Of a stretch of DNA of 64,000 nt, positions 1-64,000 are shown one piece after another. Under the pieces are notes generated by a model, which did no database searches, was not told the DNA's origin, and saw nothing but the letters and a program-made list of their open reading frames with translations. Made by a program: the position numbers and the translations under genes. Positions within the stretch are counted from its first letter, which is position 1; the number at the start of each line of letters is the position of its first letter. The stretch is taken from contig NC_084933.1 of the NCBI RefSeq assembly GCF_958298935.1, positions 13,809,001-13,873,000 of the forward strand, read 5' to 3'. This DNA is from Phragmites australis. Its lineage: Eukaryota; Streptophyta; Magnoliopsida; Poales; Poaceae.

Positions 1-1226
1 TTTATGGATCTAATACATGAAGAAGTCCTAGGAGAATTGACCTCACAGGAAGGTCCGGTGCAGAGGAGTTTGCACTCACTGGAGCATTATGCACAGAGGC
101 TGATAGACTCACCAGATAGTCCAGTGCTCTGTGTGTTGAACTCACAAGAGTATTTCTGATAAAGGGGGAGAAGGTTCATGACCTCACCGGATAGTCCAGT
201 GATCTGCACATGGTAACACCAGGACATTTCTTGCAGAGAAGAATGCGAGTCAGAAAACTAAAGATCAACCCACCGGAAGGTCCAATGCTTGGTTTGCGCA
301 CACCGGAGTATGGCACTGGGGTATTTCTTGCAGAGGCAACTGCAAGTGCTGAAGAATGAAGATCAACTCACTGAATAGTCTGGTGATTACAGAGATAGTT
401 GCACCGAAGCATTTCCATGGAAAAGAAGAGAAGATTCAACTCACTGGATGGTCCGGTGTGAATGGAATGAACACCGGATGAATGTACCAGAGTATTTTAC
501 ACAGAGAGGCTGCAAAAGCTAGGATAGCTCAAGATAACTCATCGGAAGGTCCGGTGATGGATTTGAAGGCACATAGTTGTGTCCGGTGTTCACAAAGGCT
601 GTGAGTGGAGTTCCAACGGCTAGTTTCTTAGTTTGTACTCACTGGATCCGAGTGGTATGTCAGTGCCTTGGAGTCTTGGTAACTCGCCGGCATCTTGGGC
701 CTTAGTGGCTCAAACTTGTTGACCCTCTAACTTGGTGTGGAGCGACAGAAAGACATGTGTGCGGAGACGCGGAGACCATTGCCTCGGTGGATCAAGCTTC
801 GAAGTGATCACGGTGGCAAGTGACCGGAAGAGAGGCTAGTGGTGAGACCTTGTCTTGGTGGCTTGGTGGCTCATCGTGCTTGAGATGTTGTCTTGGTGAC
901 TTGGTAACTTAAGAGCCATGATCAGAAGAGACTTGACGATCAGGAGTATATCATTTGTGAAGCTTCAACATGGATTAGGGGTGGCATTCATACCATCAAT
1001 ACCACGGGATAAACTCTCTTGTACCGAGTTTGTCTCTCTACCTTATTTACGTTTTCGTATTTACATACTTGTAATTTACCTTGCTAGAGTAGGTTGTACT
1101 CCTCTTGAGCGGTAGAGTAGATATACTAGATAAACCTATAGCACATTTAGATCAAAATTGATATAGGTTTTATCTAATTCGTTTTTGGTTTCTAAGTGTC
1201 CTAATTCACCCCTCTCTTAGTACATC
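1..1226 (+). mobile_element. SIRE-like Ty1-copia LTR fragment, cut by the window start
   Basis: The first 650 bases carry a degenerate motif of the form CACCGGAWRGTCCRGTG, seen near 45, 108, 186, 270, 440 and 540. Arrays of this kind are typical of SIRE/Opie-type copia LTRs in grasses. Bases about 667-1226 are homologous in the same orientation to 34389-34935, including a shared 3' end with TAATTCACCCCTCTCTTAG here and TAATTCATTCCTACTTAAA there. No reading frame is credible. No primer-binding site follows; the sequence passes directly into a reversed copia gag remnant, so this is an LTR fragment and not the start of an element. Family assignment is from motif style and not from a database match. 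Confidence 0.6.
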
Positions 1227-1889
1227 ACCGTTCCTCACAACCTTCACCCCACCATAGCATACTTTAGACATCTCCTCGATATTTATAGTAGTGATGAGCT
1301 CATTAAGAGTCAGTTGCTGCTTTAAGTGCTTACATGTAGTGACAAAGTCACGCCAAAAACTAGAAAGCTTGTCCAGAATGACATTAACCTAACAATTCTC
1401 AGGGAGGACACATCCATACTGACCTATGTCTCGCAAGATCAGCTGCAATTCATGGATTTGTTTCATGACTGATGTGCCATCTCCCATACGAAAGTTCAGG
1501 TAACTGTCCACCATGAAGGACTTATTGCCGTTGTCGCTTTCAGCATACTTGTCATTTAGCTTTGACCACACCATCCGTGCTTCGCCAAACCCCACATAGA
1601 CGTCGAAGAGTCTGTTCAATAGGATAGCCAAAATGCATGCTAGGGTTGAGGCATTAGCCTTCTCCCAATAGGGCACTAACGCGTTGAGGCGCGTTCTTTA
1701 GACCTCGTCTTGCACGGCTTCCCTTAGAGGGGCGGGTGGCTCTTCAGTGAGGACCTAGAATAATTTGAGCTCCGTCAACCATAACCTTGTCCGGGCCTGC
1801 TACCTCTTAAAGCCAGTCCCATAAAAACTTTCAAGCTTAATCGCATCCGAGGATGATGGTGGTAGGCCAGAGGAGCTAGAACTAGCCAT
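1227..1889 (-). pseudogene. Ty1-copia gag (UBN2-type) remnant
   Basis: On the minus strand a frame opens at 1889 with a serine-rich start (MASSSSSGLPPSSSDAIKLE) and continues, through several stops, into the copia gag core. Recognisable pieces are WSKLNDKYAES and MKQIHELQLILRDI, followed by LDKLSSFWRDFVTTCKHLK toward 1300. This order (N-terminal SSS stretch, W..L...Y, MKQIHEL) is the UBN2 gag region of grass copia elements. Stops interrupt it near 1804, 1757 and 1698. No protease, integrase or RT lies downstream on this strand; the remnant ends at the LTR fragment to its left. It is non-functional. Confidence 0.75.
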
Positions 1890-3310
1890 CTCAAAAGCAA
1901 TAGGATTTCTTGATTGTTGTACATAATGCGGTAAAATGAGCATTGATATTATTCCACATGTATAAGTTCAAGAGCTTAATAGAATGAAACCATTATACAT
2001 GAGTAGTAAACAGAATAATAGAAATTTTGTAACAACAGTAACCGGGATCATGTGTAAATTATGAACTAAATGGCAGACACAAATCTTTTGTGAAATTGCT
2101 CTCCGAAAAAGTATAACCGGGATCATGTGTAAATTATGTTCCTGCTCCCTAATTGTCCTAGCTAACAAGTATTTCATCAATTGGGCAATGCTCATAAGAT
2201 CTCAACTAGCAAAAATATAACATGAACTTAATTCTCAAGTTCTAAAGGCCTATCCTGGACAGTGCTGCAGAGCAACATTAGAGAACACAAAACTAGCACA
2301 GTAGAAGCAAGATAGCTGAGACAGAGATGAGATTGAACTAGAAATTGCAAAAAATAGTATTTTCATCTTGAACTAGGAATCCATCTAGAGCCAGATATAT
2401 GCAAAGTATACTGAGATCTCACTGCAACACTAATCCAAGGATAAGGTTAACATATAGCAAGCTGTCGACACAATTCAACAATTGTACCACGGTGTGCAAT
2501 CAAAATAGAACCACACACCACTTAGCCTCTAGGTACCACCAAATGCGACCAAACAACAAGGGAAACTACATGTATATGCTAGTGTACTCCGTGAACATGC
2601 CTAATCTCATAACAATTACAAATCATTGAGTATCTCATGCTGTCCAGAACATAGAAAGAGAGAAAACTAAAATACTCACAATAAAATTTGCTTAAAAGCA
2701 AAATCAATCGAGGCAAGACAAGACACAAAAGCTGTTGTCCCAGAAATCCTATTCGCCATCATTGTGTCAGTGAGGAAGATGGAGATACAAGGCCTTACCG
2801 CACCGTGTCGGTGCGTGTGGATGAGCCTCGATAATCGCAACTCCGATGGGCACTAATAACATAGCTCCACCACCAAATATCTTGCAGCTGCCAATCACCA
2901 AGCCAAAGCCCGAGCTCAAATCGGGTCAAGCACAGGAGGTGATCCCCAAACCGAAAGAGAACACAGTGAGAATCAAGAAGATGGAGGAGAGTTTTTCAAT
3001 CAACTTCCAAGGAAGAGGAAGAGGACCTACAAATAGAAGCAAAGACACCATCCAACCTCACCTGACCCCTAAATGGATTGGGGAGGTGGTTAAGCCGCCG
3101 CTCAAAGGCCACCGCCTATTCTCTCTCCCTAGTCTCTCTATTTTCCATTGCATGCCCTAGCTCATCTAAGTCCCAGCTCAAGTACCCCCAGCGCATGGGC
3201 CTGGGCAGCACAAAGGCTAGTGGGCTAGCCAATCCACATGAGAAAAAAAGAGGTCCAAGAAAATATTAAAATTTTTATTTTCCTCAACAGGTTGATGGTT
3301 AATCGGTTAA
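1890..3310. other. Unassigned AT-rich stretch beside the copia gag remnant
   Basis: Nothing here could be assigned to a gene. It probably includes the 5' untranslated part of the reversed copia element and older repeat sequence. A 25-bp direct repeat is present at 2039-2063 and 2114-2138 (core ACCGGGATCATGTGTAAATT). A frame at 2846-3160 translates to a lysine- and proline-rich peptide resembling no family I know, and no splice or promoter context supports it. Confidence 0.4.
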
Positions 3311-3728
3311 TTGATTATGACTTTCCATATTATATGAGAGGGGAAGAGACGGGGGACCAACTTTGATTGTGGATCATTTAATCGTATAAGAAATACGCTA
3401 GAGATCGTTCAGATCTGTCATAACTTATTTATTTTATAGGAGTATACACAATTGATTGTGACTTTTCATATTATAGGAGAGGGGAAGAGACCGGGGGACA
3501 ACTTTGATTATGGATAGTTTAACCATGTAAGATGTACGCTGGAGATTATTTGGATCTGCTATAACTCGTCTATTTTATAGGAGTATAAATAATTGATCGT
3601 GACTTTTCATATTATAGGATAGAGGAAGAGACAGAGAGAATTTTAATTATGGATTGTTTAATCATGTTAGATATATGTTGGAGATCGTTCAAATCTATCA
3701 TAATTTGTCTATTTTATAGGAGTATAAA
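3311..3728. repeat. Tandem repeat, about 140 bp, three copies
   Basis: Three consecutive units begin near 3311, 3451 and 3592. Each starts with TTGATYRTGACTTTYCATAT, passes through GAGGGGAAGAGAC (decayed in the third), then a TGGAGATCGTT-like segment, and ends with ATTTTATAGGAGTATA. The units are clearly diverged from one another, so the array is old. No coding frame runs through it. The copy count and period are by eye. Confidence 0.85.
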
Positions 3729-4330
3729 TGAGTACGCCCACAATTAGGAATGGATTAATGGACTTTGAAGATCTGTCGCTTGGTGCTGTTCATTTCTTGT
3801 CTATTTGCCGCCGTGGTCATGTGAAGATCGAGTCATTACTTCAATTTGAAGCTATTCATGAAACGAAAATGGATCTGTTTCGGAAGACAATCGACCGTCA
3901 TTTTCGTTAATTTGGCATTTTACAAAGACAAGAGTGTTTGACTAGCTAGCATGGGTTTTCTATGGCTGAGAAGACCTGGCGTGATGATACTAGAGTTAAT
4001 CATTATTATCTCTAGACTAGTAGACGTTGATAACTGAAGTGTGACGAACAGAAGCTTCGAGCACTAATTCGAAAATTCGGGTCTGCACCAGGTTTGATTA
4101 AACTTAGGGCAGCCAAGCAGGAAAAGAAAAAGAAATGTTGGACCTGGCTTCAAAACAGAGAGAAGTGATCCATCTGGGAAGACGGTCGCAAACTGCAGCC
4201 GACCCTATCGGTGTCCTCGAGAAAGAAAAAACTGCAACTCTACGCGAATTCTATCTGTGTACTCCTGCCGTGTCGAGATCCTTCCTTATCGTCCTGCTCG
4301 AGTCCTCGTAGGGACCAGACCAAGTTGAGC
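3729..4330. other. No recognisable gene
   Basis: This is low-copy-looking sequence between the tandem repeat and the first copy of the dispersed module. A 60-codon frame starts at 3728 on the last base of the tandem array, but no domain is recognisable and no homologous stretch was seen elsewhere in the window. Confidence 0.3.
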
Positions 4331-5098
4331 AGTGCTTCCGTTCAACGTACGGTGATTGGGGACGCACCGTTTCCGTGTACGACCGGCGCACGCATCATGC
4401 ATCGATCGTGGATCAACAACTGTTGAACTGTTGAAGCAATCAGACCAAACCAGCACGTACTGTAGCATGCCAGACTGCATGCGGGCCGCAGCAACCGGCG
4501 AACCAACCACGCGCGCCATGTGTCGCCGATCAGAGCTCACTACATGCATCACTTTGTTCTGGTCTGGCCCCTGCTCACTTTAACAGGCATGGGCACCGAT
4601 GGAAAGCATGCATCTAAACTTGTAAAGCAGTAGCAAGCACGTCTACAAAGAGAGAACTGTTTGAAAAGCTACCATGGTATGTTCTCGTGTCGATAATCTT
4701 ATTTCTAGCTTTCTGGTCGAGCTCGTAGACATATTGGTCCAACTCGCTTAATCGAGTTTGGACGGTCGTCATCATACTAGACAGTACAAGGCTCCAAACA
4801 CGCACACCACGCTGATGTGAAAGTGACAGTCGCCGTTTCCCTACTACCATTTCACACAGCGCATTTCCCCCATTTCAACGCACGCGCACCGGCCGATCTG
4901 TGGAGGAGCGAGCGAGTAGAGATTCAGATAACCCAGCAACTTGCTTTGTTTGCACTCTCGCTGGCCCAGATACTCTTGCCCGCAGCAAGCCCCGGCCAAG
5001 ACATGTGTGCACGCGATCAAGACGCAGCCTCTAGATCTCCTCCTCCACTAACGTCCATGTCCAACCGCACGCGTGCGATCGAGCGGCAAAGATATCTC
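4331..5098. repeat. Dispersed low-copy module, copy I (blocks B and D)
   Basis: Block B (4331-4665) shares long similarity with 10865-11140, including GCCGCAGCAACCGGCGAACC and AGTAGCAAGCACGTCTACAA. Its first 100 bases also match 36040-36165 (GCACGCATCATG, GGATCAACRACT, TTGAAGCAATC). Block D (4740-5098) matches 20490-20650 (CACACAGCGCATTTCCCCCA, GATCTGTGGAGGAG) and 21030-21105 (CGGCAAAGATATCTC). The copy stops at 5098, where a copia LTR is inserted. No coding potential is recognised. The sequence looks like gene-flanking DNA and not a transposon: it is GC-rich and has no TIR, LTR or poly-A. Confidence 0.75.
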
Positions 5099-5500
5099 TG
5101 TTGAAATATGGAATGTAATCTCATGTTTAAATTATGTATTGGTAGAGATGTGTATACGTTCAAACATGTAAACTAGAGATAGAGTTATTTTTTAACAGTG
5201 TGATTCTATCTGTATGACTTTCAATAGAGGCTCAGGGTTGGATGCGGAACGGGAGATCAAACCCCCACCAGCTCAGCTCCCACCTTAGAGCTTTGCCACT
5301 AAGCTCCGTGCCTGCCCGCAGATAGAGTTGTTATAGAGATATGCATGTAATCTTGGATTAGGTAATCACAATCTATCTCTGATCGATTGTCATGATCCTC
5401 AAGTTGTAAGCCATGCTGTGGGGCTCTTCCCGGCCTACATTAACACGTAGCCGTGGCCTATCTGGAGATAGAGATGCTTCACCACATTAATCCAATCTTA
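5099..5500 (+). repeat. 5' LTR of the RE1-like copia element
   Basis: The LTR begins TGTTGAAATATGG and runs to just before the primer-binding site. It contains an inserted SINE (5190-5319). Without the SINE and its duplicated target it would be about 260 bp. The right boundary is uncertain by a few bases because the terminal CA is not clear. Confidence 0.6.
5190..5319 (-). mobile_element. tRNA-derived SINE
   Basis: Read on the minus strand, the element contains a box A-like TTAGTGGCAAAGC and, 28 bases further on, a box B-like GGTTTGATCTCCC, close to the GGTTCGANTCC consensus. This is the promoter layout of a tRNA-derived SINE. On the plus strand its far end begins with a short T run, which is the A-rich tail. 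It is flanked by an imperfect 13-bp duplication, AGATAGAGTTATT (5177-5189) and AGATAGAGTTGTT (5320-5332). It sits inside the copia LTR and is therefore younger than that LTR. Confidence 0.7.
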
Positions 5501-5502
5501 TA

Positions 5503-5515
5503 TGGTAACCAGAGC
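5503..5515 (+). other. Primer-binding site of the copia element
   Basis: TGGTAACCAGAGC follows the LTR. The usual plant site, complementary to the 3' end of initiator tRNA-Met, is TGGTATCAGAGC, so this copy has diverged by a small insertion. Its position just after the LTR and 21 bases before the gag ATG supports the call. Confidence 0.75.
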
Positions 5516-5535
5516 CATCTTCCTCACCATCATCC

Positions 5536-6480
5536 ATGGCGACTCCTTCCTCATCTGTCAGGACAACCATGACATCCTTGCTCGCCTTTCTGGTGACAGA
5601 GAAGCTCATGCGGAATAACCATCCGCTCTCGAGGGCTCAAGTTATGTCTCCTCTGTGAGGCACATAGTTGGCAGGTTACCTCGATGGCTTGATCAAGGCT
5701 CCACTGGTGACCCTCGTTGTCACCAAGGGAGAATGAATCAGAGAAGGTGCCAAACCCTGCCTATTCGCAATGGGTGGTGCAGGAGTAGCATGTTTTGAAC
5801 TACATGCTCGAGTCTCTTTCCCGAGAGATTCTCACCCAAGTTGTAGGTCTCACGACTGCATCTGAGATGTAGAAGGCCGTAGAAGGGATGCTTGTGTGTC
5901 AATCCCACGCACGCATGATAAACACGCGCATGGCGTTGGCCACCATGCAAAAGGGATCTATGATTGCCGTAGAATACATCGGCAAGATGAAAGCTTTAGT
6001 AGATGAGATGGTATCTGCAGAAAGAAACGTGATGATGAAGAACTTGTGTCATATATCCTTTTGGGACTCGACATTGAGTTCAACCCACTCGTGTCTGCAA
6101 TTGTAGTGCGCATGGAACCGATCTCCATGGGCGAACTGTATGCTCAATTGGTCGATTTCGAGCAGTGTATGGATCTTCTTCAGGGCAACAACTCGCAATC
6201 CTCTGTCAATGCCGCTTTGCACGACCGAGGCAATGGGAACATGCAACGACGTGGGCATGGTCATGGAAACGGCCCAGGACATGGAGGCAACTACAACAGC
6301 AAAGACACGTGACAAGGTGGCAATGGCAACTACTCCAACTCCGATGCACGACCTACTTGTTAGCTATGTGGCAAAATTGGCCATACAACAGTCAAGTGCT
6401 ACAAGAGGTTCGATCACTCCTTCGTGGGTGAAGAAAGAAGTGATGCATCAACTACTACCTCTCCTATGGCATCGACAGCA
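5536..6480 (+). pseudogene. Copia gag, decayed, with zinc knuckle
   Basis: The gag frame starts at ATG 5536 (MATPSSSVRTTMTS). It is broken by stops and at least two frameshifts, and is readable again at 6046-6310 as LGLDIEFNPLVSAIV and GELYAQLVDFEQCMDLLQG, typical of RE1-type gag. A glycine/histidine-rich stretch follows. A CCHC zinc knuckle lies at 6358-6399: C-stop-LCGKIGHTTVKC, where the second residue has become a TAG stop. Gag would package element RNA; this copy cannot. Confidence 0.75.
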
Positions 6481-6482
6481 AC

Positions 6483-7753
6483 TGGTACATTGACACATAC
6501 ACCATCGACCACATCACTAGCGAGCTTGACAAGCTGACTGTCCGTGACAAGTACACGAGCAACGATCAAGTTCACACTACAAGTGGCATAGGTATGGAAA
6601 TTAATCACATTGATCATTCCATTGTTCGCACCCCTAGTCATAATCTTGTCTTAAAGAATGTGCTTCATGTACCCAAAGCCAATAAAAATTTGGTTTATGT
6701 TAATCATCTTGTTATCGATAACCAATCTTTCTTGGAATTTCACCCTAATTATTTTTTAATCAAGGATCAAGCGACGAAGAGAACTCTTCTTCGAGGAAAG
6801 TGTGATGGAGGCCTTTATCCCTTGTCATCTATCCCGAATAAGCAAGCTTTTGGTGTCACCAAGCCTTCATCAACCAAGTGGCACAGTCGTTTAGGTCATA
6901 CTTCGTCGTCTATTGTTAGAGAGGTGCTTAGCAAAAATAATCTCCCAATCGCTAGTGAATCCAATAAAGAGTCTATTTGTGATGCTTGTCAAAAAGAGAA
7001 GAGTCATCAACTCCCTTATCTTAAATCATCGTGTGTGTCTAGTTTTCCCTTAGAACTTGTGTTCTCTGATAATTTGATGTATGGGGGCTGGCTCATAATT
7101 CTGATGAGAGACAGAAATGCTATGTCAGCTTCATTGATGATTTTAGTAAGTTCACTTAAATTTACTTGCTCAAACACAAGTCTGAAGTGTTTCAAAAATT
7201 CCATGAGTTTCAAAATCTTATTGAGAGACGCTTTAGTCGCAAAATCATTGCTATGCAAACATACTGGGGATGTGAGTATCAAAAGTTGAATACCTTCTTT
7301 ACACGCATAGGCATATCTCATCATGTTTCATGTCCCTATGTGCATCAACGAAATGGTTCCGCAGAATGTAAACATCGCTACATAGTTGAAGTTGGATTAT
7401 CTCTCCTTGCTCATGCATCTATACCTCTAAATTTCTAGGATGAAGCCTTCTTGGCTGCCACATACTTGATTAATTGTCTTCCTAGTAAAGCCATTGAGCA
7501 TGACACTCCCTTGGAACGCTTGTTCCATCAAAAATCGAATTACACATCTCTTCGTACTTTTGGGTGTGTTTGTTGGCCCAATCTTCATCGCTACAACACA
7601 CGCAAACTCCAGTTCCATTCCAAACAATGTGTTTTTCTTGGGTATAGTAATCTACACAAAGGTTTCAAGTGCCTTGGTTCTTCTACAGGTCGTGTTTATA
7701 TCTCCAGGGATGTAATCTTTGATGAAGATGTTTTTCCCTTTGTTCATTGCTAG
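6483..7753 (+). pseudogene. Copia protease and integrase, decayed
   Basis: The frame opens with WYIDTYTIDHITSELDKLTV. Family members have a D-[ST]-G-A protease site at this point; here it reads DTYTI, so the catalytic motif is lost. The GAG-pre-integrase segment follows (WHSRLGHTSSSIVREVL, then CDACQKEKSHQLPY). After a frameshift near 7080 come integrase core pieces (IDDFSKFT, QRNGSAECKHR, AATYLINCLPSKAI, LRTFGCVCWPNLHRY, KCVFLGYS-like QCVFLGYSNLHKGFKCL) ending with VYISRDVIFDEDVFPF. Stops occur at 7436 and elsewhere. No reverse transcriptase follows. Confidence 0.85.
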
Positions 7754-8279
7754 AGCTCGTCTCCATTGAAATTTCTTTGATACCTGTATTCCTACAAAAC
7801 CCATCTATTGATCACGGGGGTCCACAATTGGATGATCAATTGCTGGTTAACTCTCATAAGCCTGTGCTTAATGAATATGATGTGGAGTCTGCAGGAACAG
7901 TGCATGATTTTATGTAGGATGAGCAAGGCAACAGTGGCGCAAAAAATGATGCTGATCGACTTGTACCTGGCGCTGAAACTAGAGTTGATTTGGTGTTTGA
8001 TCATGCGCTTGTCCCATTTTGATCAGAGGCATGACCGGGCAACAGATGGTGCTTGCTCTAACCATCAGAAGTGTGACTAGGTGATAGATGGAGCTCGCTC
8101 ATGGCCATCACGTGACATAGACCCAGATGAATTGATGGTTGGATCCTCCGCACCCACCAGAGCAGCGGGTACACCACCGGCTCCTCCTACTGCCCGTACT
8201 TCGGTCAATCCTATTAGGGAACGGGTAGGCTACGCTAGCATAAAACAATTTTTCTCTACCATGTTCAACCAAAGTACCA
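7754..8279 (+). other. Copia pol linker and truncation zone
   Basis: This segment corresponds to the low-complexity linker between integrase and reverse transcriptase in RE1-like elements. The TPPAPPTARTSVNPIRERVG region (near 8190-8240) resembles the stretch before the RT domain, but no RT follows. At about 8280 the sequence switches to the reversed LTR. The boundary is inferred from content. Confidence 0.4.
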
Positions 8280-9463
8280 TGTGAGTAAGGGATCATAAAT
8301 CGTTACCACTAGATGCGCAATACAACGGAAGAAGAGTTTGAATAGATCAATCCAACTTTGTGCACGTCAAACTCCTCGAACAGCTTCTTGATCAGATCCG
8401 CGACCAGTCCCGCGTAGGTGGTCACGCTCCTCGACCAGCTCCGAGAAGGTGGTCATGCTTCTCGACCAGTTCTAATCACGGGCACCTTGTTCTCGACCAG
8501 CTCTGAGTAAGTGGTCATTCTTCTCGACCAGTTTCATGACCATGTAGAGAAGTAGTCGATCATGTCGACCACCTCATCGACCACGAATAGGAAACCTCGA
8601 CCACGTCCTAATGTCCTTGTCATCAATCAACACCGCAACAATTATAACATTGCCTCCACAGTATCCACACGTATAGGGATGGAATGTCGTACGCCGATGT
8701 GCTAGAACCGTGCGCCCGACTAGGGTTTTGTAGGGAGTTCGGGAAGAGGTGACGGCTAGGGTTTTGGTGACGAAATTAACTCTTGCACCCATATGTCATG
8801 CCTCCTCTTATATAGAGTACACTAATGAGATTTTAATCTAATTAAAGCTCATCATGACTCTAAACCCTAATAGATATTCAATCATATTCAATCTCATTCG
8901 CAGATCCAATTTGCATACATAATCACCTCTAGGGCATATCACCAATAATCTTCCACTTGCACTAGAGTCGATTCATGCAAGTTTTAAATTCCACCCCTTT
9001 AAATGTGTAACCTATTAGGTTCATGTGTAAACGGTCGCTATCTGGAAATCTTTTCATAATTGTAAATTAATTGCGGTACCTAGTAGCACATATTCACTCC
9101 CGAAAACTTATAAAGATCATATCAGCTGAACCTTGATATACATATGCACCAATCCCTTTACCACACGATACCAGTTAAGCTCAAGGTGAGATTCATACCA
9201 TCCTTGTGATAGTGCGACCATTCAATCGATCAAGTAGTGAATTCATCATGATTAACTCTTTAGTTGTATTGGCATGGTCATACACTTTCTTAATTCAACT
9301 ACCTCGAAGGGTCCAGAGATATCTCTCCTATTATCTAAGAAGGGCAAATTCCATCTCGATGCTCGAGATCCCACGATATATTTCATAATATACCTGAAAG
9401 CAACCTTTATGACTACCCAATTACGAAGTAGCATTTGAAAGCCTCTAAATATGTTACTACATA
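8280..9463 (-). mobile_element. Reversed LTR, possibly a solo LTR
   Basis: The segment can be bounded by TG (8280) and CA (9463). On the minus strand a TATA box, CTCTATATAAGAG, lies at 8805-8817, with AT-rich upstream sequence (U3) toward 9463 and a C-rich transcribed part toward 8280. The latter contains repeated CTCGACCAG / GTGGTCA words at 8380-8570. The text around 8940-9440 (CACTTGCACTAGAGTC, CCAGAGATATCTCTCC) is the style of a common grass LTR family. No matching second LTR and no convincing target duplication were found, so solo-LTR status is not proved. Confidence 0.55.
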
Positions 9464-9939
9464 TTCCGGAATCAATGACAGTGAGAAAAAAGGAGCAGCG
9501 GCGAACATATCGTCCGAGGAGGAGGCCGATGGAAAGGACGGAGACAAAACAACTGTGACGGGCTGGCGGCGACCAGGTCGTACTAGAACTGGAAGAGAAG
9601 CGAGGGGGTATGAAGGAGCAGTGGTGGTCCGAGTGATCGGCTGGTTTAAGTAGTATTGGGAGCTTCAGGTTTGATACTAAGAAGGACAAATTTCGAGGTT
9701 TTTACGCGGTCACGTATAGAACATAAGGACAACGCTCAACGGTGAAGTCGATCCGACGGGATTTTGATCTCCGTTTCGCTTTTTCCCTCGAGTCTCCAAT
9801 GAAGCGAGGGGTGTGCCAACATCGTCTCTGATTCGCGTATAATCCCGGGAATTTTCCTCGTTCGCATCATGATTGCTTTTGCCCATCGCGCTGGAAGGAC
9901 ACGGGGGTAGGGCCCAATACCCATGCAGCTTGGTTCGGC
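9464..9939. other. No recognisable gene
   Basis: This is moderately GC-rich sequence between the reversed LTR and block A of the low-copy module. Short frames on both strands have no recognisable domains. It may be part of the same ancestral low-copy DNA, but no second copy was found in the window. Confidence 0.3.
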
Positions 9940-10140
9940 TCCATTCGATTCGATCGGTCCCTGCCCAAGCTAGAGGCCACCCGGCGACTTTGCTTTTCCG
10001 AAAGGGGGAAAAGTCAGCTGGATCTGGGTGCAGAGTGACTGAGTGAGATGGGGTGACACGGGCATGTTATGTTGCAAAGCGGGGAGCTACGAGGCCCCTC
10101 ACCAAAATGTTAGATCTCCTCTTTCATATTCTTTCAGTGA
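9940..10140. repeat. Dispersed low-copy module, copy II block A
   Basis: It is similar to 35270-35475. Shared words are GGTTCGGYTCCATTCGATTC, CCCAAGCTAG, CCGGCGACYTYGCTTTTYCGAAAGG and, further on, GCAAAGCRGGGAGC. The two copies carry small indels. No coding function is recognised. Together with block B downstream it gives the order A-B, the same as in copy III. Confidence 0.7.
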
Positions 10141-10468
10141 GAACTGTAGTAAGCCAAGAATTTCGAGAAAGAAAAGAACTCCCAAGCCTGATATTATATA
10201 CACTTCTGCCGATGTATTTGAAGTCTGTAACGTACCGCAAGTTCTTTCTTCCCCAGCAGCCTACTTGTATTGCTCTTCAGGCCCCAATTTCTCAAAGCGG
10301 AATCGGTGATAGTTCTGTGCTTGTGCGCTACTAGGCGACGGGATCCTCTGCAGTAGGATCTGTGTCCTGCGACTAGAAAGTAAGCGTCAAATCCACCGCC
10401 GTCTAGTTACTTCGCAACATGATGCAATCGTACTTGTTGCCCCTAAATCCTAGGCTCTTAAACACCGT
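10141..10468. other. Unassigned low-copy sequence between blocks A and B
   Basis: Nothing is recognised. A GAGAAAGAAAAGAACT-like run near 10160 resembles 4220-4235 of copy I weakly, so this may be a diverged continuation of the module. Confidence 0.3.
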
Positions 10469-10860
10469 GAGTGTGTTTCGTTGTCATAATATTTTTAAGA
10501 TTGATTTGATCTATACGTATAATCTTAAAGTGAAGTATGTTTAGTTATTTTAGTTTAGTTTGATGATACAAATCCGGAAGTAAAACTCTATTATGCAGTC
10601 TAGCTCGATCGATATAGATTTTTATATCCGTTCATACAAGTGTTCTCATTTATCAGTATCATAAAATCATCTTTATATAAGTAATTAATCATAATTACAA
10701 CTCTTACTTTTGCTCATATAGCTTCAGATTCAGTCAACCAAATTAAAATTTAGCTCAACATATTTAAACAAATATCACTAATATTTTTTTTCAATAAATA
10801 TAATTTCATTCAACAAAACTATATGATACAATGATACAAAACCGAAAACCAAACACACCC
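10469..10860. mobile_element. MITE candidate with GTGTGTTTGG-type ends
   Basis: The left end reads GAGTGTGTTTCGTTGTCAT. The reverse complement of the right end reads GGGTGTGTTTGGTTTTCGG. The interior is AT-rich and non-coding, about 390 bp in total. Ends with GTGTGTTTGG are common on grass MITEs. It lies between low-copy blocks A and B of copy II. Superfamily and target duplication were not established. Confidence 0.55.
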
Positions 10861-10864
10861 ATGT

Positions 10865-11140
10865 TCCGGTGGACGATCAGTGCACGTATAATACGCCGAT
10901 GAACGAATGTGCAAGGAATCAAACCGCCACTATTACGTGCCAGTCTGCAGCTGCAGCTGGTCGCCGCAGCAACCGGCGAACCAACCATGGGTCGCCGCTC
11001 ACTCCATGTGCCGACCAGAGTTCACTGTGTTCTGGTTTGGCTCCGGCCCATGCTCACTTAAACAGGCGTGGGCAGCCGATGGAAGCGTCTGAGAAGTAGC
11101 AAGCACGTCTACAAAGACAAACTGTTTGAAAAACCGCGAC
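10865..11140. repeat. Dispersed low-copy module, copy II block B
   Basis: It aligns along most of its length with 4380-4665 of copy I: GCCGCAGCAACCGGCGAACC, AACCAACCATGGGTCGCCG, TGTTCTGGTYTGGC, AGTAGCAAGCACGTCTACAA. The beginning (GGACGATCAGTGCACGTATA) also resembles 36110-36135 in copy III. The chance frames over it are not conserved between copies, which argues against coding function. Confidence 0.75.
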
Positions 11141-11516
11141 GGCTGATGGATGTGCGTGCCTCCGATCGTCGTACCGCCCGGCAGCGTTTCGGTTGGGAAG
11201 CATGGGCGAGGGATGTATCTTAAACAACGTGTCCTTTTGTCATACCGCTTTGTTCTACTATTCCTAATAAACACGTTAATTATTATTTTTAATAATTATT
11301 TTAAATAAAAGTTAATAAAAATTAGATAATATCAAAATATTTTTTTACAAATTTATTATTATCATTTTCATATGCTAAATTTTAATAATTTTGTGTATAT
11401 TAATAGTCAAAAACTTTAAAACTTGATTAGATATATTTTAGGACCATACCTATTTAAAAACGAAGGTAATATAACAGAAAGAATCGAAACAGCATGTTTT
11501 AGCCGCTGCTTGTATA
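11141..11516. other. AT-rich sequence without a gene
   Basis: After a short GC-rich tail (11141-11215) the sequence becomes more than three-quarters A/T. No domain, TIR or LTR was identified with confidence. The word AGCCGCTGC near 11501 is repeated in inverted form (GCAGCGGCT) near 11799, on the other side of the next MITE. Confidence 0.35.
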
Positions 11517-11774
11517 GTACTCTTCTATTCGGAAATATAAGACACATTTTATTTTAATTCGGTTTTTAAAGTTAGATTTTAACTATATTTTATTTTGTTT
11601 ATGACTACAAAACAAATATACTGTAAAAGAGTTTTGAAATATGAATTTAGTTATATAATTATTATACAATACAAATATTTATAATTTGACTAATGATAAT
11701 TTAAATATATAAAATTTGACTTTTTTAAAAGAAAATACGTTTTTTATTACTGAACGGCGGGAATAGAAGTGATT
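11517..11774. mobile_element. Stowaway-like MITE
   Basis: The left end reads TACTCTTCTATTCGGAAATATAA, close to the TACTCCCTCCGTTC style of grass Stowaway (Tc1/mariner) MITEs. The reverse complement of the right end reads CACTTCTATTCCCGCCGTTC. The interior is AT-rich with inverted sub-repeats (AAGACACATTTTATTTTAAT, AAAGTTAGATTTTAACTA). It is about 258 bp and non-coding. The expected TA target dinucleotide is present at the left side. Confidence 0.65.
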
Positions 11775-12051
11775 AAGCACAAGAATAGTTGTGCAGAGCA
11801 GCGGCTAACAAATGGTTAGGCGTTCAATTTGCTTCCTCTGCAGTCTGCACAGCCAATTGAGTGTCCATCTTATAATATCTACATTTGAAGCCTTTTTACT
11901 ATCCTTAAAACGTACCAAGAATTATAAATTATAAGTTAGGAGGTATTGAATTTCGATACCTCCCAAGTACAGTAAAAAAACTCCTACATTTGTCGTTGAG
12001 TGTATAAAGTGATCTAACTACCACTAGCATCAGCACTTCCTAGCCCTATTA
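11775..12051. other. Short unassigned stretch between MITEs
   Basis: No gene or repeat family is recognised; the sequence is A/T-rich and non-coding. Confidence 0.3.
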
Positions 12052-12317
12052 GACTATGCCCAACGGATTTCTGTCGGGGGCGAGAATCCTATCGTGAAGG
12101 AATTTTTTTTTCTTCAGTGTTTCAACGGTTTTCCTTCACGGTTCCCGTCACGAAGGGATTCTCAGGGTCATTCACTTCATGACGGGATTCTCTCTCCTTT
12201 CCCTTCGCGATTTCCCTCGAAAGGAAGTTATTAGAGATGAGAGAAAATAAAGAGAATGAGAACAGAGAAGTGAATCGGAAAGGGAACAAAATAAAGGGAA
12301 TATGGTTAGAGATGGTC
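12052..12317. mobile_element. Tourist-like (PIF/Harbinger) MITE
   Basis: The left inverted end GACTATGCCCAACGG pairs with the reverse complement of the right end GACCATCTCTAACCA (9 of 15 positions match). The element is flanked by TTA on both sides (12049-12051 and 12318-12320), the 3-bp target duplication of PIF/Harbinger elements. The interior holds palindromic words such as CACGAAGGGATTCTC and CCTTCACGG. About 266 bp, non-coding. Confidence 0.6.
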
Positions 12318-12320
12318 TTA

Positions 12321-12870
12321 AAGCACCCGGTCGAGCGCAACAATGCCATGCGTGTCGGCTGCTTAAACCACAATGACGAGTGCTTCTCCATGCTACCGGT
12401 GCACGAGAATGTGCACGATGCCCCCCCCCCTCCCCCCGGTCTCTTCGGGTACCGTGTGCGCCTGCTCATCAAGGGGATCTCTTTTTCTTCGCTTGGTGCA
12501 AGGAAACAATAAGCAAGATTCTCTGCAAGTGCGGCCATGCGAGTACACTGAGGAAGCAACTTGGCTGGAGACGGACACCTCCATGTACCACGTCTAGGCA
12601 TGGGTGCGCCATCCGAGCGACGTCCCACTCGAAACGAAACTCCTCTTCGTCAAAATGTCGCCGTTGGAGTCCAACGCTCTACAGGCTGACATAGGGATAC
12701 GCCCCTGCCCGCACTCACCTCCCCATCAGCGTCGCCGTGCACAGTGGAGCATAAAGTGATAGTCCACCTAGTGACGGAGGAGGACTACACCCAGGGCCCG
12801 AACAAGATCGTCGATGACCTGCGCTGGGCGCAAAACATCTTTTGATGAGAGGGATTCTTTCAATTTGGTG
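12321..12870 (+). pseudogene. GC-rich stretch with codon-like composition, unrecognised
   Basis: The GC content rises sharply against its neighbours. Frames read as continuous protein-like text across interruptions, for example RVGCLNHNDECFSMLPVHEN, RVRLLIKGISFSSLGARKQ and, past stops, VIVHLVTEEDYTQGPNKIV (about 12745-12825). A run of C residues at 12421-12436 breaks the frame. I do not recognise the family. It could be a decayed host gene or gene fragment; it could also be part of a transposon. Confidence 0.3.
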
Positions 12871-13540
12871 GACGTGGACGTGACTTTGACGATCCGACTA
12901 TACGGTATGATAAGATGTGCCTTAGCAATCGCTAAACTAGTTCCGTAGGATTTTTGACCTTGCCGTGAGCACGATCAATCTGAACATGAGATTCAATTTC
13001 TACGAGTAATCGAACAACAAGCAAGAATAAAGATAAAGATCAATCTAAAATTATGGGTATGAATTGAATCTTCAAATTGATAAACTCAACAAGGTGGGAT
13101 TCTAAAGATGATAGAACAGGTGGTCTAGTCGACACGCATGTTTACACAGTAAAGTAGCAATGATTAAACTTTAACCTAACAAAATCCGATCTATTCATGA
13201 TGGCTACAGGAAGTATTTAAAGAGGTAGGGAATGACTCGGAGGGTATTGGGGTTGGACTCAAACCCTAGGACGCGTCCCTAATGGACTCGACTTGATACA
13301 AGGCCTCATGACCCAAGTTGTGGTGGCACAACGTAGTTTCTAAAAACAGACACATACTATTTTGGCATTTGTGGCTGGCTCAAATAGTATTTTGAAGTAA
13401 GGTTGATTTGTTAGAAAGTAGACTTAATAAGCTTTCCAGGAAGTCCAAGAACGTCTAAGATGGACTCCATGTGAATAAATTATGGTCGTTTGAATCTAGC
13501 ATTGTTTCTGTAGTTCAAATCCGAATCCGAATCTAAAACG
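12871..13540. other. LTR-like sequence, unclassified
   Basis: The text resembles grass gypsy LTRs: a TATTTAAAG box near 13216 and a mixture of short GC-rich and A-rich segments. No second copy was found in the window, so neither boundaries nor orientation can be fixed. Confidence 0.3.
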
Positions 13541-14200
13541 TGTTCAACTCAAACGCTTGTTTTCCTTGGCCCATAAACTATATGGTGGCTTTAAAGAATA
13601 GTTGGAGAAGGTTTAGACTGAGTCCCCAATCGATTTTATTTATCCTCTATGCATGTCCTCCTTTCTTTACATTAATCCATGCCATCAGTTTTGAAAATGA
13701 AAACATACACAGCTTATGTGCATCACCCTTTGCTCAAATATATAAAATGTAAATCTAAAATTGAATTCATCCTTAGTTTTATTGTTGTATAACATAGACA
13801 TGATCATATGTGAGCTGATGATGTCCTCATAAGAAAATAAACATCATTGCGCAGCATCACTTGTTCTTTTGAAAAACTGACAGTATGAGGAGACCAACTC
13901 ACTCAAGCGTTAGCTTGCACAAGAGAGGGCGAGATAAATTTCAGCGCAAAAGAATAGTTGAATTATGAAAGTTTTGCACAAAGAGAACATATTAGCACTA
14001 CTATGATTCTCTACACAACACGTCTCATTATAAAAAAGAGTTAAGTTCAAATTTAAACAAATGTATATTCTATACATAAGATACACTCCTTTATAATTAT
14101 AATTACCAATGATATGAAAAATCATATTAGCAGGACATAGCAAATCATACCTAGCAAATAATTTATCCTTTTAAATTATTGAGCTCACAAAGACCAACAA
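13541..14200 (-). other. AT-rich tail downstream of the gypsy gag remnant
   Basis: This is probably internal sequence of the same reversed element as the gag remnant at 14200-15085, but no pol domain is readable. No other feature was seen. Confidence 0.3.
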
Positions 14201-15085
14201 ATTTAATATAACTCCAAGTATTTTAAAGAAGACAATAACTCTAGTTTTTCTTTCTTATCAATAATGTGAACAACATGTTTATCTTCAGTAGCAACAAAAA
14301 GTTCAAAAATAGGAGTAACATGTTCATTCACTAGTTGTGGCATGGTTATAAGTGAAGCATAACACAACTCTTCTTTATCAAAAGGAATAGCAATCAAATC
14401 AACTTGTGACAAAAGAAATTTAGTTGGGATGTCCACTAATGATTGCTATAAAATAGCATAAGTAGTGGATATTGATAGTCCATTGCAAATGAACTCACCT
14501 TTAGTGGTGGTAGCATCAATTTTATTGCCTTTTATGCTCTCCTCAGATGATGTAGGTGCAGCAAGATTCTCTTCATGAATAGATGTGCTTGTTTGCTCAA
14601 CTAGCTCATTCTCCTTTTTTGGATTATTCTTCACTTCCTACAAACTGTTAGTGATAGAAGTAGATAGAAACATATGTTTCACAAATTCTTGTTTTCTATG
14701 TCTATTCCAATTCGACTTTTAGCTTCACAAGCAAGCTGTAGAAAATAAGAGAGAGAGCTATATGTTTCATGAACAAGCATGTGTTGAATTTCTTGATTAA
14801 GCCCTCTTAAAAATCAGATCTTTATAGCCTATTCACATTCATCTCCCCCACAATGCAACAAACAATTATGCAACTCTTAATAGTATGCTCTAGCAGTTTT
14901 ACTATCTTGTTTTAAACATTGTAGTTTCTTGAAAGGGGTATCAAAATAATACGTGGGAACAAAAAACATCTTTCAAATATCTTTTCATGTTTTTTTTTAA
15001 GATTGAGGTACCTTATCTTGTCTACAAGCATGTTTCCACTCATTTAAAGCATATTTAGTAAAGACACTTGTCGAATATTAGTTCT
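14200..15085 (-). pseudogene. Ty3-gypsy gag remnant
   Basis: Read on the minus strand from 15085 down, the translation gives EWKHACRQDKVPQS, then MFFVPTYYFDTPFKKLQ, then SKTARAYYKELHNCLLHCGG, FLRGLNQEIQHMLVHE and LACEAKSRIGI. This is the Retrotrans_gag domain of gypsy elements (the F..L......SV..YY.EL......G segment and the FL.GLN..I pattern). Stops and a frameshift interrupt it. Further down, 14203-14634 holds readable frames (SSEESIKGNKIDATTTKG; VATEDKHVVHIIDKKEKLEL) that may belong to the gag-pol linker. There is no RT. Confidence 0.7.
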
Positions 15086-15660
15086 TGACAATGTGTTCGA
15101 TTGAACTGGGGTACCTTCAAGATCAGGGATCGAGCAGGAAATAAGACACACGATGTATACAGGTTCAGGTCTTTGAAGATGAGTAATACCTATATCCTGT
15201 GTGGATAATGCCATATAAAGATTATCTCGAGTACAACCAATGAAGCTAAACCTATTACAATGAAGTACATCAGATCTAAACTAATTTGGGTTTGAAGTCG
15301 CCAATTAGCTCCAAAGCTAGGGTCTTGATGCTTGCGTCGAGTTGTGTAGGTGTTGATCTGTCGTGTTGCGAGTTGTTCTTTCAAGGTCTAGGTCCTCACC
15401 TTGTATAGGGGATCTTGGCATTGCCTTAATCCCAGTCGTAGTAGATAGGAAGTCCTTCATCTTGTCGGTCAAGGCAAGTCAGTTGAATTCAGCTTAGATA
15501 CTAGCCGTACTCAAGTCGGTTAACCCTATCGAGACCTTCCTAGTATAGCCTTTCGTGATCTCCGAATATATCAGGTCCCGTAGATTTGGATCCGCAATAT
15601 CTGGAGGTGTCCATCAGGTATATGGTATAATTGTTAATTTCCAATACAAAAATAATTCCA
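15086..15660 (-). mobile_element. Gypsy LTR-like fragment next to gag
   Basis: The stretch contains ACACACGATGTATACAGGTTC followed by a GAGTAATACC / TATATCCTGTGTGG segment, a pattern seen in many grass gypsy LTRs. Its position 5' of the reversed gag remnant fits a 5' LTR on the minus strand. No partner LTR exists in the window to confirm it. Confidence 0.4.
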
Positions 15661-15959
15661 TTAAATCCAGGTAAATAGGTGAATTTGAGAAAAACCCTGC
15701 AACTTCAAAGTCTCATATCTTTTTCGTTTTAGCTCCGATTTGAATGATTCTTGCACTCCAATTTTCCTAAAACATGATCTATCCAACCATGCTAGTTTTA
15801 GATATCAATCTCACATCTTTATAGTAGTTATTCCATATTAACATCTATATCCCTACAACATTAAGATATTATTTTGATTAGTAAGTTTATGGTTGTCACA
15901 ATTACATATAGGTCATGATCAAATCTACATGTCATTGCAGTACAAACATAGGGTTGTGA
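15661..15959. other. AT-rich unassigned sequence
   Basis: No feature is recognised. The phrase AAGTCTCATATCTTTTTCG (15710-15728) is of a kind often seen in retrotransposon LTRs. Confidence 0.25.
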
Positions 15960-16890
15960 TATTAAAATATATATTAATTTGTAGGTCATACATGTTGATG
16001 TTTTAGCCAATATTTTCTATCATTTCATGGGAGCCCTAGTTCCTATCTCTTTATCTCTTTCTTCGAAAGAAGTCCAGTCAATTATGTTCTCCCTATCCAG
16101 CCCAATCAAAGATTCCAGTCTATCGTTCTACTTTTCTTGTGTTTGCAATTTGGAGTTTATTTGGTGTTTATTCAATGTTGTTTTGTTTGTCGATAGAATT
16201 CATGATTAGTCGATAACGCTTAGAATTTGCAAAGATTTATGGGTTGGGTTGTGAGAGTAAGAGATTAAGTGAGCATAATTCCCATCTTGAGCACTTGAGT
16301 TCATGAGCAAGTTGATTCATCACCAGATTTGTTACTCTTGGAGCTCCTAGACAGCTAGGCATCGCTTGTGAGTACCCAAGCTTGTGGTGTGCTGCAAGAA
16401 AATTTGTGAAAGCCACGATTTTGCCTCTGAAAGGGAAGAAATAACATAGTAACAACCAAGCTCGATCTTTGTGATTGCTTGATGAGGCAAAGGGTTGAGA
16501 GAGACCCGGCTCTTTAAAGCTCCTCAACGGAGACGTAGGAACCTCATTGGAGGGATCCAAACTTTGGTAGACAAATCATTGTCTCATTCACTTGGTTTTC
16601 TTTATTGAGCACTTGTTCCTTTTTATCCACTTTATCTAGTTGAAATATATCGGTTGCATAGGTCAGCAGCTTTCTTGTGAACTCGTGGATGTGCATTACA
16701 AGTACTAGAATTGAGTAGAGTGGTTAAAGTTAAGTTTTTCTCTCTATCACCGGAATATCCAAGTTGAATCCGGAAGTTCCGGTTAAGGTAATAACTTCCG
16801 GTACTAGGTCGGAACTTCCAGTTTTACTAATTTCCACTGCAAGATTAAAATTTTAGATAAATGCCTATTCACCCCCCTTTAGGCGATATC
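15960..16890 (+). mobile_element. SIRE/Maximus-type copia LTR fragment
   Basis: The order of words is that of the R-U5 part of grass SIRE-type copia LTRs: TTGTTACTCTTGGAG, then a gene-like CTCGATCTTTGTGATTGCTTG, GGAGACGTAGGAACCTCATT, ACAAATCATTGTCTCATTCACTTGG, several CCGGAAGTTCCGG-type words (16757-16820) and the terminal CTATTCACCCCCCTTTAGG (16865-16883). It stops abruptly at 16890 where a reversed Tekay-like LTR begins. The left limit is uncertain. Confidence 0.6.
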
Positions 16891-17590
16891 TGTGAGGAAC
16901 CATCCAAATTATATTCCAATTAATCACTAGGATAATTATTTTCTTAATCACAACCACGATGATTAACCGGAATACCATCCTGGTAGTCCCGCTACGTGTT
17001 TTGCACCCAAGATCAGAACACATGCCTTTTAAATATATAGCATCACAAAAAAGCTTAATAAAGAGTGAGTAATTAAATTATATTACAAGTTCTTAAGTTT
17101 TCAACCATTTAGAAATATTTTACATCAAAGGAAGCTAAGAGGATAAATAACAGATCACCTCCTAACCACAACTAGATACTACACAGGGGAAGATTAACAT
17201 CTACGAACCAACAAAATCTAGGTGAAGCCATATGCCCTTAGGGTCCACCTAAAAACCTCACCCCACGAGTAGTTTGCACTACTCATTTCTGCCACCTACA
17301 CCGGCGAGCGTGAAGTAGTCAAACACGAGCTCCTTCTCACCGGTAGAACCTGAAAGAGCAGCGCGAGTACGAAGGTACTCGCAAGATTTAATCCATAATG
17401 AGTACATATAATAGCCCGACTCCAAGGATGATGCATTTAGCCATTAGCAAGGAGTAGGCCATAAGATTAACTAAATCCGCATGCAGAAGCAATCTTAACA
17501 CCTATATGTGAGCGCTTATACTTAACCATATATCTATTTCTACTCTATAACCATTAACTTGCATATAAACGTTAATAGAACCATCTCATA
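16891..17590 (-). mobile_element. 3' part of a Tekay-like gypsy LTR, reversed
   Basis: The reverse complement ends in GATGGTTCCTCACA and matches the 3' ends of the two forward LTRs at 31912 and 34388: shared CATGTGTTCYGATC, CGGGACTACC, GGTATTCYGGTTAATC and AGTACCTTCGTACTC. Homology continues to roughly 17540-17590 and is then cut. About 700 bp of a roughly 3-kb LTR remains. Confidence 0.75.
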
Positions 17591-17689
17591 AACATAATTG
17601 TAAATGAACCATCTCAAATCCATCCCATCCAACCATACCACACATCCCATTTTTGTAACTCTACGACTGCTGCAAATAGACAGAAGCAT

Positions 17690-18231
17690 GCCAAAGTAGG
17701 AGGATACAATTCCAGATGATATGGGGGAGCAGGAGGACATGATGGAGACGAACAACAAAATAGAGGAATTATGTGAATTGTGGAGCAGCAAGTTAGCAAC
17801 TATCTAAATATTTATGAGCTTGTGATGAACTATGTATTATATGACTTGATGAACTATAATTACTTATCTATATTATACTATGTGACTTCTGAGTTGCGAT
17901 GGAGACAATTTAAATTGTGAACCTATGACAAACTATGAATTCCCTTATGTATGAAGTTACACTACAATGTTATTTTTGTTGTTTTTATATGCATAATTTT
18001 TTTTCTTTATGAGCGAAGTTATACTATATTATTATTTTTGTTGTTTTTATACACACAATTTAATGGGTCTTTATCATTTTACAGATATACATATCTGTAT
18101 TTGTATTTGATTTGTATTCACATCATATTCATTTTTGATACTATCCGTATTTGTTTCTACATCCGGGATTTCCGTATCGTTTCCGTTTCCAGTTAAAAAT
18201 AAGGATAAGAATATGGAACGATAATTATCTG
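17690..18231 (+). repeat. hAT element 3' tail, extra copy
   Basis: It is a direct repeat of 19615-20152 with many shared long words (GTGAATTGTGGAGCAGCAAG, TGATGAACTATAATTA, GATACTATCCGTATTTGTTTC, CCAGTTAAAAATAAGGATAA). It includes the last coding exon (GGAGGATACAATT through GAGGAAT) and the 3' subterminal region, but lacks the terminal CAATTTTTACCCCTA present in the other copy. It directly precedes the transposase remnant of the second copy. Confidence 0.85.
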
Positions 18232-18276
18232 TAAAATATCTCCCTTAATCTGTGATGGACTCTTTTTTTATGTGAG

Positions 18277-19697
18277 ATGTTTCAATCACATTTTAAACCT
18301 TGTTGCTCAAGATGGTTTGAAAAAATTGCATCAGCTATTTCAAATATCAAAAATACAATTACAATTGTGAAGAATTCTCCATTACAATTTGAGGAGTTTA
18401 AGAAGTGTGCATCAGAATGTAACTTGGATATCTCAAAGGGTCTCACCTTGGATGTTCCAACTAGGTGGTACTCTATGTATATCATGTTAAGGAGTGCTAT
18501 TTATTATCAAGAAGCTTTGGTAGGCTTTTCCTTAGGCAAGAAAAGAAGTATGGGAAATATAAACCAACTAAGGCAAATTGGGCTAGTGCAACATCAATTT
18601 ATGCATGCTTGAAGCCATTTTTTGATGCTACTGAGCTCTTCTCTAGAGCTTCATATCCAACTGCAAATCTGTTCTTCAGAAAGTTTTGTCAAATTAAGCT
18701 GGCAATTGCATAATGGTGTGTTAATTCTGATGAAGTAATTAAGGCTATGGCAATTTCCATGCAAATTAAATATAATAAGTATTGGGATAAGCCCAACATA
18801 GCACTATCTGCAGCAACCTTTCTGGATCCTAGATACAAGACAAAGTTGGTAGAATATTTTGCAAAAAGAATCTACCCTACAAATGCTACACAAGAGTTTG
18901 ATAAGTTTATTAGTGTTGTGAACCAATTGTTGGAAGCTTATGCCTCTACTTCAAATGCAACTTCAACAAAGACAACTGGTGCTATTGTGCAATCTCAACT
19001 AGATGTTCTAGACAAGTTAGATGATGGTAATGATCTCGATATTGAGAACTTCTTGCATAACAGCAGCGAGTCAAGCAAGGGTATCAAATTTGAGTTGGAA
19101 GTGTACATGGAGCAACCGTTAGTGAAGTGGACCGCAAAAGATGGAACATTTGATATTTTGTCATGGTGGAAGCTCAAACAAGCTGAACTCCCTATTCTCT
19201 TCTGACTTGCTCATGATGTATTAGCTATTCAAGTGTCGACGGTTGCTTTGGAGTCAGCATTCAGTGCTGGTGGACAGGTTGTTGACCCATTTCACACCCG
19301 TCTACATGATGAGATTGTGCAAGGTTTAACTTGTACTAAAGACTGGACTGCAGCATCTAGAAAAGGTAACATCTTAGTTTTGCTTGAATGGTTTGTCTAT
19401 TATGTGAGAGAATATCTATAGCTAATTAATCTTTTACTAATTCTCAGGTGAAACCATTGCATCTGTGATGACCGAGTTGGACATGGAGGGTCTTGAGCGG
19501 CATTTCGCAAGCTTGATGGAAACAATTTGCTTTTTCTTATATAACTATGTAGTTGTACATCATTGAGAGGAAAACATTAGAATAATTTATTCTTGTCTTT
19601 ACATATTGTAGGGCCATCAAAGAAGGAGGATACAATTTCGGATGATATGGAGGAGAAGGAGGACATGATGGAGACGGACAACGAAATGGAGGAATGA
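18277..19697 (+). pseudogene. hAT (RICESLEEPER-type) transposase C-terminal half
   Basis: hAT transposases cut and join element ends in the nucleus. Readable pieces in order: LQFEEFKKCASECNLD and LTLDVPTRWYSMYIML (18390-18490; family DVPTRWNSTYxML); after a frameshift, YGKYKPTKANWAS and LKPFFDATELFSRASYPTA (18550-18670); ALSAATFLDPRYKTKLVEYF (18797-18860); and the C-terminal hAT dimerisation domain FDILSWWK, then LAIQVSTVALESAFSAGG and VVDPFHTRLHDEIVQGL (19150-19330). Two later exons (19447-19540 and 19612-19697) carry the tail. A stop at 19203, a stop at 18712 and a frameshift near 18530 inactivate it. The BED zinc finger and N-terminal domain are missing. Confidence 0.9.
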
Positions 19698-20171
19698 TGT
19701 GAATTGTGGAGCAGCAAGTTACAAACTATCTAAATATTTACGAGCTTGTGATAAACTATTTATTTTATGACTTGATGAACTATAATTAGTTATCTATATT
19801 GTACTATGTGACTTCTGAGTTACGATGGAGACAATTTAAATTGTGAACCTATGACAAACTATGAATTTTCCTTATATATATGAAGTTACACTATATTGTT
19901 ATTTTTGTTGTTTTTAGACGCATAATTTATTTTCTTTATGAGTGAAGTTATACTACATTGGTATTATTGTTGTTTTTATACGCATAATTTAATGGATCTT
20001 CATCATTTGACAGATATCCAGATCCATATTTGTATTCGATTCGTATTCACGTCATATTGGTTTTCGATACTATCCGTATTTGTTTCTGTATCCGGGATTT
20101 CTGTATTGTTTCCAGTTAAAAATAAGGATAAGAATATGAAACGATAATTATCTGATCAATTTTTACCCCTA
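18277..20171 (+). mobile_element. hAT transposon 3' portion
   Basis: It comprises the decayed transposase gene, a 3' tail and the terminus ATCAATTTTTACCCCTA at 20155-20171, whose reverse complement TAGGGGTAAAAATTGAT has the form of a hAT terminal inverted repeat. The 5' end with its matching TIR was not found, so the element is 5'-truncated. Next to it (17690-18231) lies the 3' tail of another copy in the same orientation. Confidence 0.8.
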
Positions 20172-20479
20172 GTGCCAGACCCTCTTGCCTTCCTGCTACA
20201 GCAATACAGCATGATCTCCTTGTGTTGGACCAGGGATCATCGATGGCAGACCACTTGTTTGACCCGATGATGGACGAGTTACTGGCCAACATTACTGAGA
20301 TTAGACCCCAAAGGCCTTGGGCCTTGGCCCGCAGTTTGGGTCGGCTGAGGGTATTGAACAGTGCCCAATCCAGTCCCCTTCGGATGGGTCCTTAGCCAAA
20401 AAAATTTTGGAGATGCGCCAGCACAAAATGAGCATGACCCTGTTGACGGTTTGCTGGGGGCTGAACAAGTGTCTTTTGT
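20172..20479. other. Unassigned sequence between hAT end and module copy II
   Basis: No gene or repeat is recognised. Short frames give protein-like text (SMADHLFDPMMDELLANITE) without a known domain. It may be low-copy host sequence. Confidence 0.3.
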
Positions 20480-21500
20480 GTTCACATCGTCCTGTCGAGT
20501 TTGGACGGTCGGGTCGTGCAAGACAATCTAGGCACGCACACCACGTCGATGTGAACGTGAAGATCGTCGTTCTCCCTGCTGCAACTTTCACACAGCGCAT
20601 TTCCCCCATTTCCGAACGCACACGCGCGTTGACGTCGCGGATCTGTGGAGGAGACAAGTAGAGAATCGGATGCGTAGCCACTCACGCATCTGTCTATCCG
20701 TTCCATCCACTGTCTCTCGCTGTGGGCGCCCGCCGTTGGTCCCCATCCCAGCACGACTCTAGTTACTGCTCTTGAAATAGTAAACGTATTTTTTGATTAA
20801 AATTTTCTTATAAAATATATCATCATCAAGAATTATAAACCTACTTATATAATATTTATAATTAAATTTAATATTAATCAAAAGACCTAAAATTTAATTT
20901 TTTAAATTAAATATACCTGTTATTTATGAACAGAGATAATAGCTACTATACTATCATCGAGAAACACCGCCGCAACGAAAGCGGCGCACATCGAATCCAT
21001 ATTTATGGAGCTCAGATCTCTTCCTGTCTCGCTCGTCCACACCCACTCGCGATCAGCACGCGGCCGCCGAATCTAACCGCGCGCCGATCGACGGCAAAGA
21101 TATCTCGGCGAAGAGAGTCCCTCGCCCGCGCACGTCTCTGGTCGTGCCCGTAGTTCCGTACCCGGGAGGCCGGGCCTGGGATTCCCAGATCCAAACCAGG
21201 TCAGACTAACGGCATTTTGTCGTGTTCCTCGCACGGACGGCGGGGTGGGCCGAAACGGACGCGCGACACCGCCGAGGAGAGGACGGCGAAATGGGCGATA
21301 CGAAGCGGGCTCACGTTGCTCCGGGTTTTCTATTTCTGCAGCCACGCCGCGCGGCGCTGTTGTCACCGTGCGTGTATGTACGGCCTGCATGGTTGCCAGT
21401 TGCCACCATGGAAATGGAACACTCTATCGAGAGAGTTATATTGTGGCTTGTGCACGTCAGCAGGTTGCAGACAGTGGTGGAGCTCCACTAAACCATCTAA
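20480..21500. repeat. Dispersed low-copy module, copy II blocks D and E
   Basis: Block D (20490-20650 and 21030-21110) matches 4740-5098 in copy I: CGAGTTTGGACGGTCG, CACACAGCGCATTTCCCCCA, GATCTGTGGAGGAG, CGGCAAAGATATCTC. Block E (21215-21350) matches 36360-36495 in copy III: GGCGGGGYGGGC / GGGCGGAG, GGACGCGCGCGACAC, GGCTCACGTTG. An AT-rich insertion of about 160 bp (20770-20930) lies within it. No conserved reading frame across copies is visible. Confidence 0.65.
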
Positions 21501-23578
21501 ATCAGATCACATATCAATATGTAATAAAAATAAAATAAAAAAGTATATAATTTAAGTAGTACTTTAACTCCATGCTTATATGAAACAACGAACTACATAA
21601 AAACATGTAATGATATAAAAATATTTATCTAATTAATGAGTACTTCATTCAGCCTCTCATGTCTTCATCAACAATAGCATATAAAACTGACCCTACAATT
21701 ACAAGTTGTATATGTAAAAAAATCAGGATGCAAAATTATAATTAATTAATAAACAAAAATTAGTAATCAAGAATGCAATATACCACTAGCACTAACTAGA
21801 GATTGTCGAGGTAACTTTTTTATATGACTCTTCAATTCTTAAAAAATAGTATAAAACATTTTCATCTTTAATACTTGCAAAAGTATCTCACTTAATATAG
21901 CAAACCATCATATGATTCAACCACTCATTCCACATTTTATTCCAAAATTATATCAAATATATATTGAGTGAAGTCAAGATGAACTAACCCAAATTGAATT
22001 ATAAGTAGAAAGTAAAAGAATTCAAGAAATTAAGGCCGTGTTTTCTAAAGGACCAAAAGAGGCATTCTGTGGTAGCAAACCCCAAATAATAAGCTTCCTT
22101 TTCTCTATTATACTAAATCTACTATATATCCAGCCATGAAACAAATCTAATATAATATACTAAGGGTTTCCCTGCACTTATGATGATATTATAATTACCC
22201 AACAAATAAGAACATCACCATTGCAAACCGAGCTATACAAATTGAACTATCTGCCTCACAAAGTCTCACAAAACTAAGTTGTATAAGTTGCTAAGTAAAA
22301 ATCAAGTAAATATTCTTTCTAAATACCATCCAGATCTGTCCACAAGTTCAAAGAATCTCCTCACTGTAAAGGAGAGGGGGAACATACGAATATTGTGCTC
22401 ACAAATGTGCAGATCTTCTTCAAGCCATCCAAGTAGCTTCTATGCTCAGTTACAACATCTGAAAGGTAAGCAATTTCTCTTAAAAAAGCCAAAAAAGCAC
22501 ATTTGTTAGAATCTGAACCGCATGACTCCATTGCTACAGATCCAAACACATGTGATAGAGAGAGAGGCAACCAAATTCACCTGCCTCAATAGGGGTGGCG
22601 CAAAATCTTTTTATAGCCATCAAGGATCGCACAAAAACTTAGGCAATGGACTGGATAGGAGGTACTGGAGGATGACCTAGGTTTAGGGAGGGCAGCAGCG
22701 ATTGAAATTTGGAGGCATGAATAAGGGGCTCGCCGGCCTGCCGCTTGCACCTTGCAGTCTGCGGACTGTGCAGTGCGCACTGCACCGTCCGTGCGTGCCT
22801 TGCTACTTCAGCTTCCGTGCGTGCTGGTTGGATGATATCATCCACCGTGGCTAGGGTTTAGCATAGTGAGGTTGTAGAGTTAAGGACGGAAAGAGATGGA
22901 GCGAGCAAGAGATGGAGACCGTCAGGCTCAGCCGCTGAGACTAAGACATGCACGGATCGATTGTCTGGGAGAGCTAGAGAGAAGTTGGGCCTTGACGCTA
23001 GCCACCTAGGGCTGGACCAATCAATAGAATAGCATCATAAGTCGGAAAAAAAAGTAAGAGAGTTGTGCTTGATTTTTTGAGCCACAACTGAGCCGCGTTC
23101 CTAATTGTCTAGACCCAAAATCTTTCCCTGTCGTAAATAGGGTACGGTAGTGTTCGGGAAAGAAAAAAAAATACCGAGGTATGGTCTCGTCGTACGGCTG
23201 CGGCGTAAGAGAGGATTCCAATTCGAGACAGTATCTACGAACAGGTGAGCACTTTGCGTACGTAGAGCGTAGTGCTTGTATAACAGTATAAGGCCAAAAT
23301 AAAATCGAACGGCATGCCGCACACAGAACCACAAAAAATAGATTGTGAAACTGAAAAGGCAAAACTGCAAATCATGGGATAACCGCACGCCTCCGTCAGC
23401 AGTTGACCTCAGCTAAAGATATATACCGGCACGTCACCACATAGAACTCGGCGCATACACCAGCAGTGCCAGTACGCATGCACAAAAGTACTGGGGAAGT
23501 ACGCCGTGCGTACCTTGTTCATTTCGTCGTGCTGTAAAAGGCACCGCACCGCTACCATTCGGTCCGAGCAACAGATTC
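21501..23578. other. Mostly AT-rich, no confident gene
   Basis: 21501-22270 is AT-rich and non-coding by eye. On the minus strand 22545-22375 has an exon-like stretch after a CTGTAG acceptor: MESCGSDSNKCAFLAFLREI and DVVTEHRSYLDGLKKICTFV. I do not recognise the family and see no neighbouring exon that would extend it. 22580-23000 is GC-richer, with no domain. 23000-23578 shows no feature. Confidence 0.3.
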
Positions 23579-24049
23579 CACTACTACCAAATATATTTTA
23601 TATATCAATTTATCACTATCTATTCAGATAAAACCGACAGTGATAATAAGTATTACTGCTGATTTATAAGAAAAATAACATTACTGTCAATTAAAAATAT
23701 GAACCAACAGGGATATTATAAGAAAAATAACATTACTGCCGGTTGAAAATATGAACCGACAGTGATATAAATATAACTGTTGGTTCATATTTTTTAATCA
23801 GCAGTGAATGGAAGTCTCGGATCTAAAATTTTTATCCAATTGATCTCACCTCACGCGGCTTATCCTCGCGAACCTTATCTCTTCACACACAAAGTTCAAC
23901 CTCTCATTTCTCGACCTCTCCGCCTCTCTCTCAATCTCTCCGCTTGTCCTCGTCCTACTACCTCACCTCCGATGATCGCTCGTTGCCAGCCTCCTCGCCC
24001 GTGTCCTCTCTCCCGCTGTCCGCCTTTGTTCAGCTCCGCATCTGCGCGC

Positions 24050-24156
24050 TTCGCGGCGGGGGCAGAGACGGCGGGGCCATCGGCACCAAGTCCCGCGACT
24101 GCTACGTCTCCATGTCCGGTTTGTCTCTCTCACACTCTCTCCTCTCATTTCTGAAT

Positions 24157-24190
<34 letters not shown>

Positions 24191-24395
24191 GTATCCTCCG
24201 ATCCAGATCCGGAAGGAGGAAGAGGAGGCGGCATGGGGAGGTAGGCGTGAAGGGGTGGGGCGCCATGGGAAGGCAGATCGGAGGGGGCCACACCACTCTA
24301 GCCTCGAATGTCGCCATGGTCTCCATGTTGCTCTAGGCGATATCAAGATCGAGGTTCAGCGAACTGCTCCGGGCGGCACAGCATCACCTCAAGAA
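24050..24395 (+). pseudogene. Gene-like fragment inside the outer CACTA element, possibly cyclophilin-derived
   Basis: A GC-rich stretch gives GGRDGGAIGTKSRDCYVSMS (24057-24116) followed by a GT donor-like site and a CT-repeat-rich, intron-like segment. After it 24335-24390 reads ALGDIKIEVQRTAPGGTA. LGDIKIEV is the usual start of single-domain cyclophilins (LGDIKxEVF), but the next residues do not match the family. It may be a captured gene fragment; the assignment is weak. Confidence 0.3.
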
Positions 24396-24508
24396 CGTTT
24401 GATTTCTTTCTCTATAGATGTTTTTCACATCTCTTTGTGGATGTGAATCTCTTTGTAGATGTGAATGTTTGAATCTTTCTGTGGATTTGAATCTCTCCGT
24501 GGATGTGA
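24360..24508 (+). repeat. Short tandem repeat GTGGATGTGAATCTCTCTT-like
   Basis: Units of about 20-30 bp built on GTGGATGTGAATCTCT repeat here and resume at 26052-26110 on the other side of the inner CACTA element. The insertion therefore occurred inside this array. Confidence 0.7.
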
Positions 24509-25039
24509 CACTACTGCAAGAAGGCATAAGAGTGTCGATTAAAAAACTTCAGTGCCAGTTTTTCAACCGACACTCTTTAATCAGCACTGATAGTTACTGA
24601 ATATCAGTGCTGGGTCTGGAACCGGCACTAAAAATTCTTTTCAGTGCTGGTTCGTGCCTCCAACCGGCATTGAAAAAGGTTCCCAAGCCAAAAAATACAT
24701 GAGCCAGCTCGAAACGGTTGCCGCTCTTACCGCTGCCACCGCCACCACCACCACCGCCGCATGCTCAAATCGACTCTTATCATCCATACATATACATCTC
24801 AAACTCAAATAGACTCATCTCGGGCTCAAATCGACTCATGTCAGGCTCAAATCTTCTCAATCTCATCTGTACGAACAAATCAAACTAACCTAAACAGCAC
24901 AACAAAACCAAAAAAGAAGCGATGATAACTTCAACTAATGATACAGCAATGGACTAAATTAAGACACCTCAAATCATTATGTTAATCCTACATGATAGAC
25001 CAATAATTTTGCTTGGCACTTTGGCACCATAAGCAATCA

Positions 25040-25534
25040 AGCACTTTCACTATCCACTCCACAGCTGCTACTACTACTACTACACCTGGTAACCAAGAGG
25101 CTAGTACCTCTCCACCAGCGTTGGCCTAAGAGTCGATCAAGAATTAGGCTGAACTTGTGGTCAACGGTAGCGGATATGCTGGACGGAACAGTCAAGGCAG
25201 GGGCGATGCCATTCTGCTGCATTGCGAGAGGGGCCGAGTGGTCAGCAAGGAGGTGGCGGAACTCGGCTTCAAGAATGTCAAGTGCTCTAGGAGCGACGGC
25301 TCAAGCCCGTGCACGGCAGTGGCGGTCCCCACGGCACGATCAATGTGGGGGGCTGCTGCAGCGAGCTCGGCCTGCGACGCACGGATCGGGCGCACGGCGG
25401 CCTCAAGCGCTGGCAGTGCCACCTGGATCTCCTCGAGTCGGGGCCTCGCTTGGGCCAACACATGGCCCAGCGTGCACGACTTCTCCAAGTCGACCTGCAG
25501 TGTGCGCCACGCGGTCGTCATTGTCCTGGTCCAT
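25040..25534 (-). pseudogene. EXO70 exocyst subunit fragment captured in CACTA
   Basis: EXO70 proteins tether secretory vesicles at the plasma membrane as part of the exocyst. On the minus strand a frame starts at 25534 (MDQDNDDRVAHT). After a one-base shift it reads LEKSCTLGHVLAQARPRLEE, then VALPALEAAVRPIRASQAEL, HIDRAV and AVHGLEPSLL. After another shift it reads ILEAEFRHLLADHSAPLAMQ (about 25270-25210) and later FSLILDRLL. The run PALEAAVRPIRA, IDRAV, AVHGLEP, LEAEFRHLL is the N-terminal region of grass EXO70 proteins. Between AV and HGLEP part of the usual sequence is absent. Frameshifts and the missing C-terminal three quarters rule out an active subunit. Recognition is from memory of the family. 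Confidence 0.65.
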
Positions 25535-25620
25535 CGCAGGGGAGGGGGATGGAGAGATCCAGAGAGAGGGGCGGTGGGGAATGAGAGAGACGAGAGATAC
25601 AGAGAGAGGGGGCGGTGGGG

Positions 25621-25621
<1 letters not shown>

Positions 25622-25668
<47 letters not shown>

Positions 25669-25672
25669 CAGT
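25622..25672. repeat. GA microsatellite
   Basis: Uninterrupted GA dinucleotides lie at about 25623-25658, with flanking GAGA-rich sequence, inside the inner CACTA element. They generate long but meaningless Ser/Leu or Arg/Glu frames on both strands. Confidence 0.9.
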
Positions 25673-26326
25673 ATGAGAGAGATAAGAGTCGAGCAAAATA
25701 TTTGGAGCCAGAAGTTTCGTGAGCTAAAATTAGATTTGATAAAAATTTCAGGTCGTGCCGGCACTGATAGTTGAAGCCGGACATTTCGTCAAGCCAAAAA
25801 CATAATGGATCAAAATTTCGAGTCCAGATAACTACCAGTGCCGGTTGTGATTAAAACCGGCATTGATAGTCCGTAAGAATGCCGGTTGTAACACTAACTA
25901 ACACTGATACGGACTATAAGTGCCAGTTTTTAGTGGCTTCTTCACTGTTCGGGCGTGGAAGGTTAAGAACCGACACTGATACATCTTCATTGACGATTCT
26001 TATATAACCGACGTTGATGTGCCGCTACTTTTGACCAGTTCTATAGTAGTGTGAATGTTTGAATCTCTATGTGGATGTGAATCTCTCCGTAGATGTGAAT
26101 CTCTCCGGCAGCGGTGGTGGCATATTGGTTGTCGTTGGACGAGCACGGAGCGGGCGCAAGGGTGAGCGGATGCAGTGTTTTTTTTCTTCTGGAAAATAGC
26201 ATTACTGTCGTAACTACCGACAGTGATAGCAAATCGACTATCACTGTAGCTTGCGTATTATCGGTTCCAAAGCCGGCAGTGAAAATCAATTTGAAACTGA
26301 CAGTGAAAACATGTTCTGTAGTAGTG

Positions 26327-26941
26327 GAATTCGTTCGTTTTTTGATAGAGTTTTAGCTTCGACAATTGTAAGAACTAGTTATTTTTAGTTTTAGAAATTT
26401 TTAGTGCTGAAGTTATGAATAGATTAAGGATATTTTGCTTTAAGCATCTTATTTTTATTTTAACCTTAAAAATAGATATTAAACTATTTTATTTTATTCT
26501 ATAAACTCTAAATACTAGATGTATTTTAAAGTTGTAACTCTGTCGAACATAATGATAGCTAAAATATTTATCCCGTTTCCATCCCACGGATGCATGCAAT
26601 GCAATGCAATGCATATCATGCATATCGGCACACGTCAGCAACGGCGACGAATTATCCATCCTGCCCGCGCGTACGTACGTACGCTCCAAGTAAGGAAAGC
26701 AAATAATCGCCGGCGAGCAGCTAAGCCCCAACGCAAAGTCCACTCGATCGGTCGACCGCTTGTCGATGCATCGCGTGCGTGCGGCCGCGGTCCCGCCGAG
26801 CCGGCCGCTAGCTTCCCTGTTCTTCGGAACGATCGAGTACCACCTGTGGACGCGACGACAGGACTGCACGTCACCCGAGCCGCCCGCCCGGCCCTAGCGC
26901 AAGTCACGGTGGCGCGGGGTGCTTATACGACTTCATTACAT
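26327..26941. other. Low-copy-looking sequence between CACTA elements
   Basis: 26327-26570 is AT-rich. 26571-26940 is GC-rich with short repeats (GCAATGCAATGCAATGCAT near 26597, CGTACGTACGTACG near 26671). No coding family is recognised in any frame. Confidence 0.35.
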
Positions 26942-27231
26942 CACTATTACATAATTAACCTTTTATATATACCAATATATCCCTGTTGATTTTTAATGGA
27001 CGATAATGAAGAAATATTACTATCAGTTCATAAGCCACATAAGACGAATCAGTTATCGTGATTTATGAATCAGCAATGATAAAAGTCATTACTATCGGTC
27101 GATGGCTTGAGCTGACTGTGGTGCCCAGCTCTCTCGTCACTGTCGGCTTAAGCTACTGTCCAGTAGTGATAACAGGACATCACTGCCGGCTGGTTATATG
27201 ACCTGACAGTGATGTCTCAGCTATATAAAAG

Positions 27232-27239
27232 TCGTTCAT
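27232..27239 (+). promoter_or_regulatory. TATA box of the CACTA transposase gene
   Basis: TATATAAA lies directly after the subterminal repeat region and upstream of the AT-rich leader. The position fits the promoter of the element's gene; the transcription start is not visible. Confidence 0.5.
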
Positions 27240-27554
27240 CTTTTCAAAGCTCGAGCATAATAAGAGAGGAGCTCTGTTCTTGCTCGATGATGGTTATTTT
27301 TTTCACCAAGTTATTGGTGGTTTCAAAATTTTGAGGAATTCTCGTATCCTAGGTGTTCCAAGTATGTAACTTAATCTCCAACCTATTTCTAGCCAAATTT
27401 TATTTGCTAAATTGCTCTAGATTTTGAAATAATGGAGATGAACCTATGATCATGATGTTTTGACAAAACGTAGATGCAATTATACCTCATTTATGATATG
27501 AAAGTTTCAATTAGTAGCTTATGATGAAAAATATCTTTATTATTGATTTACATT

Positions 27555-27970
27555 AGCTGTATGTATGAGCATATTTATTTTTGTTTTTCAATGAATTAGA
27601 AAATTTAGTCATGATATTAAGGTATATAGCAAACTTTAATTATATTTTTTATATTTTAATTAATTAGTAAGCTTTAATATAGGAACTTTAGGTATGAGCA
27701 TATTTATGATTGATTTTTAATGAATTAAAAAAATTAGTCATGATATTTAGGTATGTAGCAAGCTCTTTTATATTTTAATTAATTAGCATGTCTAATATGA
27801 AAACTTTATGTATGAGCGTATTTTAATTTTTAATGAATTAGAAAATCTCACCATGATATTTAGGTATCTAGCAAGATACAATTATATTTTTTATATTTTA
27901 TTTAATTGCAAGTTCTAACATACAAACTTTATGTATGAGCGTATTTATTTTTTATTTTTACTTAATTAGT
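27555..27970. repeat. AT-rich tandem repeat, about 120 bp, in the CACTA leader
   Basis: Units begin with TATGAGCRTATTTA near 27565, 27694, 27811 and 27933. Each runs through TTTTTAATGAATTAGAAAA, GATATTTAGGTAT and TATTTTAATTAATTAG. There are about three and a half diverged copies with spacing 119-129 bp. It lies in the presumed first intron or leader. Confidence 0.75.
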
Positions 27971-28008
27971 CTTACATAAGGGTTGAATAATAATAAAAAT
28001 TTCTAGGA

Positions 28009-28747
28009 ATGGCACCAACAAACATTCATCAGAAGTGGACTCGAAAGCATACAAAAGGTGGCTTCTCCAACCCAGGCCAATTGCCGGTAGAAGATGGTGA
28101 GGTAATTTATTTGTTGGTGATTGCAAAATCTTCTAAATGTTATGAATTTGGATTTACAATAATGATATAATTGTAGATGGACAGAAGATGGATATACGAT
28201 ATGAGCCGTGTGAGCGCAGAGTACAATAACGACGTGGAGTGTTTCCTGATAGCAACCGCATTGCTCAAGTCAAATACACAGTCTCAATACATATGGTGTC
28301 CATGCGTCGATTGTGAGGACAGAAGCAGTTTTTCACCACCCAACAGATACATTCCCACTTGATGGCAAGGAGTTTTATGTCTGGCTATACCCGTTGGACT
28401 GAGCACGGTAAAGCTGAGATCGTACAGGAAGTGCAATACATTGGCAGAGAAGACAAAGACTTATGCACCAATATGCCAGCCGACGAATACACTGATATAC
28501 TGCATGCTAGAGATACGTTGGTCGATGATGATCTAGAGGAGATGTTGGCCGATACTGACGCTGATGATCTAGAGCAGATGTTACGCGGTAAGGAGGGAAA
28601 CTTTACCAATGAAAGAGAGTTTCAAAAGTTTTAGCGTATAGTAGAGGACTCTAAAATATTGTTGTTCCCGGACTGCGAGAAGGAGCACACAAAGTTAAGT
28701 ACCGTACTTTCAGTGCTACAATTGAAGGCAAGCAATGGGTGGTTTGA
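28009..28747 (+). pseudogene. CACTA TNP2 transposase, 5' part
   Basis: TNP2 is the transposase of En/Spm-type CACTA elements. A small exon 28009-28101 (MAPTNIHQKWTRKHTKGGFS) ends at a GT donor. The next exon starts after a TTGTAG acceptor at 28177 with the transposase-associated domain MDRRWIYDMSRVSAEYNNDV and IWCPCVDCEDRSSF. A one-base shift near 28355 leads to FMSGYTRWTEHGKAEIVQEV, with the Y-T-x-W-x-x-HG motif of the domain, and then an acidic linker. A stop lies at 28632, after which LFPDCEKEHTKLSTVLSVLQ and LKASNGWFD are still readable. The frame is cut at 28747 by the solo LTR and resumes at 31918. Confidence 0.85.
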
Positions 28748-31700
28748 TGTCACGTCCTGAAATCCGTAATTGTGTGTTTTAATCCTAAAACATGCAATTT
28801 CAGCTTCATGTTCCAGTTTGGGTCACTGGAGCACCTCACTTTGAATCAATGAGGTGGGAGAAGGAAAAACTAAGAGAAATAAAAGAACTAGAAGCAAGTC
28901 TGGACTTTCCTCTAGGTAAATAGGGCCCACTTGGGTGGAAAATATCTCTCTATAGGTAGGCAACAACACTCTCTCTCCCCCTAAAAAGCTTGCCCATACG
29001 TACTACTCACCCACTCCACCAGATAAGGCTTTTTGAGGAAGCAAGTTGGAGTTGGCTGTCTCTCACTCTTTCTCTTAGGCTCCCTTTTTCCCCTTTGGAT
29101 CCCTACCTCTGGGAGCAAGATCAAGGTACGTATGTGGTACTCACGTGACCACCAGCTCAAGGACTACTCGTCCATCCAATTCGTTTTCAGTTTCCCCGAA
29201 GGAATTCGAGCTGGTTCTGAACTTGTTTGGTGTTCTTTGGGTGAAGCAAGGAAGCAGCAGTTTTTCCTCTCTTCTCCAAGCCATTTTCCATCGTTTCCTC
29301 CTTCAACTGGCGGTCACCAATCTCAGCAAAGGACCTTGGGTGAGTCTGCTAGGCTCCCATGGCAAGTATGCTTATTTTTGGTTGGATAGATCTTGAATCT
29401 GGAACTAGGGTTGCAAAGTTCTTCAGTCTGAGAACAAATGAGGATTTATGTGGATTTGAGTTAGGAATCATGTTGCTAGATGGTTGAGCAAAGTCTAGAT
29501 CCTGTACACCCTTCTAGTCATTTTTACCTTTGATTTAGAGAGACTCCCAGGTTAGTTTAGCCTAGTTTTTCCCTTCGTAATAGCTGCTATTCTGGAGCTG
29601 CACGACCCTGATTCTACTGTAGCGCCCAAGTACTGTTCATCTGAGCACCCGGGTACTGTTCACCCGAGCACTGTTCACCGAGCACACACAGTTCACCCGA
29701 GCACCTGGGGGTACTGTTCACCCCGAGCACTCCTGGATACTGTTCACCAGAGCACCGAGCACCCCGAGCACCCGGGTACTGTTCACCGAGCACAAGGATA
29801 CTGTTCATCCCCTGGGTACTGTTCACCGAGCACCTCGGGGGTACTGTTCACCGAGCACCCGGGGTACTGTTCATTGAGCACGCCGAGTGCTCCCGGGGAC
29901 TGTTCACTGAGCACCTCGGGTACTGTTTACCGAGCACCCCCGGTTACTATTCACCCGAGCACCCGGATACCGTTCGCCGCGAGCACTCCGGGTACTGTTT
30001 ATCCCGAGTACCCTGCGAGTACTGTTCATCCCGGCACCCTGAGCACGGTTTATCAGGCTTTCCTGATAGCTGATAGCTTGTAAAATTCGTAGTTAATTCG
30101 TACGAACTCCAAATTTTATGAGACCACTTGGAAAATTCTGGTTTGGATAGTGTGATCTAGGAAAAGTATTGTTATGTATTGTGGAGCATATTTTTCTTAT
30201 ATGGTCGTATTTCATACATGCTCATTACATTGCACGCGTTGCTCTCTATAGTGAACGCCGATCCGTCGATCCCGGAGGCCGTGGGCGATCGTGAGGCGTC
30301 CCACCTTTCTGATCCAGGGCAGCAAGGCAAGCATCGTTCATATTGCACCGTGTCTACTTGAAAATTTAATATGTTATCTACGCTTATGTATACATTGCAT
30401 GTGTCGGGTACTGAGTTGGGTAGAACCTATGCCGATGCATTATCCCATTTCGGTCACATGTCATGTGTTGTTCCTAGGAGCCTAGTGGTGTCATCGAGGT
30501 CTAATTTTAGTTCGCTATGCTTAGTGGTACTTAGGCTTTCCGGTAGAAGTCGACGACGGCGTCCACCGTTGTCGCGAGCCTAGGACTTATTACTTGTTCA
30601 CACTTATGGTTGTGTTGATGATGAGTCGGTTTGGTGAGTGGTGAGTTGAGACGAGGTGTGGGCGGTGTTAGGGGTGTCATCTGCTCACGAGGAGTCCTCA
30701 GGCAGTTCGGGGAGGGAACCCGAACACCGTAGACCGCTTGCACCGGTTAAGCACCGATCATCGGTGTAGTCGGCTTTAGCACATACCTTACTCACCACAT
30801 GCTGATATAATGGTAGGCGAGCTGATTACCTTCGCAGACGTGGTCATGTGGGCCTCGTCATAGACGGTGTGAGTCCGGTTTGAGTCCGGGCTTTTAGCGG
30901 TATTAGTTTGCTCGGGGAGTAGTTCTAATACCGCCTCGCCGAGCTATGGTTGATCCACATGGTTGGGCCTGGTTGGGAAAGGTTGTCACGGGTACCCCCT
31001 TGTGTGCATCTTAGCGGGTGGCACGAGCCGTATGGTCCCTGTGTCGTGTGGGTCCAGGAGTATCCCCCTGCAGGGTGTATAACCAGTTCGAACTGCCGCG
31101 CTCTCGGTCATGAGCATCGCTATCGCTTATCTCCATCGAGCGACCATGTTTTGGTCGTAGAGTTTCGATGTGGGTTGTGGCATGGTTGGATTGGGGTGGT
31201 TTGGTCGGTATGTGGTTGGTGGTTTGGGGGGGGATGGTTTGCTTTTATACACTTGTTGTTCATATATCTGTTCTGATCAGTTGGTTGGCAGGGTTTGAGT
31301 CGGTGGTTGGTTAAGTCAGTTGCTTACACCTAGAGTCTAGGTTGCTTACCGCTTAATGAACTTAAACATGTCTTAATCCTTGCTACAGCTTTAAATGCAT
31401 GATCCTTGGAGTCGAGAATATATATACTCATACTGTGTAAGACTTGCTAGTACCTACGTACTAAGGGGTGCTGCCTTTAAGTTGCTTTCAGGTTCGCAGG
31501 TTGGCGAGGAAGAGGCAGTGTTCGGCTACTTTGTGCCTGCCGATCAGGGTGGCGGGCAGGAGTAGCACCTTCTACTCCGAACTCCGGCGCTTTTGGTATG
31601 GAGCCTAAGGGCATACGGCTCCATACTCTTTTGTTGTATAGGTTTTTCTTCCGCTGCATAGTTGTTGTTGTTCCTCTTTTGTTGTAAATTGTGGAAGCAG

Positions 31701-31912
31701 TTGCATGTTTACTAATGGTAATCCAGTTTAATTATTTGCTCTCTATTAAACTGTGTTGTGATATTTGAGTTGGAAGGCATGTGTTCCGATCCTGGGCACA
31801 AAACACGTGCCGGGACTACCGGAATGGTATTCTGGTTAATCGTCGAGGTTGTGATTATGAATAATGATCCTCCTGATGATTAATTAGAATACTATTTGGA
31901 CGGTTCCTCACA
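28748..31912 (+). mobile_element. Solo LTR of a Tekay-like gypsy element
   Basis: The LTR begins TGTCACGTCCTGAAATCCG and ends GGACGGTTCCTCACA, 3165 bp in all. The pentanucleotide TTTGA flanks it on both sides (28743-28747 and 31913-31917). Joining the flanks restores the transposase reading (NGWFD before, then TSFIVLLLFLKKLL after), so the ends are exact. LTRs of about 3 kb with this 3' end are typical of Tekay/Del gypsy elements in grasses. A solo LTR arises by recombination between the two LTRs of one copy. It contains a minisatellite (29625-30050). Confidence 0.95.
29625..30050. repeat. GTACTGTTCACCGAGCACC minisatellite in the LTR
   Basis: About 17 units of 15-30 bp carry the core TACTGTTCACCGAGCACCC with variable spacers. 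All chance frames here translate to repeated, meaningless peptides. The corresponding region is absent from the shorter LTR at 32486-34388. Confidence 0.85.
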
Positions 31913-32484
31913 TTTGATACAAGCTTTATAGTGTTATTACTGTTCTTGAAGAAATTACTTCCAAAGGAAAATGTGCTGCTAGAAGACACTTTTCCGGCCA
32001 AGCAGGTTCTATGCCCATTGGGGTTGGAAGTGTAGAAAATACAAGCATACATGTTGTATCGCGAAGGGCATGCACACTTGGAAACATGTTTCTATGTGGT
32101 GCAGCATGGTACAAGTGCGACAGTGATGATATCGATGGTGAAGGAAAGAAGAAAAGGCCTCCCATTAAGGTGATATAATATTTTCCTATAGTACCCCGTT
32201 TAGAGCGTTTATTCATAAACAAAAGGCATTCCGAAATCTAATCTTAGAGCTCCTATGTTAAAAAGAAATATGTTTTTCATGACATAGCTTATTGGCTAGA
32301 TTTGGTGGTTCGACACGCAATCAATGTCATGCACATTGAGAAAAACATGTGTGATAGCTTGATTGGTACATCACTAGACAAACCTGGCAAAACAAAGGAC
32401 CTGAAATGTTTGAAACTCAGATGTGATCTACATCCCAAAGATATGGAAGAAGACGACAAATATATTGGTCCCGCTAGCTAGAGT
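31913..32484 (+). pseudogene. CACTA TNP2 transposase, middle part after the solo LTR
   Basis: The reading continues from the exon ending at 28747: FLKKLLPKENVLLEDTFPAK, QVLCPLGLEVEKYKHTC and MHTWKHVSMWCSM. These match the TNP2 pattern F(L)xLLPxGNxLPxSxYEAKKxxxxLGLxxxKIHACxND. An intron-like GTGATATAATATTTTCCTAT follows at 32169. Then come FINKRHSEI, HDIAYWLDLVVRHAINVMHI and EKNMCDSLIGTSLDKPGKTK (32276-32400), the conserved HxVDVMHIEKNVCxxxxGTLL-type block. It ends after DKYIGPAS at 32484. Most of the catalytic region and the 3' end are missing. Confidence 0.85.
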
Positions 32485-32485
32485 C

Positions 32486-34388
32486 CGAGCAAGGAGGAGA
32501 AAATTCCAACGTGCTGGCCTTCTGTATTTATCCGGCATTGTTAGTTCACGAATTTTGTGTTCTTCCTTATGTCTTATCTATTTAGCTTGTTGTTATGCAT
32601 ATTGTAGTAGATATTGCTGCACTTCATTCATGCTCATCATTGCACGCGTTCTTGTTTAGTGAGTGAAGAACCAGCGCGTGACCTAGCCGTGGTTGAAGGC
32701 GATGCCAACCTCCCGGAGTTCTGTGAGTGTTGTGTGGGGAGTACCAGACAACCGCCAGAGCAGTAAGGCAAGCAACTAAGCATATTGTACCTTTGTTCAA
32801 TTGAATGAAGTCTAAAATTGATAAACTATACTTATGTATGTTTGCATGTGTCGAGCCGAGATCGGGTACAAATGGGTAGATCCTATGTCGAATGCATTAC
32901 TTCTACCTTGATTTGTTGTTCATCTTTTCCTTGTCGCCTTGAGTATGTTGCTGATGTCTAGGTTACCAGTCAAATCGAAATGCTTAGCAATGCATAAGCC
33001 ATGCGGTAGAAGTCAAGCGGTGATTGTTTCATCGTTCATGAGCATAGGCGATATTTACTTTCATAGGAGATATTTACTTTCATAATGATCACAATGTTGG
33101 ATATGGGTTGATGACGGTTGGATGAGTGGTGAATATGAGATGAGATGTAGGCGGTGCTAGGGGTATTATCTGCTCCGGAGGAAAGTCCTGGGGGCAGGTC
33201 GGGAAAGGAACCCGAACACCGTAGACTGCTTGCGTTGTTTAAGCATCGATTGTCGGTGTAGTTGGCTTTAGCACTTACCTTACTCACCACATGCCGATCT
33301 AATGGTAAGGTGAGCCGAATACCTTTGTATCTGTGATCATTTGGGCGTGAACATTAACGGTGTGAGCGAGCGAGCTTGTAAGAGGTGCTAGTTTGCTCCG
33401 GGAGTAGTTCTAGTACCTCCGCGCCGAGCGATGCATGATCCAAATGGTTGGGGCTTAGTGGGAAAGGTTGACATGAGTACCTCTTGTAAGGACCTGTGTG
33501 GTCATGCAAGCCGTATAGTCCTCAAGTTGTGTGGGTTCAAGAGCATCCCCTACAAGGTGTAAAAGCATTTCAAAATGTCGCACTCTCGGTCATGAGTATG
33601 CTTTTGTCCATCTGCATCGGTCATAAAGTTTTCGCTTGTGGTTGATGGTTGGATATATGTGAGAAGGTTTAGTTGGTCTTTATTACATATATGTTCAATA
33701 GTTCCAGTTATTTATGTTCAGTTGATTATGGTCGGGTAGAATTATGTTATTGTTGGTTAAGTTAGTTGCTCACATTTATGTATCTAAGTTGCTTACCGCT
33801 TATGTTTAATTTAACCATGTAACTTTTTCTTGCTAATAACTCAATGCATAATCCTTAGAGTCGAGCTATGTATATGTGCTCTATATGGTTTAAGTCTTGT
33901 GAGTACCTTCGTACTCAGCTACTCTACAGGTTTTGTAGGTGAGGAAAGGCCGGTGTTTGGCTACTTCGTTCCTGTCGATTAGGATGGTGGGCAAGAGTTG
34001 GTCATCCTACTCTCGGAGGTCGTGCTTTTGGGGTGGAGCTTAAGAGCATGTGGATCCATCATCCTTTTGTTGTATAGTTTTTAGTCTTCCGCTACTTAGT
34101 TTCTTTTGCCGGTTAGGAGTTAAGCAGGTTTTAGTCTCCTCCTAACTCTTTTTTGTTGTAAATTGTAATAACTTATTGCATGCTTAAGAACTTGTAGTAT
34201 GACTTTAATTACTTGCTCTTTTTAAGCTGTTGTGATGTTATATGTTGTAAAGGCATGTGTTCCGATCTTGAGCACCAAACACGTGCCGGGACTACTGGGA
34301 TGATATTCTGTTTAATCATCAAGGTTGTGATTATTAATAATGATCTTCCTGGTGATTAATTAGAATAGTATCTAGACGGTTTTTCACA
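32486..34388 (+). mobile_element. Second Tekay-like LTR, 5'-truncated
   Basis: It is homologous to 30190-31912 of the solo LTR along most of its length: TTCATGCTCATCATTGCACGCG, TGATCCACATGG / TGATCCAAATGG, CGTGCCGGGACTAC, and a terminal GACGGTTTTTCACA. The left boundary is near 32486 and there is no TGTCACGTCC start. It abuts a SIRE-like LTR fragment on the right. It is clearly diverged from the solo LTR, so the two are separate insertions of one family. Confidence 0.75.
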
Positions 34389-34935
34389 GTCGACACCTTG
34401 GAGTCTTGGTGACTCACTGGCAAGCTTGTTGACCCTCCGACTTGGTGTGGAGCGGCGACGAGAAGCGTGTACGGGGACAAGAAGACCCTTGTCTTAGTGG
34501 CTCAAGCTCCGAAGTGATCACGGTGGCAAGGAACCGGAAGAGAGACTACTGGTGAGACCTTGTCTTAGTGGCTTGGTGGCTCATCCAGATGGATGCCTTG
34601 TCTTTGTGACTTGGTGGCTCAAGAGCCGTGACCAGGTGATGACCGAGAGCATATCCTTTATGGAGCTCCAACATGGACTAGAGGTGACATTCATGGTATC
34701 GTTACCACGGGATAAACATCCTTGTACCGAGTTTACTCTCTCTACCTTATTTAGGTTTTCGTATTTGCATTCTTACAATTTACCTTCTTAAATAAGTTAC
34801 AAGCGCTTTGATCGGTAGAGTGGACACTCTAAATAAACTAGAATACATCCAAATAGAATTTAATATATGTTTATCTTGTATAGTTTTTAAAACCAAATAA
34901 ATTCTAAGTGTCTTAATTCATTCCTACTTAAAACA
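34389..34935 (+). mobile_element. SIRE-like copia LTR fragment
   Basis: It matches 667-1226 in the same orientation: CTTGGAGTCTTGGT, TTGTTGACCCTCYRACTTGGT, GAAGTGATCACGGTGGCAAG, CCACGGGATAAAC, TTACCTTCTTAAATAAG versus TTACCTTGCTAGAGTAG. The CACCGG-type array seen in the other fragment is missing, so this is the 3' portion only. No flanking duplication was found. Confidence 0.75.
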
Positions 34936-35269
34936 TCACCGATTACTTTAGTTACACATGACTTCCGTCTAACAATTGATACTAGGAGTAGTATATATAT
35001 ATTATACGGATCCGCTTCAACGGTGACGTACAAAACGACATGGAAGATACTATAAGTATATGTACACGTACGCTCTAGATATAAGTCATGAAGAACAGCT
35101 GGCCAGATCATTAATTTACCCCAAAAAAAATAACAACACGAAAAATCCCGTAAAAATTAACGGTAGTTCGAGGTCGACCCATGTATACTTGCACTTAATC
35201 AAATCAAAAAGGAGCCCGAGCGAAGCATTCCTGTCCACTAAAAGATATGAAAAGCAAGCGGATAGATCA
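34936..35269. other. Low-copy sequence without a gene
   Basis: No domain or repeat is recognised. It directly precedes block A of module copy III. Confidence 0.3.
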
Positions 35270-36500
35270 TTGTTCGGTTCCATTCGATTCCCAAGCTAGG
35301 GTAGCTAGGCCATCCGGCGACCTCGCTTTTTCGAAAGGAAGAAAAGGATAACGGGAGCAGGGGAAGACATGGCGTGGTGATCAGGAGGGAAGATCTGGAA
35401 ACAGATTGAGGTGGCCCGAGATGGTCGTGTAACTGAGGTGATTGATTCATGCGGGGTCGCAAAGCAGGGAGCAGCCGCGTGTGAGCCAATTGATTGAGCC
35501 GACATCGATGGAGCAATAACCCAAGCGTCGGTGGCTAAAACTCACATGGCTCCACGAGCTGCTGTTTCATCTTCTTGGTGGCTAACAGAAGCATGTAGTG
35601 TAAGCATACATTGAAGTGCCATCCCTGTTTTGCTACGCTACATATTTTTAAAAGTTACTGTGAAAGTTCGAACAACAAAATCAACACTGTCAGTGAGAGA
35701 CTGCTGCTAAAAGCCATCAGGGCACCTAGAAAGTATAGTATCACCACAGCACGAGTCGTTACTGTTCGGCAATCCTACTCCTTGGCTTCTTAATCCGAGA
35801 CTACTCCTCACTAGCAAGATGTCTGATAACCATTGGACCCACCCAAACATCGGTCTGACAGACGGAGGGATAGATTGACATTGGATATTGTCAGGACTGA
35901 CTTGAAAACTGAAATCAGCAAACCCGTCAATGTCCTCAACGACTTGCGAGAAATGTAGCAGCACACCATCGTTGAATGAATCCCTCATGTACTGCCCGAG
36001 TGCCGAACCCAAGTCGAGGAGTTCTTCCATTCAATATGTATTGCATCCGAAGCAGTGCGTACGGTACGAGTACGCCCCGGCTCCGCTGGTTACACACACT
36101 GTTCCCGTGGTCGATCGGTGCACGCATCATGGATCAACGACTATTGAAGCAATCGGTTGCTGTTATCTGTAGCACCACTTGTATTGCTGTTATCTATCTT
36201 CAGTGTGGATTTTAAAATGATGGACGAGATCCATCCAACGCTCATCGTGTATATAGATCAAGTAATGAATGTATAAAATAATTTTTCATTTGACGTTTTG
36301 AGATGCACTCGTTGAGGTCATCCATACGTAACCGGGTTCCAGTCCCGAGCGGGCTGAAACGGCTTTTGTCGCATCTCACACACGGCCGGGCGGAGGGCAG
36401 TGGGGAGTCTGGCGGGCGCGATGGGCGGAGATGGACGCGCGCGACACGGGGAAAGGCACCGCGGCTCACGTTGTTTCGGCTTCGTCGCTTTTACAGACTC
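35270..36500. repeat. Dispersed low-copy module, copy III (blocks A, B, E)
   Basis: Block A (35270-35475) matches 9940-10140, block B (36040-36165) matches 4331-4440, and block E (36345-36495) matches 21215-21350. The order A-B-E agrees with copy II (A-B-D-E). The stretch lies 3' of the MYND gene at 36924-38281. Blocks are recognisable but diverged, with many indels. No coding function is evident. Confidence 0.65.
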
Positions 36501-36923
36501 GCCCGGGCGGGCGGGCTGGCTGTCGAGCGGCAGCCCGGCACATTGATTTTGCCCGTCGCGTTTGGAGTGTTCTGGCTCAGCCTTCCGCAACAGAAAGCGC
36601 AGGAGGGCAAGCACGAGAAAGGAAGGGGGGCGGCAGGGATTTGGACGTCACGTCCCGGTGACACACAACAGAACGAGCCGTGGAGGTTACTCCAGATTTG
36701 GGTTCTCAGTCACGGACGAGCGGTGAAATAAATAAGATAAGTAAATCTGCAAGTGACCGCTGTGTGAAGGTGAAACTAACTTGCTTTTGACGTAATGTTA
36801 CCTCAGCTACCAGCCATGTACAGACGGTGGCGAAAAACGACAGGAAGAAAAAGAAAGAACGGCAGGGACAGGAGTAGATACTGGTGTCGCTAAGCGACAA
36901 GAAACGGACGCGGGAGCAGGGGG
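36501..36923 (-). other. 3' flank of the MYND gene
   Basis: It presumably contains the 3' untranslated region and terminator of the minus-strand gene. No canonical AATAAA on the minus strand stands out. The long plus-strand frames here and across the gene are antisense shadows caused by high GC content. Confidence 0.4.
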
Positions 36924-38281
36924 TCACGGCGCCGGAGCGGCCACGGCGGCGTCATCGGCGTCGAGCCACCGGTCCATGGGAGTGCACTCCGCCTTGTGCG
37001 CCATCTTCCAGTGCAGCGCCTGGCACGCGCGCGAGCAGTAGTTCACCACGCCGCACACCGAGCACCGCCGGAACTCGTGCCGCCTCGTCTCCGGCCGCCC
37101 GCACAGAGCCTGCGAGCACAGGCGCAGGCCCCCGCCGGTTTCTTCGTCCGCTGATGCGGTCCCGGCGCCGGAGCCGGCGACAGCGACGGAGGAGGCTACC
37201 AGCGGCCGCGACGCGAACCAGTCCACCAGGAACCGGTTGGCCGCGTGCGTCTCGCCGGCCGCGGCGCGGCACCCGAAGTCGCTCAGCAGGCACGAGTGCC
37301 GCCGCGACGCTTTGCCGCCGTTGTTCCCGGTGTTGCCGGCGCGGAGCAGCGAGGCCGACGCGGTGACCGCGGCGGCGAGCTCGCGCGTGTTGGCCTGGAT
37401 GAGGAGGCGGCGCCCGTCGAGCACGGACCGGCGCACGCCGTAGCCGTCCTGCAGGCAGTGCCCGAGCTCGCGGAGCGCGTCCACGTGGCCCAGCGACGCC
37501 GCGCGCGCGCACAGCGCGGCGCCCGCACGGAGGTCGCGATCATCCTTGCTGCCGCCGCTGCCGTTGAACTGGATGACAGCCAACGAGTACAGCGCCTCCC
37601 GGTGGCCACCCACCGCCGCCGCCGCCATCAGCGCCGCCCCCGACCCCCGTCTCCCCAGGCAGTAGAACCGGATCTGCGCCGCACGAGCTCGATCAGCACG
37701 ATCGCCAAGGCATACAATACAGCGCAAAGGAGACGACAAGATTCTCGTATCAATCGTTGGTGTTCTTACCATGCCAAGAAGGTAGCATGCCTCGAGGTTG
37801 CCGGCGTCCGCGCAACGCTGCAAGAACCGGTGAGCCTCGTCCGACCAGGCCTTTGACGGCACGGCGAGACACCTCGGCGACGCCCTCGCGAGCACCACCC
37901 TGCTCTGCCCAAGCTCCCTGAATCTCTTGCACCTGCACGCACAAATCCAAACAACTCCCCGTTAGAATTCCATCTCCATCCCGCAACTATTTCTCAGATC
38001 ACTCAACCGAACCAAACAGCACGTAACGGGCACAAGACGTACGTGAGCATGGCGCCGGCGAGGTCGGCCGGCGAGCCGGCGGACGCCGCGACGTCGGCCA
38101 GTATGGACACCACCAGATCGTCAGGCAGCTCCTCGAACATGTCTCCCAGGCCGCCGCACCCCGCAGGAGCGCCGGAAACCGCCAGCGACCCCTCCGCCGC
38201 AGTCCGGCGCTTCTTCCGGCGGTGCACATCCGGCCCCTCGCCCGCGTGGCAGGAGTAGCACGCTCCGCGCCTCGTCCTCAT
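36924..38281 (-). CDS. F-box / Sel1-repeat / MYND zinc-finger protein (At1g67340-like)
   Basis: Three exons on the minus strand: 38281-38043, 37932-37770 and 37673-36924. The introns (37933-38042, 110 bp; 37674-37769, 96 bp) have GT-AG borders and keep the frame, giving 1152 nt and a 383-residue protein. The second intron is a multiple of three with no stop, so a naive frame reads through it. The start MRTRRGACY is the conserved family N-terminus. Residues 51-80 form the F-box (ELPDDLVVSILADVAA, then AMLTCKRFRELG across intron 1). Sel1-type helices lie around residues 120-215 (RFLQRCADAGNLEACYLLGM; CARAASLGHVDALRELGHCL). The C-terminus has a MYND-type zinc finger at about 338-364 with CSVC, NYCSRAC and HKAEC. 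The family is thought to act as SCF-type adaptors, inferred from the F-box; the target is unknown. No frameshift or internal stop is seen. This is the only gene here that looks intact. Confidence 0.93.
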
Positions 38282-38421
38282 AGGCTCCCTCCGTGCGTTG
38301 GTCCGTACGTTCTTTGTGGCGAGAAGTTGGAGTCCCTTCGGTGAGGAGAGAGAAAGAGGGCGGAGCGGTGTGTGCGTGGCCGTGGCCGTGTCCGTAATGG
38401 CGAGGAAGGGAGAGGAAGGGA

Positions 38422-38433
38422 GTTATATATAGG
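38422..38433 (-). promoter_or_regulatory. TATA box of the MYND gene
   Basis: On the minus strand CTATATATAACT lies about 145 bp upstream of the start codon, leaving room for a leader of roughly 100 bp. Upstream (38580-38740) is a long CT-rich tract on the plus strand, i.e. GA-rich on the coding strand. Confidence 0.6.
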
Positions 38434-39325
38434 AGCGGAGGACGGGGTCGTGGGGTGCGTGGCTGCGAGTTGGAGAGGAGAGGCGGACGCCCCTCAGTTG
38501 GGTTCGGCTCGGTTCCGTTCCGTTGCGACGGGGGTAGCGCGGTCAACAGGGACGCTGACCGGAGGAGGAGTTGCTTGAGGGGGAGCACGCTTGGATGCAA
38601 AGCCTCTCCCTTTCTTGATACTCCCACCCTTCTCTCTCTCATGTTCCTTTTCCTCATTCTCTCTCCTCAGCTTTTCCCTCTTTCTCTCTCCTCAGCTTTT
38701 CATGCATTTTTCTTTTTTTTTTTCCCATTTTCCTCAATTTTAGAGAGAGGGTGAGATGGGGGGCTGGGCCATTCATGATTGTGGTTAGTGTGTGCTGTAT
38801 CTTTGACAGCCTTTCTCTCCTCTGCAATTTGCATCATTGGCTTTGCTTTGCTTGGGCTGTTTGCTTGATTTGTTGCTGGCTCTGTTTGTCACTAGAGGAG
38901 AATGCATGGGGCCAGGGGTTTGTTCCTTTTTGTCCTCATGGTTTGGTGGCAACATAGGGTTGGTAACATGGATATGTTGCTGGATGAGATGGTTTTGATG
39001 TTTTGAGTGGCATGGCATGCACATTGTAGCTAGGGGCTGCGATTTCATTTGTGGATTGAGGTTGGCAAGCACAGCCAAAGCTTGCTTGCTTGATAACTTG
39101 CTAACAATTGAAGATCTTCTGGCTGATTTGGTGCCCCTCCCTCCATGAAGTCTACCGCTGATGGTTTTGGTTCCAAGGAAATGGTTGCTTGCTTGCAATT
39201 AAAATGGTGGGATTTGATTAACCAACCTGGCCACAATCCAAGAGTGTGCATGCATTTGTTCCATGGAGGATTTGTTGGAGAGATCTCACATGTGCGTGAG
39301 CTAGCTCTTTACATTTGGTTGAAGG
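38434..39325. other. Upstream region of the MYND gene
   Basis: 38434-38580 is GC-rich proximal promoter. 38600-38740 is a pyrimidine-rich tract with CTCTCTC and a T run. 38750-39325 is mixed sequence with no recognised gene. It is likely regulatory and intergenic DNA between the gene and the CACTA insertion. Confidence 0.4.
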
Positions 39326-40518
39326 CACTACTACAAAACAAGCTATAAATAGCACACTATCAGTGTTGATTGTGTAGAAATCACAACTAAAGATGTATAA
39401 CTGCTAGTTTGTAACCTCTCGTGCGCGAAAAATGAGTTAACTGCTAAAAATCGGCACTGATAGTCCGTTTTCAGTGCCAATTCCATATAAAACCAACACT
39501 GATACATTAGTGCCTGTTCCAATCACGAACCGGCATTGATAGTCCGTTTTCAGTACCGGTTCTGCCTCCGGGCCCTCTCCCCTGGAACCAGCACTGGAAG
39601 GATGCGAGAGAGAGGTGGAGGAGGTGAGAGAGGGGCGGAGGAGGCGAGAGAGAAGCCAGGGAGAGAGACTGACCGGTGGGGGATGGGCTGAGCTCACCCA
39701 ACCCGACAGCACAGGAGGCGGGCCAAGGCGGCGGGAGCTTTGCTAGCTGTGGGGAGCTTTGCTGGCGGAAGGGATTTTGGGATTTTGGGGTTAATTTTTG
39801 GGGTTCTGTTGCAGCGGAAGGTGCCCACAAGCGCGGAGGCCAGATGAGCTGAGCTGTAGGAGCATGAATCGCCCACCAAGCTCATGCTCATGCAGGCTTT
39901 CAGCTCATCCTCATGCAGGCTTTCAGTGCGGAGGCAGATCGTTGTAGCGAAAGGTGCCCACGCGCATGGAGGACGAAGGTCCAGCAAGCTCCACAGGCAC
40001 AACAATGACAGGGATGAGATGAGAAGATTTGAGCTTGAGATGATTTATTCTTGTGTTGTGTTCTTGAGTTGTGTTGTGTCCAGTGAGCTCCATAGGCACG
40101 ACGACTACTGGGATGATTTGTTCTTGTGTTGTGTGTTTTGAGTTGATTTGTTCGTATGGATGAGATGAGAAGATTTGAGCCTGGTATGTGTCAATTTGAT
40201 TTGATTGTGTGATGTGGTTGTATGGATGAGCATACGACGACGGTGGCGGCGGCAGGAGCACAGCGGTGGTGGCAACGGCAGTAGAGGCAGCCGATCCAGC
40301 TCGAAATCCTTCGAGCCGGCTCGTTTATTTTTTGTGGCTTGGGAACTTTATCAGTGCCGGTTGGAGGAACAAACCAGCACTGAAAAGAACTTCCCGTGCC
40401 GGTTCCAGACCCGATATTGATAATCAGTGATTATCAGTGCCGAGAAAAGAGTGCCGGTTGAAAAATCGGTAATGAAGCTATTGTTCAACCGGCACTGATT
40501 TATCTTTTTGCAGTAGTG
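39326..40518. mobile_element. Non-autonomous CACTA element upstream of the MYND gene
   Basis: The left end reads CACTACTACAAAACAAGC; the reverse complement of the right end reads CACTACTGCAAAAAGAT. AGG flanks both sides (39323-39325 and 40519-40521), the expected 3-bp duplication. Subterminal repeats of the AACCGGCACTGA / TCAGTGCCGGTT type occur at 39435-39560 and 40350-40500, the same vocabulary as in the inner element at 24509-26051, so the two belong to one family. It is 1193 bp with no transposase. Interior frames (39600-40000) have no recognised domain. Confidence 0.9.
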
Positions 40519-41397
40519 AGGGAAATCTCCTGGTTTTGAGGTAGATTGAATGCGTGCATTCTGTGATTTAGTTGGCTGGTCTAAAGCTAACTATATCGAG
40601 AGATTTTACAGTGATCAATGCTCAAAGGAAAATGTGCTGGATTTTCAATTGCTTGATTTTGATAACTAGAAACATGTTTTGATTCATCAACTTAATTGGA
40701 CCTTTTTCAAAATAAGGCAGTTGTACACAGTTTTCACTAATATAGTGTGTATGGTTAGCTCTAATTCCTGAATTTCTATCTGAAGTAAGTGGGTGGTGCA
40801 TTATGTGAGAATACAAAAAACTTGTGAAAAGATCAAATATACACATCTCCAAAAAAAGAAAGATATAGTAGAGTTTATGTTATTTGTTCTTGCAAAACTG
40901 AAGATGAAATTCGGTAGCATTCGAAACATACCAAGAGACAAACTGAGTTGGTCTGTAAATATTGATAAAACATGTAATCATCTACAGCGTGGTAATCCTT
41001 TTTTTCTTTACAGCTTCCAGATTAGCTCTGATAGAGTTTTCACCGGATTCACATTTTCACCTAATATTTGCACAAAGAGGTGAAGCAGCTAAGAGGAAAT
41101 ATCCTTCTCCCAGCACGTGATTATTTCTTGCAATATTTTACGATAGCAGTCTTCCGCATTGTACACTTCGTTATCTGTTGCTAAACGTTACAAACTGACA
41201 CTGCATTCAGAATTACGCAATTACCTCTCCAATTTAGCAGCTGGCAAAACGTGGTAAAGGATTATAAAACACGGTTTATTATGACTCCCAGGTATTTTAT
41301 GGCTCACCCTTTTCACATTGGTAGTTCATCTTCTGGGAAAAGAAGTTACCAGACTTGGAAGAAAAGGGAACAGGGCTGAGAGAAGGGATGGTAAATT
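40519..41397. other. Intergenic sequence without a recognised gene
   Basis: It is AT-rich, with short frames on both strands but no family resemblance. It probably continues low-copy DNA upstream of the MYND gene. Confidence 0.35.
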
Positions 41398-41625
41398 CAC
41401 TACTAGAAAACCCAAGTTCCCCACGCCTTGTAGTGATATTTACCACCTCGCACATGCATGGCACCGATTGGATCTTACTCAGCGAGTTTTCTCTATGAAA
41501 CTAAAATAATTGTAGGGGAAAGTTTTGTTTCCCTACGAATTTAAGGACTTGTGGTAGGGGTTTTTTTCCTATAATTTTCAGGCCATTTAAAGTAGTAGGG
41601 GAACTGAGGATTTGATGACCACACT
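41398..41625. mobile_element. Possible CACTA terminal fragment
   Basis: CACTACTAGAAAACCCAAG at 41398 has the form of a CACTA terminus. It is followed by repeated GTAGGGGAA and TCCCTAC words (41510-41605) that could be subterminal repeats. No opposite end was found, so the element would be truncated or the resemblance accidental. Confidence 0.4.
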
Positions 41626-43205
41626 GGAAAGAAAAACTAGCGGTGAAGTGAGAGGATGGCAGCTACGTTTGCAGGGGCAGGCGGCTCCTTTTGGATTGAG
41701 CTTTTTTTTTATGGTAGTCTATATTACCTAAAAGTAGGATATAGTATAAATCTAATTTGATGACCTATGTAATTGGATATTTTAGTAATTATGATAATTT
41801 TATTAAAATTACCCACTATGCTTTTGTTAATAGAAAGATCGACGTCGCAGACGTCGTAAACGTCAGATCGCTAACCCTAGTCGATGGATAGCAAATGAAC
41901 TCTCGTACCGAATGCAGATTAAAATGTTAAAACATCAATGAAATATTACTCTATTTACAGACATAACTGCAGTTAATTACTTTCATGCCCCGTATTTTTC
42001 TTCTTAAAATAACTCTAATACTACCATACTACCTGTAAGAAATGAGCAGTATCCTTACTAATCTGGATCGTTAGATTCTAAAACTAAATGGTTCATATTT
42101 AGACCACATAAAATTTCTCTTTGGATTTGCACCCAGCTCTGAACGGTGTAGAAATGGCGGTAACTAAAAATTTACGGCCTTGGACCAGACATAGAAGAGC
42201 GATGAATTATATATCGGCTGTACTTGTTCTGGAAATGGAGTGGTCAAGCGAAATTTTCTAGCCTAGCCTCGGCTCTCTCGTCTGTGATCTTTCGCTTGCT
42301 TCCTCAGGTTTCCTGTTTTTATTTTTACCCTTATCCGGTCTTCTCTCTTTCTCGATGCGTTCTTAGCCGTCCAAATGCTTAGAATTTAGCCTGGGTTCGG
42401 ACGAAATGCTGGTTTTTATTTTTCAAAATAATCCTCCGTTTCCAAACGTTTTTTTTTTCAAATGAAGGCATCGATTGAATTTGTAGATCTCAAATTCAAA
42501 GTTAAAGGCAAAGATGTTCCCATGCATGTACATGATACGCTTTCTCATCACTTTGCTCGTACTACGCGCTCGAATCGAGCCATGCATGCATGTCAGGGCC
42601 GCAAGAATCCACATTGGTGAAAGACAACCCATCGACTGATCACAAACTCGAAAAATGTTTCTTGGCTGTTAATTCGGCGTACTGCACGGATGTATCGATC
42701 ATGCCGTCTTTCTCTTCTTCTAGGACTGTCCAAACGCAATCATTCCAATAATTCGTTTCTTAAAAGTAAATGAAACTGACCTACCTGGCCGGCCACATAC
42801 TCTGTTTCTATGACAATGTCTTCACCTTTATTGTTGTGGGTAGCAATGAACACATGTATTTTCTTGCTTAGGGGCGGACCTTCAGGGGGCACGGGGCTTA
42901 AGCCCCCCTACCCTTTGATGCTGAAGAGGAAGGAGGGATAGGAGGGAGAAGAGGGAAAATAAGAAGAAGAGGGGGGCTAGGGAAGAAAGAGATACTCCAT
43001 CCAAAAGTCTATCATGTGTTTGTCACTGTTTGTATGGGTTGTAGGTTACTTTTTTAGTGTTCACTAGTTTTAGGTTTGGTTTTGGTAAACACAAGCAGGT
43101 TATTTTTTGCCGGTATCGACTAGTGGAAATCCTGTTATGCTTTCTCTCTGTAAAACTATATCTCAATAATTTGTTTGTTTTTTAGCTCAACCACGCACAC
43201 TAATA
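41626..43205. other. Intergenic sequence without a recognised gene
   Basis: No coding family or complete repeat was seen. A phrase near 42872-42912 (AGGGGCGGACCTTCAGGGGG and GCTTAAGCCCCCCT) is of a type common near transposon ends in plants. 43193-43205 is the left target duplication of the LINE that follows. Confidence 0.35.
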
Positions 43206-43269
43206 GATGTAATATCCCGACACAACTAAAACTACCAACTCCACGATCTGGCCGGCAGCGAGGGTCAAG

Positions 43270-46200
43270 ATGTCGGCGGCAACTATGGAGGCATCAGGGC
43301 AGCGGGACGAGCTCCATCTCACCCCTTCCCTTTCCTCTCCTAGTCGCGGGCCACATCCAGGGAACAACAAGCGACGCGTCGACACCACAGAGGAGGATGA
43401 AGCTGGGGTAAGGGAGAGGCATCTCACGCTGTGCCCAGGTACGTTGTTATTTATTGGTGTCAATTCTCGAAGTCTGCGGGCGGATTCATCGTCTCTTGGG
43501 GAAGCATCACCACCAGGATATTAGGTATGTGTCGTTAGTCGTGTTGAGAAAGGAAAGGTTGGTGTGTTCGGCTCTGGGATTGGGGATTCAACGTGGGATA
43601 TTGAAGGTAATCGTGATGAGGATTTCCGACGCATGGAGCAGGAAATTCTCTACGCATTGCGGAATCCGCCTCCGCCACCCCCAAAACCACAATGGATATT
43701 TGATGTGGAGCGGAACAAGCGTGTGAGAGATCTCTAGGAAAACTTGTTTGTGATCTCGCTATGGGAGGAGGAGGATGTGAAATTAGGAGAAGCTGTGGAG
43801 GAATGAGAAAAGGCGGTTGGGCGCATTCCTAAATCGGGTGCTTCATTGGAGATGATTCCATCTGGATTGGCGTTTGCTCATCATATGCCAGCGATGTGTC
43901 CGACAAGGTCACCGGAGAGGGGGACAAGCCAGGTCAATGGTTCCAGATCTCATACAGAGATTCGAGAGATGGGCCTGGTGGACTCGTTGCGGATGGGCCA
44001 TAACTCCTGCTCATCTAGGCCGATAGCTCACACAAGCACTGGTATATACGCTCAATCGCGCAGACCCATGGCAACGTTGTGGGTGTGGGTTTCCAAAGCA
44101 AGCGTGCTATTAGGGATAGGGTTTCGGACGAGGAAGAGCGAAATAAGTGATTTGGGGCGTCTGCGTGCAAGGTGCGCCACATCGGTCCTCCTCTCTCTCT
44201 CTCTCTCTCTCATTTTCTCAAGTGGTGAGAGGCGAGGAGATGGCTAAATGGCCAGATCAAGGTCAGGGTTGCGGTTAGGTGAAGAGGAGATCTGATGAGG
44301 AGCAGTTGATGGATGAATATGATCTACTTGGTAGTGACTTTAATCGGGAATGAGATCTTCGTCAGAAGCTCTAGTGAGGGATGGGTCCTTCGCAGGAAAG
44401 ATGGGGGAATCCGAACCATGGAAGACAGGGGCACCAGCAGAGAGACCAAGGTGGTCGTTGGAACTCTACGCAAGAAGGTCGAAGCATGAATCCACATAGT
44501 GGATGGGGTGGCAGGAATCCATCTCAAGATGCTCATGGGGGAGCAAGGTTTCGGAAGGTGGAGGAGAATCCAAGGAAGGACTTCACGGATCAAAGAAGAG
44601 ATCCGACTCGAGGTAAAGCTCCTAAACTTTTCGTTGTCCTCAAGAGGGTCATCATCAAATTGATTGTAACAATTACCCTGTGTGTTACAGATGTAAGTCT
44701 AGGAATATGTCTGCGGTATGTAGCTCTCTGGCTGCTAAGGAGAAGAAACTCAAAATGTATGATATTAGCATTCCTGGGCAGGATTTCTACTGTCTTAATA
44801 TTCCTGAATCTAAGATCAAACCTTTCTTAACTACTGGTGTAATTTCTGTCATCAAGGGGGATGCTAGTGAAGGAAAGTTGGAAACTGAACTTAAGAATCT
44901 CATTGATTATAAGTGGAATTGGAATGTTAGGATGCTTGATGGTAAAGAATTTCTTGCGGTTTTTCCCACAAAGGAATCATTGGAGACTTTCTCAAGGCTT
45001 TCCATGGTGGAGTTAGCAATTCACTCTCTGGTTGTTAAGATTTCTAAAAGAAACATTGATCCAGTTGTGACTAATTTGCTCCAATCAGCTTGGATCAAGA
45101 TTTATGGTATACCTGACTTTGCTAAACATGAAGAACTGATCAAAGAGATCACTGCTCTGGTTGCTAAGTCTGTTGTTGTTGATGAATTAAGCCTCTTGAG
45201 AATAGGTCAGGTCAGAGTGAAAGTTAATTGCAGGGACCCTTTGAAGATAAGAACTACCATCGAGATTTTCTTCAACAAAATGGGCAAGGAAATTACCTTT
45301 GTTGTTGAAAGCTTTGAGGGTAAAAGGCAGGAGGATGGACCTCCTAAGCCTGACCCCAAGGATCAAGATTATGATGAGAAGGATAATGAAATGGATGATG
45401 TCTCATCAACAGATGATAAGAATCCTAAGAGTGGTCATAAAGGAGGATCTAAATCACATCAGGGAGGAACATATAAAGAAGGAAGTTCATCAAAATTTAG
45501 GAAATGCCAAGATAATGTGGTATTGGAGGAATCAATTTCATATGATGTGGTGGCTCCAATTGCAAATTTTGATTCCAAGGAGGGAGTCATAAGGGCCTAC
45601 TTAGATTTTATGAAACATTTGGATAAGGGTGAATCAAATTTGTTTTTCTGGGCATGGATAGTGAACTTGGGCAAAACCAAATGGGTGAGGAGATATATTC
45701 TCATCATGACTTAGGATGATGTTATAGCATCTCAGGATAATCAACAGGGTGTTATTCAGTTAGATATTGTTATTTCCACTGATAAGGGAGAGGGTATGCA
45801 TAATGAGTCCATCCAATCACAGTTGCCAGAAGGTCAACTTGTGGTTCACAGCTTAGAAGGCCCCTACCTTATGGAGTCTTCTAAATGGCCTGTTATGAAC
45901 ATTCTAATGAGGAGGTGATTAGTCTGGAAGAGGGTCAGTCTACCATCATTTTTGGGGTTGAATCTCAGCTAATGCATACTTGTGTCAACCATATCTCAAT
46001 CTATATCATGGCTGATCTTGCTGATGGTTTGGAAGGTCTGGATCCTGAGACTCAACCAAAGGATAGAGATACAGAAATTGAGGATGCACAGGTAAGGATG
46101 ATAAAGACTAAGTGTAGTCTATCCCTCTTGTGAAGAAATATAGGAGAAGGGCCAAGCAAAATCTGGTTGCTACTCGATTCAGTGCAAGAGCCCCCAGGGA

Positions 46201-46426
46201 TGGGGTACCAATCCAAGAGAAGGCCATGGCTAGAATGAAAGCCAAAAATCTAGAGGACCAAGGTAATCCTTCTTCTTCTAACCTTTTTACTATTCTTAAT
46301 AATGCATCCAATCATCATATTAGATTTATTTTTTATCAATTAGATTTAGAAGTAACGGATGTTAAAGGTACTATTTTAGCTTTTAAAGCTAAAGAATGTG
46401 CTAAAGCTGCAATTGCTGAAACTAAC
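43270..46426 (+). pseudogene. LINE ORF1, interrupted and decayed
   Basis: ORF1 proteins of plant L1 elements bind element RNA. The N-terminal part (43270-44600) is broken into several frames (VGVFGSGIGDSTWDIEGN; FRRMEQEILYALRNPPPPPP). A zinc-knuckle region at 44625-44700 reads RCPQEGHHQIDCNNYPVCYR; the first cysteine of the usual CFRC is lost. 44680-45714 is a clean 344-codon stretch with the DUF4283-like core (SKIKPFLTTGVISVIKGDAS, WNVRMLDGKEFLAVFPTKES, AWIKIYGIPDFAKHEELIKE) and an acidic Lys/Asp-rich tail. After stops, 46130-46330 reads AKQNLVATRFSARAPRDGVP and MKAKNLEDQGNPSSSNLFTI. The gypsy insertion at 46427 splits the C-terminus; the remaining 60 or so codons lie at 55147-55323. Confidence 0.8.
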
Positions 46427-47189
46427 TATCGGTGTATTGAGTAAAGCAGTACCCTGACAAATGGACCTCACGAGGGATATAATGGCCAGAAACGTATATT
46501 TCCTAAAACTGGTCGGTCGCACGACTAGAGTATGGTTCCCACGACTAGTACAAGGCATACACGACCAGTCTTCCTGCACCATCACATAAACCTGCGACCG
46601 ACCTCACTGGTCGTAGGGTTGGATCTGACACAACCTGTCCAATCATATTTATTAACATCCACTTAAGTGTTTTTCTTCCCTAGGCACCAACTTCAGTGGA
46701 TGAAGTCATGGACGGCACAGAGGGGCATTGTCCTGTCTCGTAGCATTAAATGCTAAGAAGTGAGACTTTTGCAGGTTGATGCAGCGTCGCACGACGAACA
46801 GGACATTGTCAACAGGCCAATCAAGCAAGTGGTCGGGGACGGTCCTCCATAATGATGGCTTGGGTTAGATATTAGGATGAGCAGGGTCTTTTATTTGGAC
46901 CCACACATAAGTTCTCCTCCTCCCTACTATATAAAGGGATGAGGACCCCGTTTGTGAAAGATGGAAGATCAAGTCTGGCAGCCAGCTAGAACTACCTCCG
47001 TAACCAATTGAGATCCTCCATAACACAACACACAGGACGTAGGGCTATTGTCCTCCAGGAGGCCTGAACCTGTATAACTCCCTATGTCCCTGAGTCCATC
47101 GTACATGCACACATTGATTCCTGAAACGCCGTTCACGCACCCGCTGTCCAGCATACCCTGAAATCATTGTCAGGGACTAACCCTCAACA
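46427..47189 (+). repeat. 5' LTR of the gypsy element
   Basis: It begins TATCGGTGTATTGAG; the 3' LTR begins TGTCGATGTATCGAG, so the first G has mutated. It ends ACTAACCCTCAACA and is 763 bp. A TATA box, CTATATAAAGG, lies at 46926-46936. Purine- and pyrimidine-rich U5 follows. The internal region starts TTTGGCGTGCCAGATA. Confidence 0.9.
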
Positions 47190-49320
47190 TTTGGCGTGCC
47201 AGATACGTGGTGCATTTTCGTTGTTTCATCAAGTTTGAAAAGCTTGATCAGGTTACCCATGATCGGATCCACGACAATAGTTGAGTCCTATTCTGAGGAC
47301 CCCGACCGCCGCGAGGTATTCTTCATGGGGTACCACCCGGATGAACCCGGTGTGCTTCAGGCATGGGACACCGAGACGGAATTCGGGAGCTCCGAGACCC
47401 AATGTGAGGTCTGCATGGTGGACCCATGCAGCAGGGGGCGCGGGAGGCCCTCACGTCACAAGCGTAGGTGGCGAACCCCTGGTATACGCTCAGAGGGAAA
47501 CCAGTCCGACGCTAGATAGGTAGGTGCTTTGAGACAACCTCCGCATCCCCAACGCCGTCCCGAGGAGCCCCTACACAGGGCGCAGTCTACGGTGGCATCA
47601 TCATCTAGGCCATTGCGCTACCCAAGCGTCGGGGGCTCCCCCCTTGCGACTTATCATCGCTCCGCGCCCGGCGTCTCGACTAATAGACCATGATGCCAGC
47701 GCAGAACCTACAAACCCTACGAGTGCTCCTTAACCACCCACCAGTACTTATACCAGAGGGCTTGCCAGTGGAACCGTTGCTGCGTGATCTCTCCCTCCTG
47801 GTCAAGACTGCCCTATGCCAGACTGCATCAACATGCTTGAAGCCCATCGCGAAGGCCGGTGAGGGTCACAGTTGCCAAGGGTCATGGTAGGGCCCACAAT
47901 GGAATAAGTCACGTGCTCCCTCAACCAGATGGGGTACTCGTGGACCACCGCCACATTGGGACAGCCAACCTTCTGACCTGTACGACTCTATGCACCAACG
48001 TGACCTCCGTGGCATGATCCAAAGCTAGGTGGTCACTAGAGAGTAGGAGGACCGGGCTAGGTGGAAGCGGGAAGGGGGCAAGCAGGCCTACCACATGCCT
48101 TCCGGGCAAGGAGGCATCGGATAGCTCCATCCCATCGCCAAGACCCCGAGACCATCGTCTCTCTCCCTGGGCACGTGTTGCCGCCCAACAATGAGTGGCT
48201 CCCCCATTACAGGACAAGGTGCAACACCCTATCCGCTTGGTTACTGGAGGTGCACTGGTAGGACAAGTTCCGACCGGTCCTAGCCGAAAAGTATGATAGC
48301 TCGATCAACCCGGAGAAGTTCCTGCAAATCTACACCACCATAGTGAAGGCTGTAGGAGGCCATGGGAAGGTCATGGCTAACTACTTCCCTACCGTCTTGA
48401 CCAGTTCCACCTGGTCCTAGCTGATGAACCTCCCCCATAGGTCGGTTCACTCCTGGGAGGACCTGTGCGACCAGTTCATCGCCAACTTCCAGGGGACCTA
48501 TGCCCGACCAAGGGTCGAGGATGACCTATATCAGGTTTGGCAGTGACAAGGAGAGTCGTTGTGAGACTTTATACGGCATTTCACAGAACACCAAAACTCC
48601 ATTCTAAGGATCACAGGAGAGTCTGTGATCATAGCATTCAAGCAGGAGGCCAAAGATCAAAAAATGGTTGAGAAGTTGGCCACCTGGGTAATCCGAAGCA
48701 CAATTGAGCTCTTTGAGCTCACAAACAAGTGCGCGTAGGACGCCAAGGCCCGAGAGCAGCGGATCAGTGCTAGACCATGACCTACTTCCAACCAGCCCGC
48801 CTATTCCAAAGGGGTTGGGCGGAAGGACAAGAAGAGCAAGCGCAAGGTCGGATCTCCTGAGGTCGTGGTAGTCGAGCAAACTAGCCTAACATGGTGGTGC
48901 TTCAAGAAGAAAGATGGGGAAAAGGGTCATAGCTATTGCCTGATCCATCGTATAGACGCCCACGATCCGACTGAGTGCAAGGTCGTTCAAGGCATCATCA
49001 ACTAGGAGCTCGAGGAGTGTACGCACAAGCACGACAAGGACTATGAGGATGGGGCCGCCCCTGACCAGTCGGCACTAGGATACCAGCAGGCCGATCACAT
49101 GGTCCACCACATCTTCAGAGGTGCCATGACATATTCCTATAACAGGGAATACAAGTCGGTGGTCTGAGATGTGTGGGCGACCGCATTGGACCAAAGCTCG
49201 TTCCTGAAGTGGTCGAAGGTCTCACTCACTTTTAGCCAGGCTAACCATCCCAGGTGCGTTAGATGCCCTGGTCGCTACCCCATCATGGTTGAACCCACAA
49301 TGTAGAACATCCAGCTGGGC
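47190..49320 (+). pseudogene. Gypsy gag, decayed
   Basis: The first part (47258-47520) gives MIGSTTIVESYSEDPDRREV, then FMGYHPDEPGVLQAW. The gag core is at 48240-48600: KFRPVLAEKYDSSINPEKFL, QIYTTIVKAVGGHGKVMANY, SVHSWEDLCDQFIANFQGTY and FIRHFTEHQNSI, the Retrotrans_gag pattern with W..L...F...F. 48600-49000 reads AFKQEAKDQKMVEKLATW and KKSKRKVGSPEVVV, and a C-x-H-x-C remnant (HSYCLIHRIDAHDPTECKVV). Many TAG and TGA stops interrupt it. Confidence 0.8.
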
Positions 49321-49950
49321 TGAGTACTCATCAACGGGGCAGCTCAATCAACCTCCTCATCGCCGACACGTTGGACACCCTACAGATTTTGAGGAGCTCA
49401 TTGAGGCACTCTCCACCCTTCTTCAGGATCACTCCGGGCTCCTCGACTAAGCCTCTAGGGCAAATTGAACTGCCCGTTACCTTCGGCTCACCGGACAACT
49501 TCAGAACGGAAAGTGTCTTGTTCGATGTGGTCGACTTCGAGACTACGTATAACTCAATCCTCGGACGACCAGTGATGGCCTAGTTCATGGCCATTGACCA
49601 CTACGTATACCAAGTGATCAAAATCCCTGGACCAACAGGGGCCATGACCATTGTTGGCAATGCCAAAATGGCCCTGCAGTACGATAAGAGGAGCCCCAAC
49701 ATAGTCGAGCTAACTCTAGGATCGCAACTCATGATCGCTGAACCCAGCAGACGATACATAAAGGTCCATGTCATCGCCAGTCTAGATGATCGGCTCAAGG
49801 TAGTGAGCCTAGATGACACCGACCTGACCAGGTTTGTCCAGATAGGGGCCGCACTGGACCCAAATAGGGACTCGCGCTCATCACCTTCCTTCGGGCGAAC
49901 ATGGACGTATTTTCATGGAGTTCGTCTAATATGCTTAGAGTCCCTATGGA
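49321..49950 (+). pseudogene. Gypsy aspartic protease region, decayed
   Basis: 49371-49955 reads LPVTFGSPDNFRTESVLFDV, VDFETTYNSILGRPVMA, then after a TAG stop FMAIDHYVYQVIKIPGPTGA. This LP(V/L)TFG..NFR.E...FDVVDF...Y..ILGRP pattern is the protease-RT linker of Tat-type elements. The catalytic D[ST]GA upstream is not recognisable (near 49340-49370 it reads SSLIADTLDTL-like text). Confidence 0.7.
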
Positions 49951-50745
49951 TTTGATAGAGCACAAGTTGTTTGTGCGACCAAAAGCGCAACCAGTAAAGC
50001 AAAAAGCGCATTTATTCGCAGCCAACCAGAAGGAAGCGCTTCGTTAGGAGATCAACAAGCTCCTAGAAGCAGGCTTCATCCAGGAGGTGCAGTACCTAAA
50101 ATGGCTAGCTAACCCAGTCATGGTCCGGAAGCACAATGGCAAGTGGAGAATATGCATTGACTTCACCGACCTTAATAAGGCGTGCCCAAAGGACCTTTTC
50201 CCTCTTCTCCGAACCGACTAGCTAGTTGACTCAACGACTGGCATTGATCTGTTATGTTTCTTAGATGCTCGATCAGGGTACCATTAAATTAGTATGTTTA
50301 GGGAAGATGAGGAAAAGACGGCTTTTATTACACCCTTTGGGGTCTTTTGCTATATAAAATTGTCTTTTGGCTTAAAAAGTGCCGATGCCACTTACCAACG
50401 GTGTATTCAACTCCTTCTCCGACCACAGCTCAGAAGAAACATCGAGGCATACGTGGACGATGTGGTCATCAAAATCAAGACCAAGACAGACCTGGTCGCA
50501 GACCTTCAAGGAAGGTTGAAGTACCGCATGAAGCTGAACTCGGAGAAGTGTACGTTCGGGGTTCCGTTAGGGAAGTTGCTTGGATTCCTCATGTCTCATC
50601 AAAGGATAGAGGCGAATCCTGACAAGATCAGGGCCATCGACCAGATGAGATCCCCGACTAGGTTACATGAGGTTCAGAAACTAACAGGATGCATTGCTAC
50701 TCTAAGCAGGCTCATCTCAAGTCTAGGTTCTGGATATACCAAGAG
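49951..50745 (+). pseudogene. Gypsy reverse transcriptase, decayed
   Basis: Motifs in order: EINKLLEAGFIQEVQY and NGKWRICIDFTDLNKACPKD (50065-50195); FLDARSGYH with a TAA stop, then ISMFREDEEKTAFITPFGVF (50258-50345); CYIKLSFGLKSADATYQRC (50347-50405, family MPFGLKNAGATYQR); and EAYVDDVVIKIKT with the catalytic YVDD box (50444-50490). Then LNSEKCTFGV, KLLGFLMSHQRIEANPDKIR and LTGCIATLSRLISSLG. The frame runs directly into the plastid-like insert. Internal stops (50046, 50218, 50286) inactivate it. Confidence 0.85.
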
Positions 50746-50810
50746 AGATCTACAATCTAATGAGGCTACTATGAAATATTTACTCATTACAACGAAACCT
50801 AGAAATCAAT
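50746..50810 (+). other. ndhB: Plastid ndhB-like fragment inserted in gypsy pol
   Basis: Between the RT text ending LISSLG and the resumption at GLSLFKLLKKNNHF there is foreign sequence of about 220 bp. Its first 60 bases read SGYTKRDLQSNEATMKYLL, which is a segment of the plastid NAD(P)H dehydrogenase subunit NdhB (known as SGYTKRDLRSNEATMKYLL). The direction is the same as the gypsy pol. It is far too short to function and should be a nuclear plastid DNA insertion (NUPT). Identification is from memory of the NdhB sequence; one residue differs. Confidence 0.75.
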
Positions 50811-50965
50811 CACTGATCCCTAGGGATTCTTGATTGGAGCTGAGCTAACCATAGCCCAAAGTCGAAGGATATCAATTGCTAGAACCCTCGATAAAAGAAT
50901 CGAATAAAAAAAATCTATATTATGCTCACTCAAGGAAAGTAGATGTAGATAGGGGCTGGAGAAGG
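50811..50965. other. Rest of the foreign insert in gypsy pol, source unknown
   Basis: After TTTACTCAT the resemblance to ndhB stops. The next 150 bases are AT-rich, unlike the surrounding GC-rich pol. They contain a short open frame (LIGAELTIAQSRRISIARTL) I cannot identify. It could be a second organellar piece joined end to end, or filler. Gypsy sequence resumes at about 50966. Confidence 0.45.
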
Positions 50966-51910
50966 GACTGTCGCTCTTCAAACTTTTGAAGAAAAACAAT
51001 CACTTCCACTGGACACTAGATGCAAAGACGACATTCTAGGAGCTCAAAAGGTACCTCTCCTCTCCTCTCGACTGACTGCGCCTCGACCCGATGAGGAGCT
51101 TTTGCTCTATGTTGCCTCAACACCACAGGTCATGAGCGCAGTCCTGGTTGTAGAGTAGGAACATCAATGAGGTCCTACACGACATGAAGGCTCGGTACCC
51201 ATAGGCTCAGAAACTGTTATACGCCATCCTAATAGCCTCACGCAAGCTCAGACACTACTTTCAGGCTCACAGAATCAAGGTGATTTCCCCGTTCCCAATT
51301 AGGGGAATTCTCCATAATAGAGATGCGACAGGAAGAACATCAAAGTGGGCAATAGAGATCAGGGGATTCGATCTCCAGTTCATCCCCTGAACGTCTATCA
51401 AGTCCCAGGCGCTAGTCGATTTTGTAGCGAGTGGTCGTCCTTCGAGCCTGAGCAAGTGCAACAACCAGAGGCAGACAAACACTGGACCATGCGCTTTGAC
51501 GAATCGTTCACACTAAGGGAGCCGGGGCTGGAGTGGTTCTAACCTCACCTACTGGCGACATCCTCAGATACGTAGTTCAATTATATTTTCTAGCCACTAA
51601 TAACACTATTGAATATGAGGGTCTCTTGTCTGGAATATAAGCAACCTCCAAATTTGGGATTAAATTACTATTAGCGATAGGGGACTCACTACTAGTCGTG
51701 AATCAGGTGCAAAAAGAGTTTCAGTGCTCTGACCTAACAATGACGGTATGCTTTGCAAAAGTGAGAAGACTAGAGCGACGCTTCGTCGGCTTTGAGGTCA
51801 AGCACGTCCATCGCAAGGAAAACTTCCTAGCCGATGAGCTGACCCATCTAGCTTCTTCTCGTGAACCTGTCCCGATCAGAGTCTTTGAAGAACGACTCTC
51901 ATGATCATCC
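50966..51910 (+). pseudogene. Gypsy RNase H region, decayed
   Basis: GLSLFKLLKKNNHFHWTLDA (50975-51035) is the RT-RNase H connection. 51195-51270 reads QKLLYAILIASRKLRHYFQA (family KLLLALVMAARKLRPYFQ). 51470-51540 reads KHWTMRFDESFTLREPG (family W.M.FDGS......G). 51675-51900 reads AIGDSLLVVNQVQKEFQCSD, ERRFVGFEVKHVHRKENFLA and DELTHLASSR, the second RNase H typical of Tat elements. Stops abound (51077, 51154, 51541). Confidence 0.75.
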
Positions 51911-53280
51911 ACCGCAGTCTCAGGCCAAGGTGAAGGGAATGCTCCGCTCAGAAATGAAGCACACGAGGCAACACCTTTGGAGGCAATGCCTCCTTCGGTG
52001 CCGTCGACCTCGGGCGGCCATCATATGGTCGCCCTGCTCGATTTGGGTACGACCTGGATGGATCAGATCTTGGACTACGTTCAGAATCGAGCAGTCCCTG
52101 ACGATGATGCATCAGCAGAAAAGGTCTCACGACAAGCCGCAGATACTCCCTGGTAAAGGGACGCCTCTACTACCGAGGGAGCAACAGCCTTTTACTGAAA
52201 TACATCACTCAGGAAGAGGGAAGCACAATGCTCTTTGATATCCATAGAGGTATATGTGGTAGCCACACTTCATACCGCACCCTGGTCAGAAAAGCGTTCT
52301 GGTAAGGATTCTATTGGCCCACTACCCTCTAGGATGCCTGTGAGCTGATGAAACAGTGCGAGTCGTGTCAGCACCACGGCCGAAATACCAACCTACTAGC
52401 CCAGACACTGCAAACCATACCACTCTCTTAGCTTTTCACTGTCTGGGGGCTCGATATCGTGGGAGCATTCCCTAAAGCCCCATGTGATTTTGAATTCTTG
52501 CTCATGGCAATCGACAAATTCACTAAGTGGATTGAGGCCGAGCCCGTCAGGAAGATAGCCGTGATTAAGTTCATACGAGGGCTGGTAGTTCGGTTTGGTA
52601 GTTCGAACAGCACAATCATGGACAACAGAACTCAGTTCATTGGTAGTGCTTTCCGAGACTAATGTGAAGAGATCGGGACCGAGGTTTTCTGTGCGTCTGT
52701 GGCTCACCCCTAAAGCAATGGATAGGTCGAAAGGGCGAATGGGATGATACTACAAGAGATCAAAACTCGGATCTTCGACTAGCTTAAAAGCTATTCAAGA
52801 CATTGGGTGGACGAACTCCCTATAGTACTCTGGTTGTTGTGAACTACCTCTTGCTGGGTCACAGCTGAAACCCCTTTCTTCCTATTTTTTGGCGCCGAAG
52901 CAATGCTCCCCTCTAAAATCACCCTTTAGTCACCCCGAGTCAAATATTACTCGGATAACGATTAGGTGGCATGACGGGACGATGACATAAACCTGATTGA
53001 AGAGTTTCGCGATCACACTCTAGTTTGAGCCACTCGTTATCGGCAGAGCCACTGACGCTACCACGATTGAAATGTGCAGAAGTGAACATTGGTCGTAGGT
53101 GACCTCGTCCTTAGGCAAATCCAGAATAAGGTCAGTTAGAATAAACTCTCCTCTAAATGGGAGGGACCCTACAAAGTGGTCGCCATCACCTGACCTGGCG
53201 CGGTCAAGCTAGCCATGTTGGACGGCTATGAATTACACAACTCCTAGAATATTGTCTTATTGCACAGGTTTTTTGTGTAG
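51911..53280 (+). pseudogene. Gypsy integrase, decayed
   Basis: Linker 51911-52220. The zinc-binding part at 52230-52385 includes FYWPTT and CELMKQCESCQHHGR. The core at 52440-52760: FTVWGLDIVGAFPKA (first D), MAIDKFTKWIEAEPVRKIA, MDNRTQFIGSAFRD (second D), then HP-stop-SNG-stop-VERANGMIL, where two glutamines of the family's HPQSNGQVERAN have become TAA and TAG. The C-terminal part at 53090-53275: VVGDLVLRQIQNKV, WEGPYKVVAIT, AVKLAMLDGYEL. There is no chromodomain. Confidence 0.85.
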
Positions 53281-54380
53281 GGTCGCTCGAAGACGGGCTT
53301 GTATTTCTATTTTGTAGGACCTTCCAGACGAGCGTGGAATACAGCTTGTAAGTTCTTAAATTCAAAAGGAAAACCCAAACTTTCTGTTTTACAGGACTTC
53401 ACAACCAAGCCACGGGCTCCCGACATATTAATTCTCCGACCACAGCACATGACCATGCTCGACAGCCACTACGGAACTTAGTGACCAAGATGCCAAATGA
53501 CCAGGAGGCCAAAGACAATGACCACCAGGCCACACGTCCTCGCTAGGGCCGAGTGCTACTCGCCACCGACGGACTTACCGAGCCATGTCTTGTTCCACAC
53601 ACCAAGAACCTAACTAGCATGCGGATAGAACAAGAACAAGTGTTCAACTCCCACGTTTTTTCATTAATGGAAAGGTTAGGTTACAGGTGAATTAGTTGCA
53701 TCTGATCGTACTAACTATCCTATTACATGTCTGCCCTATCCTCCCTGGCTCAAGCGGCTAGCGCAAAGTTGACAGAAAGAGTCCGCCAAACTCTCGCCTC
53801 TATTTGCCCTTGAATGAGTCAAGGAACCTCTTGTACTCCTCCTTAGAGCGGCAGCTCACCACTCCAAGAATCGGACGATGACTGGCATAAGGTCCAGGGA
53901 AGGTGGCCGATGCAAAGACCCTACTGGGGCTGTTGACTAGCACCGACACACCCTGTAGACACTACAGTGAAGAATGCAAGATGGGATGGAGGAGAATGGA
54001 TTCTAGGCACTAAAATCTTGACGGTGAGAAGGAAGGTGAGGGGGTGGCTTGAAAGGCCATCAAGTACTCATTTTTAAACCACAGCGACACCCCAACCAGC
54101 GCGGCCTTCAAAACCGCTCAAAACCCAAGGAGCGCATCGAAGGAACCAGCAGTCCTCCAGGTCCAGTGCAATCAATGTATCTCTCTCTCTCTCTCTCTCT
54201 CTCTCGTACCCTCTTTTTTCCCTCTTGGGACATTTAAACCTCCTCACATGACGCAAAGTTCAGAGTTGCACTATGAGGACTGACGGCGTCAATGACCATT
54301 CCCTAGGTAGACTATGTCTGCCCGAGGCCTTAGTGGTGTGACCAGGCCGGGCCGCGGTCACGAGGAAGCTAAGGGGCTAC
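53281..54380. other. Post-integrase region of the gypsy element
   Basis: It carries no pol domain. Tat-type elements often have a long spacer here, sometimes with an antisense frame; on the minus strand 53890-53780 text like RSCRSKEEYKRFLDSFKGK is readable. A CT microsatellite lies at 54180-54204. The purine-rich tract CGAGGAAGCTAAGGGG (54361-54376) just before the 3' LTR serves as the polypurine tract. Confidence 0.55.
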
Positions 54381-55141
54381 TGTCGATGTATCGAGTAAAG
54401 TGGTTCCTTGACAAACGGGCCCCACGAGGGATATAATGGCCAGAGGCGTATATTTTCTAAAATTGGTTGGTCGCGCAACCAGGTATGGTTCCCATGACCA
54501 GTATAAGGCATACACGACCAGTCTCCCTGCACCATCACATAAATCTGCGATTGGCCTCACTGGTCACATGGCCGAATCTGACACAACCTGTCCAATCTCA
54601 TTTATTGATATCCACTCAGGTATTTTCTTTCCCCAGGCACCAACTCCAATGGATGAAGTCATGGATGGCACAGAGGAGCCTTGTCATATCTCATAGCATT
54701 AAATGCTATAGAGTGGGACTTTTGCAGGTCGACGCGGTGCCGCAGGACGGATGGGACGTTGTCAGTAGGGCGATCAAGCTAGTGATCGAGGACGGTCCTC
54801 CGTAATGATGGCTTGGATTAGATATTAGGATGAGCAGGGTCTTTGGTTTGGACTCACACGTAAGTTCTCATCCTCCCTACTATATAAAGGGATGAGGACC
54901 CCGTTTGTAAAAGAAGGAAGATCAAGTCTGTCAACTAGCCAGAACTACCTCTGTAACCAATTGAGATCCTCCATAACACAACACACAGGATGTAGCGCTA
55001 TTATCCTCTGGGAGGCCTGAACCTGTATAACTCCCTGTGTCCCTGAGTCCATCATACGCGCACACATCAATTTCTGAAACGTAGCTCACGCACCCGCTGT
55101 CCAGCATACCCCGAAATCATTGTCAGTACTAACCCTCGACA
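54381..55141 (+). repeat. 3' LTR of the gypsy element
   Basis: It begins TGTCGATGTATCGAG and ends ACTAACCCTCGACA; the ends form the short inverted repeat TGTCGA / TCGACA. 761 bp. TATA box at 54890-54900. Colinear with the 5' LTR but with many substitutions. Confidence 0.92.
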
Positions 55142-55146
55142 TTAAC

Positions 55147-55323
55147 TACAAAGCATAGATGCAGTCTCTAGTTGATAAGGAGATTAGGGATAATGAAGAG
55201 TGTTTGTCTGATATGACCATGGATGTCATTGATAATAGTAAAAGGGATGTTACAAAGAACATCCAGGTAGGTAACACAAAGTATGTTTCAGAGAGGGCTA
55301 AGAAGAGGGGGGTTAGATGGTAA
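55147..55323 (+). pseudogene. LINE ORF1 C-terminus after the gypsy insertion
   Basis: It continues the ORF1 frame interrupted at 46427: after one stop, MQSLVDKEIRDNEECLSDMT, then NIQVGNTKYVSERAKKRGVR and a TAA at 55321-55323. ORF2 starts 12 bases later. Confidence 0.75.
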
Positions 55324-55335
55324 TAAGATAGTAAA

Positions 55336-58300
55336 ATGAGATTCCTTTTCTGGAATGTCAGGGGACTGGTTAAAACAGTCAGAAGAGCTCAATTGAAAGA
55401 GATTATTAAGCAAGAGAGATTAGATGGAATTGGTCTTCAAGAGACCATGAAGGCTGATTTTGATAACAAGGAGTTATCTCAGCTAGTTGGTAATATGAAC
55501 TTTTTCTGGGTCTGGCTACCTCCCATGGGGCTCTCTGGGGATATTCTTGTGGGCATCAAGGGAGATGCTCTTGAAGTGGAAGATCATTGGGTGGGGGAGT
55601 TTTGTATCAAGGTGATCTTGAGAGATAGAAGATTCCATTTTAGATGGGGTATGGTTACAGTATATGAGCCTGCCAATCATTATTTATCAAATGAGTTTAT
55701 CAACGAGTTGCAGGGGATTTGTGACAAGGAGTCACTTCCTCTTGTTTTTGGGGGTGATTTTAACTTGATTAGATCCAAGGAGGATATTAATACGGGTAAT
55801 ATCAACCCAAGACTTGTTGATTTGTTTAATGGTTTCATTGATCTTAATCATCTTAGTGAGCTGAGAAGGAAATGGGGGAGGTTCACTTGGACTAATAAGC
55901 AGAAAAGCTTGGTTATGGTAAATTTGGACAGAGTGTTGGTATATATTGATCGGGAATCCAAATACCCTCTTAGTATTGTAAATAGTCTGACTAGGGTTGG
56001 TTCAGATCACACTCCTTTGTGTTGAACTTGGGAGATAAGCATATGTTTAGGCCAAAGTATTTCTTTTTTGAGAAACAGTGGCTGCTGCAGAGGGGTTTCA
56101 CATATAATTTGATTCACAAATAGGGAGAGTGGAAGGAAAGAATGCCAAATCAAATTTACTCCTTGGACAAATGGCATGGGTGCCTGTCTAAAGCTAGGCA
56201 ATTTCTCAGAGGGTGGCAGTTAGCATAGATTGGTGATAATAAAAAAAAGGAGAAAAGAAATTATTGTGCAGTTGAGTGAGCTTGATCAAAGAGCAGAACA
56301 TGGTGGTCTTATGGCTGTTGATTGGGGCCTTAGATATAAATTGGAAGAAGGAATGGAACATTTATACCTCATGGATGAGATATACTTGCAATAGAGGGGT
56401 GGCCAAGATTGGATCTTGCAGGGAGATAACAATACTGGGTTTTTTCATCAATGTGCTAGTGGTAGAAGAAGAAAGTGTTCCATTTTCACTTTGGAAACTG
56501 AGAATGGGTTGATTTCAGAGCAAGGTGAGTTGGAAAATTTTGTTGCGAGTTTCTATAAAAATCTGTTTGGTTCCAATGATAAGGATCTCATTCATATCAG
56601 AGAAACTTTTTGGGGCATGTGGCAAAGGATTCAGGACCTTGATGGGGATGTTCTGATAAGAGAGATTACTGAAGATGAGATGAAAATGGTGGTGTTTCAC
56701 ATGAAGTTAGATACTGCTCCTGGCCCAAATGGTTTTAGGGTTTCTTTCTTCAAAAATTTATGGGATGTAATAAAAAGTGATATCATGAATATGGTGAGGG
56801 ATTTTTACAAAGGTGTTCTTGATATTAGAAGATTAAACTATGGGGTGATCACTTTGCTTCCTAAGGTTAAGTATGCAACTAACATCAAGCAGTTCATGCC
56901 TATTTGTTTTGCTAAATGTTGATTACAAAATGTTTACCGAGTTGAGACAGACATAATTAGTCCTTTGGCTGATCAAATTATCAAAAAAGAGCAAGCTGTT
57001 TTTATTAAAGGAAGAAACATTTTGGAAGGAGTTGTGATTCTTCATGAGGTTTTACATGAACTCAAGTAGAGCATAAGACCATGTGTCATTATGAAATTTG
57101 ATTTTGAGAAGGCATATGATAAAGTAAAATGAAACTTTTTGTAGAAAGTTTTGGAGAGAAAAGGTTCCCCTGCACTTTGGATCAAATGGGTTATGCAATA
57201 TGTCCAAAAAGACTATGTCTGCATAAATATAAATGGTCAGAGAAGTTCTTATTTTAAGACCTATCAAGGGTTAAGACAAGGGGATCCATTGTCCCCAATT
57301 CTTTCAATCTGGTGGTAGACATTCTAGTGGAACTTATTGATAAGGCTGTTGATAAAGGGTTAATCTCTAGGGTGGTGAACCATTTGATTTTAAGGGGTCT
57401 GTCACATATACAGTATGCTGATGATACTGTCATCATAGTTGATGCGAGTGATCAGTCCATTTTAAACTTGAAGTTGATCTTATATTATTTTGAGTGGTTT
57501 TCTGGTCTCAACATTAATTTCCATAAAAGTGAGGTGTTAGTTTTTGGGTTTGATCAGGAGAGAAAGGAAAACATTGCTAAAATGTTGAATTGTAAGTTGG
57601 GAGTGCTTCCTCTCAGCTATCTAGGTATTTATATTTCAGGATGGCCCCTTGGAAGGGCAAACATATGTCTTCTGGGGGAGAATTAATCCTGACCAATTCT
57701 TGTTTGAGTAGTCTTCCCACTCATACTATGGGCTTCTATCTTCTACCAGCAGGGGTGCATGACAAGATGGATTCTATCAGAGCTAATTTCTTCTGGCAAG
57801 ATGCTGATGGCAAGATGGATTCTATCAGGGCTAATTTCTTCTGGCAAGATGCTGAAGATAAATTTAAATACTATATGGTTAAATGGGAGGCAGTGTGTAG
57901 ACCTAAAGAGTTTGGGGGTCTAGGTATTGCAAACTCAGCCTTTGAATAAGTGTTTGTTGATGAAGTGGATTTGGAAGATTATTAAGAATAGTGAGGACAC
58001 TTGGTGTAAAATCCTTAGAGCCAAATATATAGCTATTGGTCAGTTTTTCAACTCCAAGAAGAGAGGCTCTTCTCAATTCTGGCAAGGTTTACATAAGGTT
58101 AAATATCTGTTTAAGTGGAGGGCTTATTACAAGGTTAATAGGGGGACAAGGTAGCTGAAAAGATACTTGGCTTGGTGATGCTCCTATTTATATCCAATAT
58201 CCTGAGCTGTTTAAATTCAGTGGTGATCCAGATGCCCTTGTGGAGGATTGTGTCATGAATAATAATTGAAAGATTGAATTCAAAAGAAGTTTAAATTAGT

Positions 58301-59003
58301 TTGAACAAGGAAAGCTCCAAGAATTGTATGGGAAGCTTCAAGAAGTGACCTTGAATGACAATGAGGATAAGGTGTTCTAGGCTTTAGATAGTTCTAAAAA
58401 AAAATCAACCAGATCTCTCTACAGGTTTATCATTTTTGGGGGCATTATTAGCAAGGGTGCTAGTAAGATTTGGAAGAGCAAACTGCCTTTGAATATTAAC
58501 ATTTTCCTTTGACAGGCTTCACATGATAGAGTGCAATCTGCTGCTTCTATGAAAAAAAGGGATTGGAAAGGAAGTGAGCATTGTTGCATATGTGAGCATG
58601 TTGAAACAACTGATCATATTTTATTTAGGTGTCCGTTAGCCCATTTTGCTTGTGTTGTCTTATGCAGTGCTTGGGTTGGTCAACCCAACCAAAGTCTATG
58701 GAGTATCTTTTATCTAATTGGCTTAGTTTGAATTTTAAAGGCTCGCAAAAACTGGGTGTCTTTCTTTTTACAGGTCTAGCATGGGCTATTTAGAGAGCTC
58801 GTAAAAAGATGACGATAGAAAAAAAATTTCCTGCGCTTTCTATTGATGTACTTCTTTCAAGGATCTCATATTTGCAGAAATAGAAGATCCTACTTAAAAT
58901 AGATGAAAGGATGGTCATGGAGGCTTTTGTGTCCAATGTTCTTTGGTGGATCTCATCCTTTGAGGTTAATCAGCAGCTCGTGTCAGAAGTGGTGGGGCTT
59001 TAG
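55336..59003 (+). pseudogene. LINE ORF2: endonuclease and reverse transcriptase, decayed
   Basis: ORF2 nicks target DNA and reverse-transcribes element RNA there. The endonuclease at 55336-56030 is nearly intact (229 codons): FWNVRGL, GLQETMKADF (catalytic E), VFGGDFNLIRS, SDHTPL. Then stops. 56416-56922: GDNNTGFFHQCASGRRRKCS, DTAPGPNGF (RT motif), ITLLPKV. 57090-57300: MKFDFEKAYDKV, GLRQGDPLSP. After a frameshift 57390-57430: IQYADDTVI with the catalytic YADD box. 57600-57640: LPLSYLGI. 58560-58660: zinc-binding tail CCICEHVETTDHILFRCPLA. 58780-59000: KFPALSIDVLLSRISYLQK. More than ten stops. A 48-bp tandem duplication is at 57765-57860. Confidence 0.9.
57765..57860 (+). repeat. 48-bp tandem duplication in LINE ORF2
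   Basis: CAAGATGGATTCTATCAGAG and the following 28 bases are repeated once with a single G/A difference, giving two copies of KMDSIRANFFWQDAD in frame. It looks like a local replication slip. Confidence 0.9.
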
Positions 59004-59227
59004 ACTTTCCTCTTGTGACCGGCTAGCTTGGTGTTTTTAGTGTAGTTCCTATTGTTGCTTTTGCTCATGGGTGAGTTGTTGGTCTGTATGATCTTTATCG
59101 TGGTCTGTTGAATTGTTAGTTGATCTTCCCAGCTTATTTTTTTTTCTTTTCTTTCGTAGTTGTCTGTTGTATGACTCTTTATTGGCTTTCAATAAAAACT
59201 GAGTAAAATCTCTTTTCTAAAAAAACA
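59004..59227 (+). terminator. LINE 3' end with polyadenylation signal and A tail
   Basis: AATAAA lies at 59191-59196 and a short A run at 59218-59225, just before the right target duplication. The run is short, as expected for an old insertion. Confidence 0.75.
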
Positions 59228-59345
59228 ACGCACGCTAATATCTTACTACATAAAAAAAATCATTTTTATCAATATAACTTTGGCCGGATTGGTATGCAAA
59301 CCTGAGCTGAGAGGAGATAAGATGGCATCAATGGCAACTAAACCG

Positions 59346-60802
59346 GGGAATTTTTTTTATTTTAGTCTTTTTAAAACTAATATTTTAATAATAGCCTGTC
59401 GAAACCTAAATTTTTAGGAATTAGTCCCTTTTGTCACGCCAAAGTGTTTGACGTGACTCCCCAACTTAGTCACGTCATATTCATTAGCGTGACTAAAATA
59501 GCCACGCTGACGGAAACCCTGACACCTTTACACGTAGATTCGACGTGGCAGCCTGGTTGGCGTGACTCAGGCAAACAGTATTTTCGTGGATAAACAGTGT
59601 TTTCAGCGGTTTCAATTATTTCCTTTCCGCTTTCTCTATTTGAGTAGTGGGGTTGCCGTACTCTAAAATTCATGAACCTTTTTCTGTATGTCCTATAATT
59701 CATGATGAATCCATTTTAAAAGGATTCACCTCAATACCCATCTAAGTTTTAAAATAAAAAAACTCCAAAAATGGTTACTTTTAGAAATTCTAGTAATTTT
59801 AAGGCCTCAAATAAATTCCCAAAAATCTGAGAAAATTCACTAATATTCCTCTCATGTGGCGTAATAATTTCTAAAATTATTTCCAATCCTAGGTTACTTG
59901 GTGAAAAAGTGAGTTCCTTTGCAATGCTCCATTTATATACATTTTTATCATTTCATACTATTTAGCCTTGTAAACGCCCTCTAAATAATTAGTAATTATG
60001 TTCGATTTTCCTCAAAAATTTTCCAGCGCTTGATGCAACATGTAAAGGTCCTATTTGCAAACATGCACATCGGATAGAGTCATAGAATTTGAATTATTCT
60101 TGATGTTTCAAGAATAATTCAAATTCTATGACTCTATCCGATGTGCATGTTTGCAAATAGGACCTTTACATGTTGCATCAAGCGCTGGAAAATTTTTGAG
60201 GAAAATCGAACATAATTACTAATTATTTAGAGGGCGTTTACAAGGCTAAATAGTATGAAATGATAAAAATGTATATAAATGGAGCATTGCAAAGGAACTC
60301 ACTTTTTCACCAAGTAACCTAGGATTGGAAATAATTTTAGAAATTATTACGCCACATGAGAGGAATATTAGTGAATTTTCTCAGATTTTTGGGAATTTAT
60401 TTGAGGCCTTAAAATTACTAGAATTTCTAAAAGTAACCATTTTTGGAGTTTTTTTATTTTAAAACTTAGATGGGTATTGAGGTGAATCCTTTTAAAATGG
60501 ATTCATCATGAATTATAGGACATACGGAAAAAATTTCATGAATTTTAGAGTACGGCAACCCCACTACTCAAATAGAGAAAGCGGAAAGAAAATAATTGAA
60601 ACCGCTGAAAACACTGTTCATCCGCAAAAACAATGTTTCCGCCAGAGTGGCTATTTTGTAACGCCAATGAATACGGCGTGACTAAGTTAGGAGTCACGCC
60701 AGACACTCTGGCGTGATAAAAAAGGCTAGTTTCTGATAATTTAGGTTTCGACGGGTTATTATTAAAATATTAGTTTTAAAAAGACTAAAATAAAAAAAAG
60801 TC
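59346..60802. mobile_element. Giant inverted-repeat (foldback/hairpin) element
   Basis: The whole element is a palindrome centred at 60105/60106 with a 4-nt loop (60104-60107). Arm 59686-60103 and arm 60108-60525 are perfectly complementary at every base I compared line by line (about 418 bp). Outside this the arms continue to the ends with mismatches and one gap of about 60 bp (left arm 59515-59580 has no partner). The ends read GGGAATTTTTTTTATTTTAG and, reverse-complemented, GACTTTTTTTTATTTTAG. The octamer CTAAACCG flanks both sides (59338-59345 and 60803-60810) in direct orientation, as a target duplication would. There is no coding frame. Outer arms carry repeated GTCACGCC / GGCGTGAC words. 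An RNA across it would fold into a very long duplex. Confidence 0.93.
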
Positions 60803-60810
60803 CTAAACCG

Positions 60811-62399
60811 TGCTGGTAATGACATGCAGCAAGCTATTCAACGATCGTGTTGGCGAAAGGGCCATCGATCAATAACCGCCTTTGTCGTGAGGACTTTGCT
60901 TCAATGCTGCGAAACGCCATGTGTCGCAGCAGCCCAGATAATCAGGCAACTCTCATAATTAATCATAGTACAGTACTTGTTTCCTTTCCTACAATTACTG
61001 TTCAATGTTCTAGCTGCTATCATATCTCGACTCTTGAATAGTGGCGCGCCATGGATTAATTCAGATATCTTTAATGGTAGTCCCTTCACCTATAAATAGA
61101 AAAAAAATCAAAGGTAAATAACACATAGTAGCAAACTGAATATCAAAATAATGAGCTAGTTACTCATCAACTGAAAGCATTTGCCATATCTAGGATATAA
61201 TGAAAGAAAAGATAATAATAGGGTGAGGTAATTATGCATGGCTTCATTTCGACATAAGCGATTTTCCTATTCTTGCAGGAATTGAACTGTTTCTTGAAAT
61301 TTCTAGGTTGCAGAGGCCTTATGGAATTCAATCAGAATAATTTTTCAGTTTAAATATCCTAGAATAAGATTGCAGATAAGAAAAAGGAATTCAGGCTGAT
61401 GACCTGAAACTTTGTCATCATCTGCCAAATTGGGTCTGCCTTAAAAAAACATGTACCATGAAGAGATAACCATTGCATGATTTACTTCTTTTAAGCATAC
61501 ATGTATATCTCTAGATAACAAATTGCTTTGACTTGGGTCATCGCTTGACCAAGAGGAAGGGAGACCGGTTCCATTCAAATATAAATAGTGCTACTAGTAC
61601 TGTTGAAGCTTGTTAGGTTTAAATCTTCTTTGCTTCAAGAAGGGACAAATGCAAGTGTGTGGTGTGCACACCCAACCCCTAACCCCCCATGCATGCACTA
61701 ATCTTCTTTTAATAAAGTTCCCAGTGGATGGAGGCTAGCTAGTTTGAGTCAAAGGACATGCATCTTCTGGGCACTGGGAATTATTCTGTTCTCCTCCATG
61801 CACATTAGAATAACATCTTGCCAAGATCATGTTCCTTGATCGATATATACTACCCCCACTTTGCTTTAGTTTTACCAAGACTACAAATGTGCTTTAGGTG
61901 CCTAGCTGCTAAGCCTTCTATTGAATAGTAGTAACATATGCGGAGTTTTGTCTCCATTAGGAAGATCAATATATATCGCACTAGCACAACACTAGCTTGT
62001 GGGCTGACATCCACAACTGCAAGCCGTTCCTTATTTTATTTTGGTTCCAGAGAACCTTGCATCACTAATATTATTGAGCCTAGCTAGGTTTGAGGAATTT
62101 GTACTAGGAATATTGTATTGGATATGGGGATCATGAGCTAGATATATAGGTAGATAAACAGGGTCAATCAGTTCTCACCAGTCTATCTAGCTGGTTCAGA
62201 TAGTTGTTGCTCACCAGCTGTTTATTCCTGATAACACGAAACACTAGCCGTCCCTTGGTTTTGAAAGATCAGCACGTTGGAGAAACTTTTTTACTTGGAA
62301 GTTTTAGATTACTCTACTTAGAATCTTGTAAGAGAATTTGCAATTTGAGTCAAAGCAACTATCCTATGGATCCTCTCTTTCCTATTTTTTTCTTTTCAA
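60811..62399. other. Intergenic sequence without a recognised gene
   Basis: The text is mixed, AT-rich and low-copy looking, with plausible plant promoter words but no coding family, TIR or LTR I can support. Frames at 60847-61041 and 62204-62449 have no recognised domain. Confidence 0.35.
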
Positions 62400-63568
62400 G
62401 GATCTCCAAGAGAGCCTCCATCCATCCCACCCTCCATCCCACCTTATAGCCAAAATTCCCAAAATCTGGTCTCCAACAAACACTCCATCACGATCGCTAG
62501 TTTGGAGTGGCCTCCATCCTCGGCCTCTCGCACGCCAAATCGGGCATGACTCTCTCCTCATACCATCCCCCAACTGCCTTCTCCCCCGTGTACTCGCACC
62601 ACCATTCGGAGCCCTCGTCCTCGTAGTTGGACTAGGACAGAGCCACGCTGCCCCTCCAAGATCCATTGTTTTCTGGCCGCCGCCGCCGCCGGGTCCCCAT
62701 CTCGGGTGCCGCCACCTCGCCTGGGACCAGTCCATGCTCGACGAGCACAAAGGGGAGTGCATGGAGGCGAATGGGAGAACCATGGCCCAGCTGCCTAGTC
62801 AAAATAGTTTGACTAGGCCGGGCCTCGCCGACGTGTGCTGGATCCAGACCGGTCGAGGGCACCCACGGAACCAGTGTGACATGGGGAACTTATCTGGGTA
62901 GATGCAGGCTGGTGAGCTCAGTCAGAGCGTGGTCGACGGCGAGCATGAAGGTAGCAGTGGCTCGGTTTGCTGCGGTGGACCATGCCAGTGACTGGGAGGA
63001 AGGGAACAACAGCGCACACAAGCATTCAGGGGACCTAGGGAGGGTCACCATGCTGCTTGTTAGGACAGAGGAGCTGTGGAGCGGCAGTTCGACGGCGAGC
63101 GATGGAGATGCACACCGAAGTTGGAGAAGATGTCAGCGAGATCTCAAATCAACGGACGATTCAACAGGGTTTGTGTGGGTTGATATCGGGGATGCCTCGC
63201 TTGACTTCCCTCCTGGGTCCTTGGGGCTCAAGCTCAACGGAAATGGTGATGGCATGGAGGATTTTCTCAGCGACATGTTAGATTCCCTTTGCGGTGGTGC
63301 TGCATAGTGGAGAGCGAGCTCAGGCGGTAGTGGGTGAGAGAGGGAAATGAGGAAGGGAAGAGAGAGCTGTAGCCGGGAGAGGAGATATATGGTTACAAAT
63401 ATATGATTAGTTATAAAATATTATTAAAAAATAAGAGAGTAAAATATGGAGGGTGGAATATGGAGGGTCTGTTGGAGTGTGACAAGATATGAAGGGAGAC
63501 TCATTTTGGATGGCCCTCCATATGAAGATATGAAGGGTGAAATATGGAGTGTCTTCTGGAGATTCTCT
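62400..63568. mobile_element. TIR-bounded element with GC-rich interior (Pack-type candidate)
   Basis: The left end GGATCTCCAAGAGAGCCTCC and the reverse complement of the right end GAATCTCCAGAAGACACTCC form an imperfect inverted repeat with further similarity inside (CTCCATCC, CCTCCATATT). Ends of the ATCTCCAACAGA style are common on grass MULE and Harbinger MITEs. The interior 62500-63320 is much richer in G and C than its surroundings and carries an open frame. No target duplication of 3 or 9 bp was seen, so the boundaries are provisional. Confidence 0.45.
62876..63307 (+). CDS. 143-codon open frame in the TIR-bounded element, unknown
   Basis: The frame starts MTWGTYLGRCRLVSS and ends with an orderly C-terminus: GFVWVDIGDASLDFPPGSLG, LKLNGNGDGMEDFLSDMLDS, LCGGAA. 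The acidic, leucine-bearing end is reminiscent of a real protein tail, but I do not recognise the family. The N-terminal two thirds look less protein-like (tryptophan- and serine-rich). It may be a captured gene 3' end or a chance frame in GC-rich DNA. Confidence 0.3.
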   Translation: MTWGTYLGRCRLVSSVRAWSTASMKVAVARFAAVDHASDWEEGNNSAHKHSGDLGRVTMLLVRTEELWSGSSTASDGDAHRSWRRCQRDLKSTDDSTGFVWVDIGDASLDFPPGSLGLKLNGNGDGMEDFLSDMLDSLCGGAA

Positions 63569-64000
63569 AAGTAGTGAACATTCACTATCTCACTGACTAA
63601 AAAATTGTTGGGAGTTGATCAAAAGCCATTGAACTAGTTTTCATAAATTATTGCAATTGTTGATAGGTTCCAAAATTATTGTAGCTAGGTTGGACACTGT
63701 TGCGAGGTGTTCAAAAGTTGTTAACTAGGTTTCAAATAAATTGTGTCAGGTTTCAAAAATTATTGGCCATTTCAAAAACTTATTGGATAAGGTTTTAGTT
63801 ATTGTTACCCAGTTTTCAGAAAGCCTGAGAGCGTGTTCATGAGAACATAGCCTCACAAAATAAAACCCAATCACAATTTATAATCTTCCAAACGATATCT
63901 GCCTATTCCTCGACTGCCCGTCCCGACTGTTGTTTCAAAGTACGTTTTAGCAACATTCCAAATAAATTGATTCTGAATTTAGACATATGAATAAGAACAT
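63569..64000. other. No feature seen at the right edge
   Basis: AT-rich sequence with loosely repeated words (GGTTTCAAAAATTATTG, AGGTTCCAAAATTATTG) between 63620 and 63800. No gene is recognised. Confidence 0.35.

Follow-up and report, generated by a model that had tools for sequence, protein, structure and literature searches.

A recent half-over-half copying event as the probable origin of a long, nearly perfect palindrome in a foldback-type DNA transposon of Phragmites australis

Among the closest described systems is the Galileo transposon of Drosophila, in which 38 of 170 copies have the structure TIR1-F1-F1-TIR2 (the 2RT type); in the sections of that study cited here, the authors propose that one terminal inverted repeat (TIR) is repaired using the other as the template (PMC3573991). 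For Galileo of Drosophila willistoni, the cited sections describe target-site duplications (TSDs) of 7 or 8 bp, TIR ends that are more conserved than the remainder, and three copies in which repeats, insertions or non-TIR sequence lengthen the TIRs, and they also mention the 8-bp TSD of the P element (PMC4168063). In plants, Mutator-like elements (MULEs) have been reported, in the excerpts used here, to incorporate acquired DNA into their extended TIRs; their TSD is given as 9-11 bp in the cited part of one source (PMC3310237), and 8-11 bp is accepted in that of another (PMC3903597).

Here we describe a palindromic element within a 64-kb stretch of Phragmites australis DNA (the window), which is best read, with a probability of roughly 0.65, as a non-autonomous foldback-type DNA transposon with an 8-bp TSD, one half of which was recently copied over the other to give the order TIR1-F1-F1-TIR2. 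The segments 59686-60103 and 60108-60525 are exact reverse complements of each other, so that arms of 418 bp flank a spacer of sequence TGTT; the coordinates of the perfect arms and 4-nt loop given in an earlier note on this DNA were thus reproduced exactly. That note had also traced diverged arms out to both ends, and the imperfect arms do reach 59346-60802, for an element size of 1.46 kb. Its parts, from left to right, are:

59338..59345, + strand: left copy of the TSD, CTAAACCG, a motif present only twice in the window, at the palindrome ends
59346..59592, + strand: TIR1, the left outer repeat; 59351-59393 exact against the right end, remainder diverged
59514..59572, + strand: stretch of 59 bp present in the left arm only (arm alignment), with AAAC at its start and AAAC directly after it
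59593..60103, + strand: left inner arm, 511 bp; 4 mismatches against the right inner arm, none of them in 59686-60103
60104..60107, strand not applicable: central spacer TGTT, 4 nt, between the exact arms
60108..60618, - strand: right inner arm, reverse complement of 59593-60103
60619..60802, - strand: TIR2, the right outer repeat; 60757-60799 exact against the left end
60803..60810, + strand: right copy of the TSD, CTAAACCG, the second of the two occurrences in the window

Exact inverted repeats of at least 16 bp with arm starts at most 6 kb apart were counted across the whole window, and the four longest (418, 54, 43 and 29 bp) all fall within the palindromic element; the next longest, outside it, are CT/GA simple repeats of 28 bp. 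Ungapped, the extended arm pair 59573-60103/60108-60638 agrees at 98% over 531 bp, the outer pair 59347-59460/60690-60803 at 88% over 114 bp, and the pair 59460-59497/60654-60691 at 84% over 38 bp. Given 29 mismatches in 689 columns, the chance of none falling in the inner 418 is 6.8e-13, and a clean run as long as the one observed arose in 0 of 20,000 permutations; the palindrome is far beyond a chance match. The reported 60-bp gap is real and one-sided, but its length is 59 bp (59514-59572). Mismatched outer arms and a perfect centre are both seen as described, but the outermost 43 bp are exact as well, and arm identity therefore shows no simple fall-off outwards. The AAAC-bounded 59-bp stretch has the appearance expected if the right arm had lost it by microhomology deletion, or if the left arm had gained it by insertion.

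The window is grass nuclear DNA. An F-box/MYND frame (At1g67340-like) at 36927-37961 on the minus strand matches the Pfam domains TPR_27 and zf-MYND; among the best 120 of 1233 listed relatives (7994 candidates scored), the closest is a Phragmites australis F-box protein, 90% identical over 97% of the query, and the other named top matches are also from grasses. Much of the remaining window consists of transposon remains, recognised by domain matches:

6444-7286: copia-type gag/pol (domain match)
18256-19202, + strand: hAT transposase fragment with RNase-H and dimerisation domains
50288-50830: reverse transcriptase (domain match)
about 55.3-58 kb: LINE with endonuclease and reverse-transcriptase domains (domain matches, disrupted frames)

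The LINE lies upstream of the palindrome, its two domains broken into stop-bounded pieces in different frames, in keeping with the decayed LINE that had been placed next to it. Within this LINE, at 57759-57855, a 48-bp unit occurs twice (95% matches) and an open frame runs in the stretch. A snoZ247 match (RF00321, 51.6 bits) lies at 6025-6163, just upstream of the copia fragment. Tandem arrays occur at 3308-3729 (141-bp units, 3 copies) and at 27560-27969 (AT-rich units of about 129 bp, 3.3 copies); at 29646-30039 there is an array of short GC-rich units around GAGCACCCGGGGTACTGTTCACCC, whose long open frames look like a by-product of the repeat.

The ends of the palindrome have the features of a mobile element. 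CTAAACCG, an exact 8-bp direct repeat, abuts both ends and is absent elsewhere in the window on either strand, as anticipated by the suggestion of a mobile-element-like unit with a target-site duplication. By itself, such an 8-bp match between two specified positions is only weak evidence. TIRs are present at both ends, the outer ones being identical in 153 of 178 aligned columns, and by structure the 8-bp duplication together with the TIRs points to the insertion of a DNA transposon. The outermost arms, 59351-59393 and 60757-60799, are exact over 43 bp, and finding the 40 outermost columns clean within an outer part that averages 14% divergence has a probability of 0.001. Such clean extremities are as expected if transposition selected the ends; since they sit inside a diverged outer TIR, the TIR divergence would have arisen in the element lineage, with the ends selected for mobility.

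The longest stop-free stretch of the element in six frames is 81 codons, and the element thus appears to have no transposase gene of its own. A blastn search of the 64-kb window found no other copy of it, and exact element patterns gave 0 matches in viral contigs and prokaryote genomes, where a plant element is not expected. The outer TIRs (59433-59492 and 60658-60716) contain repeated 24-bp units, GTCACGCC...GGCGTGA(C), about 36 bp apart, each of which is itself a small inverted repeat. GRCGTGA/TCACGYC motifs number 7 in the element and 9 elsewhere in the window (16 in total, as raw counts); as candidate transposase-binding sites, the array of these motifs in the outer TIRs is suggestive only.

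The divergence of the arms is layered. Aligned from the ends inwards, they give 689 columns with 29 mismatches (24 transitions and 5 transversions), distributed as 0 of 40 columns at 59354-59393, 25 of 138 (18%) beyond 59393 to 59592, 4 of 93 at 59593-59685 and 0 of 418 in the core. Outside 59592 the count is 25/178 and inside it 4/511 (Fisher p 4.7e-12); the inner arms were equalised much later than the outer ones, which upholds the earlier idea of a "second, more recent inversion-duplication event". Uniform decay was rejected, as one rate cannot yield 14% divergence in the outer part and less than 1% in the inner. Of the columns in which at least one arm has a C or a G, 21 of 75 carry transitions in the outer part, against 0 of 125 within the 418-bp core (p 1.5e-10), and cytosine deamination or low GC as the cause of the clean core was rejected on this comparison. 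The observed/expected ratio of CpG is 1.45 in the left outer TIR, 1.46 in the right and 0.55 in the core, a contrast suggesting separate histories for the core and the ends.

Three of the four inner mismatches (59677, 59678 and 59685) lie within 9 bp. With all mismatches retained, the best single step is at 59685; if this cluster is counted as one event, it is at 59592. The position of the step is accordingly uncertain between the two, and the 418-bp core is not clearly the entire young part. All four inner mismatches fall in the outer 93 of the 511 columns (p 0.001), which counts against a single step at 59592, as it is not predicted there unless the cluster is one event. Either position would leave a sharp boundary inside TIR-like sequence. 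In the alignment of the arms, homology continued across the step into the outer TIR, and the insertion of an independent palindromic element into an older one was rejected on that account; inspection by eye of the inner boundary revealed no duplicated target.

The origin that we favour, copying of one half over the other, would have proceeded as follows. In the ancestor, the two TIRs would already have differed from one another, apart from an extreme ~43 bp kept constant, presumably as sequence needed by a transposase supplied from elsewhere. In a single recent event of repair or template switching, a break or stalled fork within the element would have been repaired with the opposite half as template. 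Copying may have started in TIR sequence common to both ends, around 59593-59685, with synthesis proceeding inwards through the unique internal sequence and joining 4 nt past its mirror image. The former centre would thereby have been overwritten and TIR1-F1-F1-TIR2 produced, the copied half being made up of internal sequence and some of the terminal repeat; we infer that the inner part was formerly single-copy internal sequence.

With 1.3e-8 per site per year taken as the grass substitution rate, the outer part would be about 6 My old, the inner about 0.3 My or less, and the core at most near 0.28 My. These absolute ages depend on that rate and on neutral evolution, and can be no more reliable than either. 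The present insertion may itself be young, or only its centre may have been renewed, the copying falling before or after insertion; because identity of the TSD at 8 of 8 positions is expected 3 times in 10 at 14% divergence, both remain compatible with the duplication.

The rival that survives best holds that arm-to-arm conversion, or mismatch correction in extruded hairpins, is still going on, an option also raised in the earlier note; the centre would then stay identical as the outer arms drifted apart, and the palindrome itself may be old. A spacer in the two-nucleotide range favours extrusion from the centre, and the succession of a perfect centre, an intermediate zone (4/93) and an outer part at 14% would suit such a process. 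A smooth gradient from the centre outwards, however, fits worse than one step (BIC 211.9 vs 204.0) and was rejected, and the exact outermost 43 bp are not explained by a process that works outwards from the centre. One copying event suffices; lasting conversion is possible, not needed, and we consider it unlikely as the main explanation. Its specific form, a plant palindrome with near-zero spacer in which correction of extruded hairpins keeps the centre perfect and restores identity outwards as the outer repeats drift, is less probable still; if true, the layers of 418 bp, 93 bp and outer sequence would be a fossil of the usual reach of extrusion.

A sequencing or assembly artefact, in which polishing or filling between the arms, or a fold-back chimeric read, made near-identical inner arms falsely exact, is improbable. 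Polishing is able to homogenise near-identical repeats, and the equal part does stop where the arms become distinguishable. But a fold-back read would mirror the flanks, and the inverted repeat halts at the two CTAAACCG copies; 25 substitutions and the 59-bp indel separate the outer arms; and polishing might erase a few differences between the inner arms but could not create the palindrome.

Plant hairpin RNAs give rise to siRNAs that silence transposons, which is established plant biology. Folding of 59354-60802 on the plus strand gave one long stem at -1103.9 kcal/mol (a single sequence, without shuffles); the predicted stem of nearly 700 bp would follow from the palindrome itself and is no evidence for function. 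If transcribed, the element would probably yield hairpin RNA and siRNAs that help to silence it and its kin. In the cited part of a maize study, regions with miRNA-like structure had more small RNAs mapped to them and more methylation (PMC10760457), and on the general grounds found in the cited parts of this study and of a review on MITE-type hairpins (PMC10004981), siRNA output is likely. That the locus is a proto-MIRNA or trans-silencing hairpin, as the earlier note proposed, and is preserved for the action of its small RNAs on other sequences, is very improbable: the fold would suit it, and in the cited portion of the review perfect MITE-type hairpins serve as substrates for siRNAs and can, by decay, become MIRNA genes (PMC10004981), but no Rfam family reaches gathering score within the element (the single match in the window is the snoRNA at 6025-6163), the inner arm has no convincing target in the window, and there is no sign of selection keeping the hairpin.

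Against the window, blastn with the inner arm gave at best a match of 22 bp (E 0.008), which is not convincing. Gapped local alignment of the inner arm gave a top score of 280, and 272 at another tile, against 227-271 in 12 shuffles; the score-280 alignment was rejected as homology, being gappy and lying over the AT-rich tandem array at 27560-27969. The inner arm gives the impression of AT-rich grass LTR sequence; its derivation from a retrotransposon LTR found no support, with no convincing match in the window.

With regard to superfamily, an 8-bp TSD accompanied by short TIRs characterises hAT elements, and duplications of 8 bp are made by P elements too. An 8-bp TSD is seen in the element, short TIRs are not, and blastn found no kin of the palindrome at 18714-19202, in the window's hAT transposase fragment. 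The outer TIR, at about 184-247 bp, is within the 100-500 bp typical of MULEs, and reaches about 700 bp with the extension. As stated in the cited parts of the two sources, the exact 8-bp TSD falls within the wider MULE definition (PMC3903597) and outside the narrower (PMC3310237). The element can be filed only as a putative non-autonomous foldback-type TIR element, with MULE, hAT or P left as candidate superfamilies.

Palindromes with near-zero spacer are expected to be unstable. A natural one in a plant opens the question of how such structures form and how long they last. Long perfect hairpin loci have also been put forward as starting points for siRNA silencing and for MIRNA genes, and this locus is a dated-looking example of a DNA transposon becoming a long perfect hairpin, with outer decay, exact ends and a recent centre combined. 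If relatives with a single-copy centre exist, the copying event could be reconstructed directly. Overall, the element, a single locus, looks like a good instance of a rearrangement of known type and not a new system.

The comparison with described systems is drawn from the cited parts of each source. Like MITE hairpins, the element carries TIRs, is non-coding and would, once transcribed, form near-perfect dsRNA; it differs in being ten times longer than the first MITE treated there (128 bp; PMC10004981). With plant MULEs it shares long TIRs, non-autonomy and occurrence in grasses, whereas those MULEs carry tandem TIRs, unlike the palindrome (PMC3310237, PMC3903597). Its order of parts is that of the 2RT type of Galileo: in the grass element, inner arms identical at 507 of 511 positions lie inside outer TIRs identical at 153 of 178. 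As in Galileo, internal sequence beside one TIR is duplicated and inverted and the TIRs are lengthened; in contrast, the outer TIRs within one Galileo copy are 98-100% alike, those of the grass element are 14% diverged, and its spacer is only 4 nt (PMC3573991). Galileo is an insect transposon of the P superfamily, and the grass element is likened to it by mechanism and architecture, not by kinship (PMC3573991). With Galileo of Drosophila willistoni, compared for architecture across different hosts, it shares the 8-bp TSD, the extended TIRs and the conserved ends (PMC4168063).
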